Source: Clostridia bacterium (GTDB lineage Bacteria; Bacillota; Clostridia; Oscillospirales; CAG-272). From it: a DNA stretch of 38,954 nt. This document shows, piece by piece, positions 1 through 38,954 of the stretch (the first letter of the stretch is position 1; each line of letters starts with the position of its first letter). Position numbers and translations under genes: made by a program. Where the stretch lies: assembly GCA_017461945.1 (NCBI GenBank), contig JAFTSB010000009.1, positions 1 to 38,954 on the forward strand, in the 5' to 3' direction. The notes beneath the pieces are model-generated. The model made no database searches, was not told the origin of the DNA, and saw only the letters and a program-made list of their open reading frames with translations.

Positions 1-762
1 GGACTCAAGGGCACCTCTCAGCAACGCTATCACGGCGTGCTGCACAAGGCGTTCAAGGACGCGATGAAGCGCCGCATTATCCCGAGTAACCCCGTGGAGC
101 AGGCAGATCGACCGCGCAGCGTGCCCTATATCGGCGAGTATTACACTGCCACCGAGATCAAAAAGCTCCTTGATGTGGCGCGAAACGAGGATATTTATCT
201 GGTGATCGCGCTGACCGCTCACTACGGCTTGCGCCGTAGTGAGGTGCTGGGGCTGAAGTGGTCCGCCATCGACTTTGACGGCAATATGATCCGCGTGCGA
301 CACAAGGTGCTCGGTACGCCCGAGGGACCCGTGGGTTATGACGTGATGAAGACCGTCTCCTCGCACCGCGCGCTGGGGCTAAGCCCCGCCATCAAGGCGC
401 TGCTCCTTGCCGAAAGGGAAAAACAAAAGGAGCGCGCCAAGGTGCTTGGCAACGCGTATTGCCGCAAGGATGCGGACTACGTGTGCCTGAATGCGCTCGG
501 GGAGCTGTTCACACCCGATTACGTGAGCAACCGCTTTGCCACGATCCTGCGGCAGAATGACCTTAAGCACATTCGCTTTCACGACCTGCGCCACTCCTGC
601 GCGTCGCTCCTTGTCGCGCAAGGCGTGCAAATGAAGCTGATCCAACAGTGGCTGGGTCACAGCAACATCTCCACCACGGCGAACATCTACAGCCACGTAG
701 ACGCCGCCAGCACCTTCCAATGCGCCATGGTCATCGATGAAACCTTGGGGAAGGGGGAATAA
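1..762 (+). CDS. Tyrosine recombinase (integrase), 5' end outside the window
   Basis: This is the C-terminal part of a phage-type tyrosine recombinase; the frame is open to base 1, so the N-terminal arm-binding domain lies to the left. The catalytic set is visible in order: Arg in YGLRRSEVLGLKW (about 225-260), His-x-x-Arg in HDLRHS (about 580-597), His in LGHSNISTT (about 652-675), and the nucleophile Tyr in IYSH, codon 688-690. Enzymes of this family integrate and excise genetic elements by strand exchange through a phosphotyrosine intermediate, often at tRNA 3' ends. Its C-terminus points at the 3' end of tRNA-Ser (1301), the usual arrangement for an element integrated in that tRNA. The element body would therefore extend leftward. 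All catalytic residues in view are intact, so the enzyme is probably active if its N-terminus is complete. Confidence 0.93.
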   Translation, partial: GLKGTSQQRYHGVLHKAFKDAMKRRIIPSNPVEQADRPRSVPYIGEYYTATEIKKLLDVARNEDIYLVIALTAHYGLRRSEVLGLKWSAIDFDGNMIRVRHKVLGTPEGPVGYDVMKTVSSHRALGLSPAIKALLLAEREKQKERAKVLGNAYCRKDADYVCLNALGELFTPDYVSNRFATILRQNDLKHIRFHDLRHSCASLLVAQGVQMKLIQQWLGHSNISTTANIYSHVDAASTFQCAMVIDETLGKGE

Positions 763-768
763 ACAAAA

Positions 769-794
769 CCCGCACGCCCGAAAGGGCGTGCGGG
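769..794 (-). terminator. Hairpin terminator between integrase and HEPN gene
   Basis: An 11-bp perfect stem (769-779 with 784-794) carries a GAAA loop on the plus strand. On the minus strand it is followed by TTTTGTTT, a good U-tract, so it mainly ends the leftward HEPN gene. On the plus strand it may also end the integrase transcript, with a weaker T-rich tail. Confidence 0.8.
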
Positions 795-800
795 AGGATT

Positions 801-1220
801 TTATATGCGGCCGCAGTCTTTTAAAAGAGTTAACCTTACTTTTTCGATTGTGCCAGATAATTTTTCCAATCTATTGCAATCGTTAATGAGTCTGCGATGT
901 TGCTTAGAAAATGCATCGTGATAGGAATTGCCTTTCTCATACAGAAAGAGGGTGTAGGCAGTATGTGCCCAATGATTTCTAAGTCGCGTGATTTCACCCA
1001 AAATCTTGTAGTCCCCTTGACTAAAATAAGGGCTGCCATCGCTATTGTCTAATTGTTGCAGCTTATGGAGAACTTGACCCAAGGTCATTGTTTCGATTTC
1101 GGAATAATTTTCGTCAAAATTGCCTTCAAGATAACCAGCATAAATTAATTTGATGTCATGCTCGATGCACTGACAATGCATCATAAGTGTGCCAACATAC
1201 ATATGGAATTCGTTAAGCAT
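801..1220 (-). CDS. HEPN-like protein, putative RNase, cargo of the integrative element
   Basis: This 139-residue, mostly helical protein has no recognised full-length family. The start at 1220 is chosen because TTGGAG lies 8 bases upstream; the longer open frame runs back into the tRNA gene and is not credible. Near residues 81-86 it contains RNHWAH (Arg, four residues, His), which fits the Rx4-6H motif of HEPN ribonucleases, set in a helix-like stretch LGEITRLRNHWAH. HEPN proteins act as toxins, abortive-infection effectors and RNA-processing enzymes, but many HEPN-like helical bundles are inactive. It lies between the integrase and the tRNA 3' end, so it is probably carried by the integrated element. 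No antitoxin-like partner (such as a MNT nucleotidyltransferase) is in view; one could lie to the left. Local base composition is AT-rich compared with the flanking chromosome, consistent with transfer. The HEPN call rests on one motif and helical character. Confidence 0.6.
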   Translation of the reverse strand: MLNEFHMYVGTLMMHCQCIEHDIKLIYAGYLEGNFDENYSEIETMTLGQVLHKLQQLDNSDGSPYFSQGDYKILGEITRLRNHWAHTAYTLFLYEKGNSYHDAFSKQHRRLINDCNRLEKLSGTIEKVRLTLLKDCGRI

Positions 1221-1250
1221 CAGTAAATCTCCAACTTGTTTATAAAAGTA

Positions 1251-1278
1251 AAAGCCGCAAGGATATCCTTGCGGCTTT
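1251..1278 (-). terminator. Terminator of the tRNA-Ser transcript
   Basis: This is a 28-base perfect palindrome. On the minus strand it is followed by TTTTACTTTT and lies 22 bases beyond the tRNA-Ser 3' end, so it should end the tRNA transcript before the HEPN gene. Confidence 0.85.
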
Positions 1279-1300
1279 ATGCGGCATAAAACCGCTTTGG

Positions 1301-1388
1301 CGGAGAAGGTGGGATTTGAACCCACGCGACGCTTTCACGTCCTACGAGATTTCGAGTCACGCCTCTTCGACCACTTGAGTACTTCTCC
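1301..1388 (-). tRNA. tRNA-Ser (anticodon CGA)
   Basis: This 88-base class II tRNA reads UCG codons. The acceptor arm GGAGAAG pairs with CTTCTCC and is followed by discriminator G; CCA is not encoded. The anticodon loop is CTCGAAA, with a long variable arm, and the T arm holds GGTTCAAATCC. Its 3' end faces the integrase, so it is the probable attachment site of the element at the left edge; the other copy of the tRNA 3' end should lie left of the window. Confidence 0.97.
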
Positions 1389-1441
1389 ATAAAAAATATG
1401 AAATTGTCAGAAAAGCATCTTGCAGGAAAGTCACCGAATCG

Positions 1442-1583
1442 GCGTCACCTCTTCGACCCTGTTGCGGTGCCCAAAATTTGTTGCTCGCTCTCGCTTCGCC
1501 AAATTTTGACCGCTGCCACTCGCTCGCCTTCCTTCATCCGCCACCGGCGGCGGTCGGCTCGCTCCCCACCTGAGTACTTCTCC
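1442..1583 (-). pseudogene. tRNA-Ser-like 5' fragment interrupted by a structured ~107-nt insertion
   Basis: Bases 1566-1583 (minus strand GGAGAAGTACTCAGGTGG) match the first 18 bases of the intact tRNA-Ser at 1388 with one difference. Bases 1442-1458 match the next stretch of the same tRNA (GTCGAAGAGG...TGAC). Between them, at the D loop, lies an insertion of about 107 bases rich in GAGCGAG-type words. It holds a long hairpin with CAAAATTTG against CAAATTTTG and GCGGT against ACCGC, plus a small CCGCC/GGCGG hairpin. After the second match the similarity stops. It is therefore a dead 5' copy of the neighbouring tRNA, or a repeat element mimicking it. It is probably co-transcribed with the intact tRNA. 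Confidence 0.6.
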
Positions 1584-1757
1584 GTATATTTAATTGTCGG
1601 AATTTTGATAGAAACTGTATACCAACCGTTTGCTTTCTTTGCGCTCCAATTCCGTAAAAGCCAGGTGTTGCAAGGGCTTTGAAAAATAAACTGTGACGAA
1701 GTCGGTTTGTTTTCGAGTCTCGGCAGTGCCAACGAACCCCACTTTTCAAATCGACTT
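1584..1757 (-). other. Non-coding leader of the tRNA-Ser transcript
   Basis: No credible gene is seen on either strand: the short open frames lack ribosome binding sites and have no protein-like composition. The stretch lies between a good minus-strand promoter and the tRNA-Ser-like fragment. It is probably an untranslated leader or the remnant of an inserted repeat. Confidence 0.4.
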
Positions 1758-1761
1758 TAAT

Positions 1762-1790
1762 AGTATATCACAAACTTTCAAAAAAAGCAA
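1762..1790 (-). promoter_or_regulatory. Promoter for the tRNA-Ser transcript
   Basis: Minus strand TTGCTT (1785-1790), 17-base spacer, TATACT (1762-1767). The only downstream gene before a terminator is tRNA-Ser, about 370 bases away. Confidence 0.65.
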
Positions 1791-1829
1791 GAGGTATTTT
1801 TAAAATCCTTGCATATCGTAAGGCTTGGG

Positions 1830-1858
1830 TTTACAAATTTCGACAGGTGTGGTATAAT
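1830..1858 (+). promoter_or_regulatory. upp promoter
   Basis: TTTACA (1830-1835), 17-base spacer, TATAAT (1853-1858). Transcription should start near 1865, shortly before the CGGAGGTG ribosome binding site at 1877-1884. The leader is too short for a riboswitch or an attenuator. Confidence 0.85.
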
Positions 1859-1888
1859 CAATATAATCAATCCATTCGGAGGTGTCAA

Positions 1889-2530
1889 ATGAAGCAATAT
1901 GAAAACGTGGTCGTGTTCGACCATCCATTGATCAAGCATAAAATTGCCATTTTGCGCGATGAAAAGACCTCTATGAAGGAATTCCGCGAGCTGGTAGAAG
2001 AAATCACCACGCTTATGACCTTTGAAAGTCTGAAAGAAGGGGTCCCCACGGTTGAAAAGCAAGTAAAAACGCCGCTGGAAACCTGCGTGCAGCAGGTTGT
2101 GGAGGATAACGCTGTGGCGGTTGTGCCGATTTTACGCGCAGGCTTGGGCATGGTGAACGGCGTTCATCGTTTATTTCCCTTGGCAAAGGTGGGGCACATT
2201 GGTATGTATCGCGACGAGGAAACCTTAGAGCCCAAACCCTATTACTGCAAACTGCCCGATGGCATTGAGGAAAAGCTGGTGCTACTGGTGGACCCGATGC
2301 TGGCGACGGGCGGCAGCGCTTGCGACGCCATTCAGTTACTGAAGGAGCGCGGATGCAAAAATATCAAGTTTATGGCCATCATCGGTGCACCCGAGGGCGT
2401 ATCGCGCGTGGCTGAAAGCCATCCGGATGTTGAGATTTATGTTTCTACGCTGGATAGATGCTTGAATGACAAGGGTTATATTTTGCCCGGTCTTGGCGAT
2501 GCCGGAGACAGACTTTTTGGCACAAAATGA
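1889..2530 (+). CDS. upp: Uracil phosphoribosyltransferase
   Basis: This cytoplasmic salvage enzyme makes UMP and pyrophosphate from uracil and PRPP. The 213 residues match the family's usual length. The PRPP-binding loop is seen in VLLVDPMLATGGSACDAI, with the upstream VPILRAGLGMV segment and the C-terminal uracil-binding region LPGLGDAGDRLFGTK. ATG 1889 is chosen over the longer frame because it follows GGAGGTG at the right distance and begins with the family-typical MKQYENVVVFDHPLIKHK. The gene is monocistronic, with its own promoter and a terminator shared with ribF. Confidence 0.97.
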   Translation: MKQYENVVVFDHPLIKHKIAILRDEKTSMKEFRELVEEITTLMTFESLKEGVPTVEKQVKTPLETCVQQVVEDNAVAVVPILRAGLGMVNGVHRLFPLAKVGHIGMYRDEETLEPKPYYCKLPDGIEEKLVLLVDPMLATGGSACDAIQLLKERGCKNIKFMAIIGAPEGVSRVAESHPDVEIYVSTLDRCLNDKGYILPGLGDAGDRLFGTK

Positions 2531-2632
2531 GAAAATAAAACAAAATCGCCTTAAAATCGAGATAATTCAAAATTATATTTGGAAAAATTAAAAATTAAAT
2601 TGGAAAATATCAAAAAATAAATAGAAATCAAA

Positions 2633-2669
2633 AAAAGAAGCCGACGAGAGATTCTCGTCGGCTTCTTTT
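2633..2669. terminator. Bidirectional terminator between upp and ribF
   Basis: A 17-bp perfect stem (2633-2649 with 2653-2669) with a 3-base loop, A-rich before and T-rich after, so it works in both directions for the convergent genes. The AT-rich stretch 2531-2632 before it holds no gene. Confidence 0.92.
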
Positions 2670-2673
2670 GATA

Positions 2674-3606
2674 TCAGACAATATACAAGTTTGCTTGCTC
2701 GATGTCGTGCTTGATCTGCGCCTCTAACTCCGCCACGGAGTTGAATTTTTTCTCCTCGCGCAAAAAGCGAAGAAAGGAGACTTGAATTTCTCTCCCATAG
2801 AGGTCGCCGTTGTAGTGAAAGATAAAGGTCTCACAATTGATTTGACCGTCATTTTCAAAGGTTGGGCGGCGACCCACGTTGCTAATGGCAAAATAGGAGT
2901 GCCGCGCGATCCGCACGCAAGAGAGATAAACGCCCTTCATTGGAATTAAACTGCCGCTGGGAAAGGCGAGATTGGCCGTTGGAAAGCCCATAGTGGTGCC
3001 CACGTGGCGTCCGTGCGTCACTTTTCCTTGCAGGGAATAGGGGCGCCCTAATAGCCGGGCGGCATCCTCGGGATGCCCGTTTTCCAACATGGAACGGATC
3101 AGACTGGAGCTGACGGTGTGGGGGCCGTCGGTCACAGCATCTACCACAGAAAGTGTACAACCGGGGGCTGCCCCAAAGGTTTCCTGCAACCGTGCCACGT
3201 TGCCGGCACCCTTGGCGCCATAGGTATAATTAAATCCGCACACCGCCAAGCGGCAATGGCATTGCTTGATCAGCACCTGTTTCACAAAATCGTCGGGGGA
3301 CATATCCTTCAGCTCTGCAAAATCATAAAGTACGGCAAAATGCAATCCCATATCTCCAAGCAGCTTCAGCTTTTCATCCAGCGTGGTCAGCTGCGGTACG
3401 GTAATGGGGGAGAGAATAGAGGAGGGGGGCTGGGCAAAAAGTAAGGCACCCAAATACAGATGCTGCTCGCGTGCGGCGTTTTGACGCTTCAATTCTTCAA
3501 CAAGTGCCCGATGCCCACGGTGCACGCCGTCAAAATTTCCAAGACACAGACCGCAGCTTTGCAGCTCAAAGGGCTTGCCCGGTTTTTTTAGATTTACAAT
3601 TTGCAC
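2674..3606 (-). CDS. ribF: Bifunctional riboflavin kinase / FAD synthetase
   Basis: This enzyme phosphorylates riboflavin to FMN and adenylylates FMN to FAD in the cytoplasm. The N-terminal nucleotidyltransferase domain shows LGNFDGVHRGH (residues 22-32), GFNYTYGAKGAG and SSSLIR. The C-terminal flavokinase domain shows GRHVGTTMGFPTANL, MKGVYL, ISNVGRRPTF and ETFIFHYNGDLYG. The start is GTG 3606, which follows AAAGGAGG by 8 bases; a longer frame to 3642 has no ribosome binding site and would include the promoter. The length of 310 residues is normal. It is commonly found behind truB and rpsO, but here it stands alone with its own promoter. No FMN riboswitch can fit in the short leader. Confidence 0.95.
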   Translation of the reverse strand: MQIVNLKKPGKPFELQSCGLCLGNFDGVHRGHRALVEELKRQNAAREQHLYLGALLFAQPPSSILSPITVPQLTTLDEKLKLLGDMGLHFAVLYDFAELKDMSPDDFVKQVLIKQCHCRLAVCGFNYTYGAKGAGNVARLQETFGAAPGCTLSVVDAVTDGPHTVSSSLIRSMLENGHPEDAARLLGRPYSLQGKVTHGRHVGTTMGFPTANLAFPSGSLIPMKGVYLSCVRIARHSYFAISNVGRRPTFENDGQINCETFIFHYNGDLYGREIQVSFLRFLREEKKFNSVAELEAQIKHDIEQANLYIV

Positions 3607-3632
3607 GTCCGGCACCTCCTTTACAATTTTAT

Positions 3633-3661
3633 AGTATAACAAATTTTTACACGCAATGCAA
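3633..3661 (-). promoter_or_regulatory. ribF promoter
   Basis: Minus strand TTGCAT (3656-3661), 17-base spacer, TATACT (3633-3638); transcription starts about 20 bases before the GTG start codon. Confidence 0.75.
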
Positions 3662-3709
3662 GAACATTTTTTGTAATGTGAAATCCATGGTCAAAAAATG
3701 GCGAAACCG

Positions 3710-3738
3710 TTGACACCGTACTCTGGGCATGGTATAAT
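3710..3738 (+). promoter_or_regulatory. Consensus promoter of the TerB-ATPase-helicase operon
   Basis: TTGACA (3710-3715), 17-base spacer, TATAAT (3733-3738), a perfect sigma-A consensus. It suggests strong constitutive expression of the downstream trio. No operator-like repeat is seen around it. Confidence 0.9.
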
Positions 3739-3770
3739 AGAATATTACAGAAAGGAGGGTGAACGTTACC

Positions 3771-5450
3771 ATGACATTCGACAAGAAGCGAACGGAAAAG
3801 GATGACTTTTGGGATCTTTCCGATCTGGTGCCCAAGCGCAAGCCCTCCCCGATTTTGCCCACATCGCGGTCTACCGATGCAGTAGAAATTGCTTTACCGT
3901 CCGCACCCGTAAACGATGCCGTTGCGGCCGATGTCCCCCTGACCGAGCGTTTTGTGTCGCCTCATGCCGCAAACGAGCAGCAATATGCACCCAAGCCAGA
4001 GAAGGTCTACCGGCCGAAGGGAGCCTTGATCCGCGAGGTTCGCATCTATCCTTGGAAGAATGAATACACCTATTACGAGCAGTTCCGGCGGCACGCCGAA
4101 CAGCTTTGCGATAGGGAGGGGAGTCCTGCGGCCGAGGTGGACTTTTTCTCCTATATGCCGCAATACACACAGCTCAATCGCTCACAGCTGGATTACTATT
4201 TTTGGTGGCGTACCAATTTCCGCCAAGGCGTGTGTCTGCCTGCCGCGTATTCCTATCTTCTGCTCTATCTCTATGAGCTGATCAATTTGGGCGAAAAACA
4301 TCAAAATCCGCAAACGGGTCAAGAAAATATGCTCCGTTTGTGGCTGTCGTACCGTGAAAAGCATCCACGCCTGGATGTGCTGGTGCGCGAATGGCTTTGC
4401 GATTATTCTTTGCTGCATCAACTGCCGGCGCCGCATCTGGAGTCTGCCGATTATCGCCATCTGCTATCGGGTTGTCGTTTGAAGGAATTCTATGTTTCGG
4501 CTGCGGAAGGAGCGGACGAAATGACGGCGGCGGTGTTGCTGTTTTGCAACAATTACGATTACACAAAAAGCAAATTCTACCGTCCTGACACCAAAGAGGA
4601 TTACGACCGTGTACTGGGTGGAGCGATTCGTGAAGCGCTTACCTTTTTGCAGGAGCAGAGTGGAAACGCCCTGACCGATGCCAGCGGCATCAGCACGCTG
4701 GGGCGCGACACCTTTTCGGGGGCGGTCTGCTCGTGGCGCCTAAAACGCCGTATCGAGGTGGATTATACCTCTTTCTCCCACACACACGAATTGCGCTATA
4801 TTATGACGGATGTGCTCAAATATGCCGAAAATGCATTGCGTGCCCGAAATGGCGTGAAATCGAGGCTTTCGATCTATGCCATCAGCATTCCGCTGCGCGA
4901 ACGCCTGGATGCCTATCTGGCTACTGTTCTGCCGCCTAAAGTTGCGCACACAACGGCTAAAAAGGCCGATCTCATCCCGCTGTATGAGCGCCGCTATGAT
5001 TTGCCCCAAAGCGAATTGTCACCGGAGCGCGCCGCCGCCATTGAAAGCGAATCCTGGGAGACAACACAGCGCTTGGTGGAGGCCTTTTCGGATCCCGAAA
5101 GAGAAGAAAACAGCATAACGGTGCGAGAAAAATGTGACAAAACACCTGTTTTTGCTGCAGATGCTCCGCCTGTCGCTTTCGAACAGACGCTGCCCCCTAT
5201 CCCCAACGGATCTCCCCTGCAGCAGGCGCTGGGAGATCTGGCAGCCTTTTTGCCTTTGGCCGCCGCAGGGGATCGTTTGGCACAACGCGCCTTTGCCCGC
5301 GAGAAGGGAAGAATGTTGGATGCCCTGGCCGACGAGATCAATACCGTCGCCGGGGATGTTCTGGGTGACATCATTCTGGAGGATGCAGGCGGCGTGTACA
5401 CTTTGATCGAGGATTATATCGAAACTCTTACCCAACAAGGAGTGTTGTAA
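3771..5450 (+). CDS. TerB-N / TerB-C domain protein, first gene of the DNA-processing trio
   Basis: The protein has 559 residues from ATG 3771, with AAAGGAGGG at 3751-3759 (an alternative GTG at 3759 sits inside the ribosome binding site). The first 80 or so residues are low-complexity. Residues about 95-330 look like a TerB-N domain: conserved aromatic core FSYMPQYTQLNRSQLDYYF, followed by WWRTNFR and SYLLLYLYELIN. The C-terminal 90 residues (after LPPIPNGSPL, ending in GGVYTLIEDYIETL) look like a TerB-C domain. The central TerB metal-binding core is not obvious. The biochemical role is unknown; TerB-type proteins are linked with stress and phage-response neighbourhoods and are thought to be scaffolds or metal sensors. 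It is separated from the ATPase gene by 1 base and is translationally coupled to it. Confidence 0.75.
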   Translation: MTFDKKRTEKDDFWDLSDLVPKRKPSPILPTSRSTDAVEIALPSAPVNDAVAADVPLTERFVSPHAANEQQYAPKPEKVYRPKGALIREVRIYPWKNEYTYYEQFRRHAEQLCDREGSPAAEVDFFSYMPQYTQLNRSQLDYYFWWRTNFRQGVCLPAAYSYLLLYLYELINLGEKHQNPQTGQENMLRLWLSYREKHPRLDVLVREWLCDYSLLHQLPAPHLESADYRHLLSGCRLKEFYVSAAEGADEMTAAVLLFCNNYDYTKSKFYRPDTKEDYDRVLGGAIREALTFLQEQSGNALTDASGISTLGRDTFSGAVCSWRLKRRIEVDYTSFSHTHELRYIMTDVLKYAENALRARNGVKSRLSIYAISIPLRERLDAYLATVLPPKVAHTTAKKADLIPLYERRYDLPQSELSPERAAAIESESWETTQRLVEAFSDPEREENSITVREKCDKTPVFAADAPPVAFEQTLPPIPNGSPLQQALGDLAAFLPLAAAGDRLAQRAFAREKGRMLDALADEINTVAGDVLGDIILEDAGGVYTLIEDYIETLTQQGVL

Positions 5451-5451
5451 T

Positions 5452-6801
5452 ATGGAACAAAAGCAATCTGTAACCGTGCCCCGCCGTATTCTGTCCTCGC
5501 TGCTGTCCTCTCTGGCGGCAGGCGTGGTGCCGCGCGCGGGCGCTCCCTATATTGCCATCGGCCGCAAGGATGAGATCGGTGCGTTTCTTTCTGACTTGGA
5601 AAACATTGGCGAGGGCGGCTCCTCCATGCGGTTTCTCATCGGCCGCTATGGCAGCGGCAAAAGTTTTTTGATGCAGCTGATCCGCGGCTATGCTCTGGAG
5701 CGCGATTTTCTCACGGCAGATGCCGATCTGACCCCCGAGCGTCGCCTGCACGGCAGCGGCGGCAGCGGTGTTGCCACCTATCGGGAGCTGATCAAAAATC
5801 TGGCCTCAAAGGCCGCGCCCGATGGGGGAGCGCTGCCCCGCGTTATCGCCCGTTGGATCGGTAATTTGCAGGCGAATGTGGGCGAAAATGACGAAACGGG
5901 TGCCCGTTTACAGGGCGCTGTGATGAATGATCTGCGCGATGTGGAATTCCTTGTGGGTGGCTTTGACTTTGCCCGCGTGATCACCGCTTATTATCGCGCG
6001 TATATGGAGGGGGACGACGAAAAAATGTCCGCTGCCCTGTGCTGGCTTCGCGGCGAATTTGCCTCCAAAACCGAGGCGCGTCGCGCCCTCGGCTTTTCGG
6101 TTTCCCTCATCATCGACGACGATAACTGGTATGATTTTATCAAGCTTTGGGCTGTGCTTGCCAGACGCATCGGATATCGCGGTTTCGTGGTGTTTATCGA
6201 CGAGTGTGTTAATTTGTATAAGATCGTTCATCGTGTCAGTCGTGAGAATAACTATGAAAAGATCCTTTCGATGTTCAATGATGCTCTGCAGGGTAAGGCG
6301 GAGGGCCTATTGATGGTGCTGGGCGGCACCCCCCAGTTCCTGGAGGATACCCGTCGCGGCCTGTTCGGCTATGAGGCCCTGCGCAGTCGCCTTTGCGACA
6401 GTCGGTTCCAGGACGAGGAGTTCCGTAATCTGATCGGCCCAGTGATCCGCTTGCGCCGCTTGTCTGATGATGAGCTGTTTGCCTTGATCGTGCGTGTGAC
6501 GGCGCTCTATGCACAATACTATCAATGGGAGCCTCGTATTACCGCTGAACAGCAAATGCAGTTTTTGCGTTTGGCACTCTCGCGCGCCGGCGGAAATAGT
6601 ATGGTTACCCCCCGTGAGATCTTGCGCGATTATTTTACCGTTCTGGGCATTCTGATGCAAAACGAGGATGCGAATTTTGAAAGGATCATTGCTAAGGTGG
6701 CGGCCCAAAGCCGCCCTGTGGGTGAGCCCGATGACGACGCTCCGGTTGTGGAAACAACAACACGTAAAACCGATTTTTCGCCCGCTGACATTATTTTGTA
6801 A
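5452..6801 (+). CDS. BrxD-like P-loop ATPase (DUF2791-type)
   Basis: This 449-residue AAA-type ATPase has Walker A GRYGSGKS (residues 64-71) and Walker B FVVFIDE (245-251). It starts with VPRRILSSLLSSLAAGVVPR followed by YIAIGRKDEI, typical of the BrxC/BrxD ATP-binding family (formerly DUF2791) found in BREX and related defence islands. Such ATPases probably load or power the partner helicase on DNA. ATG 5452 lies one base after the TerB-N gene stop. The PglZ phosphatase, BrxX methylase and BrxC genes of a BREX system are absent here, so this is a stand-alone module. Both ATPase motifs are intact. The family call is confident; the role is inferred. Confidence 0.82.
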   Translation: MEQKQSVTVPRRILSSLLSSLAAGVVPRAGAPYIAIGRKDEIGAFLSDLENIGEGGSSMRFLIGRYGSGKSFLMQLIRGYALERDFLTADADLTPERRLHGSGGSGVATYRELIKNLASKAAPDGGALPRVIARWIGNLQANVGENDETGARLQGAVMNDLRDVEFLVGGFDFARVITAYYRAYMEGDDEKMSAALCWLRGEFASKTEARRALGFSVSLIIDDDNWYDFIKLWAVLARRIGYRGFVVFIDECVNLYKIVHRVSRENNYEKILSMFNDALQGKAEGLLMVLGGTPQFLEDTRRGLFGYEALRSRLCDSRFQDEEFRNLIGPVIRLRRLSDDELFALIVRVTALYAQYYQWEPRITAEQQMQFLRLALSRAGGNSMVTPREILRDYFTVLGILMQNEDANFERIIAKVAAQSRPVGEPDDDAPVVETTTRKTDFSPADIIL

Positions 6802-6809
6802 GGATTTTT

Positions 6810-9050
6810 ATGACACAGGCAGATCGTATTTTTGAAAGATTCCCCCCGTTCATCCGGGAATATATTTACGGCCACTCATGGGATAGCCTACGTGGCGTGC
6901 AAATGGCAGCTGCCCATACGCTGTTCGATACCGATCATCATCTTTTGCTCACCTCGGGAACTGCCAGCGGCAAGACCGAGGCTGCCTTCTTTCCCATTTT
7001 GGCAGAGCTTTATGATCGTCCTCCCATGGGAATTGGTGCGTTGTATATCGCCCCTCTCAAGAGTCTGATCAACGATCAATTTGGCCGCATGGAGGAGCTG
7101 CTGGACGAAAGCGGCATTCCCGTTACCCACTGGCACGGCGATGTGTCCGCCTCGCACAAGCGGCGCTTGCTGGAAAATCCGTCGGGCATTCTGCAGATCA
7201 CACCCGAGTCGCTGGAGGCGATGCTGATCCGTCGCTCCAACGATATGGTACGGCTGTTTGGCGACCTGCGATACGTCATCATTGATGAGGTCCATACCCT
7301 TACCGGTACCGATCGCGGCAATCAGATCCAGTGCCAGCTTTCCCGTCTTGCCCGTCTCATTGGTCACCAACCCCGTCGCGTGGGGCTTTCGGCCACCATT
7401 GGTGATCCTGCATTGGCAGCTAAATGGTTGGCAGGGGATAGTAACGCGCCCGTGGATGTGCCCACCCTTCCTGCCGAGAACATCCGGTGGCGCCTTGGAT
7501 TGGAGCATTTCTTTTTCCAAAATGCCGATCCGGAGCAATCCCGGGATGATAAAACAGCCGATCCCGAAAAAACGGCAGAGCTGGATGCCGGTTATGAGTA
7601 TATGTATGATTGCGTAAAGGATAAAAAGGCGCTGGTTTTCTCCAACTCCCGTGAGGAGACCGAGTATCTTACTGCCACCTTTCGCCAGATTGCCGAGCGT
7701 CGCCGTGAGCCCGATGTGTTCTTGATCCATCACGGTAACCTCTCCGCTGCTTTGCGTGAGGATGCCGAGCTGAAAATGAAGGATGAGGAAAAGCAGGTGG
7801 TAACCTGTGCCACTGTAACCATGGAGCTTGGTATTGATATCGGGCGCTTGGAGCGCGTGCTGCAAAACGATGCTCCGACCTCGGTTTCCTCGTTCTTGCA
7901 ACGCTTGGGCCGCTCGGGCAGACGTGGCCAGCCTCCTGAAATGATGATGGTTTTTCGTGAGGAGGATCCGCTCCCCAACACCCCATTGCCCCAACTGATG
8001 CCGTGGGGATTGCTGCGTGCTATCGCTATCATTCAGTTGTATTTGGAGGAGCGATTTATTGAGCCGCCCCGCGAGAAAAAAATGCCCATGAGCCTGCTGT
8101 TTCATCAAACCCTCAGCGTGCTGGCATCCGGCGGTGAAAAAACGCCGAAGGCCTTGGCCGAGCGTGTGTTGAGCCTCCCGCCTTTTCAATGCGTCAGCAA
8201 GGAGGATTATCGCACACTATTGGTCTCGATGCTGAATAACGAGTTCCTGGAAATGACCGAAGAAAAGGGCTTGATCGTGGGCCTGGCCGGCGAACGGCTG
8301 CTGAAAAGCTTTCAGTTTTTTGCGGTGTTTAAGGATAGCGAGGATTTCACCGTCCGCGCCGGTGATCCCGAAAAGGGAAGCGCCGAGGAGATCGGTACCA
8401 TCACAACGCCGCCCCCTGTTGGTGAGCGCTTTGCACTGGCCGGTCGCGTGTGGGAGGTAGAGGAGCTGGATGTGCGTCGCAAGCTGGTTTACGTTCATCC
8501 CGTCTTGGGCAAAATGGAGGTTTCCTGGCCGGGTGATTACGGCGAGATCCACACAAAAATACTGGAACGTATGCAAAAAATTCTGACAGAGGATGTGGAA
8601 TATCCTTATTTAAAGCCCAATGCGGCACACCGCCTGGCGGTCGCCCGTCATCTGGCAAGAAACACGGGCATCACCGATCATATGCTGCTGCATCTGGGCG
8701 GCTCCACGTGGTGTTTATTCCCGTTTTTGGGTACACGATCTTTTCGCACATTGCGCCGCTTTTTAACGGTGCACGCCAAAGAGCTTGGCATTTCCGGCAT
8801 TGAGTTTGATGGATGCTATTATATCACCTTTCGCATGGAAGGCGATCGGGATGATTTTCTTTATGCCCTTGCTCCCCTTGTCGCGCGCGAGATCCGCTGT
8901 GAAGAGCTGGTCGGCCCTGCCGAAATGCCGGTGTTTGATAAGTTTGACCCGTTTATCCCCGGCGAGCTTTTGCGCCGCGCATACGCCTGCGATCGCTTGT
9001 GTGCGCACGAGGTAAAGGCGCGCTTGCAGCAGCTGCTATCGGGCAGATAA
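6810..9050 (+). CDS. Lhr-like superfamily 2 DEVH helicase
   Basis: This 746-residue helicase ends the operon, 8 bases after the ATPase gene with AAGGA before its ATG. Motif I is TSGTASGKTEA (48-58), motif II DEVH (159-162), motif III SAT (194-196), motif IV near ALVFSNS (274-280), motif V TVTMELGIDIGR and motif VI QRLGRSGRRG (364-373). This is the Lhr/BrxHI-type arrangement, followed by about 370 residues of accessory domain. Expected role: ATP-driven unwinding or translocation on nucleic acid together with the upstream ATPase. No nuclease or methylase domain is recognised. All helicase motifs look functional. Confidence 0.88.
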   Translation: MTQADRIFERFPPFIREYIYGHSWDSLRGVQMAAAHTLFDTDHHLLLTSGTASGKTEAAFFPILAELYDRPPMGIGALYIAPLKSLINDQFGRMEELLDESGIPVTHWHGDVSASHKRRLLENPSGILQITPESLEAMLIRRSNDMVRLFGDLRYVIIDEVHTLTGTDRGNQIQCQLSRLARLIGHQPRRVGLSATIGDPALAAKWLAGDSNAPVDVPTLPAENIRWRLGLEHFFFQNADPEQSRDDKTADPEKTAELDAGYEYMYDCVKDKKALVFSNSREETEYLTATFRQIAERRREPDVFLIHHGNLSAALREDAELKMKDEEKQVVTCATVTMELGIDIGRLERVLQNDAPTSVSSFLQRLGRSGRRGQPPEMMMVFREEDPLPNTPLPQLMPWGLLRAIAIIQLYLEERFIEPPREKKMPMSLLFHQTLSVLASGGEKTPKALAERVLSLPPFQCVSKEDYRTLLVSMLNNEFLEMTEEKGLIVGLAGERLLKSFQFFAVFKDSEDFTVRAGDPEKGSAEEIGTITTPPPVGERFALAGRVWEVEELDVRRKLVYVHPVLGKMEVSWPGDYGEIHTKILERMQKILTEDVEYPYLKPNAAHRLAVARHLARNTGITDHMLLHLGGSTWCLFPFLGTRSFRTLRRFLTVHAKELGISGIEFDGCYYITFRMEGDRDDFLYALAPLVAREIRCEELVGPAEMPVFDKFDPFIPGELLRRAYACDRLCAHEVKARLQQLLSGR

Positions 9051-9076
9051 GGATACTCTGAATCCAATAGCCACAG

Positions 9077-9115
9077 AAAAAGGGCGGAGAACGTTTCACA
9101 TTCTCCGCCCTTTTT
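9077..9115 (+). terminator. Terminator of the TerB-ATPase-helicase operon
   Basis: A 15-bp stem (9077-9091 with 9101-9115) with a 9-base loop and terminal T run. It is nearly symmetrical and also serves the leftward XRE gene. Confidence 0.92.
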
Positions 9116-9136
9116 ACAATGAATAACTTGCTGTAC

Positions 9137-9355
9137 TTATTTGAGCTTTTTGGGTTTGTCAATCAATCCCGCGAGATAGTCCAACGAAACATTGTAATGC
9201 TTTGCCAAGGTCACAAAATGGTGCATTGGCATTTCGCGCTTTCCGCTTTCATAAAGCTGATATTGCTGCCTGGTAATATTTAAAATCAGAGCAATGTCCT
9301 CTTGCTTTTTATCCGCGTCCTCTCTGACATCCTTCAGCCTTTGATAAATATACAT
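9137..9355 (-). CDS. XRE-family repressor, module 1
   Basis: This 72-residue single-domain helix-turn-helix protein of the Cro/CI (XRE) type should bind DNA as a dimer. The scaffold YQRLKDVREDADKKQEDIA leads into a recognition region near residues 28-36 (TRQQYQLYE), and the C-terminus is LAKHYNVSLDYLAGLID. GGAG lies 8 bases before ATG 9355. The gene is divergent from a DUF6809 gene, and the region between them holds three copies of a GCATTCA palindrome, so autorepression and control of the partner are likely. It is paralogous to the gene at 15273-15491: both ends are nearly identical and the recognition helix differs. Confidence 0.9.
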   Translation of the reverse strand: MYIYQRLKDVREDADKKQEDIALILNITRQQYQLYESGKREMPMHHFVTLAKHYNVSLDYLAGLIDKPKKLK

Positions 9356-9393
9356 ATGACATCTCCAATTTCGAAAAAGTGATATTCATAGAT

Positions 9394-9402
9394 ATTATAG
9401 CA
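9394..9402 (-). promoter_or_regulatory. Extended -10 promoter of XRE module 1
   Basis: Minus strand TGCTATAAT, an extended -10 with no clear -35. The first GCAT palindrome (9405-9420) lies directly upstream, where a repressor would block RNA polymerase. The same layout is found in module 2. Confidence 0.6.
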
Positions 9403-9404
9403 TT

Positions 9405-9473
9405 GCATTCAAAAAAATGCTCGACAAGCATTCAAATGAATGCCATAATAATTTTGAGCATCTATTTGAATGC
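9405..9473. promoter_or_regulatory. Three palindromic operators of XRE module 1
   Basis: Three 16-base sites share GCAT....ATGC ends: GCATTCAAAAAAATGC (9405-9420), GCATTCAAATGAATGC (9428-9443) and GCATCTATTTGAATGC (9458-9473). The middle one is a perfect 7-bp inverted repeat with a 2-base centre. It lies exactly between the -35 (TCGACA, 9421-9426) and -10 (CATAAT, 9444-9449) of the rightward promoter. That placement argues for repression of the DUF6809 gene by the divergent XRE protein. Confidence 0.78.
9421..9449 (+). promoter_or_regulatory. Promoter of DUF6809 gene, module 1
   Basis: TCGACA (9421-9426), 17-base spacer, CATAAT (9444-9449). The spacer is almost entirely the central operator palindrome. 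Confidence 0.7.
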
Positions 9474-9494
9474 AATGTCAAGAAAGGAAATACT

Positions 9495-9833
9495 ATGAAA
9501 GAAACGCTTGAAAAGTTATGGAATGAATATCTTGCTGAAGAATGCGCAGTCATAGATACCGAAGAAGAAAAGAGGCTTGCAAAAAAGGCAGCAGAGAAGC
9601 ATGATATTGCAAATGATTTATTGACAAAGGAACAAAGTGATATTGTTGAAGATTACGTGGATGCAGTGTGCGAGATCCAAGGTTGCTTTTCAAAGAAGGC
9701 ATTTTTCAAGGGGTGTGAATTTACAGCATCCTTTCTCCTTGAAGTGGGAAGTTTCAAAAAAAACATAAAGATTTCTTCGCTATATCACAGCCTTTCCTTT
9801 GGAAGAGAGGCGATGCTGCCGATTGCTGGTTAA
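9495..9833 (+). CDS. DUF6809-family small protein, module 1, with abnormal C-terminus
   Basis: This 112-residue helical, acidic protein of unknown function begins MKETLEKLWNEYLAEECAV and contains KKAFFKGCEF and SFLLEVG, matching small clostridial proteins I recall as DUF6809. ATG 9495 follows AGAAAGG; an upstream frame to 9417 overlaps the promoter and is not used. It is identical at 57 of 85 positions, by eye, to the paralogue at 15615. The paralogue stops right after EVGNLEN, but this one runs 25 residues further past a run of eight A (near 9756-9763). With seven A the frame would stop at once (EVGSFKKT), so the tail may be a frameshift product. It is divergent from, and probably controlled by, the XRE gene. 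Confidence 0.75.
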   Translation: MKETLEKLWNEYLAEECAVIDTEEEKRLAKKAAEKHDIANDLLTKEQSDIVEDYVDAVCEIQGCFSKKAFFKGCEFTASFLLEVGSFKKNIKISSLYHSLSFGREAMLPIAG

Positions 9834-9836
9834 ACA

Positions 9837-9866
9837 AAAAAATCCGCACACGTGTGCGGATTTTTT
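9837..9866. terminator. Bidirectional terminator, 30-base perfect palindrome
   Basis: A perfect palindrome with A and T runs at the ends lies between the convergent DUF6809 and glycosidase genes. Confidence 0.93.
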
Positions 9867-9869
9867 GCG

Positions 9870-10976
9870 TTATTTTAACCATTCGCCTTTTTTGAACTTT
9901 TCATCGGCACGTGCCGCAAATTCTTTGATGATGGCAATTTCCTTGGCAACGTAAGGCAGACCGTTAAAACGATAAAGGTCATGCTGTAGTAGGGTCAACT
10001 CCAGATCCCCCTCATAATCGGGATCGGCAATCTTGTCGAAATAACTGCCCCACGGCTCATAGGTTTGCGAAAAGCCTTGTATTAAGCCCCAGTGATAGGA
10101 GCCAATCCCCTCCAGATAAAACAGGGGGAAAAGCTCCTCAACGCGGTTTTTGTGGATGCGGTTCAGCCATTCGTTGTTGATCAATGGCCGGCCGTAGCGC
10201 TTCAAAAACTCAATGACCTTGATGGTCTTTTGATAACTGCCGTAGCAATGAAAGGTGATCACATCCGACAATTCCAGCGCACACAATGCTTCGGGGGCAG
10301 AAACTTCTGCATTGTCATCGTAGTGATAGCAGTCTGCGGTCAGCGGCTGAATGGGATCGTGAGAACGGATGATCTCAAAGAACTTTTCCATGTAGGGCAC
10401 ACTCATCTGGCCGCGGCGGCCGTTGCCGATCTCGTTCCAGACGTCCCAGATGTGAATGCGCTCGTCCTTGGCGTATTTGGCTGCCAGCTCGTCTACCATC
10501 CTATAGTACTCCGGCAAATATTCCGGGTCATCTGCCATCATATAGCCGGGGGCGCGATATCCCTTGGCGTGGGGGCCCTTACGAATACCGCTGTGCCAGC
10601 CCCAATCCACGTTTTGCTCGCCAAAGACGACAGGCTTCCAGTCATCCTTGGGTACGGTGCAGTCGTTGCCAAGGCAGAGCATCACCTTTATGCCATAGCG
10701 TTGAGCAAGGTTCAGATACTCCTCTAAATTGGCCATAAAGCTGTCATGCTCATAGTACCACACTTCAAATTGGATGATAGCGCGTACGGCGTTCAGCCCG
10801 GTCTCTCGGGCCAGCGCAAATTCCTTTTCGATCTGTGCGATTACGGCTTGATGGTTGTGCGCTTGCCACATGGCGATGCGGTTGACACAGTTTTGGGGGT
10901 ATCCGTTGAAGCCTCTGATCCAAGGCTGCGCCTTATACCATTCCCAAGCCTGCTCCTTGCTCCACTGTTGCTTCAT
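9870..10976 (-). CDS. GH5-like glycoside hydrolase, cytoplasmic
   Basis: This 368-residue (beta/alpha)8-type glycosidase belongs to the GH5/clan A group. The probable acid/base is Glu182 in WDVWNEIGN and the nucleophile Glu269 in RPLINNEW, near the ends of strands 4 and 7. It has no signal peptide, so it acts inside the cell on imported oligosaccharides. ATG 10976 is chosen because AAAGGAG lies 7 bases before it; a longer frame to 11036 lacks a site and overlaps the promoter. It is divergent from an AraC regulator, which probably controls it. The substrate cannot be told from sequence; beta-mannan or beta-glucan pieces are possibilities. Both catalytic residues appear intact. Confidence 0.82.
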   Translation of the reverse strand: MKQQWSKEQAWEWYKAQPWIRGFNGYPQNCVNRIAMWQAHNHQAVIAQIEKEFALARETGLNAVRAIIQFEVWYYEHDSFMANLEEYLNLAQRYGIKVMLCLGNDCTVPKDDWKPVVFGEQNVDWGWHSGIRKGPHAKGYRAPGYMMADDPEYLPEYYRMVDELAAKYAKDERIHIWDVWNEIGNGRRGQMSVPYMEKFFEIIRSHDPIQPLTADCYHYDDNAEVSAPEALCALELSDVITFHCYGSYQKTIKVIEFLKRYGRPLINNEWLNRIHKNRVEELFPLFYLEGIGSYHWGLIQGFSQTYEPWGSYFDKIADPDYEGDLELTLLQHDLYRFNGLPYVAKEIAIIKEFAARADEKFKKGEWLK

Positions 10977-11009
10977 ATGTTTCTCCTTTGCGGCATTATT
11001 TTCAATTTC

Positions 11010-11038
11010 ATTATAATAAAAGAACCGTTGACACACAA
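11010..11038 (-). promoter_or_regulatory. Glycosidase promoter
   Basis: Minus strand TTGTGT (11033-11038), 17-base spacer, TATAAT (11010-11015). The -35 is poor, as expected for an activator-dependent promoter, and it directly abuts the -35 of the divergent araC-type promoter. Confidence 0.65.
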
Positions 11039-11056
11039 GCCAAAAAATGATATAAT
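11028..11056 (+). promoter_or_regulatory. Promoter of the AraC regulator
   Basis: TTGACA (11028-11033), 17-base spacer, TATAAT (11051-11056), a perfect consensus. Confidence 0.85.
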
Positions 11057-11088
11057 ATCACCAAAAAGTAAGATTCTGAGGGAGCCTT

Positions 11089-11877
11089 ATGCTGCAGTAT
11101 CAATCCGAAAATTTTGGAAAAAGCTTTGATTACCGCCATCGTTATCACGATCGCTTTGTGATTCCGGCACACATTCACGAATACAGCGAATTGCTGTATG
11201 TCCTGTCGGGCGAGATGACAATGTACATCCGGGGAGAGCGCCATCTCGTTCCCGCCGGACACGTGGCCTTTGTTCTACCCAACGAGATTCATGCCTATAC
11301 CGACGAGACCCCTTGCCGCTGTATGTGCGCCGTGTTTTCCAACGATTTTATTCCGCTGTTTTTGCAACAGGTCGGGGAAGGGATGCTTGCCATGCCGGTG
11401 GCGGATATGCGTCATTGCACCTCTTTGCTTGCCTCCTTGGAGCAAACGGCATTCACCGACTCCATGCGCTTGGTCGGCTTGCTGAATTTGCTATACGATG
11501 CTTTTTTAAAACAGACCAAGATCGTTGCGCGCCCACAGGAGGGCGTACACCTCTATCAATCGGCCATCGCTTATATTGCCAAGCATTTTACAGAGGATAT
11601 CACGCTTTCTGATGTGGCGGCGCAATTGGGATATCACGAAAAATATCTTTCCTCCGCCCTCCATTCTCTCACAGGAATGCATTTTTGTATGTTTCTTGCT
11701 TCCTATCGCGTGGATTTGGCCAAACGCATCCTTCTTTCGGATGCAGGACAGGGAAAAAGTATTTCACAAGTGGCCATGGAGGTAGGGTTTTCCTCGATCA
11801 ATACCTTCAATCGTTCCTTTAAGCGTCTGACCGGCGTCACACCGGTAGAATACCGAAAAAGTAGAAGGGGAGCGTAA
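11089..11877 (+). CDS. AraC-family regulator with cupin sensor domain
   Basis: The protein has 262 residues. The N-terminal half is a cupin fold (HIHEYSELLYVLSGEMTMYI, then VPAGHVAFVLPNEIHAY) that would bind a sugar effector. The C-terminal hundred residues carry the double helix-turn-helix, with LSDVAAQLGYHEKYLSSALHS in the first HTH and the family signature ISQVAMEVGFSSINTFNRSF in the second. The ribosome binding site GAGGGAG precedes ATG 11089. It is divergent from the GH5-like gene, so it is likely to be that gene's activator. It is unrelated in detail to the second AraC gene at 36044. Confidence 0.9.
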   Translation: MLQYQSENFGKSFDYRHRYHDRFVIPAHIHEYSELLYVLSGEMTMYIRGERHLVPAGHVAFVLPNEIHAYTDETPCRCMCAVFSNDFIPLFLQQVGEGMLAMPVADMRHCTSLLASLEQTAFTDSMRLVGLLNLLYDAFLKQTKIVARPQEGVHLYQSAIAYIAKHFTEDITLSDVAAQLGYHEKYLSSALHSLTGMHFCMFLASYRVDLAKRILLSDAGQGKSISQVAMEVGFSSINTFNRSFKRLTGVTPVEYRKSRRGA

Positions 11878-11888
11878 CACTCAAAGTG

Positions 11889-11958
11889 CCACCCGCTCCC
11901 ACCACAACAAAAGCCCTGCGCATTTGCGCAGGGCTTTTGTTGTGGTGGGAGCGGGTGG
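11889..11958. repeat. 70-base palindrome mirroring the tRNA-Tyr 3' end
   Basis: Perfect 34-bp arms (11889-11922 and 11925-11958) have a 2-base centre. The right arm contains the last 16 bases of tRNA-Tyr including CCA, its trailer and half of the terminator. The left arm is the inverted copy. As a result, both strands read tRNA 3' end, trailer, terminator hairpin, and the plus-strand araC transcript carries a tRNA-Tyr-like tail. Confidence 0.97.
11909..11938. terminator. Bidirectional terminator for araC and the tRNA-Thr/tRNA-Tyr transcript
   Basis: The core of the 70-base palindrome: a 14-bp GC-rich stem with a 2-base loop, bordered by four A on one side and four T on the other. Confidence 0.85.
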
Positions 11959-12027
11959 ATTCGGACCACCGAAGGCATTGCCAGCAGATTTACAGTCTGT
12001 CCCCTTTGGCCACTCGGGAACGCTCCC
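11943..12027 (-). tRNA. tRNA-Tyr (anticodon GTA)
   Basis: This 85-base class II tRNA includes an encoded CCA. The acceptor GGGAGCG pairs with CGCTCCC, the anticodon stem-loop is CAGACTGTAAATCTG, and the T arm contains GGTCCGAATCC. It is the second gene of a tRNA-Thr/tRNA-Tyr transcript. Its last 16 bases form part of a long palindrome with the trailer. Confidence 0.97.
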
Positions 12028-12046
12028 ATATGAAATTGGATGATAT

Positions 12047-12066
12047 CGGCGGCGGGGCCGCCGCCG
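12047..12066. repeat. GC-only hairpin between tRNA-Tyr and tRNA-Thr
   Basis: A 9-bp stem built only of CGG/CCG triplets with a GG loop. It is a likely processing or spacer structure in the tRNA precursor; no U-tract follows, so it is not a terminator. Confidence 0.6.
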
Positions 12067-12074
12067 AGCATCAC

Positions 12075-12149
12075 TGGAGCTGGTGAACGGAGTCGAACCA
12101 TCAACCTGCTGATTACAAATCAGCTGCTCTGCCATTGAGCCACACCAGC
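12075..12149 (-). tRNA. tRNA-Thr (anticodon TGT)
   Basis: A 75-base tRNA including encoded CCA. The acceptor GCTGGTG pairs with CACCAGC, the anticodon stem-loop is CTGATTTGTAATCAG (reads ACA), and the T arm contains GGTTCGACTCC. It is the first gene after the promoter at 12168-12196. Confidence 0.96.
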
Positions 12150-12167
12150 GATTTTCGGAACGTTGCT

Positions 12168-12196
12168 ATTATAACACAATCGGGTGGGCTTGTCAA
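12168..12196 (-). promoter_or_regulatory. Promoter of the tRNA-Thr/tRNA-Tyr transcript
   Basis: Minus strand TTGACA (12191-12196), 17-base spacer, TATAAT (12168-12173), a perfect consensus about 20 bases before tRNA-Thr. Confidence 0.92.
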
Positions 12197-12233
12197 TACC
12201 TTTTTTCACTTTTTTTAAAAAAACTTTTTGGGG

Positions 12234-12509
12234 CTATGTACGCTCGGCTTTCAGTATACGTGCGATCAGATACAGCCCCGCCGTTAACAGCATCACCGCC
12301 GCGGTGGGATATTCCAGCATTTCTCCGAATTCCTTGACTTGTGCTACGTTCAAGGGGCGAGCCTCAGTCAGCTTTACACAAAAGTAAAATAGCGACGAAA
12401 AAATCAGCAAAAAGCCGGAGCCAAACAAAATGTGCAGGGGAGAAGGCGGATTTTTCTTTTTGTTGGATGCAAGAAAGCTAATATTCACACAAAATTTCTT
12501 TTTCTGCAT
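12234..12509 (-). CDS. Small two-helix membrane protein, unknown function
   Basis: This 91-residue protein is of no recognised family. The N-terminus is basic (MQKKKF, then SNKKKN), followed by a hydrophobic segment at about residues 25-46 (LHILFGSGFLLIFSSLFYF) and another at about 66-86 (TAAVMLLTAGLYLIARIL). ATG 12509 is preferred to an ATG four codons earlier because TGGAGA lies 6-7 bases before it, overlapping the earlier ATG. The positive-inside rule puts both ends in the cytoplasm. It is monocistronic; the tRNA promoter lies just behind it. It looks like a real gene from ribosome binding site and composition, but nothing around it suggests a role. Confidence 0.6.
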   Translation of the reverse strand: MQKKKFCVNISFLASNKKKNPPSPLHILFGSGFLLIFSSLFYFCVKLTEARPLNVAQVKEFGEMLEYPTAAVMLLTAGLYLIARILKAERT

Positions 12510-12521
12510 AAAAATCTCCAT

Positions 12522-12802
12522 TCTGTTTTCAAAAACGAGCTATCATTTAATTATATTGTAATGAGTTTACATCACGATTGCAATAGTGATCTGTTGGCAA
12601 TCGCACTCTTTTTTGCATATTTTGAAAGAATTTGGGATTTTTTGCAAAATAATATACTTATTTTGAATAAAAATACAAGTTTTTGAAAGAAAATAATGTG
12701 AAATCCAAAAGCAACAAGCTTTATCACGGCATCGGATCGGCAAATAGCACAAATTCGACCATAATCGCCGTCTTTCGGGTCGATTTTGCCACAAAAGCAA
12801 TG
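12522..12802. other. AT-rich intergenic stretch
   Basis: No credible gene is seen. Its left part probably holds the leftward promoter of the small membrane protein (TATAAT near 12552, no convincing -35). Its right part leads to the DUF6514 promoter. Confidence 0.4.
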
Positions 12803-12811
12803 TGGTATAAT
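12803..12811 (+). promoter_or_regulatory. Extended -10 promoter of the DUF6514 gene
   Basis: TGGTATAAT, with only a weak -35 (TTTTGC-like). The leader of about 60 bases includes a GTGGTG/CCACC hairpin before the AAAAGGAG ribosome binding site. Confidence 0.55.
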
Positions 12812-12876
12812 AGTTGGTAGTGGTGACACCACCGATCAAGCGCGCAAGATCAACATGATAAAAAGGAGAAAGTGAA

Positions 12877-13146
12877 ATGTCTGACAATCGTATGACTGTG
12901 CAAAGGGAGCGGCTGATATACAGCGCCACCGCACAGGTGGGCGAGGAAGAGGCGAGCTACCGCCTTTGGGAGCGTACATCCGGGTTCTTTGTGGAAATCT
13001 GCCTGAAGCAAGAAAGCCGGTGCTGTGCCGTAGGAGCAAGCCTTTCCCGCGCGGTCACGCTTTTCGAGCTGCTGGTTTCGGGTGGCGTAACCCCCTGCAC
13101 CTTGGGAGATGTTGTGGAGGATTTTATGGCGGCCGCGATGTTTTAA
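12877..13146 (+). CDS. DUF6514-like small protein
   Basis: This 89-residue soluble protein has the pattern of a clostridial family I recall as DUF6514: RERLIYSATAQVGEEEASYRLWER, then a core with aromatic and acidic residues (FFVEICLKQES) and a helical C-terminus TPCTLGDVVEDF. AAAAGGAG lies 8 bases before ATG 12877. The function is unknown. It lies upstream of nrdR in the same direction, but nrdR has its own promoter, so they need not be co-regulated. The family assignment is tentative; that it is a gene is well supported by its ribosome binding site and composition. Confidence 0.65.
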   Translation: MSDNRMTVQRERLIYSATAQVGEEEASYRLWERTSGFFVEICLKQESRCCAVGASLSRAVTLFELLVSGGVTPCTLGDVVEDFMAAAMF

Positions 13147-13177
13147 AACCATTGTGTATCAAAAATTCCGGTAGCCC

Positions 13178-13206
13178 TTTACAAAATCAAAAAAGTATGC
13201 TATACT
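13178..13206 (+). promoter_or_regulatory. nrdR promoter
   Basis: TTTACA (13178-13183), 17-base spacer ending in TGC, TATACT (13201-13206). Confidence 0.8.
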
Positions 13207-13242
13207 TTTGGCGGAGAGAAATCTCTCATTTTTCAGGAAGGA

Positions 13243-13257
13243 ATGCCCCGTGCATAA
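13243..13257 (+). promoter_or_regulatory. Possible four-codon leader ORF before nrdR
   Basis: The only good Shine-Dalgarno in the nrdR leader, AGGAAGGA (13235-13242), lies directly before ATG CCC CGT GCA TAA and 27 bases before the nrdR ATG. A GAGAG/CTCTC hairpin precedes it. Its role is uncertain. Confidence 0.3.
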
Positions 13258-13268
13258 AACAGAAACCT

Positions 13269-13733
13269 ATGAGATGTCCCAATTGCGGTTGCCCCGATAG
13301 CAAAGTGATCGATTCCCGCCCCGTCGAGGAGGGGAATAGTATTCGGCGTCGCCGCGAATGCCTTGCTTGTCAAAAACGCTTTACCACCTTTGAGGTGCTG
13401 GAATCTGTGCAAATTCTGGTGGTCAAAAAAGACGGAAGCAAAGAAATTTTTGACCGTTCCAAAATGCTTTCCGGTATTATGAAGGCTTGCCAAAAGCGTC
13501 CTGTAAAGGGCGAAGAAATCGCCGCCGAGATCGAGGCCGAGCTGCAAAATAATTTGGTGCAGGAGATTTCCTCTCGCCAGCTTGGTGAAATGATCATGGT
13601 CAAGCTCAAGCAGCGTGATGACGTGGCCTATGTTCGCTTTGCCTCTGTTTATCGTGAGTTCAAGGATCTGGACACCTTCTTGGCCGAGCTCAAGGAGCTC
13701 AAGGATAGCAGCGTTCGCAATGACGGCGAATGA
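13269..13733 (+). CDS. nrdR: Transcriptional repressor NrdR
   Basis: This 154-residue nucleotide-sensing repressor of ribonucleotide reductase genes has the normal family length. The N-terminal zinc ribbon is complete (CPNCGCPDSKVIDSR, then RRRRECLACQKRFTTFE), and an ATP-cone domain follows (ILVVKKDGSKEIFDRSKML through VRFASVYREF). The start at ATG 13269 gives the family-invariant MRCPNCG. It lacks a Shine-Dalgarno at the usual spacing; the nearest is 27 bases upstream. No ribonucleotide reductase gene or NrdR box pair is in the window, so its targets lie elsewhere. Confidence 0.95.
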   Translation: MRCPNCGCPDSKVIDSRPVEEGNSIRRRRECLACQKRFTTFEVLESVQILVVKKDGSKEIFDRSKMLSGIMKACQKRPVKGEEIAAEIEAELQNNLVQEISSRQLGEMIMVKLKQRDDVAYVRFASVYREFKDLDTFLAELKELKDSSVRNDGE

Positions 13734-13780
13734 TGCCCAAGCCCATTGACTCAAATTTTTGTATACGGTACATCGAATTT

Positions 13781-15491
<1,711 letters not shown>

Positions 15492-15520
15492 TTTTTACCA
15501 CCTTGTGCTTTTTAAAAAAT

Positions 15521-15597
15521 TATAGCACAAATGAACTAAAAGGGGTTGACTTTAGTTTGCATTTGAACTATACTATATTTAGTTCACTTTTAAACTA
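15521..15597. promoter_or_regulatory. Operators of XRE module 2
   Basis: Two 19-base sites, TTAGTTTGCATTTGAACTA (15552-15570) and TTAGTTCACTTTTAAACTA (15579-15597), share a TTAGTT/AACTA palindrome. The first fills the -35/-10 spacer of the rightward promoter. A degenerate third copy (15521-15539, minus strand TTAGTTCATTTG...) overlaps the leftward extended -10 TGCTATAAT. Confidence 0.78.
15546..15574 (+). promoter_or_regulatory. Promoter of DUF6809 gene, module 2
   Basis: TTGACT (15546-15551), 17-base spacer, TATACT (15569-15574), with the operator occupying the spacer. Confidence 0.85.
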
Positions 15598-15614
15598 CAA
15601 AGAAAGGGAGAAAA

Positions 15615-15884
15615 ATGAAAAAGACACTGGAAAAGCTATGGAATGAATATCTTTCGGATGAGTGTGCGGCTATGGAGACGGATGAGGAGCGCATGCTTGC
15701 AACAAAGGCTGCAGAGTTTCACGAAAAAACGAATGCTTTACTCAACAAAGAACAAGTGAAGGCGGTGGAAAAATACGTTGATGCGTTGTGTGATATAGAA
15801 GCTCTTTTTGTGAAAAAGGCATTTGTAAAAGGTTGTGAATTTGCCGCTTCATTTCTTTTGGAGGTGGGGAATTTAGAAAATTAG
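15615..15884 (+). CDS. DUF6809-family small protein, module 2
   Basis: This 89-residue acidic, helical protein has no known activity. AAAGGGAG lies 6 bases before ATG 15615. It opens MKKTLEKLWNEYLSDECA and ends KKAFVKGCEFAASFLLEVGNLEN. Compared with the paralogue at 9495, 57 of 85 aligned residues are identical by eye, and this copy appears to have the natural C-terminus. There are no membrane segments and no catalytic motif. Paired divergently with an XRE repressor whose operators cover its promoter, it resembles an inducible effector or accessory unit. A toxin-antitoxin role is possible but unsupported. Confidence 0.8.
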   Translation: MKKTLEKLWNEYLSDECAAMETDEERMLATKAAEFHEKTNALLNKEQVKAVEKYVDALCDIEALFVKKAFVKGCEFAASFLLEVGNLEN

Positions 15885-15941
15885 GACACATTAAACTCGG
15901 TAGGGGTCGGCGCCCTCGACGACCCGCTTCTGCACTTAAAG

Positions 15942-15982
15942 AAAGAAGGACAGGGAACACGTAATGTTCCCTGTCCTTCTTT
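15942..15982. terminator. Bidirectional terminator between DUF6809 and HAD genes
   Basis: An 18-bp perfect stem (15942-15959 with 15965-15982) and a 5-base loop, ending in AAA/TTT on both sides. Confidence 0.9.
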
Positions 15983-15990
15983 GATGTAAA

Positions 15991-16716
15991 TCAGTCCTCC
16001 AACAGGAAGGAGAGATATTCAGAAAGCTTGGTGTAATCGTCAACCTTGACGAAATCAATGTCGGATTTGTAGACCTGCTCGTCATTGCCGCCGACGCCAT
16101 AGTCGTCACCGCAGAACAGAATGTCGGCGTGGGTAATGCCGTTCTCCTGGCAGTAGCGATCCAGCGCGTGGAGCTTGTTATAGGGGTGGGGAGCAAGGTC
16201 AAAGGAGGAGGAGCCACCGATGAATACGGTGTAATCCGGGAAGGCTGCCTTCACCTCGTCGTAAAATACCTTGCGGCGGCTACGGTCGGGGTCAAAGGAA
16301 AGCTTGTCCTCGATCTTGGCCTTGGTGCCGATCAGGGGGAAGGTGATCATGCCGGAATCGTGGAACTCTACAGCGTCACCTGCATATTCGGTAAAGCCAT
16401 ACTTTTCACGGAACTGTTGGCAGATCTCCATAGTGCGCTCGCGATCGGGCTCAACCTTAGCGGTCTCAACGATCTCCAGCTGCTTGGTTTCGTGATTGTA
16501 TTTGGCAATCTGCATGCCGTAGTTGCCAATGATGTCAATGGGGTATTCGTTCATCTGACCGTAAATGCGCATGCAGGCGCCTGCGCCAATCATAATCAAA
16601 GAATGTTTTTCGGCCAGCTTGTCCAAAACAGCCCTGTTTTCGGGGCCCAGCTTGGTGCGGTGCTGCGTCAGAGTGCCATCCAGATCAAATGCGATCAGCT
16701 TATAATCTTTTTTCAT
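15991..16716 (-). CDS. HAD hydrolase, phosphomannomutase-like (type IIB)
   Basis: This 241-residue cytoplasmic HAD phosphatase-fold protein has motif I FDLDGTL (nucleophile and acid Asp, near residues 9-15), the cap region in the middle, and motif IV CGDDYGVGGND near the end. Two segments, GNYGMQ and FIGGSSSFDLAPHPYNKLHALDRY, recall eukaryotic-type phosphomannomutases, so it may be a sugar-phosphate phosphatase or mutase. ATG 16716 is preferred: AAGGAG lies 10 bases before it. The gene is monocistronic, with its own promoter and terminator. It is complete; the substrate cannot be told. Confidence 0.8.
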   Translation of the reverse strand: MKKDYKLIAFDLDGTLTQHRTKLGPENRAVLDKLAEKHSLIMIGAGACMRIYGQMNEYPIDIIGNYGMQIAKYNHETKQLEIVETAKVEPDRERTMEICQQFREKYGFTEYAGDAVEFHDSGMITFPLIGTKAKIEDKLSFDPDRSRRKVFYDEVKAAFPDYTVFIGGSSSFDLAPHPYNKLHALDRYCQENGITHADILFCGDDYGVGGNDEQVYKSDIDFVKVDDYTKLSEYLSFLLED

Positions 16717-16748
16717 AGAAAACACGCTCCTTGTTGAGTTGTGCCTTC

Positions 16749-16777
16749 AGTATACCATGAATTGGCAAGAAAAGCAA
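16749..16777 (-). promoter_or_regulatory. Promoter of the HAD gene
   Basis: Minus strand TTGCTT (16772-16777), 17-base spacer ending TGG, TATACT (16749-16754). Confidence 0.75.
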
Positions 16778-16836
16778 GAGGGGCGACAATTTTCCTAAAA
16801 AATCTTCGCTTGGGACTATGCAAACCGAATCAAATA

Positions 16837-16845
16837 TGCTATAAT
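16837..16845 (+). promoter_or_regulatory. Extended -10 promoter of the rRNA methyltransferase gene
   Basis: TGCTATAAT; the -35 (TATGCA) is weak. A GCGCG/CGCGC hairpin (16864-16876) lies in the leader just before GGAGG. Confidence 0.6.
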
Positions 16846-16890
16846 GATTATAATTATATTCACGCGCGCTACGCGCACGGAGGTTTTACC

Positions 16891-17766
16891 ATGGAAAAAA
16901 GAAGAAATGACAGCAGATTTGGCGCAGATCGTACCTCTCGCAACACCTATGGAAAGGGTGGTTATCCCCCTCGTCGCGACCGCACTCCTATGGGCGGTGC
17001 CGATTCCGTTCGGGATGAGAGTGAGGTGGGCAACGGTGCTGTGATCGGTAGAAATGCCGTTCGCGAGTTGCTGCGGTCCGGTCGCTCCGTGGATAAGCTG
17101 CTGGTGCAAAGCGGCGAGCGTGAGGGGGCGCTGGTCCCCTTGGTGGGCGAAGCCATCGAGCGCGGCATCCCCGTGGTAGAAACCGAAAAACGAAAAATGG
17201 ATCAGATCGCCGGTCATGCGCCTCATCAGGGCATCATTGCGTTGGCGGCTGAAAAAGAATACTGCAGTGTAGAGGATATTTTGGCCATCGCAGCCGAGCG
17301 GGGCGAAAAGCCCCTGGTGGTGGTGGCGGATGGCATTGCCGATCCTTACAATCTGGGCGCTGTGATCCGATGCGCTGAGGGATGCGGTGCCCATGGCCTG
17401 ATCATCCCCAAGCGTCACGCCGCAGGTCTTTCCCCGGTGGTGACCAAGGCCTCTGCCGGTGCCATTGAGCATCTTGCCGTGGCAAAGGTCTCCAATATTG
17501 CCGCAACGATCGAGACCTTGAAAAAGGAAGGCCTTTGGATCTATGCTGCTGAGGCGGGCGGTGCAGATTTCCGTGAGACGGATATGTCAGGCGCGGTGGC
17601 TATCGTGCTGGGAAGCGAAGGGGATGGCGTATCGGAATTGGTGCGCAAAAAGAGCGACTTTGTCGTATCGATTCCCATGTATGGCAAGGTCAATTCTTTT
17701 AACGTCTCTACTGCTGCGGCCGTTTTACTGTGCGAGGCCGCTTATCAGCAAAGAAAAGGAAAGTGA
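16891..17766 (+). CDS. rlmB: 23S rRNA (guanosine-2'-O-)-methyltransferase, RlmB/TrmH family
   Basis: This 291-residue SpoU-fold enzyme transfers a methyl group from SAM to a ribose 2'-OH of RNA. After an unusual, basic and disordered N-terminal extension of about 45 residues (MEKRRNDSRFGADR...) come the substrate-binding domain (VIGRNAVRELLRSGRSVDKL) and the knotted catalytic domain with ADGIADPYNLGAVIRCAE, GAIEHL, IVLGSEGDGVSELV and IPMYGKVNSFNVSTAAAVLL. GGAGG lies 7 bases before ATG 16891. It has its own promoter; the large membrane protein follows after 33 bases, probably in the same transcript. RlmB is the best match; other SpoU members cannot be fully excluded. Confidence 0.9.
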   Translation: MEKRRNDSRFGADRTSRNTYGKGGYPPRRDRTPMGGADSVRDESEVGNGAVIGRNAVRELLRSGRSVDKLLVQSGEREGALVPLVGEAIERGIPVVETEKRKMDQIAGHAPHQGIIALAAEKEYCSVEDILAIAAERGEKPLVVVADGIADPYNLGAVIRCAEGCGAHGLIIPKRHAAGLSPVVTKASAGAIEHLAVAKVSNIAATIETLKKEGLWIYAAEAGGADFRETDMSGAVAIVLGSEGDGVSELVRKKSDFVVSIPMYGKVNSFNVSTAAAVLLCEAAYQQRKGK

Positions 17767-17799
17767 GCATGGATGTTCTAAAGGAAAGGAGGAATGGAT

Positions 17800-20700
17800 G
17801 TGCCAAAGGACATTGACTGGAAGGAAACAGAATGGTTGGTAAAGCAGCTCCGCGCCAAGCTGGAGGAGGATGGCGATACTGCCGAAGCCGATCCTGCCGC
17901 ATCACGCATTGAGGATCTCCCCGTAACCGAGCCTGTGCACACCGATCCTCATCCTGTACATAAAGAAAGCGCCCGCAAGCGCAAAAAGAATCGCTATAAA
18001 ACCTATGGGGCAGACCTACAAGCCAAAAAAGAGATGCAAGAATCCGTCCCCGCAGAGCCCGAAAAGGCAGAATCTACGGTTGTAGAAGAACCCCCGGCGG
18101 AGCCCGAAAAGGCAGAACCTACCGTAGTAGAAGAAACCCCCGCAGAGCCCGGAAAAGAGGAAGCCGTCTCCACAGAGGAGCCGACTTCTGCATATGCGTA
18201 CGCCGTTCCGCCGCCTCAAAAGCGCACCGCGATGTTTGCCGCCTCCTATGACGTGGAAGAGCCCTCGGAATTTATAGCACCCAAGGCGCAAAAGGCAAAA
18301 CCTGCTCCCCAACCTCAAGCGGTTGCGCGTACCGACGAGGAACAGCGAGCCGAGGCCACCGTGGAGGATCTGCTGCAGGATCTGTTCGGCACGGCGCAGG
18401 ATTCCGGTTGGTTCACAGGTGAGGAGAAAAAAGCAAGCCCTGCACCGGTGGCACCCGCCCCTGCGGCAGAAGCGCCCGTTCCTCCAAAACCGGCTCCCTC
18501 TCCTGCAGAGCCTGCCGTGTCGCAAAAAGAGGAGACCGTACCCCCGAAAAAGGGAAAGCAGAAAAAACAAAAACGCGATAAAAGCGCCGTTGAGACCATC
18601 ACGCGTGAGCGTGACGGCCAAATGGCATTGGTGCTGCCCGAAACCGGCAAGCCTTTGGTGATCCATAGCGAGGAGGAGCATGCCCAACATCGGGAGCGGC
18701 ACGCAAACCGCACCGACGAGGCACAAATTGATGTGTTTTCCGCAACCCCGGCCGAGCTGGTTGGTCCTCGCGATCCCGAACGTGACCGTATTGCCTTCAA
18801 GCAGTCCATTGAGGCATCGGAGGATGAATTCCGCATGCTGTTGGATCTGGACTACGAGGAGGAGCTGGGGGATGCGATCGGCTTTGAAAAGATCCGCAGC
18901 TATCACGAGGAGGGCGTGAACGGCCGTGCTGTACCCAAGCGGCGCCGTCGCAAATCCGGCGAATCGCTGGAATATGAGGTGCAGGGGCAGGATACCTCCC
19001 TGCGCAAGCGTTACACCAAGCAAAAAAGCGAACACGTCATCGGCCTGATCCTTTCAGTTGCCTTGACGGTGCTGCTGTTTATTTACGAGCAATCGGGGTG
19101 GATGGCAGCTCTGCTGGGCGGCCCCTTTGATGGTGCACGCTACCCGGTGGCCTATATCCTGATCGGATTGCAGTTTTTGGTGATTGCCGCCTTTTTCTCG
19201 CGTAAACGACTGATCGAAGGTTTTTTGCGTGTCCTGCGATTTTCGCCCATTGACTATTCACTTTGCTCGGTGGTGTTCATGGCCACAATTCTGTATCACG
19301 TGGTGCTGATTTTTATGCCGCACGAGGGCGCACCCACCCTGTATTTGTCGCCTGCCGCCATGAGCCTTGCGCTGTTGGCCTTGGCCGATCTGTTGGATTG
19401 GTACCGCGAATCGCTGGCCTTTCAGGTGGTCTCCTCGCGCAAGCAAAAGTATGCCCTGATCCCTCGCGCCTCTGTTGGCGGAAAGCAGGGGAATGCCAAG
19501 CTGCGACTCACCGAGGACGAGTCCGCCGGCACAGTTTGGTACTTGCGCCCTGTGGGCTTTGTCCGTAACTATTTTGCCAATACCGAAAAGCGCGTGGAGC
19601 ATAGCCGCTCCTTCGGCTCAACCATGCTGCTGTCGCTGGCCATCGGCCTTGGCCTTGGCCTTTATTGCGTGGCAAGCGGTAAGGGTGTTGAGGCCGTGTT
19701 CCAAACAGTCTTTGCCACCTTTTTGCTGTGCGTGCCGGCATCCTCCCTGTTGGTTACCTCGCTGCCAATGTTTCTGGCTGCCTGCTTGCGATTGGGCAAG
19801 AAGGGTGCTATCGTGGGCGAAACGCCCATTAGCAGCTGCGGTGATGATACCACGCTGATCATCCCCGATGCCGAGGTGTTCGGTGCCATGCATCACGAGC
19901 GTTTTGAGCTGGTAGAGGAGGACGATCCCTTGCGTGTCAGTATCTTGGTGCGCGCCCTGCTGGAAAAGCTGCAAAGTCCTCTTTGCGACTCTGTTATCAT
20001 TGACCGTGATATGCGCATCAGCCCCTCTGAGGTGACGCTGGTGGAAATCGACGATGCCGGTATTGCCGCCGTGGTGGGCGAGCAAAAAACGCCGATGCTG
20101 ATGGGCAGCCTGGATTATTTGCGCGCCCACGGTGTTCCGGTTAAAGCACGGGCGGGCTTTGACCCCGAAAGCGGCGGAAAACGCCTGATCTGCGTGGCTG
20201 TGAATGGTAAGGTGTCGGCGTTGTTTTTGGCGCGGTACCGCTTGAACGACGATATGCGCGAGCTGCTGCACGAGCTGGAGCGCGAGGATGTGGATATTGT
20301 GGTCCGTACCAAGGATCCCGGCATTCACAACGATCTGTTCAAAGGGCTGCTGCCCGAACGCAAGGCGCCCGTGCGTGTGATCAAGCCCACCGTAAGGGAA
20401 ATGGATCTGCGTACTGACCGCGTGGATGCTACCATTGTGGCACTTGGCTCTTGTCGAGAGGCCGCCCGTACCTTTGTAACCTGCCGTCGCGTGCGCCGTG
20501 CAGGCGCCCTTGGCAAGATCTTTCAGGTATTGTCGGTGCTGGTGGGCGCTTTGCTTGCCACGCTGCTGACCATTCTGGGCGGTTCGGTGGCGCTGTCTGC
20601 CTTTACCGTGTCGCTGTATCTGTTGCTTTGGTGTGGCGTTCACGCCGTGACCTCCTATTTCTATCTGCGTGAAAAGAACGACGAGCAGCAACCCCAATAA
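17800..20700 (+). CDS. Large membrane protein resembling a catalytically degenerate P-type ATPase
   Basis: The protein has about 966 residues. The first 400 are charged, proline- and glutamate-rich and probably disordered, with repeats of the type PAEPEKAE.TVVEE. Hydrophobic segments follow at about 414-431, 451-468, 488-508, 516-536, 608-625, 634-664 and 908-957. Their layout matches a P-type ATPase: a short A-domain-like loop (540-607), a CVPASSLLVTSLPMF segment where the family has CPCALGLATP, a loop of 240 residues with VAVNGKVSALFLARYRLNDD (family VAVDGK...D.LR.D) and VDATIVALGSCREAARTFV (family ADVGIAMG...). The phosphorylation motif DKTGT is absent (IPDAEVFG instead), as are TGE and GDGxND. 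It therefore cannot pump by the standard mechanism. GTG 17800 is preferred (7 bases after GGAGG) over ATG 17794. The function is unknown. Confidence 0.7.
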   Translation: MPKDIDWKETEWLVKQLRAKLEEDGDTAEADPAASRIEDLPVTEPVHTDPHPVHKESARKRKKNRYKTYGADLQAKKEMQESVPAEPEKAESTVVEEPPAEPEKAEPTVVEETPAEPGKEEAVSTEEPTSAYAYAVPPPQKRTAMFAASYDVEEPSEFIAPKAQKAKPAPQPQAVARTDEEQRAEATVEDLLQDLFGTAQDSGWFTGEEKKASPAPVAPAPAAEAPVPPKPAPSPAEPAVSQKEETVPPKKGKQKKQKRDKSAVETITRERDGQMALVLPETGKPLVIHSEEEHAQHRERHANRTDEAQIDVFSATPAELVGPRDPERDRIAFKQSIEASEDEFRMLLDLDYEEELGDAIGFEKIRSYHEEGVNGRAVPKRRRRKSGESLEYEVQGQDTSLRKRYTKQKSEHVIGLILSVALTVLLFIYEQSGWMAALLGGPFDGARYPVAYILIGLQFLVIAAFFSRKRLIEGFLRVLRFSPIDYSLCSVVFMATILYHVVLIFMPHEGAPTLYLSPAAMSLALLALADLLDWYRESLAFQVVSSRKQKYALIPRASVGGKQGNAKLRLTEDESAGTVWYLRPVGFVRNYFANTEKRVEHSRSFGSTMLLSLAIGLGLGLYCVASGKGVEAVFQTVFATFLLCVPASSLLVTSLPMFLAACLRLGKKGAIVGETPISSCGDDTTLIIPDAEVFGAMHHERFELVEEDDPLRVSILVRALLEKLQSPLCDSVIIDRDMRISPSEVTLVEIDDAGIAAVVGEQKTPMLMGSLDYLRAHGVPVKARAGFDPESGGKRLICVAVNGKVSALFLARYRLNDDMRELLHELEREDVDIVVRTKDPGIHNDLFKGLLPERKAPVRVIKPTVREMDLRTDRVDATIVALGSCREAARTFVTCRRVRRAGALGKIFQVLSVLVGALLATLLTILGGSVALSAFTVSLYLLLWCGVHAVTSYFYLREKNDEQQPQ

Positions 20701-20711
20701 TATATGACATC

Positions 20712-20735
20712 GCCGCACGGCCACGGCCGTGCGGC
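20712..20735 (+). terminator. GC-rich hairpin between membrane protein and radical SAM genes
   Basis: An 11-bp perfect GC-rich stem with a 2-base loop and no T run behind it. It may slow or partly end transcription, or protect an mRNA end, rather than act as a full terminator. Confidence 0.4.
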
Positions 20736-20753
20736 ATTCCTTGGAGATAATTT

Positions 20754-22622
20754 ATGAACGAAAAAATCAGTTCCGTCCTCAAACAGGTTGAAAAGCCCGG
20801 CCGCTATTCCGGCGGTGAATATGGGGCGGTGATCAAAGATAAGTCCCAGGTCAAAGCGCGATTCGCCTTTGCCTTTCCCGATACCTACGAGATCGGTATG
20901 TCCAACCTTGGCATGCGTATTCTCTACGGCGTTTTGAATCAGGATCCCAACATTTGGTGCGAGCGCGTTTTTTGCCCTTGGGTAGATATGCAAGAAAAAA
21001 TGCGTCAGTTGGATATCCCACTCTGGGCTCACGAATCGGGGGATCCTGTGCGCGATTTTGATATTCTCGGCTTTACGCTGGGGTATGAGATGTGCTATAC
21101 CAACGTGCTGCGTATGTTGATGCTGGCCGGCATCCCCTTGCGCGCCGCAGATCGCTCCGATGCCGATCCGATCGTCATCGGCGGTGGCGCTTGCGCCTAT
21201 AATCCCGAGCCCGTAGCAGACTTTTTTGACTGCTTTTCCATTGGTGAGGGCGAGGATAATCTGGTGGAGTTTACCAACCTCTATATCCGCATGAAGGAGG
21301 AGGGAAGATACTCTCGCGCCGCCTTTTTGCACGAGGCAGCCGCAACCATTCAGGGTATTTACGTGCCTGCTCTATATGAGGTCTCTTATCACGAGGATGG
21401 TACCATCAGTTCCATTCAAAAAAAGCACGACGACATTCCGGATCGGGTTCAGAAGTGCATTATGCAGGATATGGATCAGGCCTATTATCCCGATCAGCTG
21501 GTGATGCCGTATATTGAGGCGGTACACGACCGTATTATGTTGGAGGTCTATCGCGGCTGTATCCGTGGCTGTCGCTTCTGCCAGGCGGGCATGATCTATC
21601 GTCCCGTACGCGAAAAAACACCTGAGCTGCTGAATAAGCAGGCGCGTTGCCTTTATGATAACAGCGGATATGAGGAGATCTCGCTGATGTCGCTTTCCAT
21701 CAGCGACTATACCCAGCTGGAGCCTCTCACCCGCAGTCTGTTGGAGTGGACTGACCGCAATATGGTCAGCCTTTCTCTGCCTTCCTTGCGCGTGGATAGC
21801 TTTAACAAGGAACTGATGGAGCGTATCGCCTCTGTTCGTACCTCGTCGCTTACCTTTGCGCCCGAGGCCGGTACGCAGCGACTGCGTGACGTGATCAATA
21901 AAAACGTCACCGAGGAGGATCTGCTTCACGCCGCCAATGTGGCCTTTGCCGGCGGCAAAACCAATGTCAAGCTGTATTTCATGTCGGGCCTGCCCACCGA
22001 AACGCTGGAGGATCTGGAGGGCATTGCCACCCTTGCCAAAAGCGTGGTACATGCCTATTACCAAAATCCCGATCGCCCCAAGGGGCGTTCTCCGCAGGTG
22101 ACCATCAGCGTTTCCTGCTTCATTCCCAAGCCCTTTACCCCCTTCCAATGGGAGGCACAGGACACCATGGAAATGCTGAAGGAAAAGCAGGAGTATCTGG
22201 GCTCCAAGGTCACCGACCGCAAGGTGCGCTATACCCATCACAATGCCAAGGTCAGCCGTATCGAGGCGGTATTGGCACGTGGCAACCGCAAGCTTTGCGC
22301 CGCGCTGGAATTGGCTGCGAAAGAGGGCTTTCAGTTTGATGCGTGGGATGAATTCTTTGATTACGATAAGTGGATCTCGGTATTTGAGCGCACGGGCGTT
22401 GACCCTGCCTTTTTCGCCAATCGTGCCTTTGGGCTGGACGAGATCCTGCCTTGGGATATCATTGACTGTGGCGTGACAAAGGAGTTTTTCAAGCGCGAGC
22501 GTGAAAAGGCTTATGCCGCCGCCACAACACCCAACTGTCGCGAGCAATGCTCGGGCTGCGGTGCCAATCGCCTTGGCGGTCTGCGTACGCCCTGCCCAAG
22601 CTGCCATAAGGGGGAAAAGTGA
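20754..22622 (+). CDS. TIGR03960-family radical SAM protein
   Basis: This 622-residue protein has an N-terminal cobalamin-binding-like fold (residues about 30-200, e.g. FAFPDTYEIGMSNLGMRILYGVLN, DILGFTLGYEMCYTNVLRML, IVIGGGACAYNPEP). The radical SAM core starts at YRGCIRGCRFC, with the [4Fe-4S] ligands Cys269, Cys273 and Cys276. The C-terminal tail is Cys-rich (CREQCSGCGANRLGG). The family is consistently paired with the next gene and remains uncharacterised; a role in RNA modification has been suggested from context. GGAG precedes ATG 20754. The cluster is complete, so it should be an active radical enzyme. Confidence 0.88.
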   Translation: MNEKISSVLKQVEKPGRYSGGEYGAVIKDKSQVKARFAFAFPDTYEIGMSNLGMRILYGVLNQDPNIWCERVFCPWVDMQEKMRQLDIPLWAHESGDPVRDFDILGFTLGYEMCYTNVLRMLMLAGIPLRAADRSDADPIVIGGGACAYNPEPVADFFDCFSIGEGEDNLVEFTNLYIRMKEEGRYSRAAFLHEAAATIQGIYVPALYEVSYHEDGTISSIQKKHDDIPDRVQKCIMQDMDQAYYPDQLVMPYIEAVHDRIMLEVYRGCIRGCRFCQAGMIYRPVREKTPELLNKQARCLYDNSGYEEISLMSLSISDYTQLEPLTRSLLEWTDRNMVSLSLPSLRVDSFNKELMERIASVRTSSLTFAPEAGTQRLRDVINKNVTEEDLLHAANVAFAGGKTNVKLYFMSGLPTETLEDLEGIATLAKSVVHAYYQNPDRPKGRSPQVTISVSCFIPKPFTPFQWEAQDTMEMLKEKQEYLGSKVTDRKVRYTHHNAKVSRIEAVLARGNRKLCAALELAAKEGFQFDAWDEFFDYDKWISVFERTGVDPAFFANRAFGLDEILPWDIIDCGVTKEFFKREREKAYAAATTPNCREQCSGCGANRLGGLRTPCPSCHKGEK

Positions 22623-23341
22623 TGAAGGATAATGAAAAACGATTTACGCTCCCTATGCTGGAGTCTCCCCGTACCATGCGCATCAAATTCCGCAAGGTAG
22701 GGAACCTGCAATACATTTCTCATCTGGATCTGCAACGCACCTTCAATCGCGTTTTGGTGCGTGCTGGCCTGCCTCTTTGGTATACCAAGGGCTTTAACCC
22801 CCACATCAAAATGGTGTTCGGAATGCCGCTCCCCGTTGGCTCAGAAAGCGAGTGCGAAATGCTGGATGTTCGCGTAGAGCGCGAAATGTCCGATGAAGAA
22901 ATGCTGCAGCGCCTGAATGCTGAGTTGACCGATGAGCTGCGTGCACTGGAGATCTATCCCGCCCAGCGCAAATTCTCCGAGATCGCCTTTGCAGAGTATG
23001 ACTATACCATCCACACCCAGGGCGTTGACGCTACCTTGGTCGATGCAATCGCTTCCGCTTTTGTCACACGCCCCTTAACGGTGACGCGCCGCACCAAGTC
23101 GGGTGAAAAAGAGGTGGATCTGCTGGATTTTGTGCATCGTATTGCCGTTTCCTTTGCCGATGGAGACATTTGCATTCACGCGATTCTGGCGGCCGGTGAG
23201 GGGAACTATCTCAACCCCGAGCTGCTGATCACCGCCTTAAAGCAGCGATTTGGCATTCTTTCCGGTGACCCCACCAAGGAGCATTACCGCATTCTGCGCC
23301 GCCGTGTACTGCTGGCCGACGGCGAGACCGAATTCCGCTGA
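22622..23341 (+). CDS. TIGR03936-family radical SAM-associated protein (DUF2344)
   Basis: This 239-residue partner of the preceding radical SAM protein overlaps that gene's TGA with its ATG by one base, so the two are translationally coupled. Recognisable segments are MRIKFRKVGNLQYISHLDLQRTFNRVLVRAGLPLWYTKGFNPHIKMVFGMPLPVG (read in blocks) and SEMLDV-like strands, typical of DUF2344. In many Clostridia the pair lies upstream of ribosomal genes rplU/rpmA and rng, suggesting work on RNA or ribosomes; here a pseudouridine synthase follows instead. There is no catalytic motif, and the function is unknown. Confidence 0.88.
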   Translation: MKDNEKRFTLPMLESPRTMRIKFRKVGNLQYISHLDLQRTFNRVLVRAGLPLWYTKGFNPHIKMVFGMPLPVGSESECEMLDVRVEREMSDEEMLQRLNAELTDELRALEIYPAQRKFSEIAFAEYDYTIHTQGVDATLVDAIASAFVTRPLTVTRRTKSGEKEVDLLDFVHRIAVSFADGDICIHAILAAGEGNYLNPELLITALKQRFGILSGDPTKEHYRILRRRVLLADGETEFR

Positions 23342-23394
23342 TTTTAACTCTCCTCGAGGTCGCACCTCGCCAATCTTCTCGAAAGGAGCCCCCA

Positions 23395-24531
23395 ATGGAT
23401 ATTCTCTATACCGATAAGGATGTTGTCGTGGCGATCAAGCCCCGTGGCGTTCTTTCCGAGGGTGCCCCCGGCGGTGATACGATGCCGGCATTGCTAAAGC
23501 CGTTTGTCGGTGATGTGCTGACGGTGCATCGTTTGGATCGTGCCGTCGGTGGCGTCATGGTTTATGCCCGGCACAAAAAAGCCGCCGCCAAGCTGACCGC
23601 GGCCATGCAGCAGGGAATGCTGCAAAAGGAATATACCGCCATTGTGGCAGGAGCTCCTGACCAGCCGCAGGGTGAGCTGCGCGATCTGCTTTTTCACGAC
23701 GCCAGGCAGAACAAAACCTTTGTGGTCGCCGGTGATCGCAAGGGGGCAAAGGAAGCGATTTTGCGCTACCGTGTTGCAGAAAATGCGACAAAAGACGGCG
23801 TTTTATACACCAAATTGCAAATAAAATTGCTGACCGGTCGCTCCCATCAGATAAGAGTACAGCTGGCCTCCCGTCAGTTGCCATTGGTGGGTGATGGCAA
23901 ATACGGCAGCCGTATCAAAGCGCCCTTTTTGGCGCTGGCTGCCACCAAGCTTTCTTTTCCCCATCCCACCACGGATAAGGCCTTGACCTTTCACGCCCCC
24001 ACTCCTGCAGATTTCCCGTGGAATGTGTTTGTCGACAGTCATTATGAGATCGAGCGAAAGTTTTTGATCGCTTATCCCGACCTGGCGATCTTGGCTACTA
24101 CACCGGGCTGCCGCATCAAGGAGATCGTGCAGACCTATCTCACCGCGCCGGAGGGGGAAACCCGCCGCGTGCGCCTTGTGCGCGAGGGCGAAAGCATTCG
24201 CTATATTCGTACCGTCAAGCGTCGTGTCAATGCTTTGCGCGCTGTAGAGGAGGAGACCGATCTGACCCTTGCCGACTACCAACTTGCCCTGCAGCAAGCG
24301 GACCTAACCCGTCGCCCCATTGCCAAAACGCGCTACTGCATCCCTTGCGGTGCCCACATGGCTGAGATCGACATTTACGATTTCTGGCAGGATCGCGCCA
24401 CTCTGGAGATGGAGCTTACCCACGAGCAGGAGACGTTTGCGCTACCCGAGGGCATTCGGGTCATCCGCGAGGTGACGGATGACAAGCGCTATAAAAACGT
24501 CAATCTGGCCAAAGAGCTGCCGCAGGATTGA
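23395..24531 (+). CDS. Fusion of RluA-type pseudouridine synthase and CYTH domain
   Basis: This 378-residue two-domain protein has, at residues 1-212, an RluA-family pseudouridine synthase: catalytic HRLDRAVGGVMVYAR with the Asp at 48, then LLTGRSHQIRVQLA (145-158) and GDGKYG. Residues 213-378 are a CYTH/triphosphate tunnel domain: the signature EIERK (218-222), QTYL, RRVRLVREGES, YIRTVKRR, EEETDL, KTRY and MAEIDIYDFWQDRATLEMEL. The first domain isomerises uridine in RNA; CYTH domains bind triphosphates, polyphosphate or RNA 5' triphosphates with a metal. The reading frame is continuous with no stop or shift at the joint. AAAGGAG lies 9 bases before ATG 23395. The fusion is unusual; both domain calls are good. 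Confidence 0.88.
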   Translation: MDILYTDKDVVVAIKPRGVLSEGAPGGDTMPALLKPFVGDVLTVHRLDRAVGGVMVYARHKKAAAKLTAAMQQGMLQKEYTAIVAGAPDQPQGELRDLLFHDARQNKTFVVAGDRKGAKEAILRYRVAENATKDGVLYTKLQIKLLTGRSHQIRVQLASRQLPLVGDGKYGSRIKAPFLALAATKLSFPHPTTDKALTFHAPTPADFPWNVFVDSHYEIERKFLIAYPDLAILATTPGCRIKEIVQTYLTAPEGETRRVRLVREGESIRYIRTVKRRVNALRAVEEETDLTLADYQLALQQADLTRRPIAKTRYCIPCGAHMAEIDIYDFWQDRATLEMELTHEQETFALPEGIRVIREVTDDKRYKNVNLAKELPQD

Positions 24532-24549
24532 AGGACAGAAGGAGGACGC

Positions 24550-24864
24550 ATGGTTTACACCGATAATTATTTAAGCCTTGGCGCGTTTCAAAAAATCAAG
24601 GAGGGCACGATGGATGTTTATCTTGGCAGCCATCGTTATCGGGAGGCCAAGGTGGGCGACGAACTGCTTTTTTGCGAGGGTGATGAAACACTCCGTGCTG
24701 TGATTACAGCCGTGAACCATTGTGACGATTACTGGGGGATTCCGTATCATAAGATTCGTATGGGATACGGCAGATGCGAGATCTTCAACCCCGATTTTTA
24801 TGATAATTTCACCACCAAAGAGATGGGCGGACTCTACCTGTTGGAGTTTTCTTTGGTCGAATAA
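24550..24864 (+). CDS. ASCH-like small protein
   Basis: This 104-residue protein has an ASCH/PUA-like pattern: an N-terminal strand, FQKIKEGTMDVYLGSHRYREAKVGDELLFCEG, then an LRAVITAV strand and a C-terminal GGLYLLEFSLVE. ASCH domains bind RNA or act as small RNA hydrolases or coactivators. GAAGGAGG lies 7 bases before ATG 24550, and 18 bases separate it from the pseudouridine synthase-CYTH gene, so they are probably cotranscribed and may share an RNA-related role. The family call is tentative. Confidence 0.6.
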   Translation: MVYTDNYLSLGAFQKIKEGTMDVYLGSHRYREAKVGDELLFCEGDETLRAVITAVNHCDDYWGIPYHKIRMGYGRCEIFNPDFYDNFTTKEMGGLYLLEFSLVE

Positions 24865-24877
24865 AGGTATTTGACAG

Positions 24878-24914
24878 CGAAAAACCGCGGAAGCATTGCT
24901 TCTGCGGTTTTTCG
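24878..24914 (+). terminator. Terminator after the ASCH-like gene
   Basis: A 17-bp stem with one G-T pair (24878-24894 with 24898-24914), a 3-base loop and TTTTTT immediately after. Confidence 0.9.
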
Positions 24915-24978
24915 TTTTTTATCGCCAATGGGCACGAAAATGCTCGGAAGCACCACTTCCGACAAGAAACTCGCCTTT

Positions 24979-25044
24979 CCAAAATCGGAAAAATATCCAA
25001 ATTCGGAAAAATTTTTCGCAAAAGGCCTTGACAAAATCGGAAAA
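24979..25044. promoter_or_regulatory. Repeated TCGGAA operators upstream of the S24 repressor
   Basis: Three copies of CAAA(A/T)TCGGAAAA start at 24980, 24998 and 25032. The first extends to an inverted repeat TTTCC/GGAAA around AAAATC. The third overlaps the -35 of the promoter. A further GGAAG.../CTTCC pair is seen at 24940-24962. They are likely autoregulatory sites of the S24 protein. Confidence 0.6.
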
Positions 25045-25056
25045 CGGCGTTAGAAT
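25028..25056 (+). promoter_or_regulatory. Promoter of the S24 repressor gene
   Basis: TTGACA (25028-25033), 17-base spacer, TAGAAT (25051-25056). The -35 is overlapped by the third TCGGAA repeat. Confidence 0.8.
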
Positions 25057-25086
25057 GATACCGAAGATGGAAAACGGAGGTGCACG

Positions 25087-25887
25087 ATGGATTATATCAA
25101 GCGCATCAAACAGATCAAAAGTGAAAAAAAGATGACCAATGACGAGCTGGCTGAGAAAACCGGCATCCCCGGTGGCACGCTGGCCAAGATCCTGGCCGGC
25201 ATCAGCGAATCGCCTAAGCTTTCTAATTTTGTGGCCATTTGCCAGGCGCTGAATTGCTCGTTGGATTATATTATGTACGGCATCGAAGAAAACTCCAATA
25301 ATTACACCCTCGATGATGAGGAGATCGCTATGGTCGAGCGGTTTCGTACGCTGGACTCCCGCGGCAAGGAAACCGTGCTTTCTGTGTTGGAAAAAGAGGA
25401 AGGGTATGTAACTCCTGCCGAGTCTGCCGAGGCCCCCAAGCGCGCACGCATTCTGCGCCCCGAGCCCTTGCGCTCTCGCCTTGCTGCCGCTTATGAAAGC
25501 AGCGATAATGGCTTTGGCCGTCGTACCTTGCCCCTTTACGATCTACCGGTTTCTGCAGGTGTCGGCGTTGCCTTGGATGGTGATAGCACCGATGAGATCA
25601 CGGTCAGCGATAATTCTCGCACCCGTGAAGCGGATTTTGCCTTGCGCATCAGCGGCAATTCCATGGAGCCACGCTATCGCGACGGTGACATCCTGCTGGT
25701 GCAGGAGACCGACACGCTGGAATTTGGCGAACTGGGCATCTTTGTTTTGGATGGCAACGGCTTTTTTAAGGTGTACGGCGGCGATCGTTTGTATTCTCTC
25801 AACCCCGAATACGGCGACATCCTGCTGAAGGATTTTGAGGATGTTCGCGTGGCCGGCAAGGTCATCGGTAAACTGAAAAAGAGATAA
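25087..25887 (+). CDS. XRE-S24 autoproteolytic repressor (LexA/CI-like)
   Basis: This 266-residue protein has an N-terminal XRE helix-turn-helix (residues 1-65, LAEKTGIPGGTLAKILAG) and a C-terminal S24 peptidase domain (about 148-266). The predicted self-cleavage site is Ala157-Gly158 in PVSAGVG, the nucleophile Ser192 in SGNSMEPRYRDGD, and the general base Lys228 in GFFKVYGG. Like LexA and phage CI it should bind DNA as a dimer and cleave itself on a stress signal, so it would release its targets after DNA damage or another cue. CGGAGG precedes ATG 25087. Repeated sites in its own promoter indicate autoregulation. The linker (102-147) is longer and more basic than in LexA. It is cotranscribed with an esterase gene. 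Confidence 0.9.
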   Translation: MDYIKRIKQIKSEKKMTNDELAEKTGIPGGTLAKILAGISESPKLSNFVAICQALNCSLDYIMYGIEENSNNYTLDDEEIAMVERFRTLDSRGKETVLSVLEKEEGYVTPAESAEAPKRARILRPEPLRSRLAAAYESSDNGFGRRTLPLYDLPVSAGVGVALDGDSTDEITVSDNSRTREADFALRISGNSMEPRYRDGDILLVQETDTLEFGELGIFVLDGNGFFKVYGGDRLYSLNPEYGDILLKDFEDVRVAGKVIGKLKKR

Positions 25888-25900
25888 GAGGACGATACAT

Positions 25901-26965
25901 ATGAATCAAATCGAAACGCTGCTGACAGAGCGGCATCTGCCCGAGCTGCTTCGCTTGGTGGATGGCCGCCCGGTTACCCGTGAGAATTGGGAGGAGCGCC
26001 GTGCCGAGCTGGTGGATATTCTGTGTCGCGAGGTTTATGGCTATGCGCCCTCCGCACCCCATCATGTGACGGTCACCGAGCAGAAATGCAAAAAGAAGGA
26101 CTATGCAGGCAAGGGAACCACCAGAGAGCTGATATTGTCTTTTCCCACCGACAAAGGGGAATTTTCCTTTCCCGTGGTGGAGGTGATCCCCACCGATGGC
26201 ACCAAGGTGCCCATGTTTGTTATGGTCAATTTTCGCCCTGATGTGCCCGATCGCTATCTCCCCGTTGAAGAGATTCTGGATGCCGGCTGCGGCGTGATCC
26301 GCATTTACTATAACGATATCGCCTTTGACGGTGAGGATGGCTTTGCCGGCGGTCTTGCCGCTATGTATGACCGTGAAAAATACACGTGGGGCAAGATCCG
26401 TATGTGGGCCTTTGCCGCCAGTCGTGTTATGGATTATTTGCAAACCACCGATTATGCCGACAAGGAGCGCATTGCCGTGGTGGGGCACTCCCGTCTTGGC
26501 AAAACGGCTCTTTTGACTGCTGCTACCGATTCGCGCTTTGCCATGGCCTGCGCCAACTGCAGCGGTTGTACCGGCGATGCGATTTCGCGCAATAAAGCGG
26601 GGGAGAGTGTCAAGGCCATCAATCAAAAATTTCCCTATTGGTTCTGTGATACCTACAAGCAGTATGGAGACAGAGAAGAGGAGATGCCCTTTGACCAACA
26701 CTTTCTTGTGGCCGCCATCGCACCCCGTCGGGTCGCCTTGGGCTCTGCCGTTGAGGATATCTGGGCCGATCCCGATTCCCAGTATCTGTCGGCCTGTGCC
26801 GCCTCTCCTGCGTGGGAGCTGTTTGGCCAAAAGGGCTTTGTCCATCCTGACCGATTGCCAAAAGTCGGCGACCGCTTGGATGCGGGCGACCTTGCCTTTC
26901 ATTTGCGCGAGGGAACGCATTTCTTTTCCCGCGCCGATTGGCACCGCTATCTGTGTCTGATTTAA
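25901..26965 (+). CDS. CE15-like alpha/beta-hydrolase, possible glucuronoyl or acetyl esterase
   Basis: This 354-residue serine esterase has a nucleophile motif VVGHSRLGKTALL (Ser197) matching the CE15 pattern G-x-S-R-x-G-K, with the acid side near DQHFLVAAIAPRRV and a catalytic His candidate near residue 340 (THFFSRADWH). The N-terminus has WEERRAELVDILCREVYGY, as in CE15 and related carbohydrate esterases. It has no signal peptide, so it is cytoplasmic and perhaps acts on imported xylan or glucuronoxylan pieces. It starts 13 bases after the S24 repressor gene and has no promoter of its own, so that repressor should control it. The substrate is inferred. Confidence 0.75.
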   Translation: MNQIETLLTERHLPELLRLVDGRPVTRENWEERRAELVDILCREVYGYAPSAPHHVTVTEQKCKKKDYAGKGTTRELILSFPTDKGEFSFPVVEVIPTDGTKVPMFVMVNFRPDVPDRYLPVEEILDAGCGVIRIYYNDIAFDGEDGFAGGLAAMYDREKYTWGKIRMWAFAASRVMDYLQTTDYADKERIAVVGHSRLGKTALLTAATDSRFAMACANCSGCTGDAISRNKAGESVKAINQKFPYWFCDTYKQYGDREEEMPFDQHFLVAAIAPRRVALGSAVEDIWADPDSQYLSACAASPAWELFGQKGFVHPDRLPKVGDRLDAGDLAFHLREGTHFFSRADWHRYLCLI

Positions 26966-26966
26966 T

Positions 26967-27007
26967 AAAAAAGCTCCGTTGCGGCATTGCCGCAACGGAG
27001 CTTTTTT
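26967..27007. terminator. Bidirectional terminator between esterase and clpC
   Basis: A 20-bp perfect stem (26967-26986 with 26988-27007), six A then six T. It touches the clpC stop codon. Confidence 0.92.
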
Positions 27008-29466
27008 TATTCGGCTTTTTCAAAAATTACGACACCGTTGTCGACTTTTGCGGTCACACGGTCTCCCTTTTTGAATCTACCCTCCAGCATGGCACCAGAG
27101 AAGGTGTCCTCCACCAGACGCACAATGGCGCGGCGCAAGGGGCGCGCACCATATACGGGGTCAAAGCCCTCCTTGGCCATCAAGGCGGCAACCGAATCGT
27201 CAAAGGCAATGGCGATGCCGATTCCTTCTATGCGGCGCTTGACCTCGGCCAATAGCAATGTGGCAATGGCCTGGATATCCTCCTCGCCCAAACGGTTGAA
27301 GATGATGATGTCGTCAATGCGGTTCAAAAACTCGGGGCGGAAGGTGGCCTTCAAAGCCTCCATCACCTTAGCGTCAGTCTGCGCTTTGCCGCCGGGAGCG
27401 GTATCGCTTTCACCAAAGCCGAGCGTTGCACGGGCAGGGGAGGTCATAGCCGAAGCCCCCACGTTGGAGGTCATGATCAGAATGGTGTTTTTGAAATCCA
27501 CCTTTCTGCCCTGCGAGTCGGTTAAAATACCGTCCTCCAGCACCTGCAACAGAATATTGAACACATCGGGATGTGCCTTTTCGATTTCGTCAAACAGTAC
27601 CACGGAGTAGGGCTTGCGGCGGATCTTTTCGGTCAACTGACCGCCCTCCTCAAAGCCCACGTAACCGGGGGGCGAGCCAATGAGCTTGGAAACGCTGTGC
27701 TTTTCCATATACTCGGACATATCCATGCGGATCATAGCGTTTTCATCGCCAAACAGCAGCTCCGCCAAAGCCTTGCAAAGCTCGGTCTTGCCCACGCCCG
27801 TGGGGCCCAGAAAGATAAAGGAACCAATGGGGCGCTTGGGGTCCTTTAAGCCCATCCGCCCGCGGCGGATGGCACGGGAAACGGCGCTAACGGCCTCATC
27901 CTGTCCAATGACACGTCCCTTCAAATGCTCCTCCAAGTGCAAAAGGCGCTCGCCTTCCTCCTCCAATAGACGACTGACGGGAATGCCGGTCCATTGCGTA
28001 ACAACATCAGCGATGTGGCACTCCTCCACAGAAAGGCTCTTATCCTGAACCGTGGCCTCCCAATCCTTTTTGGCCTTTTCATAGCTTTCGCGTAGCGTCT
28101 TTTCCTCGTCGCGCAAGGCGGCGGCACGCTCGAAATCCTGCGCCGAAACGGCTTCCTCCTTTTCGTGGGAAAGGGAAGCAAGTCTTTCCTCGGTCTCCTT
28201 AAGATCGGGGGGCGAGGTGTGCGCGGAAATGCGCAGACGGGAAGCGGCTTCGTCAATAAGATCAATGGCCTTGTCGGGCAAAAAGCGGTCGGCAATATAG
28301 CGCTTGGAAAGATTGACCGCGGCTTCAATAGCCGCATCGGAGATCTTTAACTTGTGATGTGCCTCGTATTTGTCGCGCAGACCCTTCAGAATCAGTACCG
28401 ATTCTTCTGCAGAGGGCTCGCCCACCGTCACCGATTGAAACCTGCGCTCCAGCGCCGCGTCCTTTTCGATGTGCTTGCGGTATTCCTGAATGGTGGTGGC
28501 ACCGATCACCTGCATTTCGCCACGGGCAAGGGCAGGCTTGATGATGTTGGCGGCATCCACGGCACCCTCGGCGGCACCTGCCCCCACAATGGTGTGGATC
28601 TCGTCAATAAAGAGAATGATAGACGGGTTTTTGGCAACCTCCTCCATCACATTTTTCAGTCGCTCCTCAAATTCACCGCGGTATTTGGCACCGGCCACCA
28701 TGGCGGCAATATCCAACGTGATCACGGCCTTGTCCTTCAGCGTTTCGGGCACGGCACCGTCAGCGATCTTCTGCGCTAAGCCTTCTACCACGGCAGTTTT
28801 ACCAACGCCGGGCTCGCCGATCAGACAGGGATTGTTTTTTTGCCGACGAGAAAGGATCTGTATCACACGCTCGGTTTCAGCATCGCGGCCAATGATGGGG
28901 TCGATCTTGCCGGCCTTTGCCAAGGCGGTAAGGTCGCGTCCAAAGCTTGCCAGGGTGGGCGCCTTGGCAAGAGCGGCACTGTTGCTCCCCCGGGTACCAG
29001 CCTTTTGCTGGGTCTCACCCCCTTGGGTGGCACCGCTGCCCAGCAATCCTTCTGCCTCGCGGCGGAGCTCATTGGCGGAAATACCCAGATGCTCCAGGAT
29101 CTGCACACCTACAGAGTCTTTTTCGTTCAACAGGGAAAGCAGCAGATGCTCGGTGCCGATATAGCTTTGTCCGTGTCGCGCCGATTCCATAGCCGACCCT
29201 TCAATCATGCGCTTGGTACGGGGGGTCATATCAGCAGGGGAGACCGTGCTGGGAGAGCCCAGCCCAGATAGGGTGGCGATCTCCTCCTTCAACTGCTGCA
29301 CGGTCAGCCCTTTGGCCGTGAGAAGCTTGGAGGCAATGCTGTCAGCCTCGGCCAGTAGAGCCAGCAAAATATGCTCCGAACCGATATAGGTATGTCCCAT
29401 TTCTGCGGCAAAGCGCAGAGAGTTATTTAACGTATTTTGTGCTTTTTGCGTAAAACGGTTACTCAT
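27007..29466 (-). CDS. clpC: ATP-dependent Clp protease ATP-binding subunit ClpC
   Basis: This 819-residue Hsp100 unfoldase feeds substrates to ClpP. In order: two N-terminal Clp repeats (residues about 1-145), the first AAA+ domain with Walker A GEPGVGKT (about 213-220) and Walker [10 protein letters not shown], the UVR-like coiled middle region ([26 protein letters not shown]), the second AAA+ domain with [10 protein letters not shown], and the C-terminal D2 lid. Substrate-loop residues are present, and the length matches ClpC. ATG 29466 overlaps the end of mcsB by 8 bases, so the two are translationally coupled. It is the last gene of the CtsR-controlled operon, needed for heat shock, arginine-phosphate-tagged protein turnover and, in spore formers, development. 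Confidence 0.97.
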
Positions 29467-30484
29467 TTTTCAAACATGAACCTCCTAAAGCTTTTTTGAC
29501 AAAGGCGGCGCGCTCCAAGTCGCGTTCCGCACCATTCTTGGGGGCGGTGCCGGCATTTTCGGTCAGCGTTGCGGGCAACACGTTGATCAAAAGGGTATTC
29601 AGAGTCTCGTCTGTGATCGAATCAATTTCTCCCAAGGCAATCCCCAATTTGAGATCGGTGTAAAGCGAGAAAAATTCCTCAGAGGAGAGCATGGTGGCAT
29701 ATCGTAATGTGCCCTCCGCGCGGTGGATGCGGTCTGCGCGCCGCAGGGCGGCCTCGCCGGTCACCGAGCTGCGCAGAGTACGCTCCTTTTCCATAATACT
29801 TTGCACGGTCTCCTCCAGTTTATGCAAGATATCCTCCTCCGAGCTGCCAAGGGTTACCTGGTTTGAGATCTGATACAGGCATCCGCTGGGCTCCGACCCC
29901 TCGCCGTAAAGGCCACGCATCGTCAGCCCGATCTTGGAGATCTGATGGGAAAGGGAGGGGATCATCCGCGCTTGCTTGAGTGCGGGCAAAAATAGCATGA
30001 CAGAGGCGCGCATACCCGTGCCGAGATTGGTGGGGCAATGGGTCAGATAGCCAAGGGTCTCGTCATAGGCAATGTCCAATGCCTCGTCCAAGCGGTCGTC
30101 GCACTCGCAAGCAAACTGAAAGGCATCGCGCAGGGCAAGGCCGGGCAAAATACATTGCAAACGGATATGATCCTCCTCCAATGCCATGACAGATAGACTC
30201 TTATTATCGTTGCGGAACAGCGCGTGAGGGCCATTTTTTGCCGCAAAATCGCGGCTGATCAGATGCTGCTCTACCAGCGATGCAGCTTTTGTGGCAGAAA
30301 GCACCGTCATATCGGTTTTGACGTACTCCCCGCCCAACGCCTTTTCTATTTTTTCAACAATGGCGTTGGCGTCCTCTGTGGATAGACCGCGCTCAAAGCG
30401 ATAACCGGTCAGATTTCTGGCAAAACGGATGCGAGAGGAGAATACCACATCCGAGTCGTTTCCTTTTACTTGATACCAGGCCAT
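29459..30484 (-). CDS. mcsB: Protein arginine kinase McsB
   Basis: This 341-residue phosphagen-kinase-fold enzyme phosphorylates arginines on CtsR and damaged proteins, marking them for ClpC-ClpP. Visible: VVFSSRIRFARNLTGYRF at the ATP/Arg site, CPTNLGTGMRASVMLFLPAL around the reactive Cys, and LTMRGLYGEGSEPSGCLYQISNQVTLG. It starts at ATG 30484 with AAAGGAG 7 bases before; a longer frame lacks support. It follows mcsA with a 4-base gap and overlaps clpC. Its length and core motifs are normal, and it is probably active with McsA. Confidence 0.96.
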   Translation of the reverse strand: MAWYQVKGNDSDVVFSSRIRFARNLTGYRFERGLSTEDANAIVEKIEKALGGEYVKTDMTVLSATKAASLVEQHLISRDFAAKNGPHALFRNDNKSLSVMALEEDHIRLQCILPGLALRDAFQFACECDDRLDEALDIAYDETLGYLTHCPTNLGTGMRASVMLFLPALKQARMIPSLSHQISKIGLTMRGLYGEGSEPSGCLYQISNQVTLGSSEEDILHKLEETVQSIMEKERTLRSSVTGEAALRRADRIHRAEGTLRYATMLSSEEFFSLYTDLKLGIALGEIDSITDETLNTLLINVLPATLTENAGTAPKNGAERDLERAAFVKKALGGSCLKNE

Positions 30485-30488
30485 ATTC

Positions 30489-31010
30489 TCACTCCTTTTC
30501 CAGGGTGCGGATCTCGTCACGGAGCTTGGCCGCATCCTCAAATTTTTCTTCGCTGATCGCCTTTGCAAGCTCTGTTTTCAGGGTTGCCAAACGATCACGC
30601 TTTTCCTTTTGGGCGCGTCTGCCGGCCGGAGCGCGACCAACGTGGGTCACGTTTCCGTGCAGCGAGCGGACGGTGGGCTGCAGCTCCTCACCAAAGGTGG
30701 TGTAGCAGGTGGGGCAAAAAGCTTTGCCCTTTTGCAACAGCTCTGCCCACGAAGCGCCGCAGCCGGGGCATGCTTTTTGGGTGGAGGCAGAGGGGTGCTT
30801 GGGGGAAAAACCAAATAGTCCATCCAAAAAATTTTCCTGCATCTTGGCAAAAGAGGGGATCGACAGCGCTTCTATACCATCCCCAAACAGCTTTCCGGCC
30901 TGCAGCTTGGCTGCACAATCGGCACAAAGTCGCAAAGAGCGTTTGTTGCCGTTGATATTTTCTTCGTATAAAAACGTCGCATCATTGACGTTGCAGTGTT
31001 CGCATTTCAT
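30489..31010 (-). CDS. mcsA: McsA, activator of McsB
   Basis: This 173-residue zinc-binding partner of the arginine kinase has four Cys pairs: CEHCNVNDATF at the start, LCADCAAKL, CPGCGASW and FCPTCYTTFGEEL. The C-terminal UVR domain (about 130-173, SEEKFEDAAKLRDEIRTLEKE) binds ClpC. It begins at ATG 31010, with a good ribosome binding site (AAAGGAGG, 8 bases before). It is the second gene of the ctsR operon. Confidence 0.96.
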   Translation of the reverse strand: MKCEHCNVNDATFLYEENINGNKRSLRLCADCAAKLQAGKLFGDGIEALSIPSFAKMQENFLDGLFGFSPKHPSASTQKACPGCGASWAELLQKGKAFCPTCYTTFGEELQPTVRSLHGNVTHVGRAPAGRRAQKEKRDRLATLKTELAKAISEEKFEDAAKLRDEIRTLEKE

Positions 31011-31061
31011 TACGCTACCTCCTTTGAAATTGACAATAAATTCTATAACGATATACTTATT

Positions 31062-31511
31062 TTAATGCATCAGGGAGAGTAAAATGTGTCGGAATATCTG
31101 TGCACGCACCGTGCTTCTGCCCTCGGGGGTCACATTCTGAAGCGCCGCTGTGGAAAGAGCATTGCCGATGATGGCAGCCTCGCGGGGGGTGATGATATTC
31201 TGATCCATCAGATTGCCAAGATAGGCTTTGGCCTCGTTTTCTTCAATGTGATCGCCAACGGCATAGAAAAAGTGCATCAGATATTCGTCCTTATGCATTT
31301 GCTTTCGCACAATACGGATGCACCCACCGCCACCGCGACGGGATTCAATAATATAGCCGCGCTCGGGGGTGAAGCGAGAGGTGATCACATAGCTGATCTG
31401 GCTGGGAACGCATCCCAGTCGCCCTGCCATTTCGTTGCGTTGCAGCTCCAGCGAGCCGCCCGCTTCCTCTAACATTTCCTCAATCATTTTTGCAATTTGG
31501 TCAGCCAGCAT
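31062..31511 (-). CDS. ctsR: Stress-gene repressor CtsR
   Basis: This 149-residue winged-helix repressor of clp and chaperone genes has an N-terminal DNA-binding domain with LGCVPSQISYVITSRFTPERGYIIESRRGGGGCIRI (read in blocks), where the glycine-rich loop is the heat sensor. The C-terminal domain is helical and binds McsB and ClpC. AAAGGAGG lies 7 bases before ATG 31511. It is the first gene of the operon ctsR-mcsA-mcsB-clpC, with three CtsR boxes at the promoter, so it represses itself and the operon until heat or arginine phosphorylation. Confidence 0.97.
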   Translation of the reverse strand: MLADQIAKMIEEMLEEAGGSLELQRNEMAGRLGCVPSQISYVITSRFTPERGYIIESRRGGGGCIRIVRKQMHKDEYLMHFFYAVGDHIEENEAKAYLGNLMDQNIITPREAAIIGNALSTAALQNVTPEGRSTVRAQIFRHILLSLMH

Positions 31512-31524
31512 GGGGAATCCTCCT

Positions 31525-31541
31525 TTTGACCTTCCTTGACT
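31525..31541 (-). promoter_or_regulatory. Third CtsR box, inside the leader
   Basis: Minus strand AGTCAAG GAA GGTCAAA, a 13-of-14 match to the CtsR heptad repeat (A/G GTCAAA N A N A/G GTCAAA). It lies between the -10 and the ctsR ribosome binding site. Confidence 0.7.
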
Positions 31542-31552
31542 TTTGTGCCTTC

Positions 31553-31581
31553 ATTATAAAACGAAAGTCAAACAAAGTCAA
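31553..31581 (-). promoter_or_regulatory. Promoter of the ctsR operon
   Basis: Minus strand TTGACT (31576-31581), 17-base spacer, TATAAT (31553-31558). The -35 lies inside the tandem CtsR boxes. Confidence 0.88.
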
Positions 31582-31598
31582 AGTCAAACAAAGTCAAA
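31566..31598 (+). promoter_or_regulatory. Tandem CtsR boxes
   Basis: Two boxes of AGTCAAA CAA AGTCAAA (31566-31582 and 31582-31598, sharing one base) match the CtsR consensus perfectly and cover the -35 of the ctsR promoter, as in other Gram-positive clp operons. Confidence 0.93.
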
Positions 31599-31680
31599 AA
31601 TAAACGATTAAACTCGATTACACCGAATTAGCACGTTATTTTCTCTTGTTTTCTCGTTTTTTCTAACTTTTTAAAAAAAT

Positions 31681-31712
31681 AAAAAACGCCCCAGAATATG
31701 CTCTTGGGGCGA
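31681..31712 (-). terminator. Terminator of the peptidoglycan-binding operon
   Basis: CGCCCC (31687-31692) pairs with GGGGCG (31706-31711), with inner pairing. On the minus strand it is followed by TTTTTTATTTTTTT. Confidence 0.85.
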
Positions 31713-31719
31713 TTTTTGT

Positions 31720-32256
31720 TTAATGTCTTAAATACGGACTGCTAAAATTTCGATTGTACGCATCGGCAATGGCGTTCCAGGTGGCGCGGTCAACGGCACC
31801 GGTTTGGGGCAACCCGTTCACTCCTTGAAAAATGCGCACCGCACGGGCGGTCTCCTCGTCATACGTGCCGGTTTGAGGAACCGTTCCAATATCATCATAT
31901 ACCGCTGCCAACTCCTGCAGGGCATTTTGAATAATGCTGACCAAAAACTGCGCTTCTCCCACCTCTACGGTATAATTCTCCGGTATGCGAGGGAAATATG
32001 AAATGCTGTTTGGCGCACGCCGCTGGTCGTTGGAACGGGAATAGGTCTCGTACAGTCGTTCCCATGTCACCTGATCGGCTCTGCCGGTTGGTGGGAGATT
32101 TTCCAGCTTTTGAAAGGCACGGAGCGCTGCCTCGGTATCGGTGCCAAAAATGCCATCAATGGGCACCTCGATGATCTCCTCATAAAAATAGGAAAGATGT
32201 CGCAAATAGCGTTGTAGATTACGGATGGCCTCTTGCTGATTTTGATTCGGCGTCAT
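31720..32256 (-). CDS. Two-repeat peptidoglycan-binding protein
   Basis: This 178-residue protein holds two PG_binding_1-type repeats: residues about 5-75 (NLQRYLRHLSYFYEEI, IDGIFGTDTEAALRAFQ, TGRADQVTWERLYETY) and about 100-170 (IQNALQELAAVYDDI, YDEETARAVRIFQ, AVDRATWNAIADAYN). There is no signal peptide, so secretion, if any, is unconventional, for example into the spore compartment. ATG 32256 is preferred: GGGGG lies 7 bases before, while the GTG at 32262 overlaps it. It is the last gene of a leftward operon, overlapping or abutting the stop of the SpoIID-like gene. Confidence 0.8.
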   Translation of the reverse strand: MTPNQNQQEAIRNLQRYLRHLSYFYEEIIEVPIDGIFGTDTEAALRAFQKLENLPPTGRADQVTWERLYETYSRSNDQRRAPNSISYFPRIPENYTVEVGEAQFLVSIIQNALQELAAVYDDIGTVPQTGTYDEETARAVRIFQGVNGLPQTGAVDRATWNAIADAYNRNFSSPYLRH

Positions 32257-32258
32257 AT

Positions 32259-33659
32259 TCACACCCCCGTTTCAAAGCCGGGATATTGTCCCTCCCCAAG
32301 AATCTGCCCGTTATAAAGATCGCTGTAAAGGTCGGTCAGCGCCTCCCACGTCAGGGCTGACACCTGCCCATTGACCGGGAGCCCCGACAGTTCCTGAAAG
32401 GCGATGACAGCTTCTCTGGTGCGGGGGCCAAAATAACCGGTGGTGCTGACGGTGGGGATGGAAGGGAAGGAGCGCGCCACGTAATTCAGATATTCCTGCA
32501 GCACACGTACGGCATCCGAATCCGATCCCAGCCGCAGAATCACACCCGGAAAGGGAATGACATTCCCTTCGGTATAGGAAATGGGAATGGTGGAAATGAT
32601 ACCCAGATACGTATCGTACAGGGTTTTCCACGTCAGCGGACCCACGATACCGTCTGCCACCAGGCCAAAGGTGTTTTGCAGGTCGGCAACTGCCGCCCGC
32701 GTGGCGGGACCATAGCTTCCGTCAATGGCAATGGGGGGGATGGTATCGTAAAAGCCCGAAACATAGTTCAAATAATACTGCAGCTGCGCTACACTATTAC
32801 CCGTATCTCCTTCCCGTAAAACGCCGGGATATTGTTGGGTAACCTCCTCAAGCGTGATGCCCTCCGAATCCAGCTCGTTCAACCGCTTGACAGCGTTATA
32901 GATCCGACGAATGTAATACCACGTGCTTTTTCCAACGATCCCGTCTGCCGTAAGACCGAATATTTCCTGAAATCGCCGCACGGCTGCCTCGGTATCCTGC
33001 AAAAAGATGCCGTCAGTTTGGGAAATCTTGGGGATGGAAGGATAATTTTTGGAAATGCGGTTCAATCGGATCTGCGCCACACGTACCTGATCGTTGACCG
33101 AACCGATCTGCAGAGGGACCACGGGTGCGCTTTCGGTGCTGTTGGCGATGGGGGCATCGGTGACGATGTCAATGTTGTCACCATAATAGTAGGTTAGGAT
33201 CTCATAAGGGGTCATCCCTTGCTCCGCCAGCTCTACCGAGCCCCATTGCAAAAGGCCATCGCAGTTCACACGTCGCCCATCGCAATACAGCGCAAACAAA
33301 GGCTCTACTGTGCCTTGCCGGCGGATGTAGTTGTCAAACAACTCGCCGGCCAACTGGCGGATATTTTCAAAAATATCCCGCCCTTCTACAAAGGATTGAT
33401 CGATGCTGGTGGAGTTGGTGATGTCAAAATCATAACCGCGTGAGCGATAATATTCGGTATAGATGCGGTTCAATGCAAAAGAAATTTGCGCATACATATT
33501 GGCGCGGATGGCATTTTCGGGCCAAGTGGGGTAGATCTCGCTGGAGGCCACGTTGGCTACGTATTCCAAAAAGGGAAGAGTTACGTTCCGGGCGTTTTCC
33601 TCCGGCCTGCCAAGATGCACCGTGATGCTTTCTGGTATGGTGGGTGTACCGACCGGCAT
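32259..33659 (-). CDS. SpoIID-like protein with three peptidoglycan-binding repeats
   Basis: The protein has 466 residues. The N-terminal half (about 25-175) resembles the SpoIID/LytB amidase-enhancer fold: YPTWPENAIRANMYAQISFALNRIYTEYY, then CDGRRVNCDGLLQWGSVELAEQGMTPYEILTYYYG. Three PG_binding_1-type repeats follow (about 195-270, 285-360 and 370-455), each with LQ/RL at the start, a DG.FG or YG turn and a TW near the end. In spore formers SpoIID-type proteins help remodel septal peptidoglycan during engulfment; this variant lacks a clear signal peptide or membrane anchor. GGGGAGG precedes ATG 33659. It overlaps the next gene's start. Function is inferred from domains. Confidence 0.78.
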   Translation of the reverse strand: MPVGTPTIPESITVHLGRPEENARNVTLPFLEYVANVASSEIYPTWPENAIRANMYAQISFALNRIYTEYYRSRGYDFDITNSTSIDQSFVEGRDIFENIRQLAGELFDNYIRRQGTVEPLFALYCDGRRVNCDGLLQWGSVELAEQGMTPYEILTYYYGDNIDIVTDAPIANSTESAPVVPLQIGSVNDQVRVAQIRLNRISKNYPSIPKISQTDGIFLQDTEAAVRRFQEIFGLTADGIVGKSTWYYIRRIYNAVKRLNELDSEGITLEEVTQQYPGVLREGDTGNSVAQLQYYLNYVSGFYDTIPPIAIDGSYGPATRAAVADLQNTFGLVADGIVGPLTWKTLYDTYLGIISTIPISYTEGNVIPFPGVILRLGSDSDAVRVLQEYLNYVARSFPSIPTVSTTGYFGPRTREAVIAFQELSGLPVNGQVSALTWEALTDLYSDLYNGQILGEGQYPGFETGV

Positions 33660-33662
33660 TTC

Positions 33663-34094
33663 TTACACCTCCCCTCTTAATTGGTGCTCCTCGCCCTCAA
33701 ACTGCTGTCCATCGTTCAAGGTAAAACCGTCGGGGTAGCCGTTTTCGGGAATGGGGCGTAGATTTGCTTGTTGGATGGCGGTGATGCCATCAAAGATCGG
33801 CACGTTCTGATAAAATGCATTTTCATAACCGTTCAAACGCACCTCAATGTTATAAACGGCATAAGGGAGTGCTGCCGAGGGACGTTGCGATTGCGCACGA
33901 GGTGGCGCTGTAAGTGCCACGCGGTCGGTGCGACCGTCGCCGGCGGATCGCAGCTCATATAAAACCGTTCCTCCCTCGCTTTCGCGAACTGTTACTGCCG
34001 CATCGGATAAGGGAATAGCATTGCTTGCGGTGGTGACCTGAACCACCAAATATCCCGTCCCCGTGGGGCCGGGCGTTGTTAAATTTCCATCCAT
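33663..34094 (-). CDS. Carboxypeptidase-regulatory-like beta-sandwich protein
   Basis: This 143-residue protein contains one CarboxypepD_reg/Ig-like domain: GYLVVQVTTASNAIPLSDAAVTVRESEGGTVLYE (read in blocks), then YNIEVRLNGYENAFYQNVPIFDG and IQQANLRPIP. Such domains are found on surface or spore proteins as spacers. It has no signal peptide. AAAGGAGG lies 7 bases before ATG 34094. It is the first gene of the leftward operon with the SpoIID-like and peptidoglycan-binding genes, four bases before the next. It probably works with them in cell or spore envelope assembly. No clear sigma-A promoter is seen upstream; a sporulation-type promoter would explain that. Confidence 0.7.
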   Translation of the reverse strand: MDGNLTTPGPTGTGYLVVQVTTASNAIPLSDAAVTVRESEGGTVLYELRSAGDGRTDRVALTAPPRAQSQRPSAALPYAVYNIEVRLNGYENAFYQNVPIFDGITAIQQANLRPIPENGYPDGFTLNDGQQFEGEEHQLRGEV

Positions 34095-34172
34095 GCGTGT
34101 ACCTCCTTTTTTGTCATCAAGGGCAGTTTATGTAAAAAAGAAAACAACGGCCACAAATTTTACAAAAAGGGG

Positions 34173-34201
34173 TTGATTTTTCTTTTGGAATGTGCTATAA
34201 T
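34173..34201 (+). promoter_or_regulatory. tRNA-Leu promoter
   Basis: TTGATT (34173-34178), 17-base spacer ending TGC, TATAAT (34196-34201). Confidence 0.88.
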
Positions 34202-34214
34202 ACTCACGTTGTAA

Positions 34215-34301
34215 GCCGGAATGATGGAATTGGCAGACGTGCTGGACTCAAAATCCAGTGGTAGCGATACCGTGCGGGTTCGACCCCCGCTTCCGGCACC
34301 A
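34215..34301 (+). tRNA. tRNA-Leu (anticodon CAA)
   Basis: An 87-base class II tRNA with encoded CCA. The acceptor GCCGGAA pairs with TTCCGGC, the anticodon loop is CTCAAAA (reads UUG), there is a long variable arm, and the T arm holds GGGTTCGACCCCC. It is followed directly by a terminator palindrome that mirrors its last 17 bases. Confidence 0.97.
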
Positions 34302-34354
34302 AAAAAGAGAGGCACCCGTAAGGGCGCCTCTCTTTTTTGGTGCCGGAAGCGGGG
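34285..34354. repeat. 70-base palindrome mirroring the tRNA-Leu 3' end
   Basis: Perfect 29-bp arms (34285-34313 and 34326-34354) extend inward with one mismatch to a GTAA loop. The left arm is the last 17 bases of tRNA-Leu plus the start of the terminator; the right arm is the inverted copy. The layout and total length equal the tRNA-Tyr case at 11889-11958. The inner part with TCTCTTTTTT is the intrinsic terminator. Confidence 0.96.
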
Positions 34355-34370
34355 CGCGAGAAGCCACACC

Positions 34371-34457
34371 GAGCTTGCGTGCCTGCGCTGGCGCAGGATG
34401 CGCGTTGCCGGAAGGCAACGGTGCAAGCAAAGCTCTTGGAGCAAGGCGAAGCCTTGC
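34371..34457 (+). other. Candidate structured RNA behind tRNA-Leu
   Basis: Four stems in 87 bases: an outer GAGCTT/AAGCTC pair (34371-34376 with 34430-34435) enclosing CCTGCGC/GCGCAGG (34382-34397) and CGTTGCC-GGAA-GGCAACG (34403-34420), then GCAAGGC-GAA-GCCTTGC (34441-34457). No gene is seen. It could be a small RNA, the 5' leader of the next gene, or a REP-like repeat. Confidence 0.4.
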
Positions 34458-34528
34458 GTGTTGCGGAGTTCGATCGTCACCGAGTGCAGCGCGCGCGATT
34501 AAAAGTAAAGAAAATCTTAACACGTATT

Positions 34529-34571
34529 AAAAAATCATTACCGTTTAAACTAAATACGGTGGTGATTTTTT
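34529..34571 (+). promoter_or_regulatory. Hairpin with T run abutting the oxidoreductase start codon
   Basis: A 16-bp stem (34529-34544 with 34556-34571) with two G-T pairs and an 11-base loop, ending in six T right before ATG 34572. It looks like an intrinsic terminator, and its descending arm contains the GGTGGTG that would serve as ribosome binding site. It could terminate or attenuate transcription, or hide the start. Confidence 0.6.
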
Positions 34572-35891
34572 ATGAAATCTATTTTTGCGGCGACTTGCGA
34601 TATGCCGCACTTTCACTCCTTGCGCGAGGATGCAAAAGCCGATGTTCTGGTGATTGGTGGCGGCATAGCAGGCATTTTGACAGCCACCCTTTTGCAACAG
34701 GAGGGCGCTGATGTGCTGCTGCTGGAGGCCGGACAGATCTGCAGCGGTCAGACCGGGAATACAACCGCCAAGATCACATCGCTGCCCGGTTTTTTGTACG
34801 CCGATCTTTTAAAGCGCTATGGCGCCGAGACCGCGCGCGCCTATTGGGAAGCCAATGTCAAGGCCCTGCGATCCTATTACCGTATAGCGGCAGAGATTGA
34901 CTGTGACCTACAGCGGCGTGATTTTTATGCTTACGCCGAGCAGGATCGCGGTGCCTTGGAGCAGGAGCTGTCTGCGCTGTCAGCAATAGGTGCCAAAGCC
35001 TACGAGGCCCATAGTCCCGACCTGCCCTTTCAAACCGTTGGTGCGGTGTGCGTTCCTGATCAGGCGCAATTTCATCCGCTCCGCTTGCTCGGTGCGTTGG
35101 CAAAGGAACTGCGTATTTGTGAAAATACACCCGTTCGAGGGCTTTTTCAAGGAGGGGCTGAAACCGCGGCAGGAAAGATCGTGCGCGCCACGCGCGTTGT
35201 GGTGGCAACCCATTTTCCATTTTTACGTTTTCGGGGAGGCTACCCTTTCAAAATGCACCAAAGTCGCTCCTATGTGCTGGTTTTAAAGGATGCACCGCTC
35301 CCCAATGGGATGTACGCCGATGGCCTGCATCAAGGCCCTTCCTTGCGGAGCTTTGAAAACCAAGTTCTGCTGGGAGGTGCCGGACACCGTACTGGCGTGC
35401 AGGGCGGCGGCTTTGAGGAGCTTAGCCGCCTGGCTATGGCGTATTATCCCAAAGCTCATGTCACGCATCGCTTTGCCGCGCAGGACTGCATGACCCTGGA
35501 CGGCTTGCCGTATATAGGACGTTATACGCAAAAAAGTCGAGATCTGTTTGTGGCAACCGGCTTTGGCAAATGGGGTATGAACGGTGCTATGATCGCGGCT
35601 ATGCTGCTGCGCGATCTGATTCTTGACCGCCAAAACCCATACGTCGATCTGTTTGCGCCCGATCGACCGTGGGCGATGGGAGCTTTTCTGAAAAATGCAG
35701 CTTCGGTGCTTGCGCACTATGTGCGTCCTACCAGACCACGATGCCCCCATCTGGGGTGCGCGCTCCGCTGGAACAAACAGGAGCGTAGCTGGGATTGCCC
35801 CTGCCACGGGTCGCGGTTCTCGGAGCTGGGAGAGCTGATCGACGCGCCGGCCACCCACGACCTCCGCTCGACAATCGTCAATAAAAGATAA
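34572..35891 (+). CDS. FAD-dependent oxidoreductase with C-terminal Rieske domain
   Basis: The protein has 439 residues. The DadA-like N-terminal part binds FAD (VIGGGIAGILTATLLQQEG at 27-45, then LLLEAGQICSGQTGNTTAKIT). Residues about 385-420 form a Rieske [2Fe-2S] domain with C391-x-H393 (CPHLGC) and C409-x-x-H412 (CPCHGSRF). Such fusions oxidise amines or amino acids, or shuttle electrons; the substrate is unknown. The ribosome binding site GGTGGTG is weak and lies in a hairpin that abuts the ATG, so translation may be controlled. The protein has no signal peptide and acts in the cytoplasm. A strong terminator follows. All cofactor ligands are present. Confidence 0.88.
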   Translation: MKSIFAATCDMPHFHSLREDAKADVLVIGGGIAGILTATLLQQEGADVLLLEAGQICSGQTGNTTAKITSLPGFLYADLLKRYGAETARAYWEANVKALRSYYRIAAEIDCDLQRRDFYAYAEQDRGALEQELSALSAIGAKAYEAHSPDLPFQTVGAVCVPDQAQFHPLRLLGALAKELRICENTPVRGLFQGGAETAAGKIVRATRVVVATHFPFLRFRGGYPFKMHQSRSYVLVLKDAPLPNGMYADGLHQGPSLRSFENQVLLGGAGHRTGVQGGGFEELSRLAMAYYPKAHVTHRFAAQDCMTLDGLPYIGRYTQKSRDLFVATGFGKWGMNGAMIAAMLLRDLILDRQNPYVDLFAPDRPWAMGAFLKNAASVLAHYVRPTRPRCPHLGCALRWNKQERSWDCPCHGSRFSELGELIDAPATHDLRSTIVNKR

Positions 35892-35933
35892 AGCACGGCC
35901 ACGGTGTGCATTTGCATACCGTGGCCGTGCTTT
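35890..35933 (+). terminator. Terminator of the oxidoreductase gene
   Basis: A 21-bp stem with one mismatch (35890-35910 with 35913-35933), a short loop and a run of T. Confidence 0.9.
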
Positions 35934-36007
35934 TTGCCACCTGAAAAGATCGTGTTCCTGGAGAAATCTTCGGTGTCTGCTATTATAAATTATATTTTGA
36001 TTATGGC

Positions 36008-36037
36008 TTGACAAAAGAATGCCTTCTTTGCTATACT
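36008..36037 (+). promoter_or_regulatory. Promoter of the second AraC gene, probably leaderless
   Basis: TTGACA (36008-36013), 18-base spacer, TATACT (36032-36037). The predicted start of transcription (about 36043-36045) coincides with the ATG at 36044, so the mRNA would have no leader. Confidence 0.75.
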
Positions 36038-36043
36038 AAACCT

Positions 36044-36898
36044 ATGGAAATAATTGATTCGATTGACTTCTGTCAAAGCAAAGCTGTTAAAATGTTTCGT
36101 TCGGTCGCTACCGTAAGAAAGAACGATCTGCGCATTCATTACCACTCCATGATAGAAATGTCGCTCATTGTGAAAGGGAATGGGTATTATCAGACAAAGA
36201 GTGGGAAGTATTCGATTTCCCCAGGCAATCTGTTTTTCTTCCGCCCCAACGAATTTCATTATGTGACCGATATTTTTGATGACGGTATGGAGCTTTTAAA
36301 CCTTCATATCGCTCCTTACTATCTTTACACCAATTTTCAAAATGCACTACAATCCGATTATATTCGCATTCTTTCGGCTCTGCAGCCTTTGATCTCCAAT
36401 TGCCTCAACGATTTTGTGCCCGCGCCGGAATGTGATCGCTTGCGTGCCGCACTTCTTGCAGTTCGGGCAGAGTTTGAAGAAAAACGCTCGGATTACGTAC
36501 TACAGATCCAAAATTATATTTCGTCTTTTCTGATTACCGTTTCGCGGTGTAACGGCAATGACAATAACGTTATTTCCAATCGCAAGAATTATCATCGTAT
36601 GGCAGAGGCTATGGCTTATATCGATGCCAATTTTTGCACCGAGCTATCCCTTGCCGAAATTGCTACTCACGTAGGGTATAGTCGTTGTTATTTTTCTTCC
36701 GTGTTCAAGGAGTGCATTGGGATGTCGCCTTGGGATTATATTTCCATCAAGCGGATCGAGCAGGCTTTGACAATGTTGAAAACCACCGATCGAAGCGTGT
36801 TGGAAATTGCCACCGCGTGCGGCTTTAATAACACCGTTAATTTCTGTAAGATTTTTAAAAAGTATACCAATCTGTCGCCCTCTGCTTGGCGTAAATGA
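36044..36898 (+). CDS. AraC-family regulator, candidate leaderless gene
   Basis: The protein has 284 residues. The N-terminal cupin-like half has IHYHSMIEMSLIVKGNGYYQ and SISPGNLFFFRPNEFHYV. The C-terminal double helix-turn-helix has SLAEIATHVGYSRCYFSSVFKECIGMSPWDYISIKRIEQAL and VLEIATACGFNNTVNFCKIFKKYTNLSPSAWRK (read in blocks). ATG 36044 has no Shine-Dalgarno; the -10 ends only 6 bases before it, indicating leaderless translation. It ends 13 bases before the dehydrogenase gene, so the two are probably cotranscribed. It likely senses a sugar or acid metabolite and controls itself and the dehydrogenase. No start further in has a better ribosome binding site. Confidence 0.88.
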   Translation: MEIIDSIDFCQSKAVKMFRSVATVRKNDLRIHYHSMIEMSLIVKGNGYYQTKSGKYSISPGNLFFFRPNEFHYVTDIFDDGMELLNLHIAPYYLYTNFQNALQSDYIRILSALQPLISNCLNDFVPAPECDRLRAALLAVRAEFEEKRSDYVLQIQNYISSFLITVSRCNGNDNNVISNRKNYHRMAEAMAYIDANFCTELSLAEIATHVGYSRCYFSSVFKECIGMSPWDYISIKRIEQALTMLKTTDRSVLEIATACGFNNTVNFCKIFKKYTNLSPSAWRK

Positions 36899-36911
36899 AA
36901 GGGGACCTGCT

Positions 36912-37859
36912 ATGAAAATTACCGTTTTGGACGCCGCAACACTGGGGACTGATGTGGATCTGTCACCCTTGTATGCGTTGGGCGAGGTTGTTGTACACGC
37001 AACGACCGCCCTTCATCAGGTGGCGGAACGTTTGGCCGATACCGATGTTGCCGTTATCAATAAGGTTCGCATCAATAGCGAAAATCTTGCCCCTTGCAGT
37101 CGCTTGCGATTGATCGCGGAATGTGCCACGGGTTATGACAACATTGATCTTACTGCCTGCCGTCAAAAGGGAATCGCCGTTGCCAACGTGAGGGGCTATT
37201 CCACCGATAGCGTGGCACAGGTGACCCTTGCTATGGCTCTGTCTCTTTCCACCCATTTACCGGCCTTTTCGGGCGCCGTGGCAAATGGCAGCTATACTGC
37301 TGACGGTGTGGCCAATCGCTTAACCCCTGTGTATCACGAGCTGGCCGGTAAAACGTGGGGCATCGTGGGCTACGGCAACATTGGTGCCAAAGTAGGGCAG
37401 GTAGCCGCCGCGCTGGGTTGTCGCGTGCTCGCCTTTTCCAGAACACCCAAAGAGGGCGTGGAGCAGGTTACGCTGGAGGATCTTTGCCGTCGGGCAGACA
37501 TCATTTCTGTTCACCTACCCTTGACCGAAGAGACTTGTGGTTTGATCGGTGCTCGCGAAATCACTATGATGAAGCCGGAGACCATCCTGATCAATGTAGC
37601 GCGCGGTGCCGTGACCGACGAGGCCGCCTTGGCTCGCGCTATGCAAGAGGGAAAGCTGGGCGGCCTTGGCGTGGATGTCTATTCTGTGGAGCCCTTTCCC
37701 AAGGAGCATCCTTTTTACGCCATTCGTCATTTACCAAACGTATGCCTGACCCCCCATATGGCGTGGGGCGCCAAGGAGGCGCGTGATCGTTGTCTTGCGG
37801 AAATTGCCCGGAACATCGCTGCCTTTTACGCCGGTGAATGCCGCAACCGGGTGGATTGA
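36912..37859 (+). CDS. D-isomer 2-hydroxyacid dehydrogenase, hydroxypyruvate-reductase-like
   Basis: This 315-residue NAD(P)H-dependent oxidoreductase has the nucleotide-binding fold WGIVGYGNIGAKVGQVAAALGCRVLAF (read in blocks). Catalytic residues are the Arg in NVARGAVTDEAAL, the Glu in VDVYSVEPFP and the His in LTPHMAWGAKEA. It most resembles glycerate/hydroxypyruvate dehydrogenases; other 2-oxoacids are possible. AAAGGGG lies 9 bases before ATG 36912. It is cotranscribed with the AraC regulator, which may sense its substrate. Confidence 0.88.
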   Translation: MKITVLDAATLGTDVDLSPLYALGEVVVHATTALHQVAERLADTDVAVINKVRINSENLAPCSRLRLIAECATGYDNIDLTACRQKGIAVANVRGYSTDSVAQVTLAMALSLSTHLPAFSGAVANGSYTADGVANRLTPVYHELAGKTWGIVGYGNIGAKVGQVAAALGCRVLAFSRTPKEGVEQVTLEDLCRRADIISVHLPLTEETCGLIGAREITMMKPETILINVARGAVTDEAALARAMQEGKLGGLGVDVYSVEPFPKEHPFYAIRHLPNVCLTPHMAWGAKEARDRCLAEIARNIAAFYAGECRNRVD

Positions 37860-37901
37860 TTTTTGCTGATGGCCATATCACGTGGTGAATCCATATGACC
37901 G

Positions 37902-37948
37902 AAAGCCTTTGAGAGCGGGGAAGCGAACTCCCATCTCAAGGGCTTTTT
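37902..37948 (+). terminator. Terminator after the dehydrogenase gene
   Basis: A 13-bp stem with one G-T pair (37902-37914 with 37934-37946), a 19-base loop, then T run. Confidence 0.75.
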
Positions 37949-38548
37949 CTTTCTTCGGCAGGCGTTGGCTTGTTATTTCGCAGCCGGGGCTTGTTAAACT
38001 CTTAAAAACACATTTTCAAACCTCAAATATTTGGAGCAATCAGCAAACGATGAGGAATTGTCTCCTTTTGCTAACAATTTCGGGGCCATTTTAAACTAAA
38101 AATCTCCTTTACTTTGAAAGAAAGATATATTTCGACTTTACCCCAACTGATTGATATATCTTTTTCTAGCCGTTTTTGCTTTTTCTAGCCCTTTCTGCTA
38201 CGCAAAAACGGTTTTTTCATACTCTCGTGCACTCTTGTCTCCGTGTACTCCGGATCTGTTTATGGTCAAAGATGTGGTCAAATCCGAGTACCGAATGATT
38301 GATATGTGGTCTTGTTTTCAGGTGGTAGATGCGCCCGAAATTCGTTCCGCCGGCAGAGAAGAAATATATAGAAAACAGAGAAGAAACGCACCGACCGCCA
38401 TATGTGGTCAGCCGTGCGAAAAAAAGATGATGAGCATGTGGTCAGAACAATCAGGCAGCTACGAACAGTGAACTGCTTCGTCCTCCTTCTGCAGGTGTTG
38501 TATTGTAACTTAGAATTCAAGGATTGTCAAGTAGGTTCTCAAATAAAA
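37949..38548. other. AT-rich stretch without credible genes, with ATGTGGTC words
   Basis: An open frame of 106 codons (38151-38471) begins with TTG, has no ribosome binding site and no protein-like pattern. Four copies of ATGTGGTC occur at 38272, 38304, 38402 and 38436, and CTTTTTCTAGCC occurs twice near 38160-38190. It may be the remains of an inserted element. Confidence 0.4.
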
Positions 38549-38726
38549 ATCAGCACTCAAAATTTGATACGCAGTAAGCAAAGAAAAAGCTCGTCGCGAT
38601 CATCTCCATCATGTAGGCGCAAAGCCATCAGTACACACATGATGGAGATGGTCGCATTTTACTTTTAGGAGTATCAATACACATATCAGAACTCAAAAAT
38701 TGATATGCAGTAAACAAAGAAAAGGC
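38549..38726. repeat. 42-base direct repeat pair with a 19-bp hairpin between
   Basis: 38549-38590 and 38685-38726 agree at 37 of 42 bases. Between them lies a 19-bp stem with one G-T pair (38596-38614 with 38637-38655) followed by T-rich sequence, resembling a terminator. A second short hairpin follows the second repeat (38758-38777). The unit could be a small RNA family or element ends. Confidence 0.6.
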
Positions 38727-38750
38727 GCTTAAAATAGCAACCATTGACAG

Positions 38751-38861
38751 GTGAGCGGATATATCGGTGCCGATATCAATGAAAACTGCAAATGGTTTGA
38801 AGCGCTTGAAAAGATTTTAACCGCAAACAAAGGAGAAAATCTTGCGTTCGCAGGAATTTAA
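38751..38861 (+). pseudogene. Short open frame, possible gene remnant
   Basis: 36 codons from GTG 38751 read like real protein (IGADINENCKWFEALEKIL, then NKGENLAFAGI). A stop lies directly upstream in frame and there is no clear ribosome binding site. It is possibly the tail of a degraded gene. I do not recognise the family. Confidence 0.3.
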
Positions 38862-38863
38862 TG

Positions 38864-38892
38864 TTGACATCTGTCGAACGGCGTGCTATAAT
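38864..38892 (+). promoter_or_regulatory. Promoter of the XRE gene at the right edge
   Basis: TTGACA (38864-38869), 17-base spacer ending TGC, TATAAT (38887-38892). Confidence 0.88.
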
Positions 38893-38923
38893 AATTATAT
38901 ACTTTATTTTTAGAGGTGTAGAA

Positions 38924-38954
38924 GTGGCTATTAGTTACAAAAAACTCTGGAAGA
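38924..38954 (+). CDS. Start of an XRE-type regulator, cut by the window edge
   Basis: Only ten codons are in view: GTG 38924, reading MAISYKKLWK, with AGAGGTG 6 bases before and a consensus promoter. This opening is characteristic of small XRE regulators of about 65-75 residues (MAISYKKLWK followed by LLID) that often stand in front of DNA methyltransferase or mobile-element genes. The rest lies to the right. Confidence 0.6.
   Translation, partial: MAISYKKLWK

Follow-up and report, generated by a model that had tools for sequence, protein, structure and literature searches.

A vertically inherited Shango gene trio in a family of Clostridia

A three-gene operon beside ribF

The window analysed here, a stretch of 38,954 nucleotides (contig JAFTSB010000009.1 of assembly GCA_017461945.1, from a Clostridia bacterium of GTDB lineage Oscillospirales, CAG-272), carries three adjacent genes which, judging from their sequences, are a Shango (sngABC) system. 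The genes, with their signals and motifs, are as follows.

2674..3642, minus strand: ribF (Flavokinase and FAD_syn in Pfam), a divergent neighbour outside the system that marks a conserved chromosomal site
3710..3738, plus strand: promoter TTGACA-N17-TATAAT with an extended -10 (TG), matching the consensus at 12/12 positions
3751..3758, plus strand: Shine-Dalgarno sequence AAAGGAGG preceding the ATG at 3771, as read from the sequence
3771..5450, plus strand: sngA, TerB_N + TerB_C protein of 559 aa (563 aa with the GTG at 3759)
3801..3833, plus strand: SngA N-terminal motif DDFWDLSDLVP, located by pattern
4074..4436, plus strand: TerB_N domain of SngA (PF13208, 7.2e-16)
5013..5429, plus strand: TerB_C domain of SngA (PF15615, 6.3e-9)
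5452..6801, plus strand: sngB, BrxC/BrxD-type ATPase of 449 aa (Pfam and PADLOC)
5641..5664, plus strand: Walker A motif GRYGSGKS of SngB (Lys70)
6199..6204, plus strand: Walker B Asp250-Glu251 of SngB
6810..9050, plus strand: sngC, SF2 helicase of BrxHI/Lhr type, 746 aa (PADLOC)
6957..6980, plus strand: SngC helicase motif I, GTASGKTE
7284..7295, plus strand: SngC helicase motif II, DEVH
9077..9115, plus strand: intrinsic terminator, a 39-base inverted repeat ending in T5 (self-match)

A preliminary description of this DNA, made from the letters alone, had proposed a tightly coupled operon for a TerB-N/TerB-C protein, a BrxD-like ATPase and an Lhr-like helicase, running from a perfect promoter to a strong terminator, and this layout is borne out. 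The three open reading frames lie in the order A-B-C in one operon, separated by 1 base (sngA/sngB) and 8 bases (sngB/sngC), and each protein is matched along most of its length by its PADLOC model (SngA, SngB or SngC). The Shine-Dalgarno sequence directly abuts the GTG at 3759, so the ATG at 3771 is the likelier start of sngA. The scan of the window returned 15 promoter-like sites, as against 4.4 expected from shuffles, and the site at 3710-3738 is the sole perfect one. A promoter matching at least 11/12 positions precedes sngA in 59 of 77 loci (30 of them perfect; the 77 include seven loci of the foreign type defined below), while control genes from the same loci have one in 31 of 173 cases (10 perfect); the recurrence of the sngA promoter across the family exceeds chance. 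The terminator repeat matches itself on the opposite strand at 87%, and its absence from the list of the promoter and terminator scan is probably due to a loop longer than the scan rule allows. In 16 of 81 loci, the window included, sngA has a divergent ribF-family reading frame next to it or close by.

The same description had reported no methylase, PglZ or nuclease gene, and indeed Pfam gave no match to PglZ, DNA methylase or nuclease families among the 23 other window proteins scanned, the sole methylase being a SpoU-type rRNA methylase at 16741-17766. No match to PglZ was found in the window's own genome, which is 85% complete.

The motor proteins and SngA

The two motors resemble BrxD and BrxHI, as previously noted, with the Shango models scoring higher. 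SngB matches Pfam BrxC_BrxD (PF10923) at 8.7e-148, and PADLOC assigns it 524 bits (7.9e-158) for SngB against 162 bits (5.2e-48) for BrxD; on the NCBIfam equivalog for BrxD it reaches 159 bits, under the cut-off of 350. The Walker A pattern occurs in all 71 resident SngB (those of the family's own type), and its Lys70, earlier singled out for mutation, is conserved in every sequence of two alignments (14 and 55 SngB), as are both Walker B residues; a strict Walker B pattern is found in 60 of the 71. SngC matches its own PADLOC model over residues 7-737 of 746 (3.5e-239, 794 bits), compared with 4.9e-125 and 416 bits for BrxHI, and contains the Pfam domains DEAD (2e-28) and Helicase_C (2e-16). 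Motif I, as TASGKTE, is present in 68/68 resident SngC and motif II, as DE[VIL]H, in 67/68, these being patterns widened after viewing the sequences, of which the narrower forms gave 9/68 and 23/68, respectively; the DEVH of the preliminary description is the window's version of the latter. A motif-IV-like pattern is found in 54 of 68. The helicase core also matches PDB entry 5v9x (2e-29), named an ATP-dependent DNA helicase, which we take to be of Lhr type.

SngA aligns to its PADLOC model at 7.8e-56, with residues 89-559 (numbered on the 563-aa form) covering positions 69-525 of 528. The HMM searches proposed beforehand found TerB_N, TerB_C and BrxC_BrxD, and the PADLOC families were matched as well. 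A TerB (PF05099) domain is listed for Shango SngA in PMC10952713, and three of the four proteobacterial or actinobacterial plasmid copies examined carry it; Pfam finds none in the window SngA, which has TerB_N and TerB_C only. Since Paenibacillus SngA and one of those four copies also lack TerB, and the PADLOC model has only 528 positions, we take the domain to distinguish variants rather than to define the system. The secondary structure predicted for TerB_C in the model (HHH-EE-H) suggests a winged-helix-like fold, although this likeness is weak, with Foldseek probabilities mostly of 0.2-0.5 and E above 1. Foldseek gave no PDB match to the SngA model at E 0.001 or better, and querying PDB sequences with profiles of SngA and SngB likewise gave nothing.

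The N-terminal motif lies in an otherwise low-confidence tail (pLDDT 47 for residues 1-10, 68 for residues 11-20). The pattern [DENSG]xF[WY][DNE][ILVM] is present in 54 of 70 resident SngA, and the stricter [DEN]xFWD[ILVM] in 122 of 242 SngA-matching ORF segments against none of 16,022 other segments. SngA is the fastest-changing of the three proteins, at 55-68% identity in three within-genus pairs compared with 76-88% for SngB and SngC.

Distribution, descent and gene dispersal

Among 196 genomes of the family, mostly multi-contig drafts, SngA was found in 137, SngB in 138 and SngC in 133, next to 182 with rpoB, 31 with Cas1 and eight with PglZ (four over the cut-off). Co-occurrence, named beforehand as a check, is extensive: all three genes are present in 129 genomes. 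Within the window's genus 17 of 21 genomes are positive. In 55 family genomes none of the three is found, so the trio is not essential, and placing absence on the RpoB tree takes 11 changes or more. Elsewhere in the phylum sample SngA occurs in 15 of 298 genomes. One scan confirmed 576 SngB relatives; the best 80 named relatives are metagenome-assembled genomes labelled Clostridia, Clostridiales, Eubacteriales, Oscillospiraceae, Ruminococcus, Bacillota or bacterium, many of them from animal gut. No SngB relative was present in 50,697 phage records, a pattern-based scan of viral contigs found none, and PHROGs gave no match for SngA or SngB. SngB relatives do occur in 690 plasmid records, all below 60% identity, and the five plasmid loci opened are Shango trios.

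Seven family genomes (G182, G140, G095, G028, G181, G157 and G026, six with an RpoB row) were set apart as foreign-type because their SngA reaches 153-261 against the family profile, the others at least 395. Their SngB proteins need four changes and fall with sequences from other families and from the phylum sample, while 28 resident SngB sampled from the family form one clade (bootstrap 97, SH-aLRT 99). The RpoB and SngB trees of 48 genomes, quick LG+G4 trees in which one gene with ORFs picked by homology serves as the species tree, have 22 of 45 splits in common, compared with a mean of 0.19 and at most 2 in 200 label shuffles. With the foreign-type genomes left out, SngB agrees with RpoB in 12815 of 13705 sampled resolved quartets (94%), SngA in 11875 of 13870 and SngC in 10575 of 11748; with them in, agreement is 82%, 81% and 84%, respectively. 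On the 13 genomes with Cas1, that control reaches 184/465 (40%), near the one-third expected by chance, against 341/389 for SngB, 301/435 for SngC and 278/404 for SngA, the last two amounting to only 69%. Compared directly, the trees of SngA and SngC concur in 12099 of 16263 quartets, below the agreement of each with RpoB, which indicates noise or some exchange.

The A-B-C order holds in the window but not throughout the family, where sngC often lies far from sngA-sngB. Among 20 such cases checked, which are loci with fetched stretches rather than a random sample, 19 are not contig breaks, and we place weight on these because the count by best match (sngB and sngC on different contigs in 54 of 131 genomes) is too high: G062 and G071 have an sngB fragment beside sngC, and in several others (G045, G057, G089, G200 and G211 among them) the match lies at or near a contig end. 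By the same measure sngA and sngB are on different contigs in 10 of 136 genomes; four of these (G061, G088, G156, G162) are linked through a second fragment, leaving six in which the two genes are apart, every one from genus g18 or g53. The RpoB tree includes 42 genomes with the genes unlinked or lacking; 19 of them hold both sngAB and sngC, 21 neither, one sngAB only and one sngC only. Phylogenetically independent pairs bearing on joint loss of unlinked sngAB and sngC number two on well-supported branches and six on all branches, with same-way changes in 1.4 of 2 pairs on average and opposite changes never; with so few independent pairs, co-loss is suggestive only. In some lineages the trio genes are apart yet usually present or absent together.

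The suggested defence-island setting did not emerge from the survey. Resident loci are flanked for the most part by ordinary genes of the chromosome, ribF and alaS among them, and no clustering with other defence genes was seen among 108 proteins flanking 27 resident loci. These gave matches to 38 PADLOC families as a raw count, with one protein for each of the 25 families listed. General helicase models (DinG, RecD, UvrD type) make up many of them, but mad2, mad3 (8e-104), mad8 and PDC models are also included.

Interpretation and comparison with known systems

The preliminary description knew of no function characterised for exactly these three genes together, which is incorrect, as activity of Shango against phages has been published (PMC10250203). 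The two alternatives that it offered, a minimal module for phage defence or one for genome maintenance, remain the appropriate ones for the window's lineage, because the known function is defence, yet the wide presence, vertical descent and gene dispersal are unlike a mobile cassette. What is new is this natural history, the trio behaving as a resident, vertically inherited gene set in a family of uncultured Clostridia. We read it, from its sequence, as a vertically fixed and probably constitutively expressed Shango variant. The explanation we favour, and hold to be reasonably probable, is a Shango of resident lineage, already in the family ancestor and inherited with the chromosome, with a strong vegetative-type promoter and a loader/adaptor mechanism; defence would then still be its function in this family.

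Such a trio might instead be a repair or replication-fork complex, ancestral to or recruited from mobile defence, with defence secondary or absent. Wide occurrence, vertical inheritance, dispersed genes (sngC in the checked cases, sngA/sngB in g18 and g53), neighbours such as ribF and alaS, the strong conserved promoter and the few defence-model matches around it all fit genome maintenance. We nevertheless consider it rather unlikely, given the 55 genomes with none of the genes, the repeated changes that absence needs, a SngA that evolves fast, as a phage-facing protein might, and the anti-phage activity that other groups found in the Shango members they tested.

An ordinary horizontally mobile Shango island, common in the family by chance, would account for the PADLOC match, the plasmid relatives elsewhere and the seven foreign-type genomes, but for the resident type it is already contradicted by tree congruence, the Cas1 control and the single resident clade, as well as by sites conserved within genera, separated genes and the lack of relatives found in phage records or viral contigs; we regard it as very improbable and rejected it. 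Least credible of all is a remnant or derivative of BREX type 2 that has lost its other genes. The BrxD and BrxHI models do match, and the two proteins form a dyad in BREX (PMC12839542), but both Shango scores are well above them, the BrxD equivalog stays under its cut-off, PglZ occurs in only eight family genomes, and the sole BrxD over the cut-off lies outside SngB on a long branch, in a tree rooted on that BrxD. We therefore rejected it. Chance reading frames were also considered and rejected.

No paper on the mechanism of Shango was found. In the favoured explanation SngB, as a BrxC/BrxD-type AAA+ ATPase, would be the loader that places or activates SngC on DNA, much as BrxD is proposed to load BrxHI (PMC12839542); by analogy with BrxD in that paper, SngB may have an AAA+ fold resembling ORC/Cdc6-type helicase loaders. 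SngA would serve as adaptor or sensor: recognition of DNA, or of SngB and SngC once assembled, would fall to the TerB_N body together with the winged-helix-like TerB_C, and the N-terminal tail, DxFWD(I/L)xxLxP, may dock on a partner. The engaged SngC helicase would disturb phage DNA replication; as no nuclease family was recognised, a nuclease of the host would have to destroy the DNA, unless blocking replication is enough by itself.

More tentatively, and at rather less than an even chance, this Shango lineage may have turned into, or have been from the outset, a fixed complex of the cell that constitutively surveys DNA or maintains replication forks, with dispersed subunits and a lineage-specific motif docking to a core DNA protein. 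If so, mobile and resident Shango would be one machine with two ways of life, and the resident form would show its role besides fighting phages. Defence systems are usually regarded as mobile, patchy cassettes. The trio, in about 70% of a large family, tracking the species tree and surviving gene dispersal, offers a natural test of whether defence machines act as standing genome guardians or have grown from housekeeping ones. A TerB-free SngA and a conserved N-terminal peptide for partner fishing provide handles on mechanism, and hundreds of relatives are usable for coevolution and structure work.

The E. coli Shango was reportedly described by Millman et al. in 2022. The system of Pseudomonas aeruginosa PA14 lowers plating 10-100-fold for many, not all, of the phages tested, and anti-phage activity is known for the PA14 and E. 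coli relatives only (PMC10250203). With these the window shares the TerB-type protein, ATPase and SF2 helicase, but its SngA lacks the central TerB and has the N-terminal DxFWD, and resident loci mostly lie beside housekeeping genes and descend vertically instead of occupying hotspots or plasmids. Paenibacillus Shango (plasmid NZ_CP045296.1) has the same trio order and a short TerB-less SngA (573 aa), although it belongs, with scattered members of the phylum, to a different and patchy SngB clade (15/298 in the phylum sample). BREX type 2 has a homologous ATPase/helicase pair, BrxD and BrxHI; unlike it, the window trio has no PglZ or BREX methylase among the scanned neighbours, and its BREX scores are far below those for Shango. 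In a published tree, SngC groups with BrxHI, DruE and DpdJ in what may be a separate clade of SF2 helicases (PMC12278908). Lhr-type helicases have the helicase core in common with SngC, which differs from them in forming its own Shango family and in having an ATPase partner.

Identity of the operon

The operon lies on the plus strand and comprises the following features.

3710-3738, plus strand: perfect promoter TTGACA-N17-TATAAT with extended -10, upstream of sngA
3771-5450, or from GTG 3759, plus strand: sngA, open reading frame with Pfam TerB_N and TerB_C
5452-6801, plus strand: sngB, open reading frame with Pfam BrxC_BrxD
6810-9050, plus strand: sngC, open reading frame with Pfam DEAD and Helicase_C
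9077-9115, plus strand: terminator hairpin of 39 bases, downstream of sngC

The window proteins match the PADLOC Shango models with E-values of 7.8e-56 (SngA), 7.9e-158 (SngB, runner-up BrxD at 5.2e-48) and 3.5e-239 (SngC, runner-up BrxHI at 4.9e-125), while window SngB falls far short of the NCBIfam BrxD equivalog (159 bits against a cut-off of 350). Because PADLOC names all three proteins and the BrxD equivalog is missed, we assign the trio to Shango, an assignment as secure as sequence evidence allows. A near-consensus promoter (at least 11 of 12 positions) is kept at 59 of 77 sngA loci, compared with 31 of 173 control genes.

Distribution and descent in the family

Searches with the SngA model found the protein in 17 of the 21 genomes of the window's genus, in 137/196 genomes and 56/71 genera of its family (87/116 among better-quality genomes), in 35/147 of an order sample that partly overlaps the family, and in 16/299 of a phylum sample in which the window's own genome is counted. 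In the same 196 family genomes SngB was found in 138, SngC in 133 (E 1e-80 threshold), the complete trio in 129 and none of the three in 55; the corresponding counts were 182 for rpoB, 31 for Cas1 and 8 for PglZ (4 over cut-off). Shango is thus several times commoner than Cas1 and short of a core gene in this family, whose genomes are drafts of varied completeness.

Descent was examined with 80 stretches carrying Shango genes, taken from 77 genomes, and 80 rpoB stretches, 22 of them from genomes without an SngA-SngB pair; the RpoB tree stands in for the species tree. Seven genomes were set apart as foreign-type by SngA score (153-261, against at least 395 in all others). With these excluded, the SngB and RpoB trees of 48 genomes have 22 of 45 splits in common, whereas 200 label shuffles gave a mean of 0.19 and a maximum of 2; for SngA and SngC the common splits were 21/44 and 17/27. 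Sampled resolved quartets agreed with RpoB in 12815/13705 cases for SngB, 11875/13870 for SngA and 10575/11748 for SngC, falling to 82%, 81% and 84%, respectively, when foreign-type genomes were included. Adding unlinked sngC genes gave 24/42 common splits and 12497/14175 agreeing quartets. Cas1, our control for a mobile defence gene within the family (more than one CRISPR type, judged by scores), agreed with RpoB in only 184/465 quartets over 13 genomes, compared with 341/389 (SngB), 301/435 (SngC) and 278/404 (SngA) for the same genomes.

In a tree of 78 SngB sequences from the family, its order, its phylum and plasmids, the 28 sampled resident sequences form a single clade (support 97/99), within a wider clade (90/84) that adds families f138, f128 and f137 of the same order. 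On the RpoB tree the absence of Shango requires 11 changes, compared with 19.4 when labels are shuffled, so absence largely follows clades. Vertical residence of Shango in the window's family is well supported.

Foreign-type Shango replaces the resident type in G182, G140, G095, G028, G181, G157 and G026 (loci L101-L106 and L108). The seven foreign SngB require 4 changes and are placed among families f129, f132 and f124 together with phylum members. Congeners of two of these genomes have no SngA match (G055 beside G157 in genus g36, G093 beside G026 in genus g7), and in both genera the foreign-type system appears as if re-acquired after loss. No SngB match was found in 50,697 phage records, nor was any in viral contigs confirmed by a pattern-based scan; 690 plasmid records match SngB, all below 60% identity, and each of the five opened carries a Shango trio. 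At locus L352, on a conjugative Sulfitobacter plasmid, Shango is directly followed by genes whose annotation is ABC-three component system.

Genomic sites and dispersal of the genes

Throughout most fetched loci of the window's genus ribF is divergent from sngA, adjoining or near it, and a ribF-family ORF is present in 16/81 loci spanning several genera. Downstream of sngB in six loci from other genera lies alaS, recognised by eye and Pfam-confirmed in three. Together with metabolic genes these are the most frequent Pfam-identified neighbours of resident loci. Among 108 proteins flanking 27 resident loci (resident flanks alone), each of the 25 PADLOC families listed is matched by one protein at most; the matches include many helicase models, mad3 (8e-104) and PDC models.

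By best hits, sngC and sngB are on separate contigs in 54 of 131 genomes, contig breaks accounting for some. Among 20 such separations whose contig ends were checked, 19 have at least one of the two loci, and 13 have both, more than 3 kb from the contig ends, so broken assembly does not explain those 19. Twenty unlinked sngC fetched have open frames of 731-984 aa; on the SngC tree they require 5 changes, 4 of them forced by well-supported branches, indicating either repeated separation or its reversal. In six genomes, all from genera g18 and g53, sngA and sngB are on different contigs with no sign of a break, and in a seventh (G072, g53) the two are divergent and 2.7 kb apart. Two loci of genus g55 (L112 in G168, L120 in G126) have some 1.4-1.6 kb of extra DNA between sngB and sngC, which in L120 includes a 337-aa ORF.

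Downstream of the window operon, an AT-rich stretch (9137-9833) before a GH42-like gene holds a DUF6809 gene and, on the minus strand, an RstR-like HTH gene (NCBIfam phage_RstR 1.5e-11, below that model's cut-off). At this position different genes are found in most congeneric species, so the downstream side is variable. At the left window edge (37-762) lies a tyrosine integrase that is either short or incomplete (PF00589 7e-26, PHROG integrase 3e-46), with an ORF of the same family at L100 in the same genus. A 968-aa protein (17794-20700) adjoining a SpoU-type rRNA methylase has no match in Pfam or PHROG; its family occurs in 5/81 loci.

SngA, probable role and relation to known systems

Window SngA (about 560 aa) has TerB_N and TerB_C but lacks the central TerB (PF05099); of two further resident SngA, L115 has the same two domains and L165 TerB_N only. 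Its N-terminal tail contains a conserved motif, DxFWD(I/L)xxLxP. The pattern [DENSG]xF[WY][DNE][ILVM] occurs in 54 of 70 resident SngA, and most of the remaining 16 have a relaxed form by eye (G084 has none); the seven foreign SngA gave a single match, at a different site. Across 16,264 ORF segments from all loci, [DEN]xFWD[ILVM] occurs in 122 of 242 that match SngA, canonical and duplicate loci counted, and in none of the other 16,022; it is found in 2/3 f138 loci and in no canonical copy among the matches listed. An AlphaFold2 model of SngA (mean pLDDT 84.8, pTM 0.64; uncertain in parts of the tail and residues 442-478) matched no PDB structure at E 0.001. The best-looking local matches, over about 70 columns, were weak (probability mostly 0.2-0.5, E >1) and were to LysR- and CggR-type winged-helix DNA-binding domains, a likeness that would fit the HHH-EE-H order of TerB_C. 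Between the window and G008, dN and dS are 0.28 and 2.1 for SngA, 0.12 and 1.05 for SngB, and 0.09 and 1.4 for SngC; as dS is saturated only the order counts, with SngA the fastest-evolving.

What resident Shango does may be read in two ways. The wide vertical presence in the family and the dispersal of the genes both favour a role in genome maintenance. However, presence is not universal and SngA evolves fast, and for these reasons we put genome maintenance second and put first defence by a machine of loader, helicase and adaptor, each step of which is extrapolated from homologues. In the open-access literature searched we found no paper that deals with how Shango works, or that describes Shango genes as vertically fixed or dispersed.

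The PA14 Shango genes, encoding a TerB-like protein, an ATPase and a DEAD/DEAH helicase, were cloned with their own promoter in PAO1, where plating of many, not all, phages was reported to fall 10-100-fold and liquid cultures were in general strongly protected; the same paper states an about 10-fold effect of E. coli Shango on two phages (PMC10250203). A metagenome study reports that restriction-modification genes favour co-occurrence with Shango outside defence islands (PMC10924106). SngC groups with BrxHI, DruE and DpdJ in a 2024 helicase tree (PMC12278908), and a 2026 BREX survey, whose main text has 'Shango' 0 times, puts forward BrxD, described as an ORC/Cdc6-type AAA+ ATPase, as a possible loader or activator of BrxHI (PMC12839542). 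As for SngA, proteobacterial and actinobacterial plasmid copies (769-1023 aa) differ from that of the window in having the central TerB in three of four cases, whereas the fourth, from Aeromonas (789 aa), Paenibacillus SngA and the two foreign-type copies tested are, like window SngA, without it.
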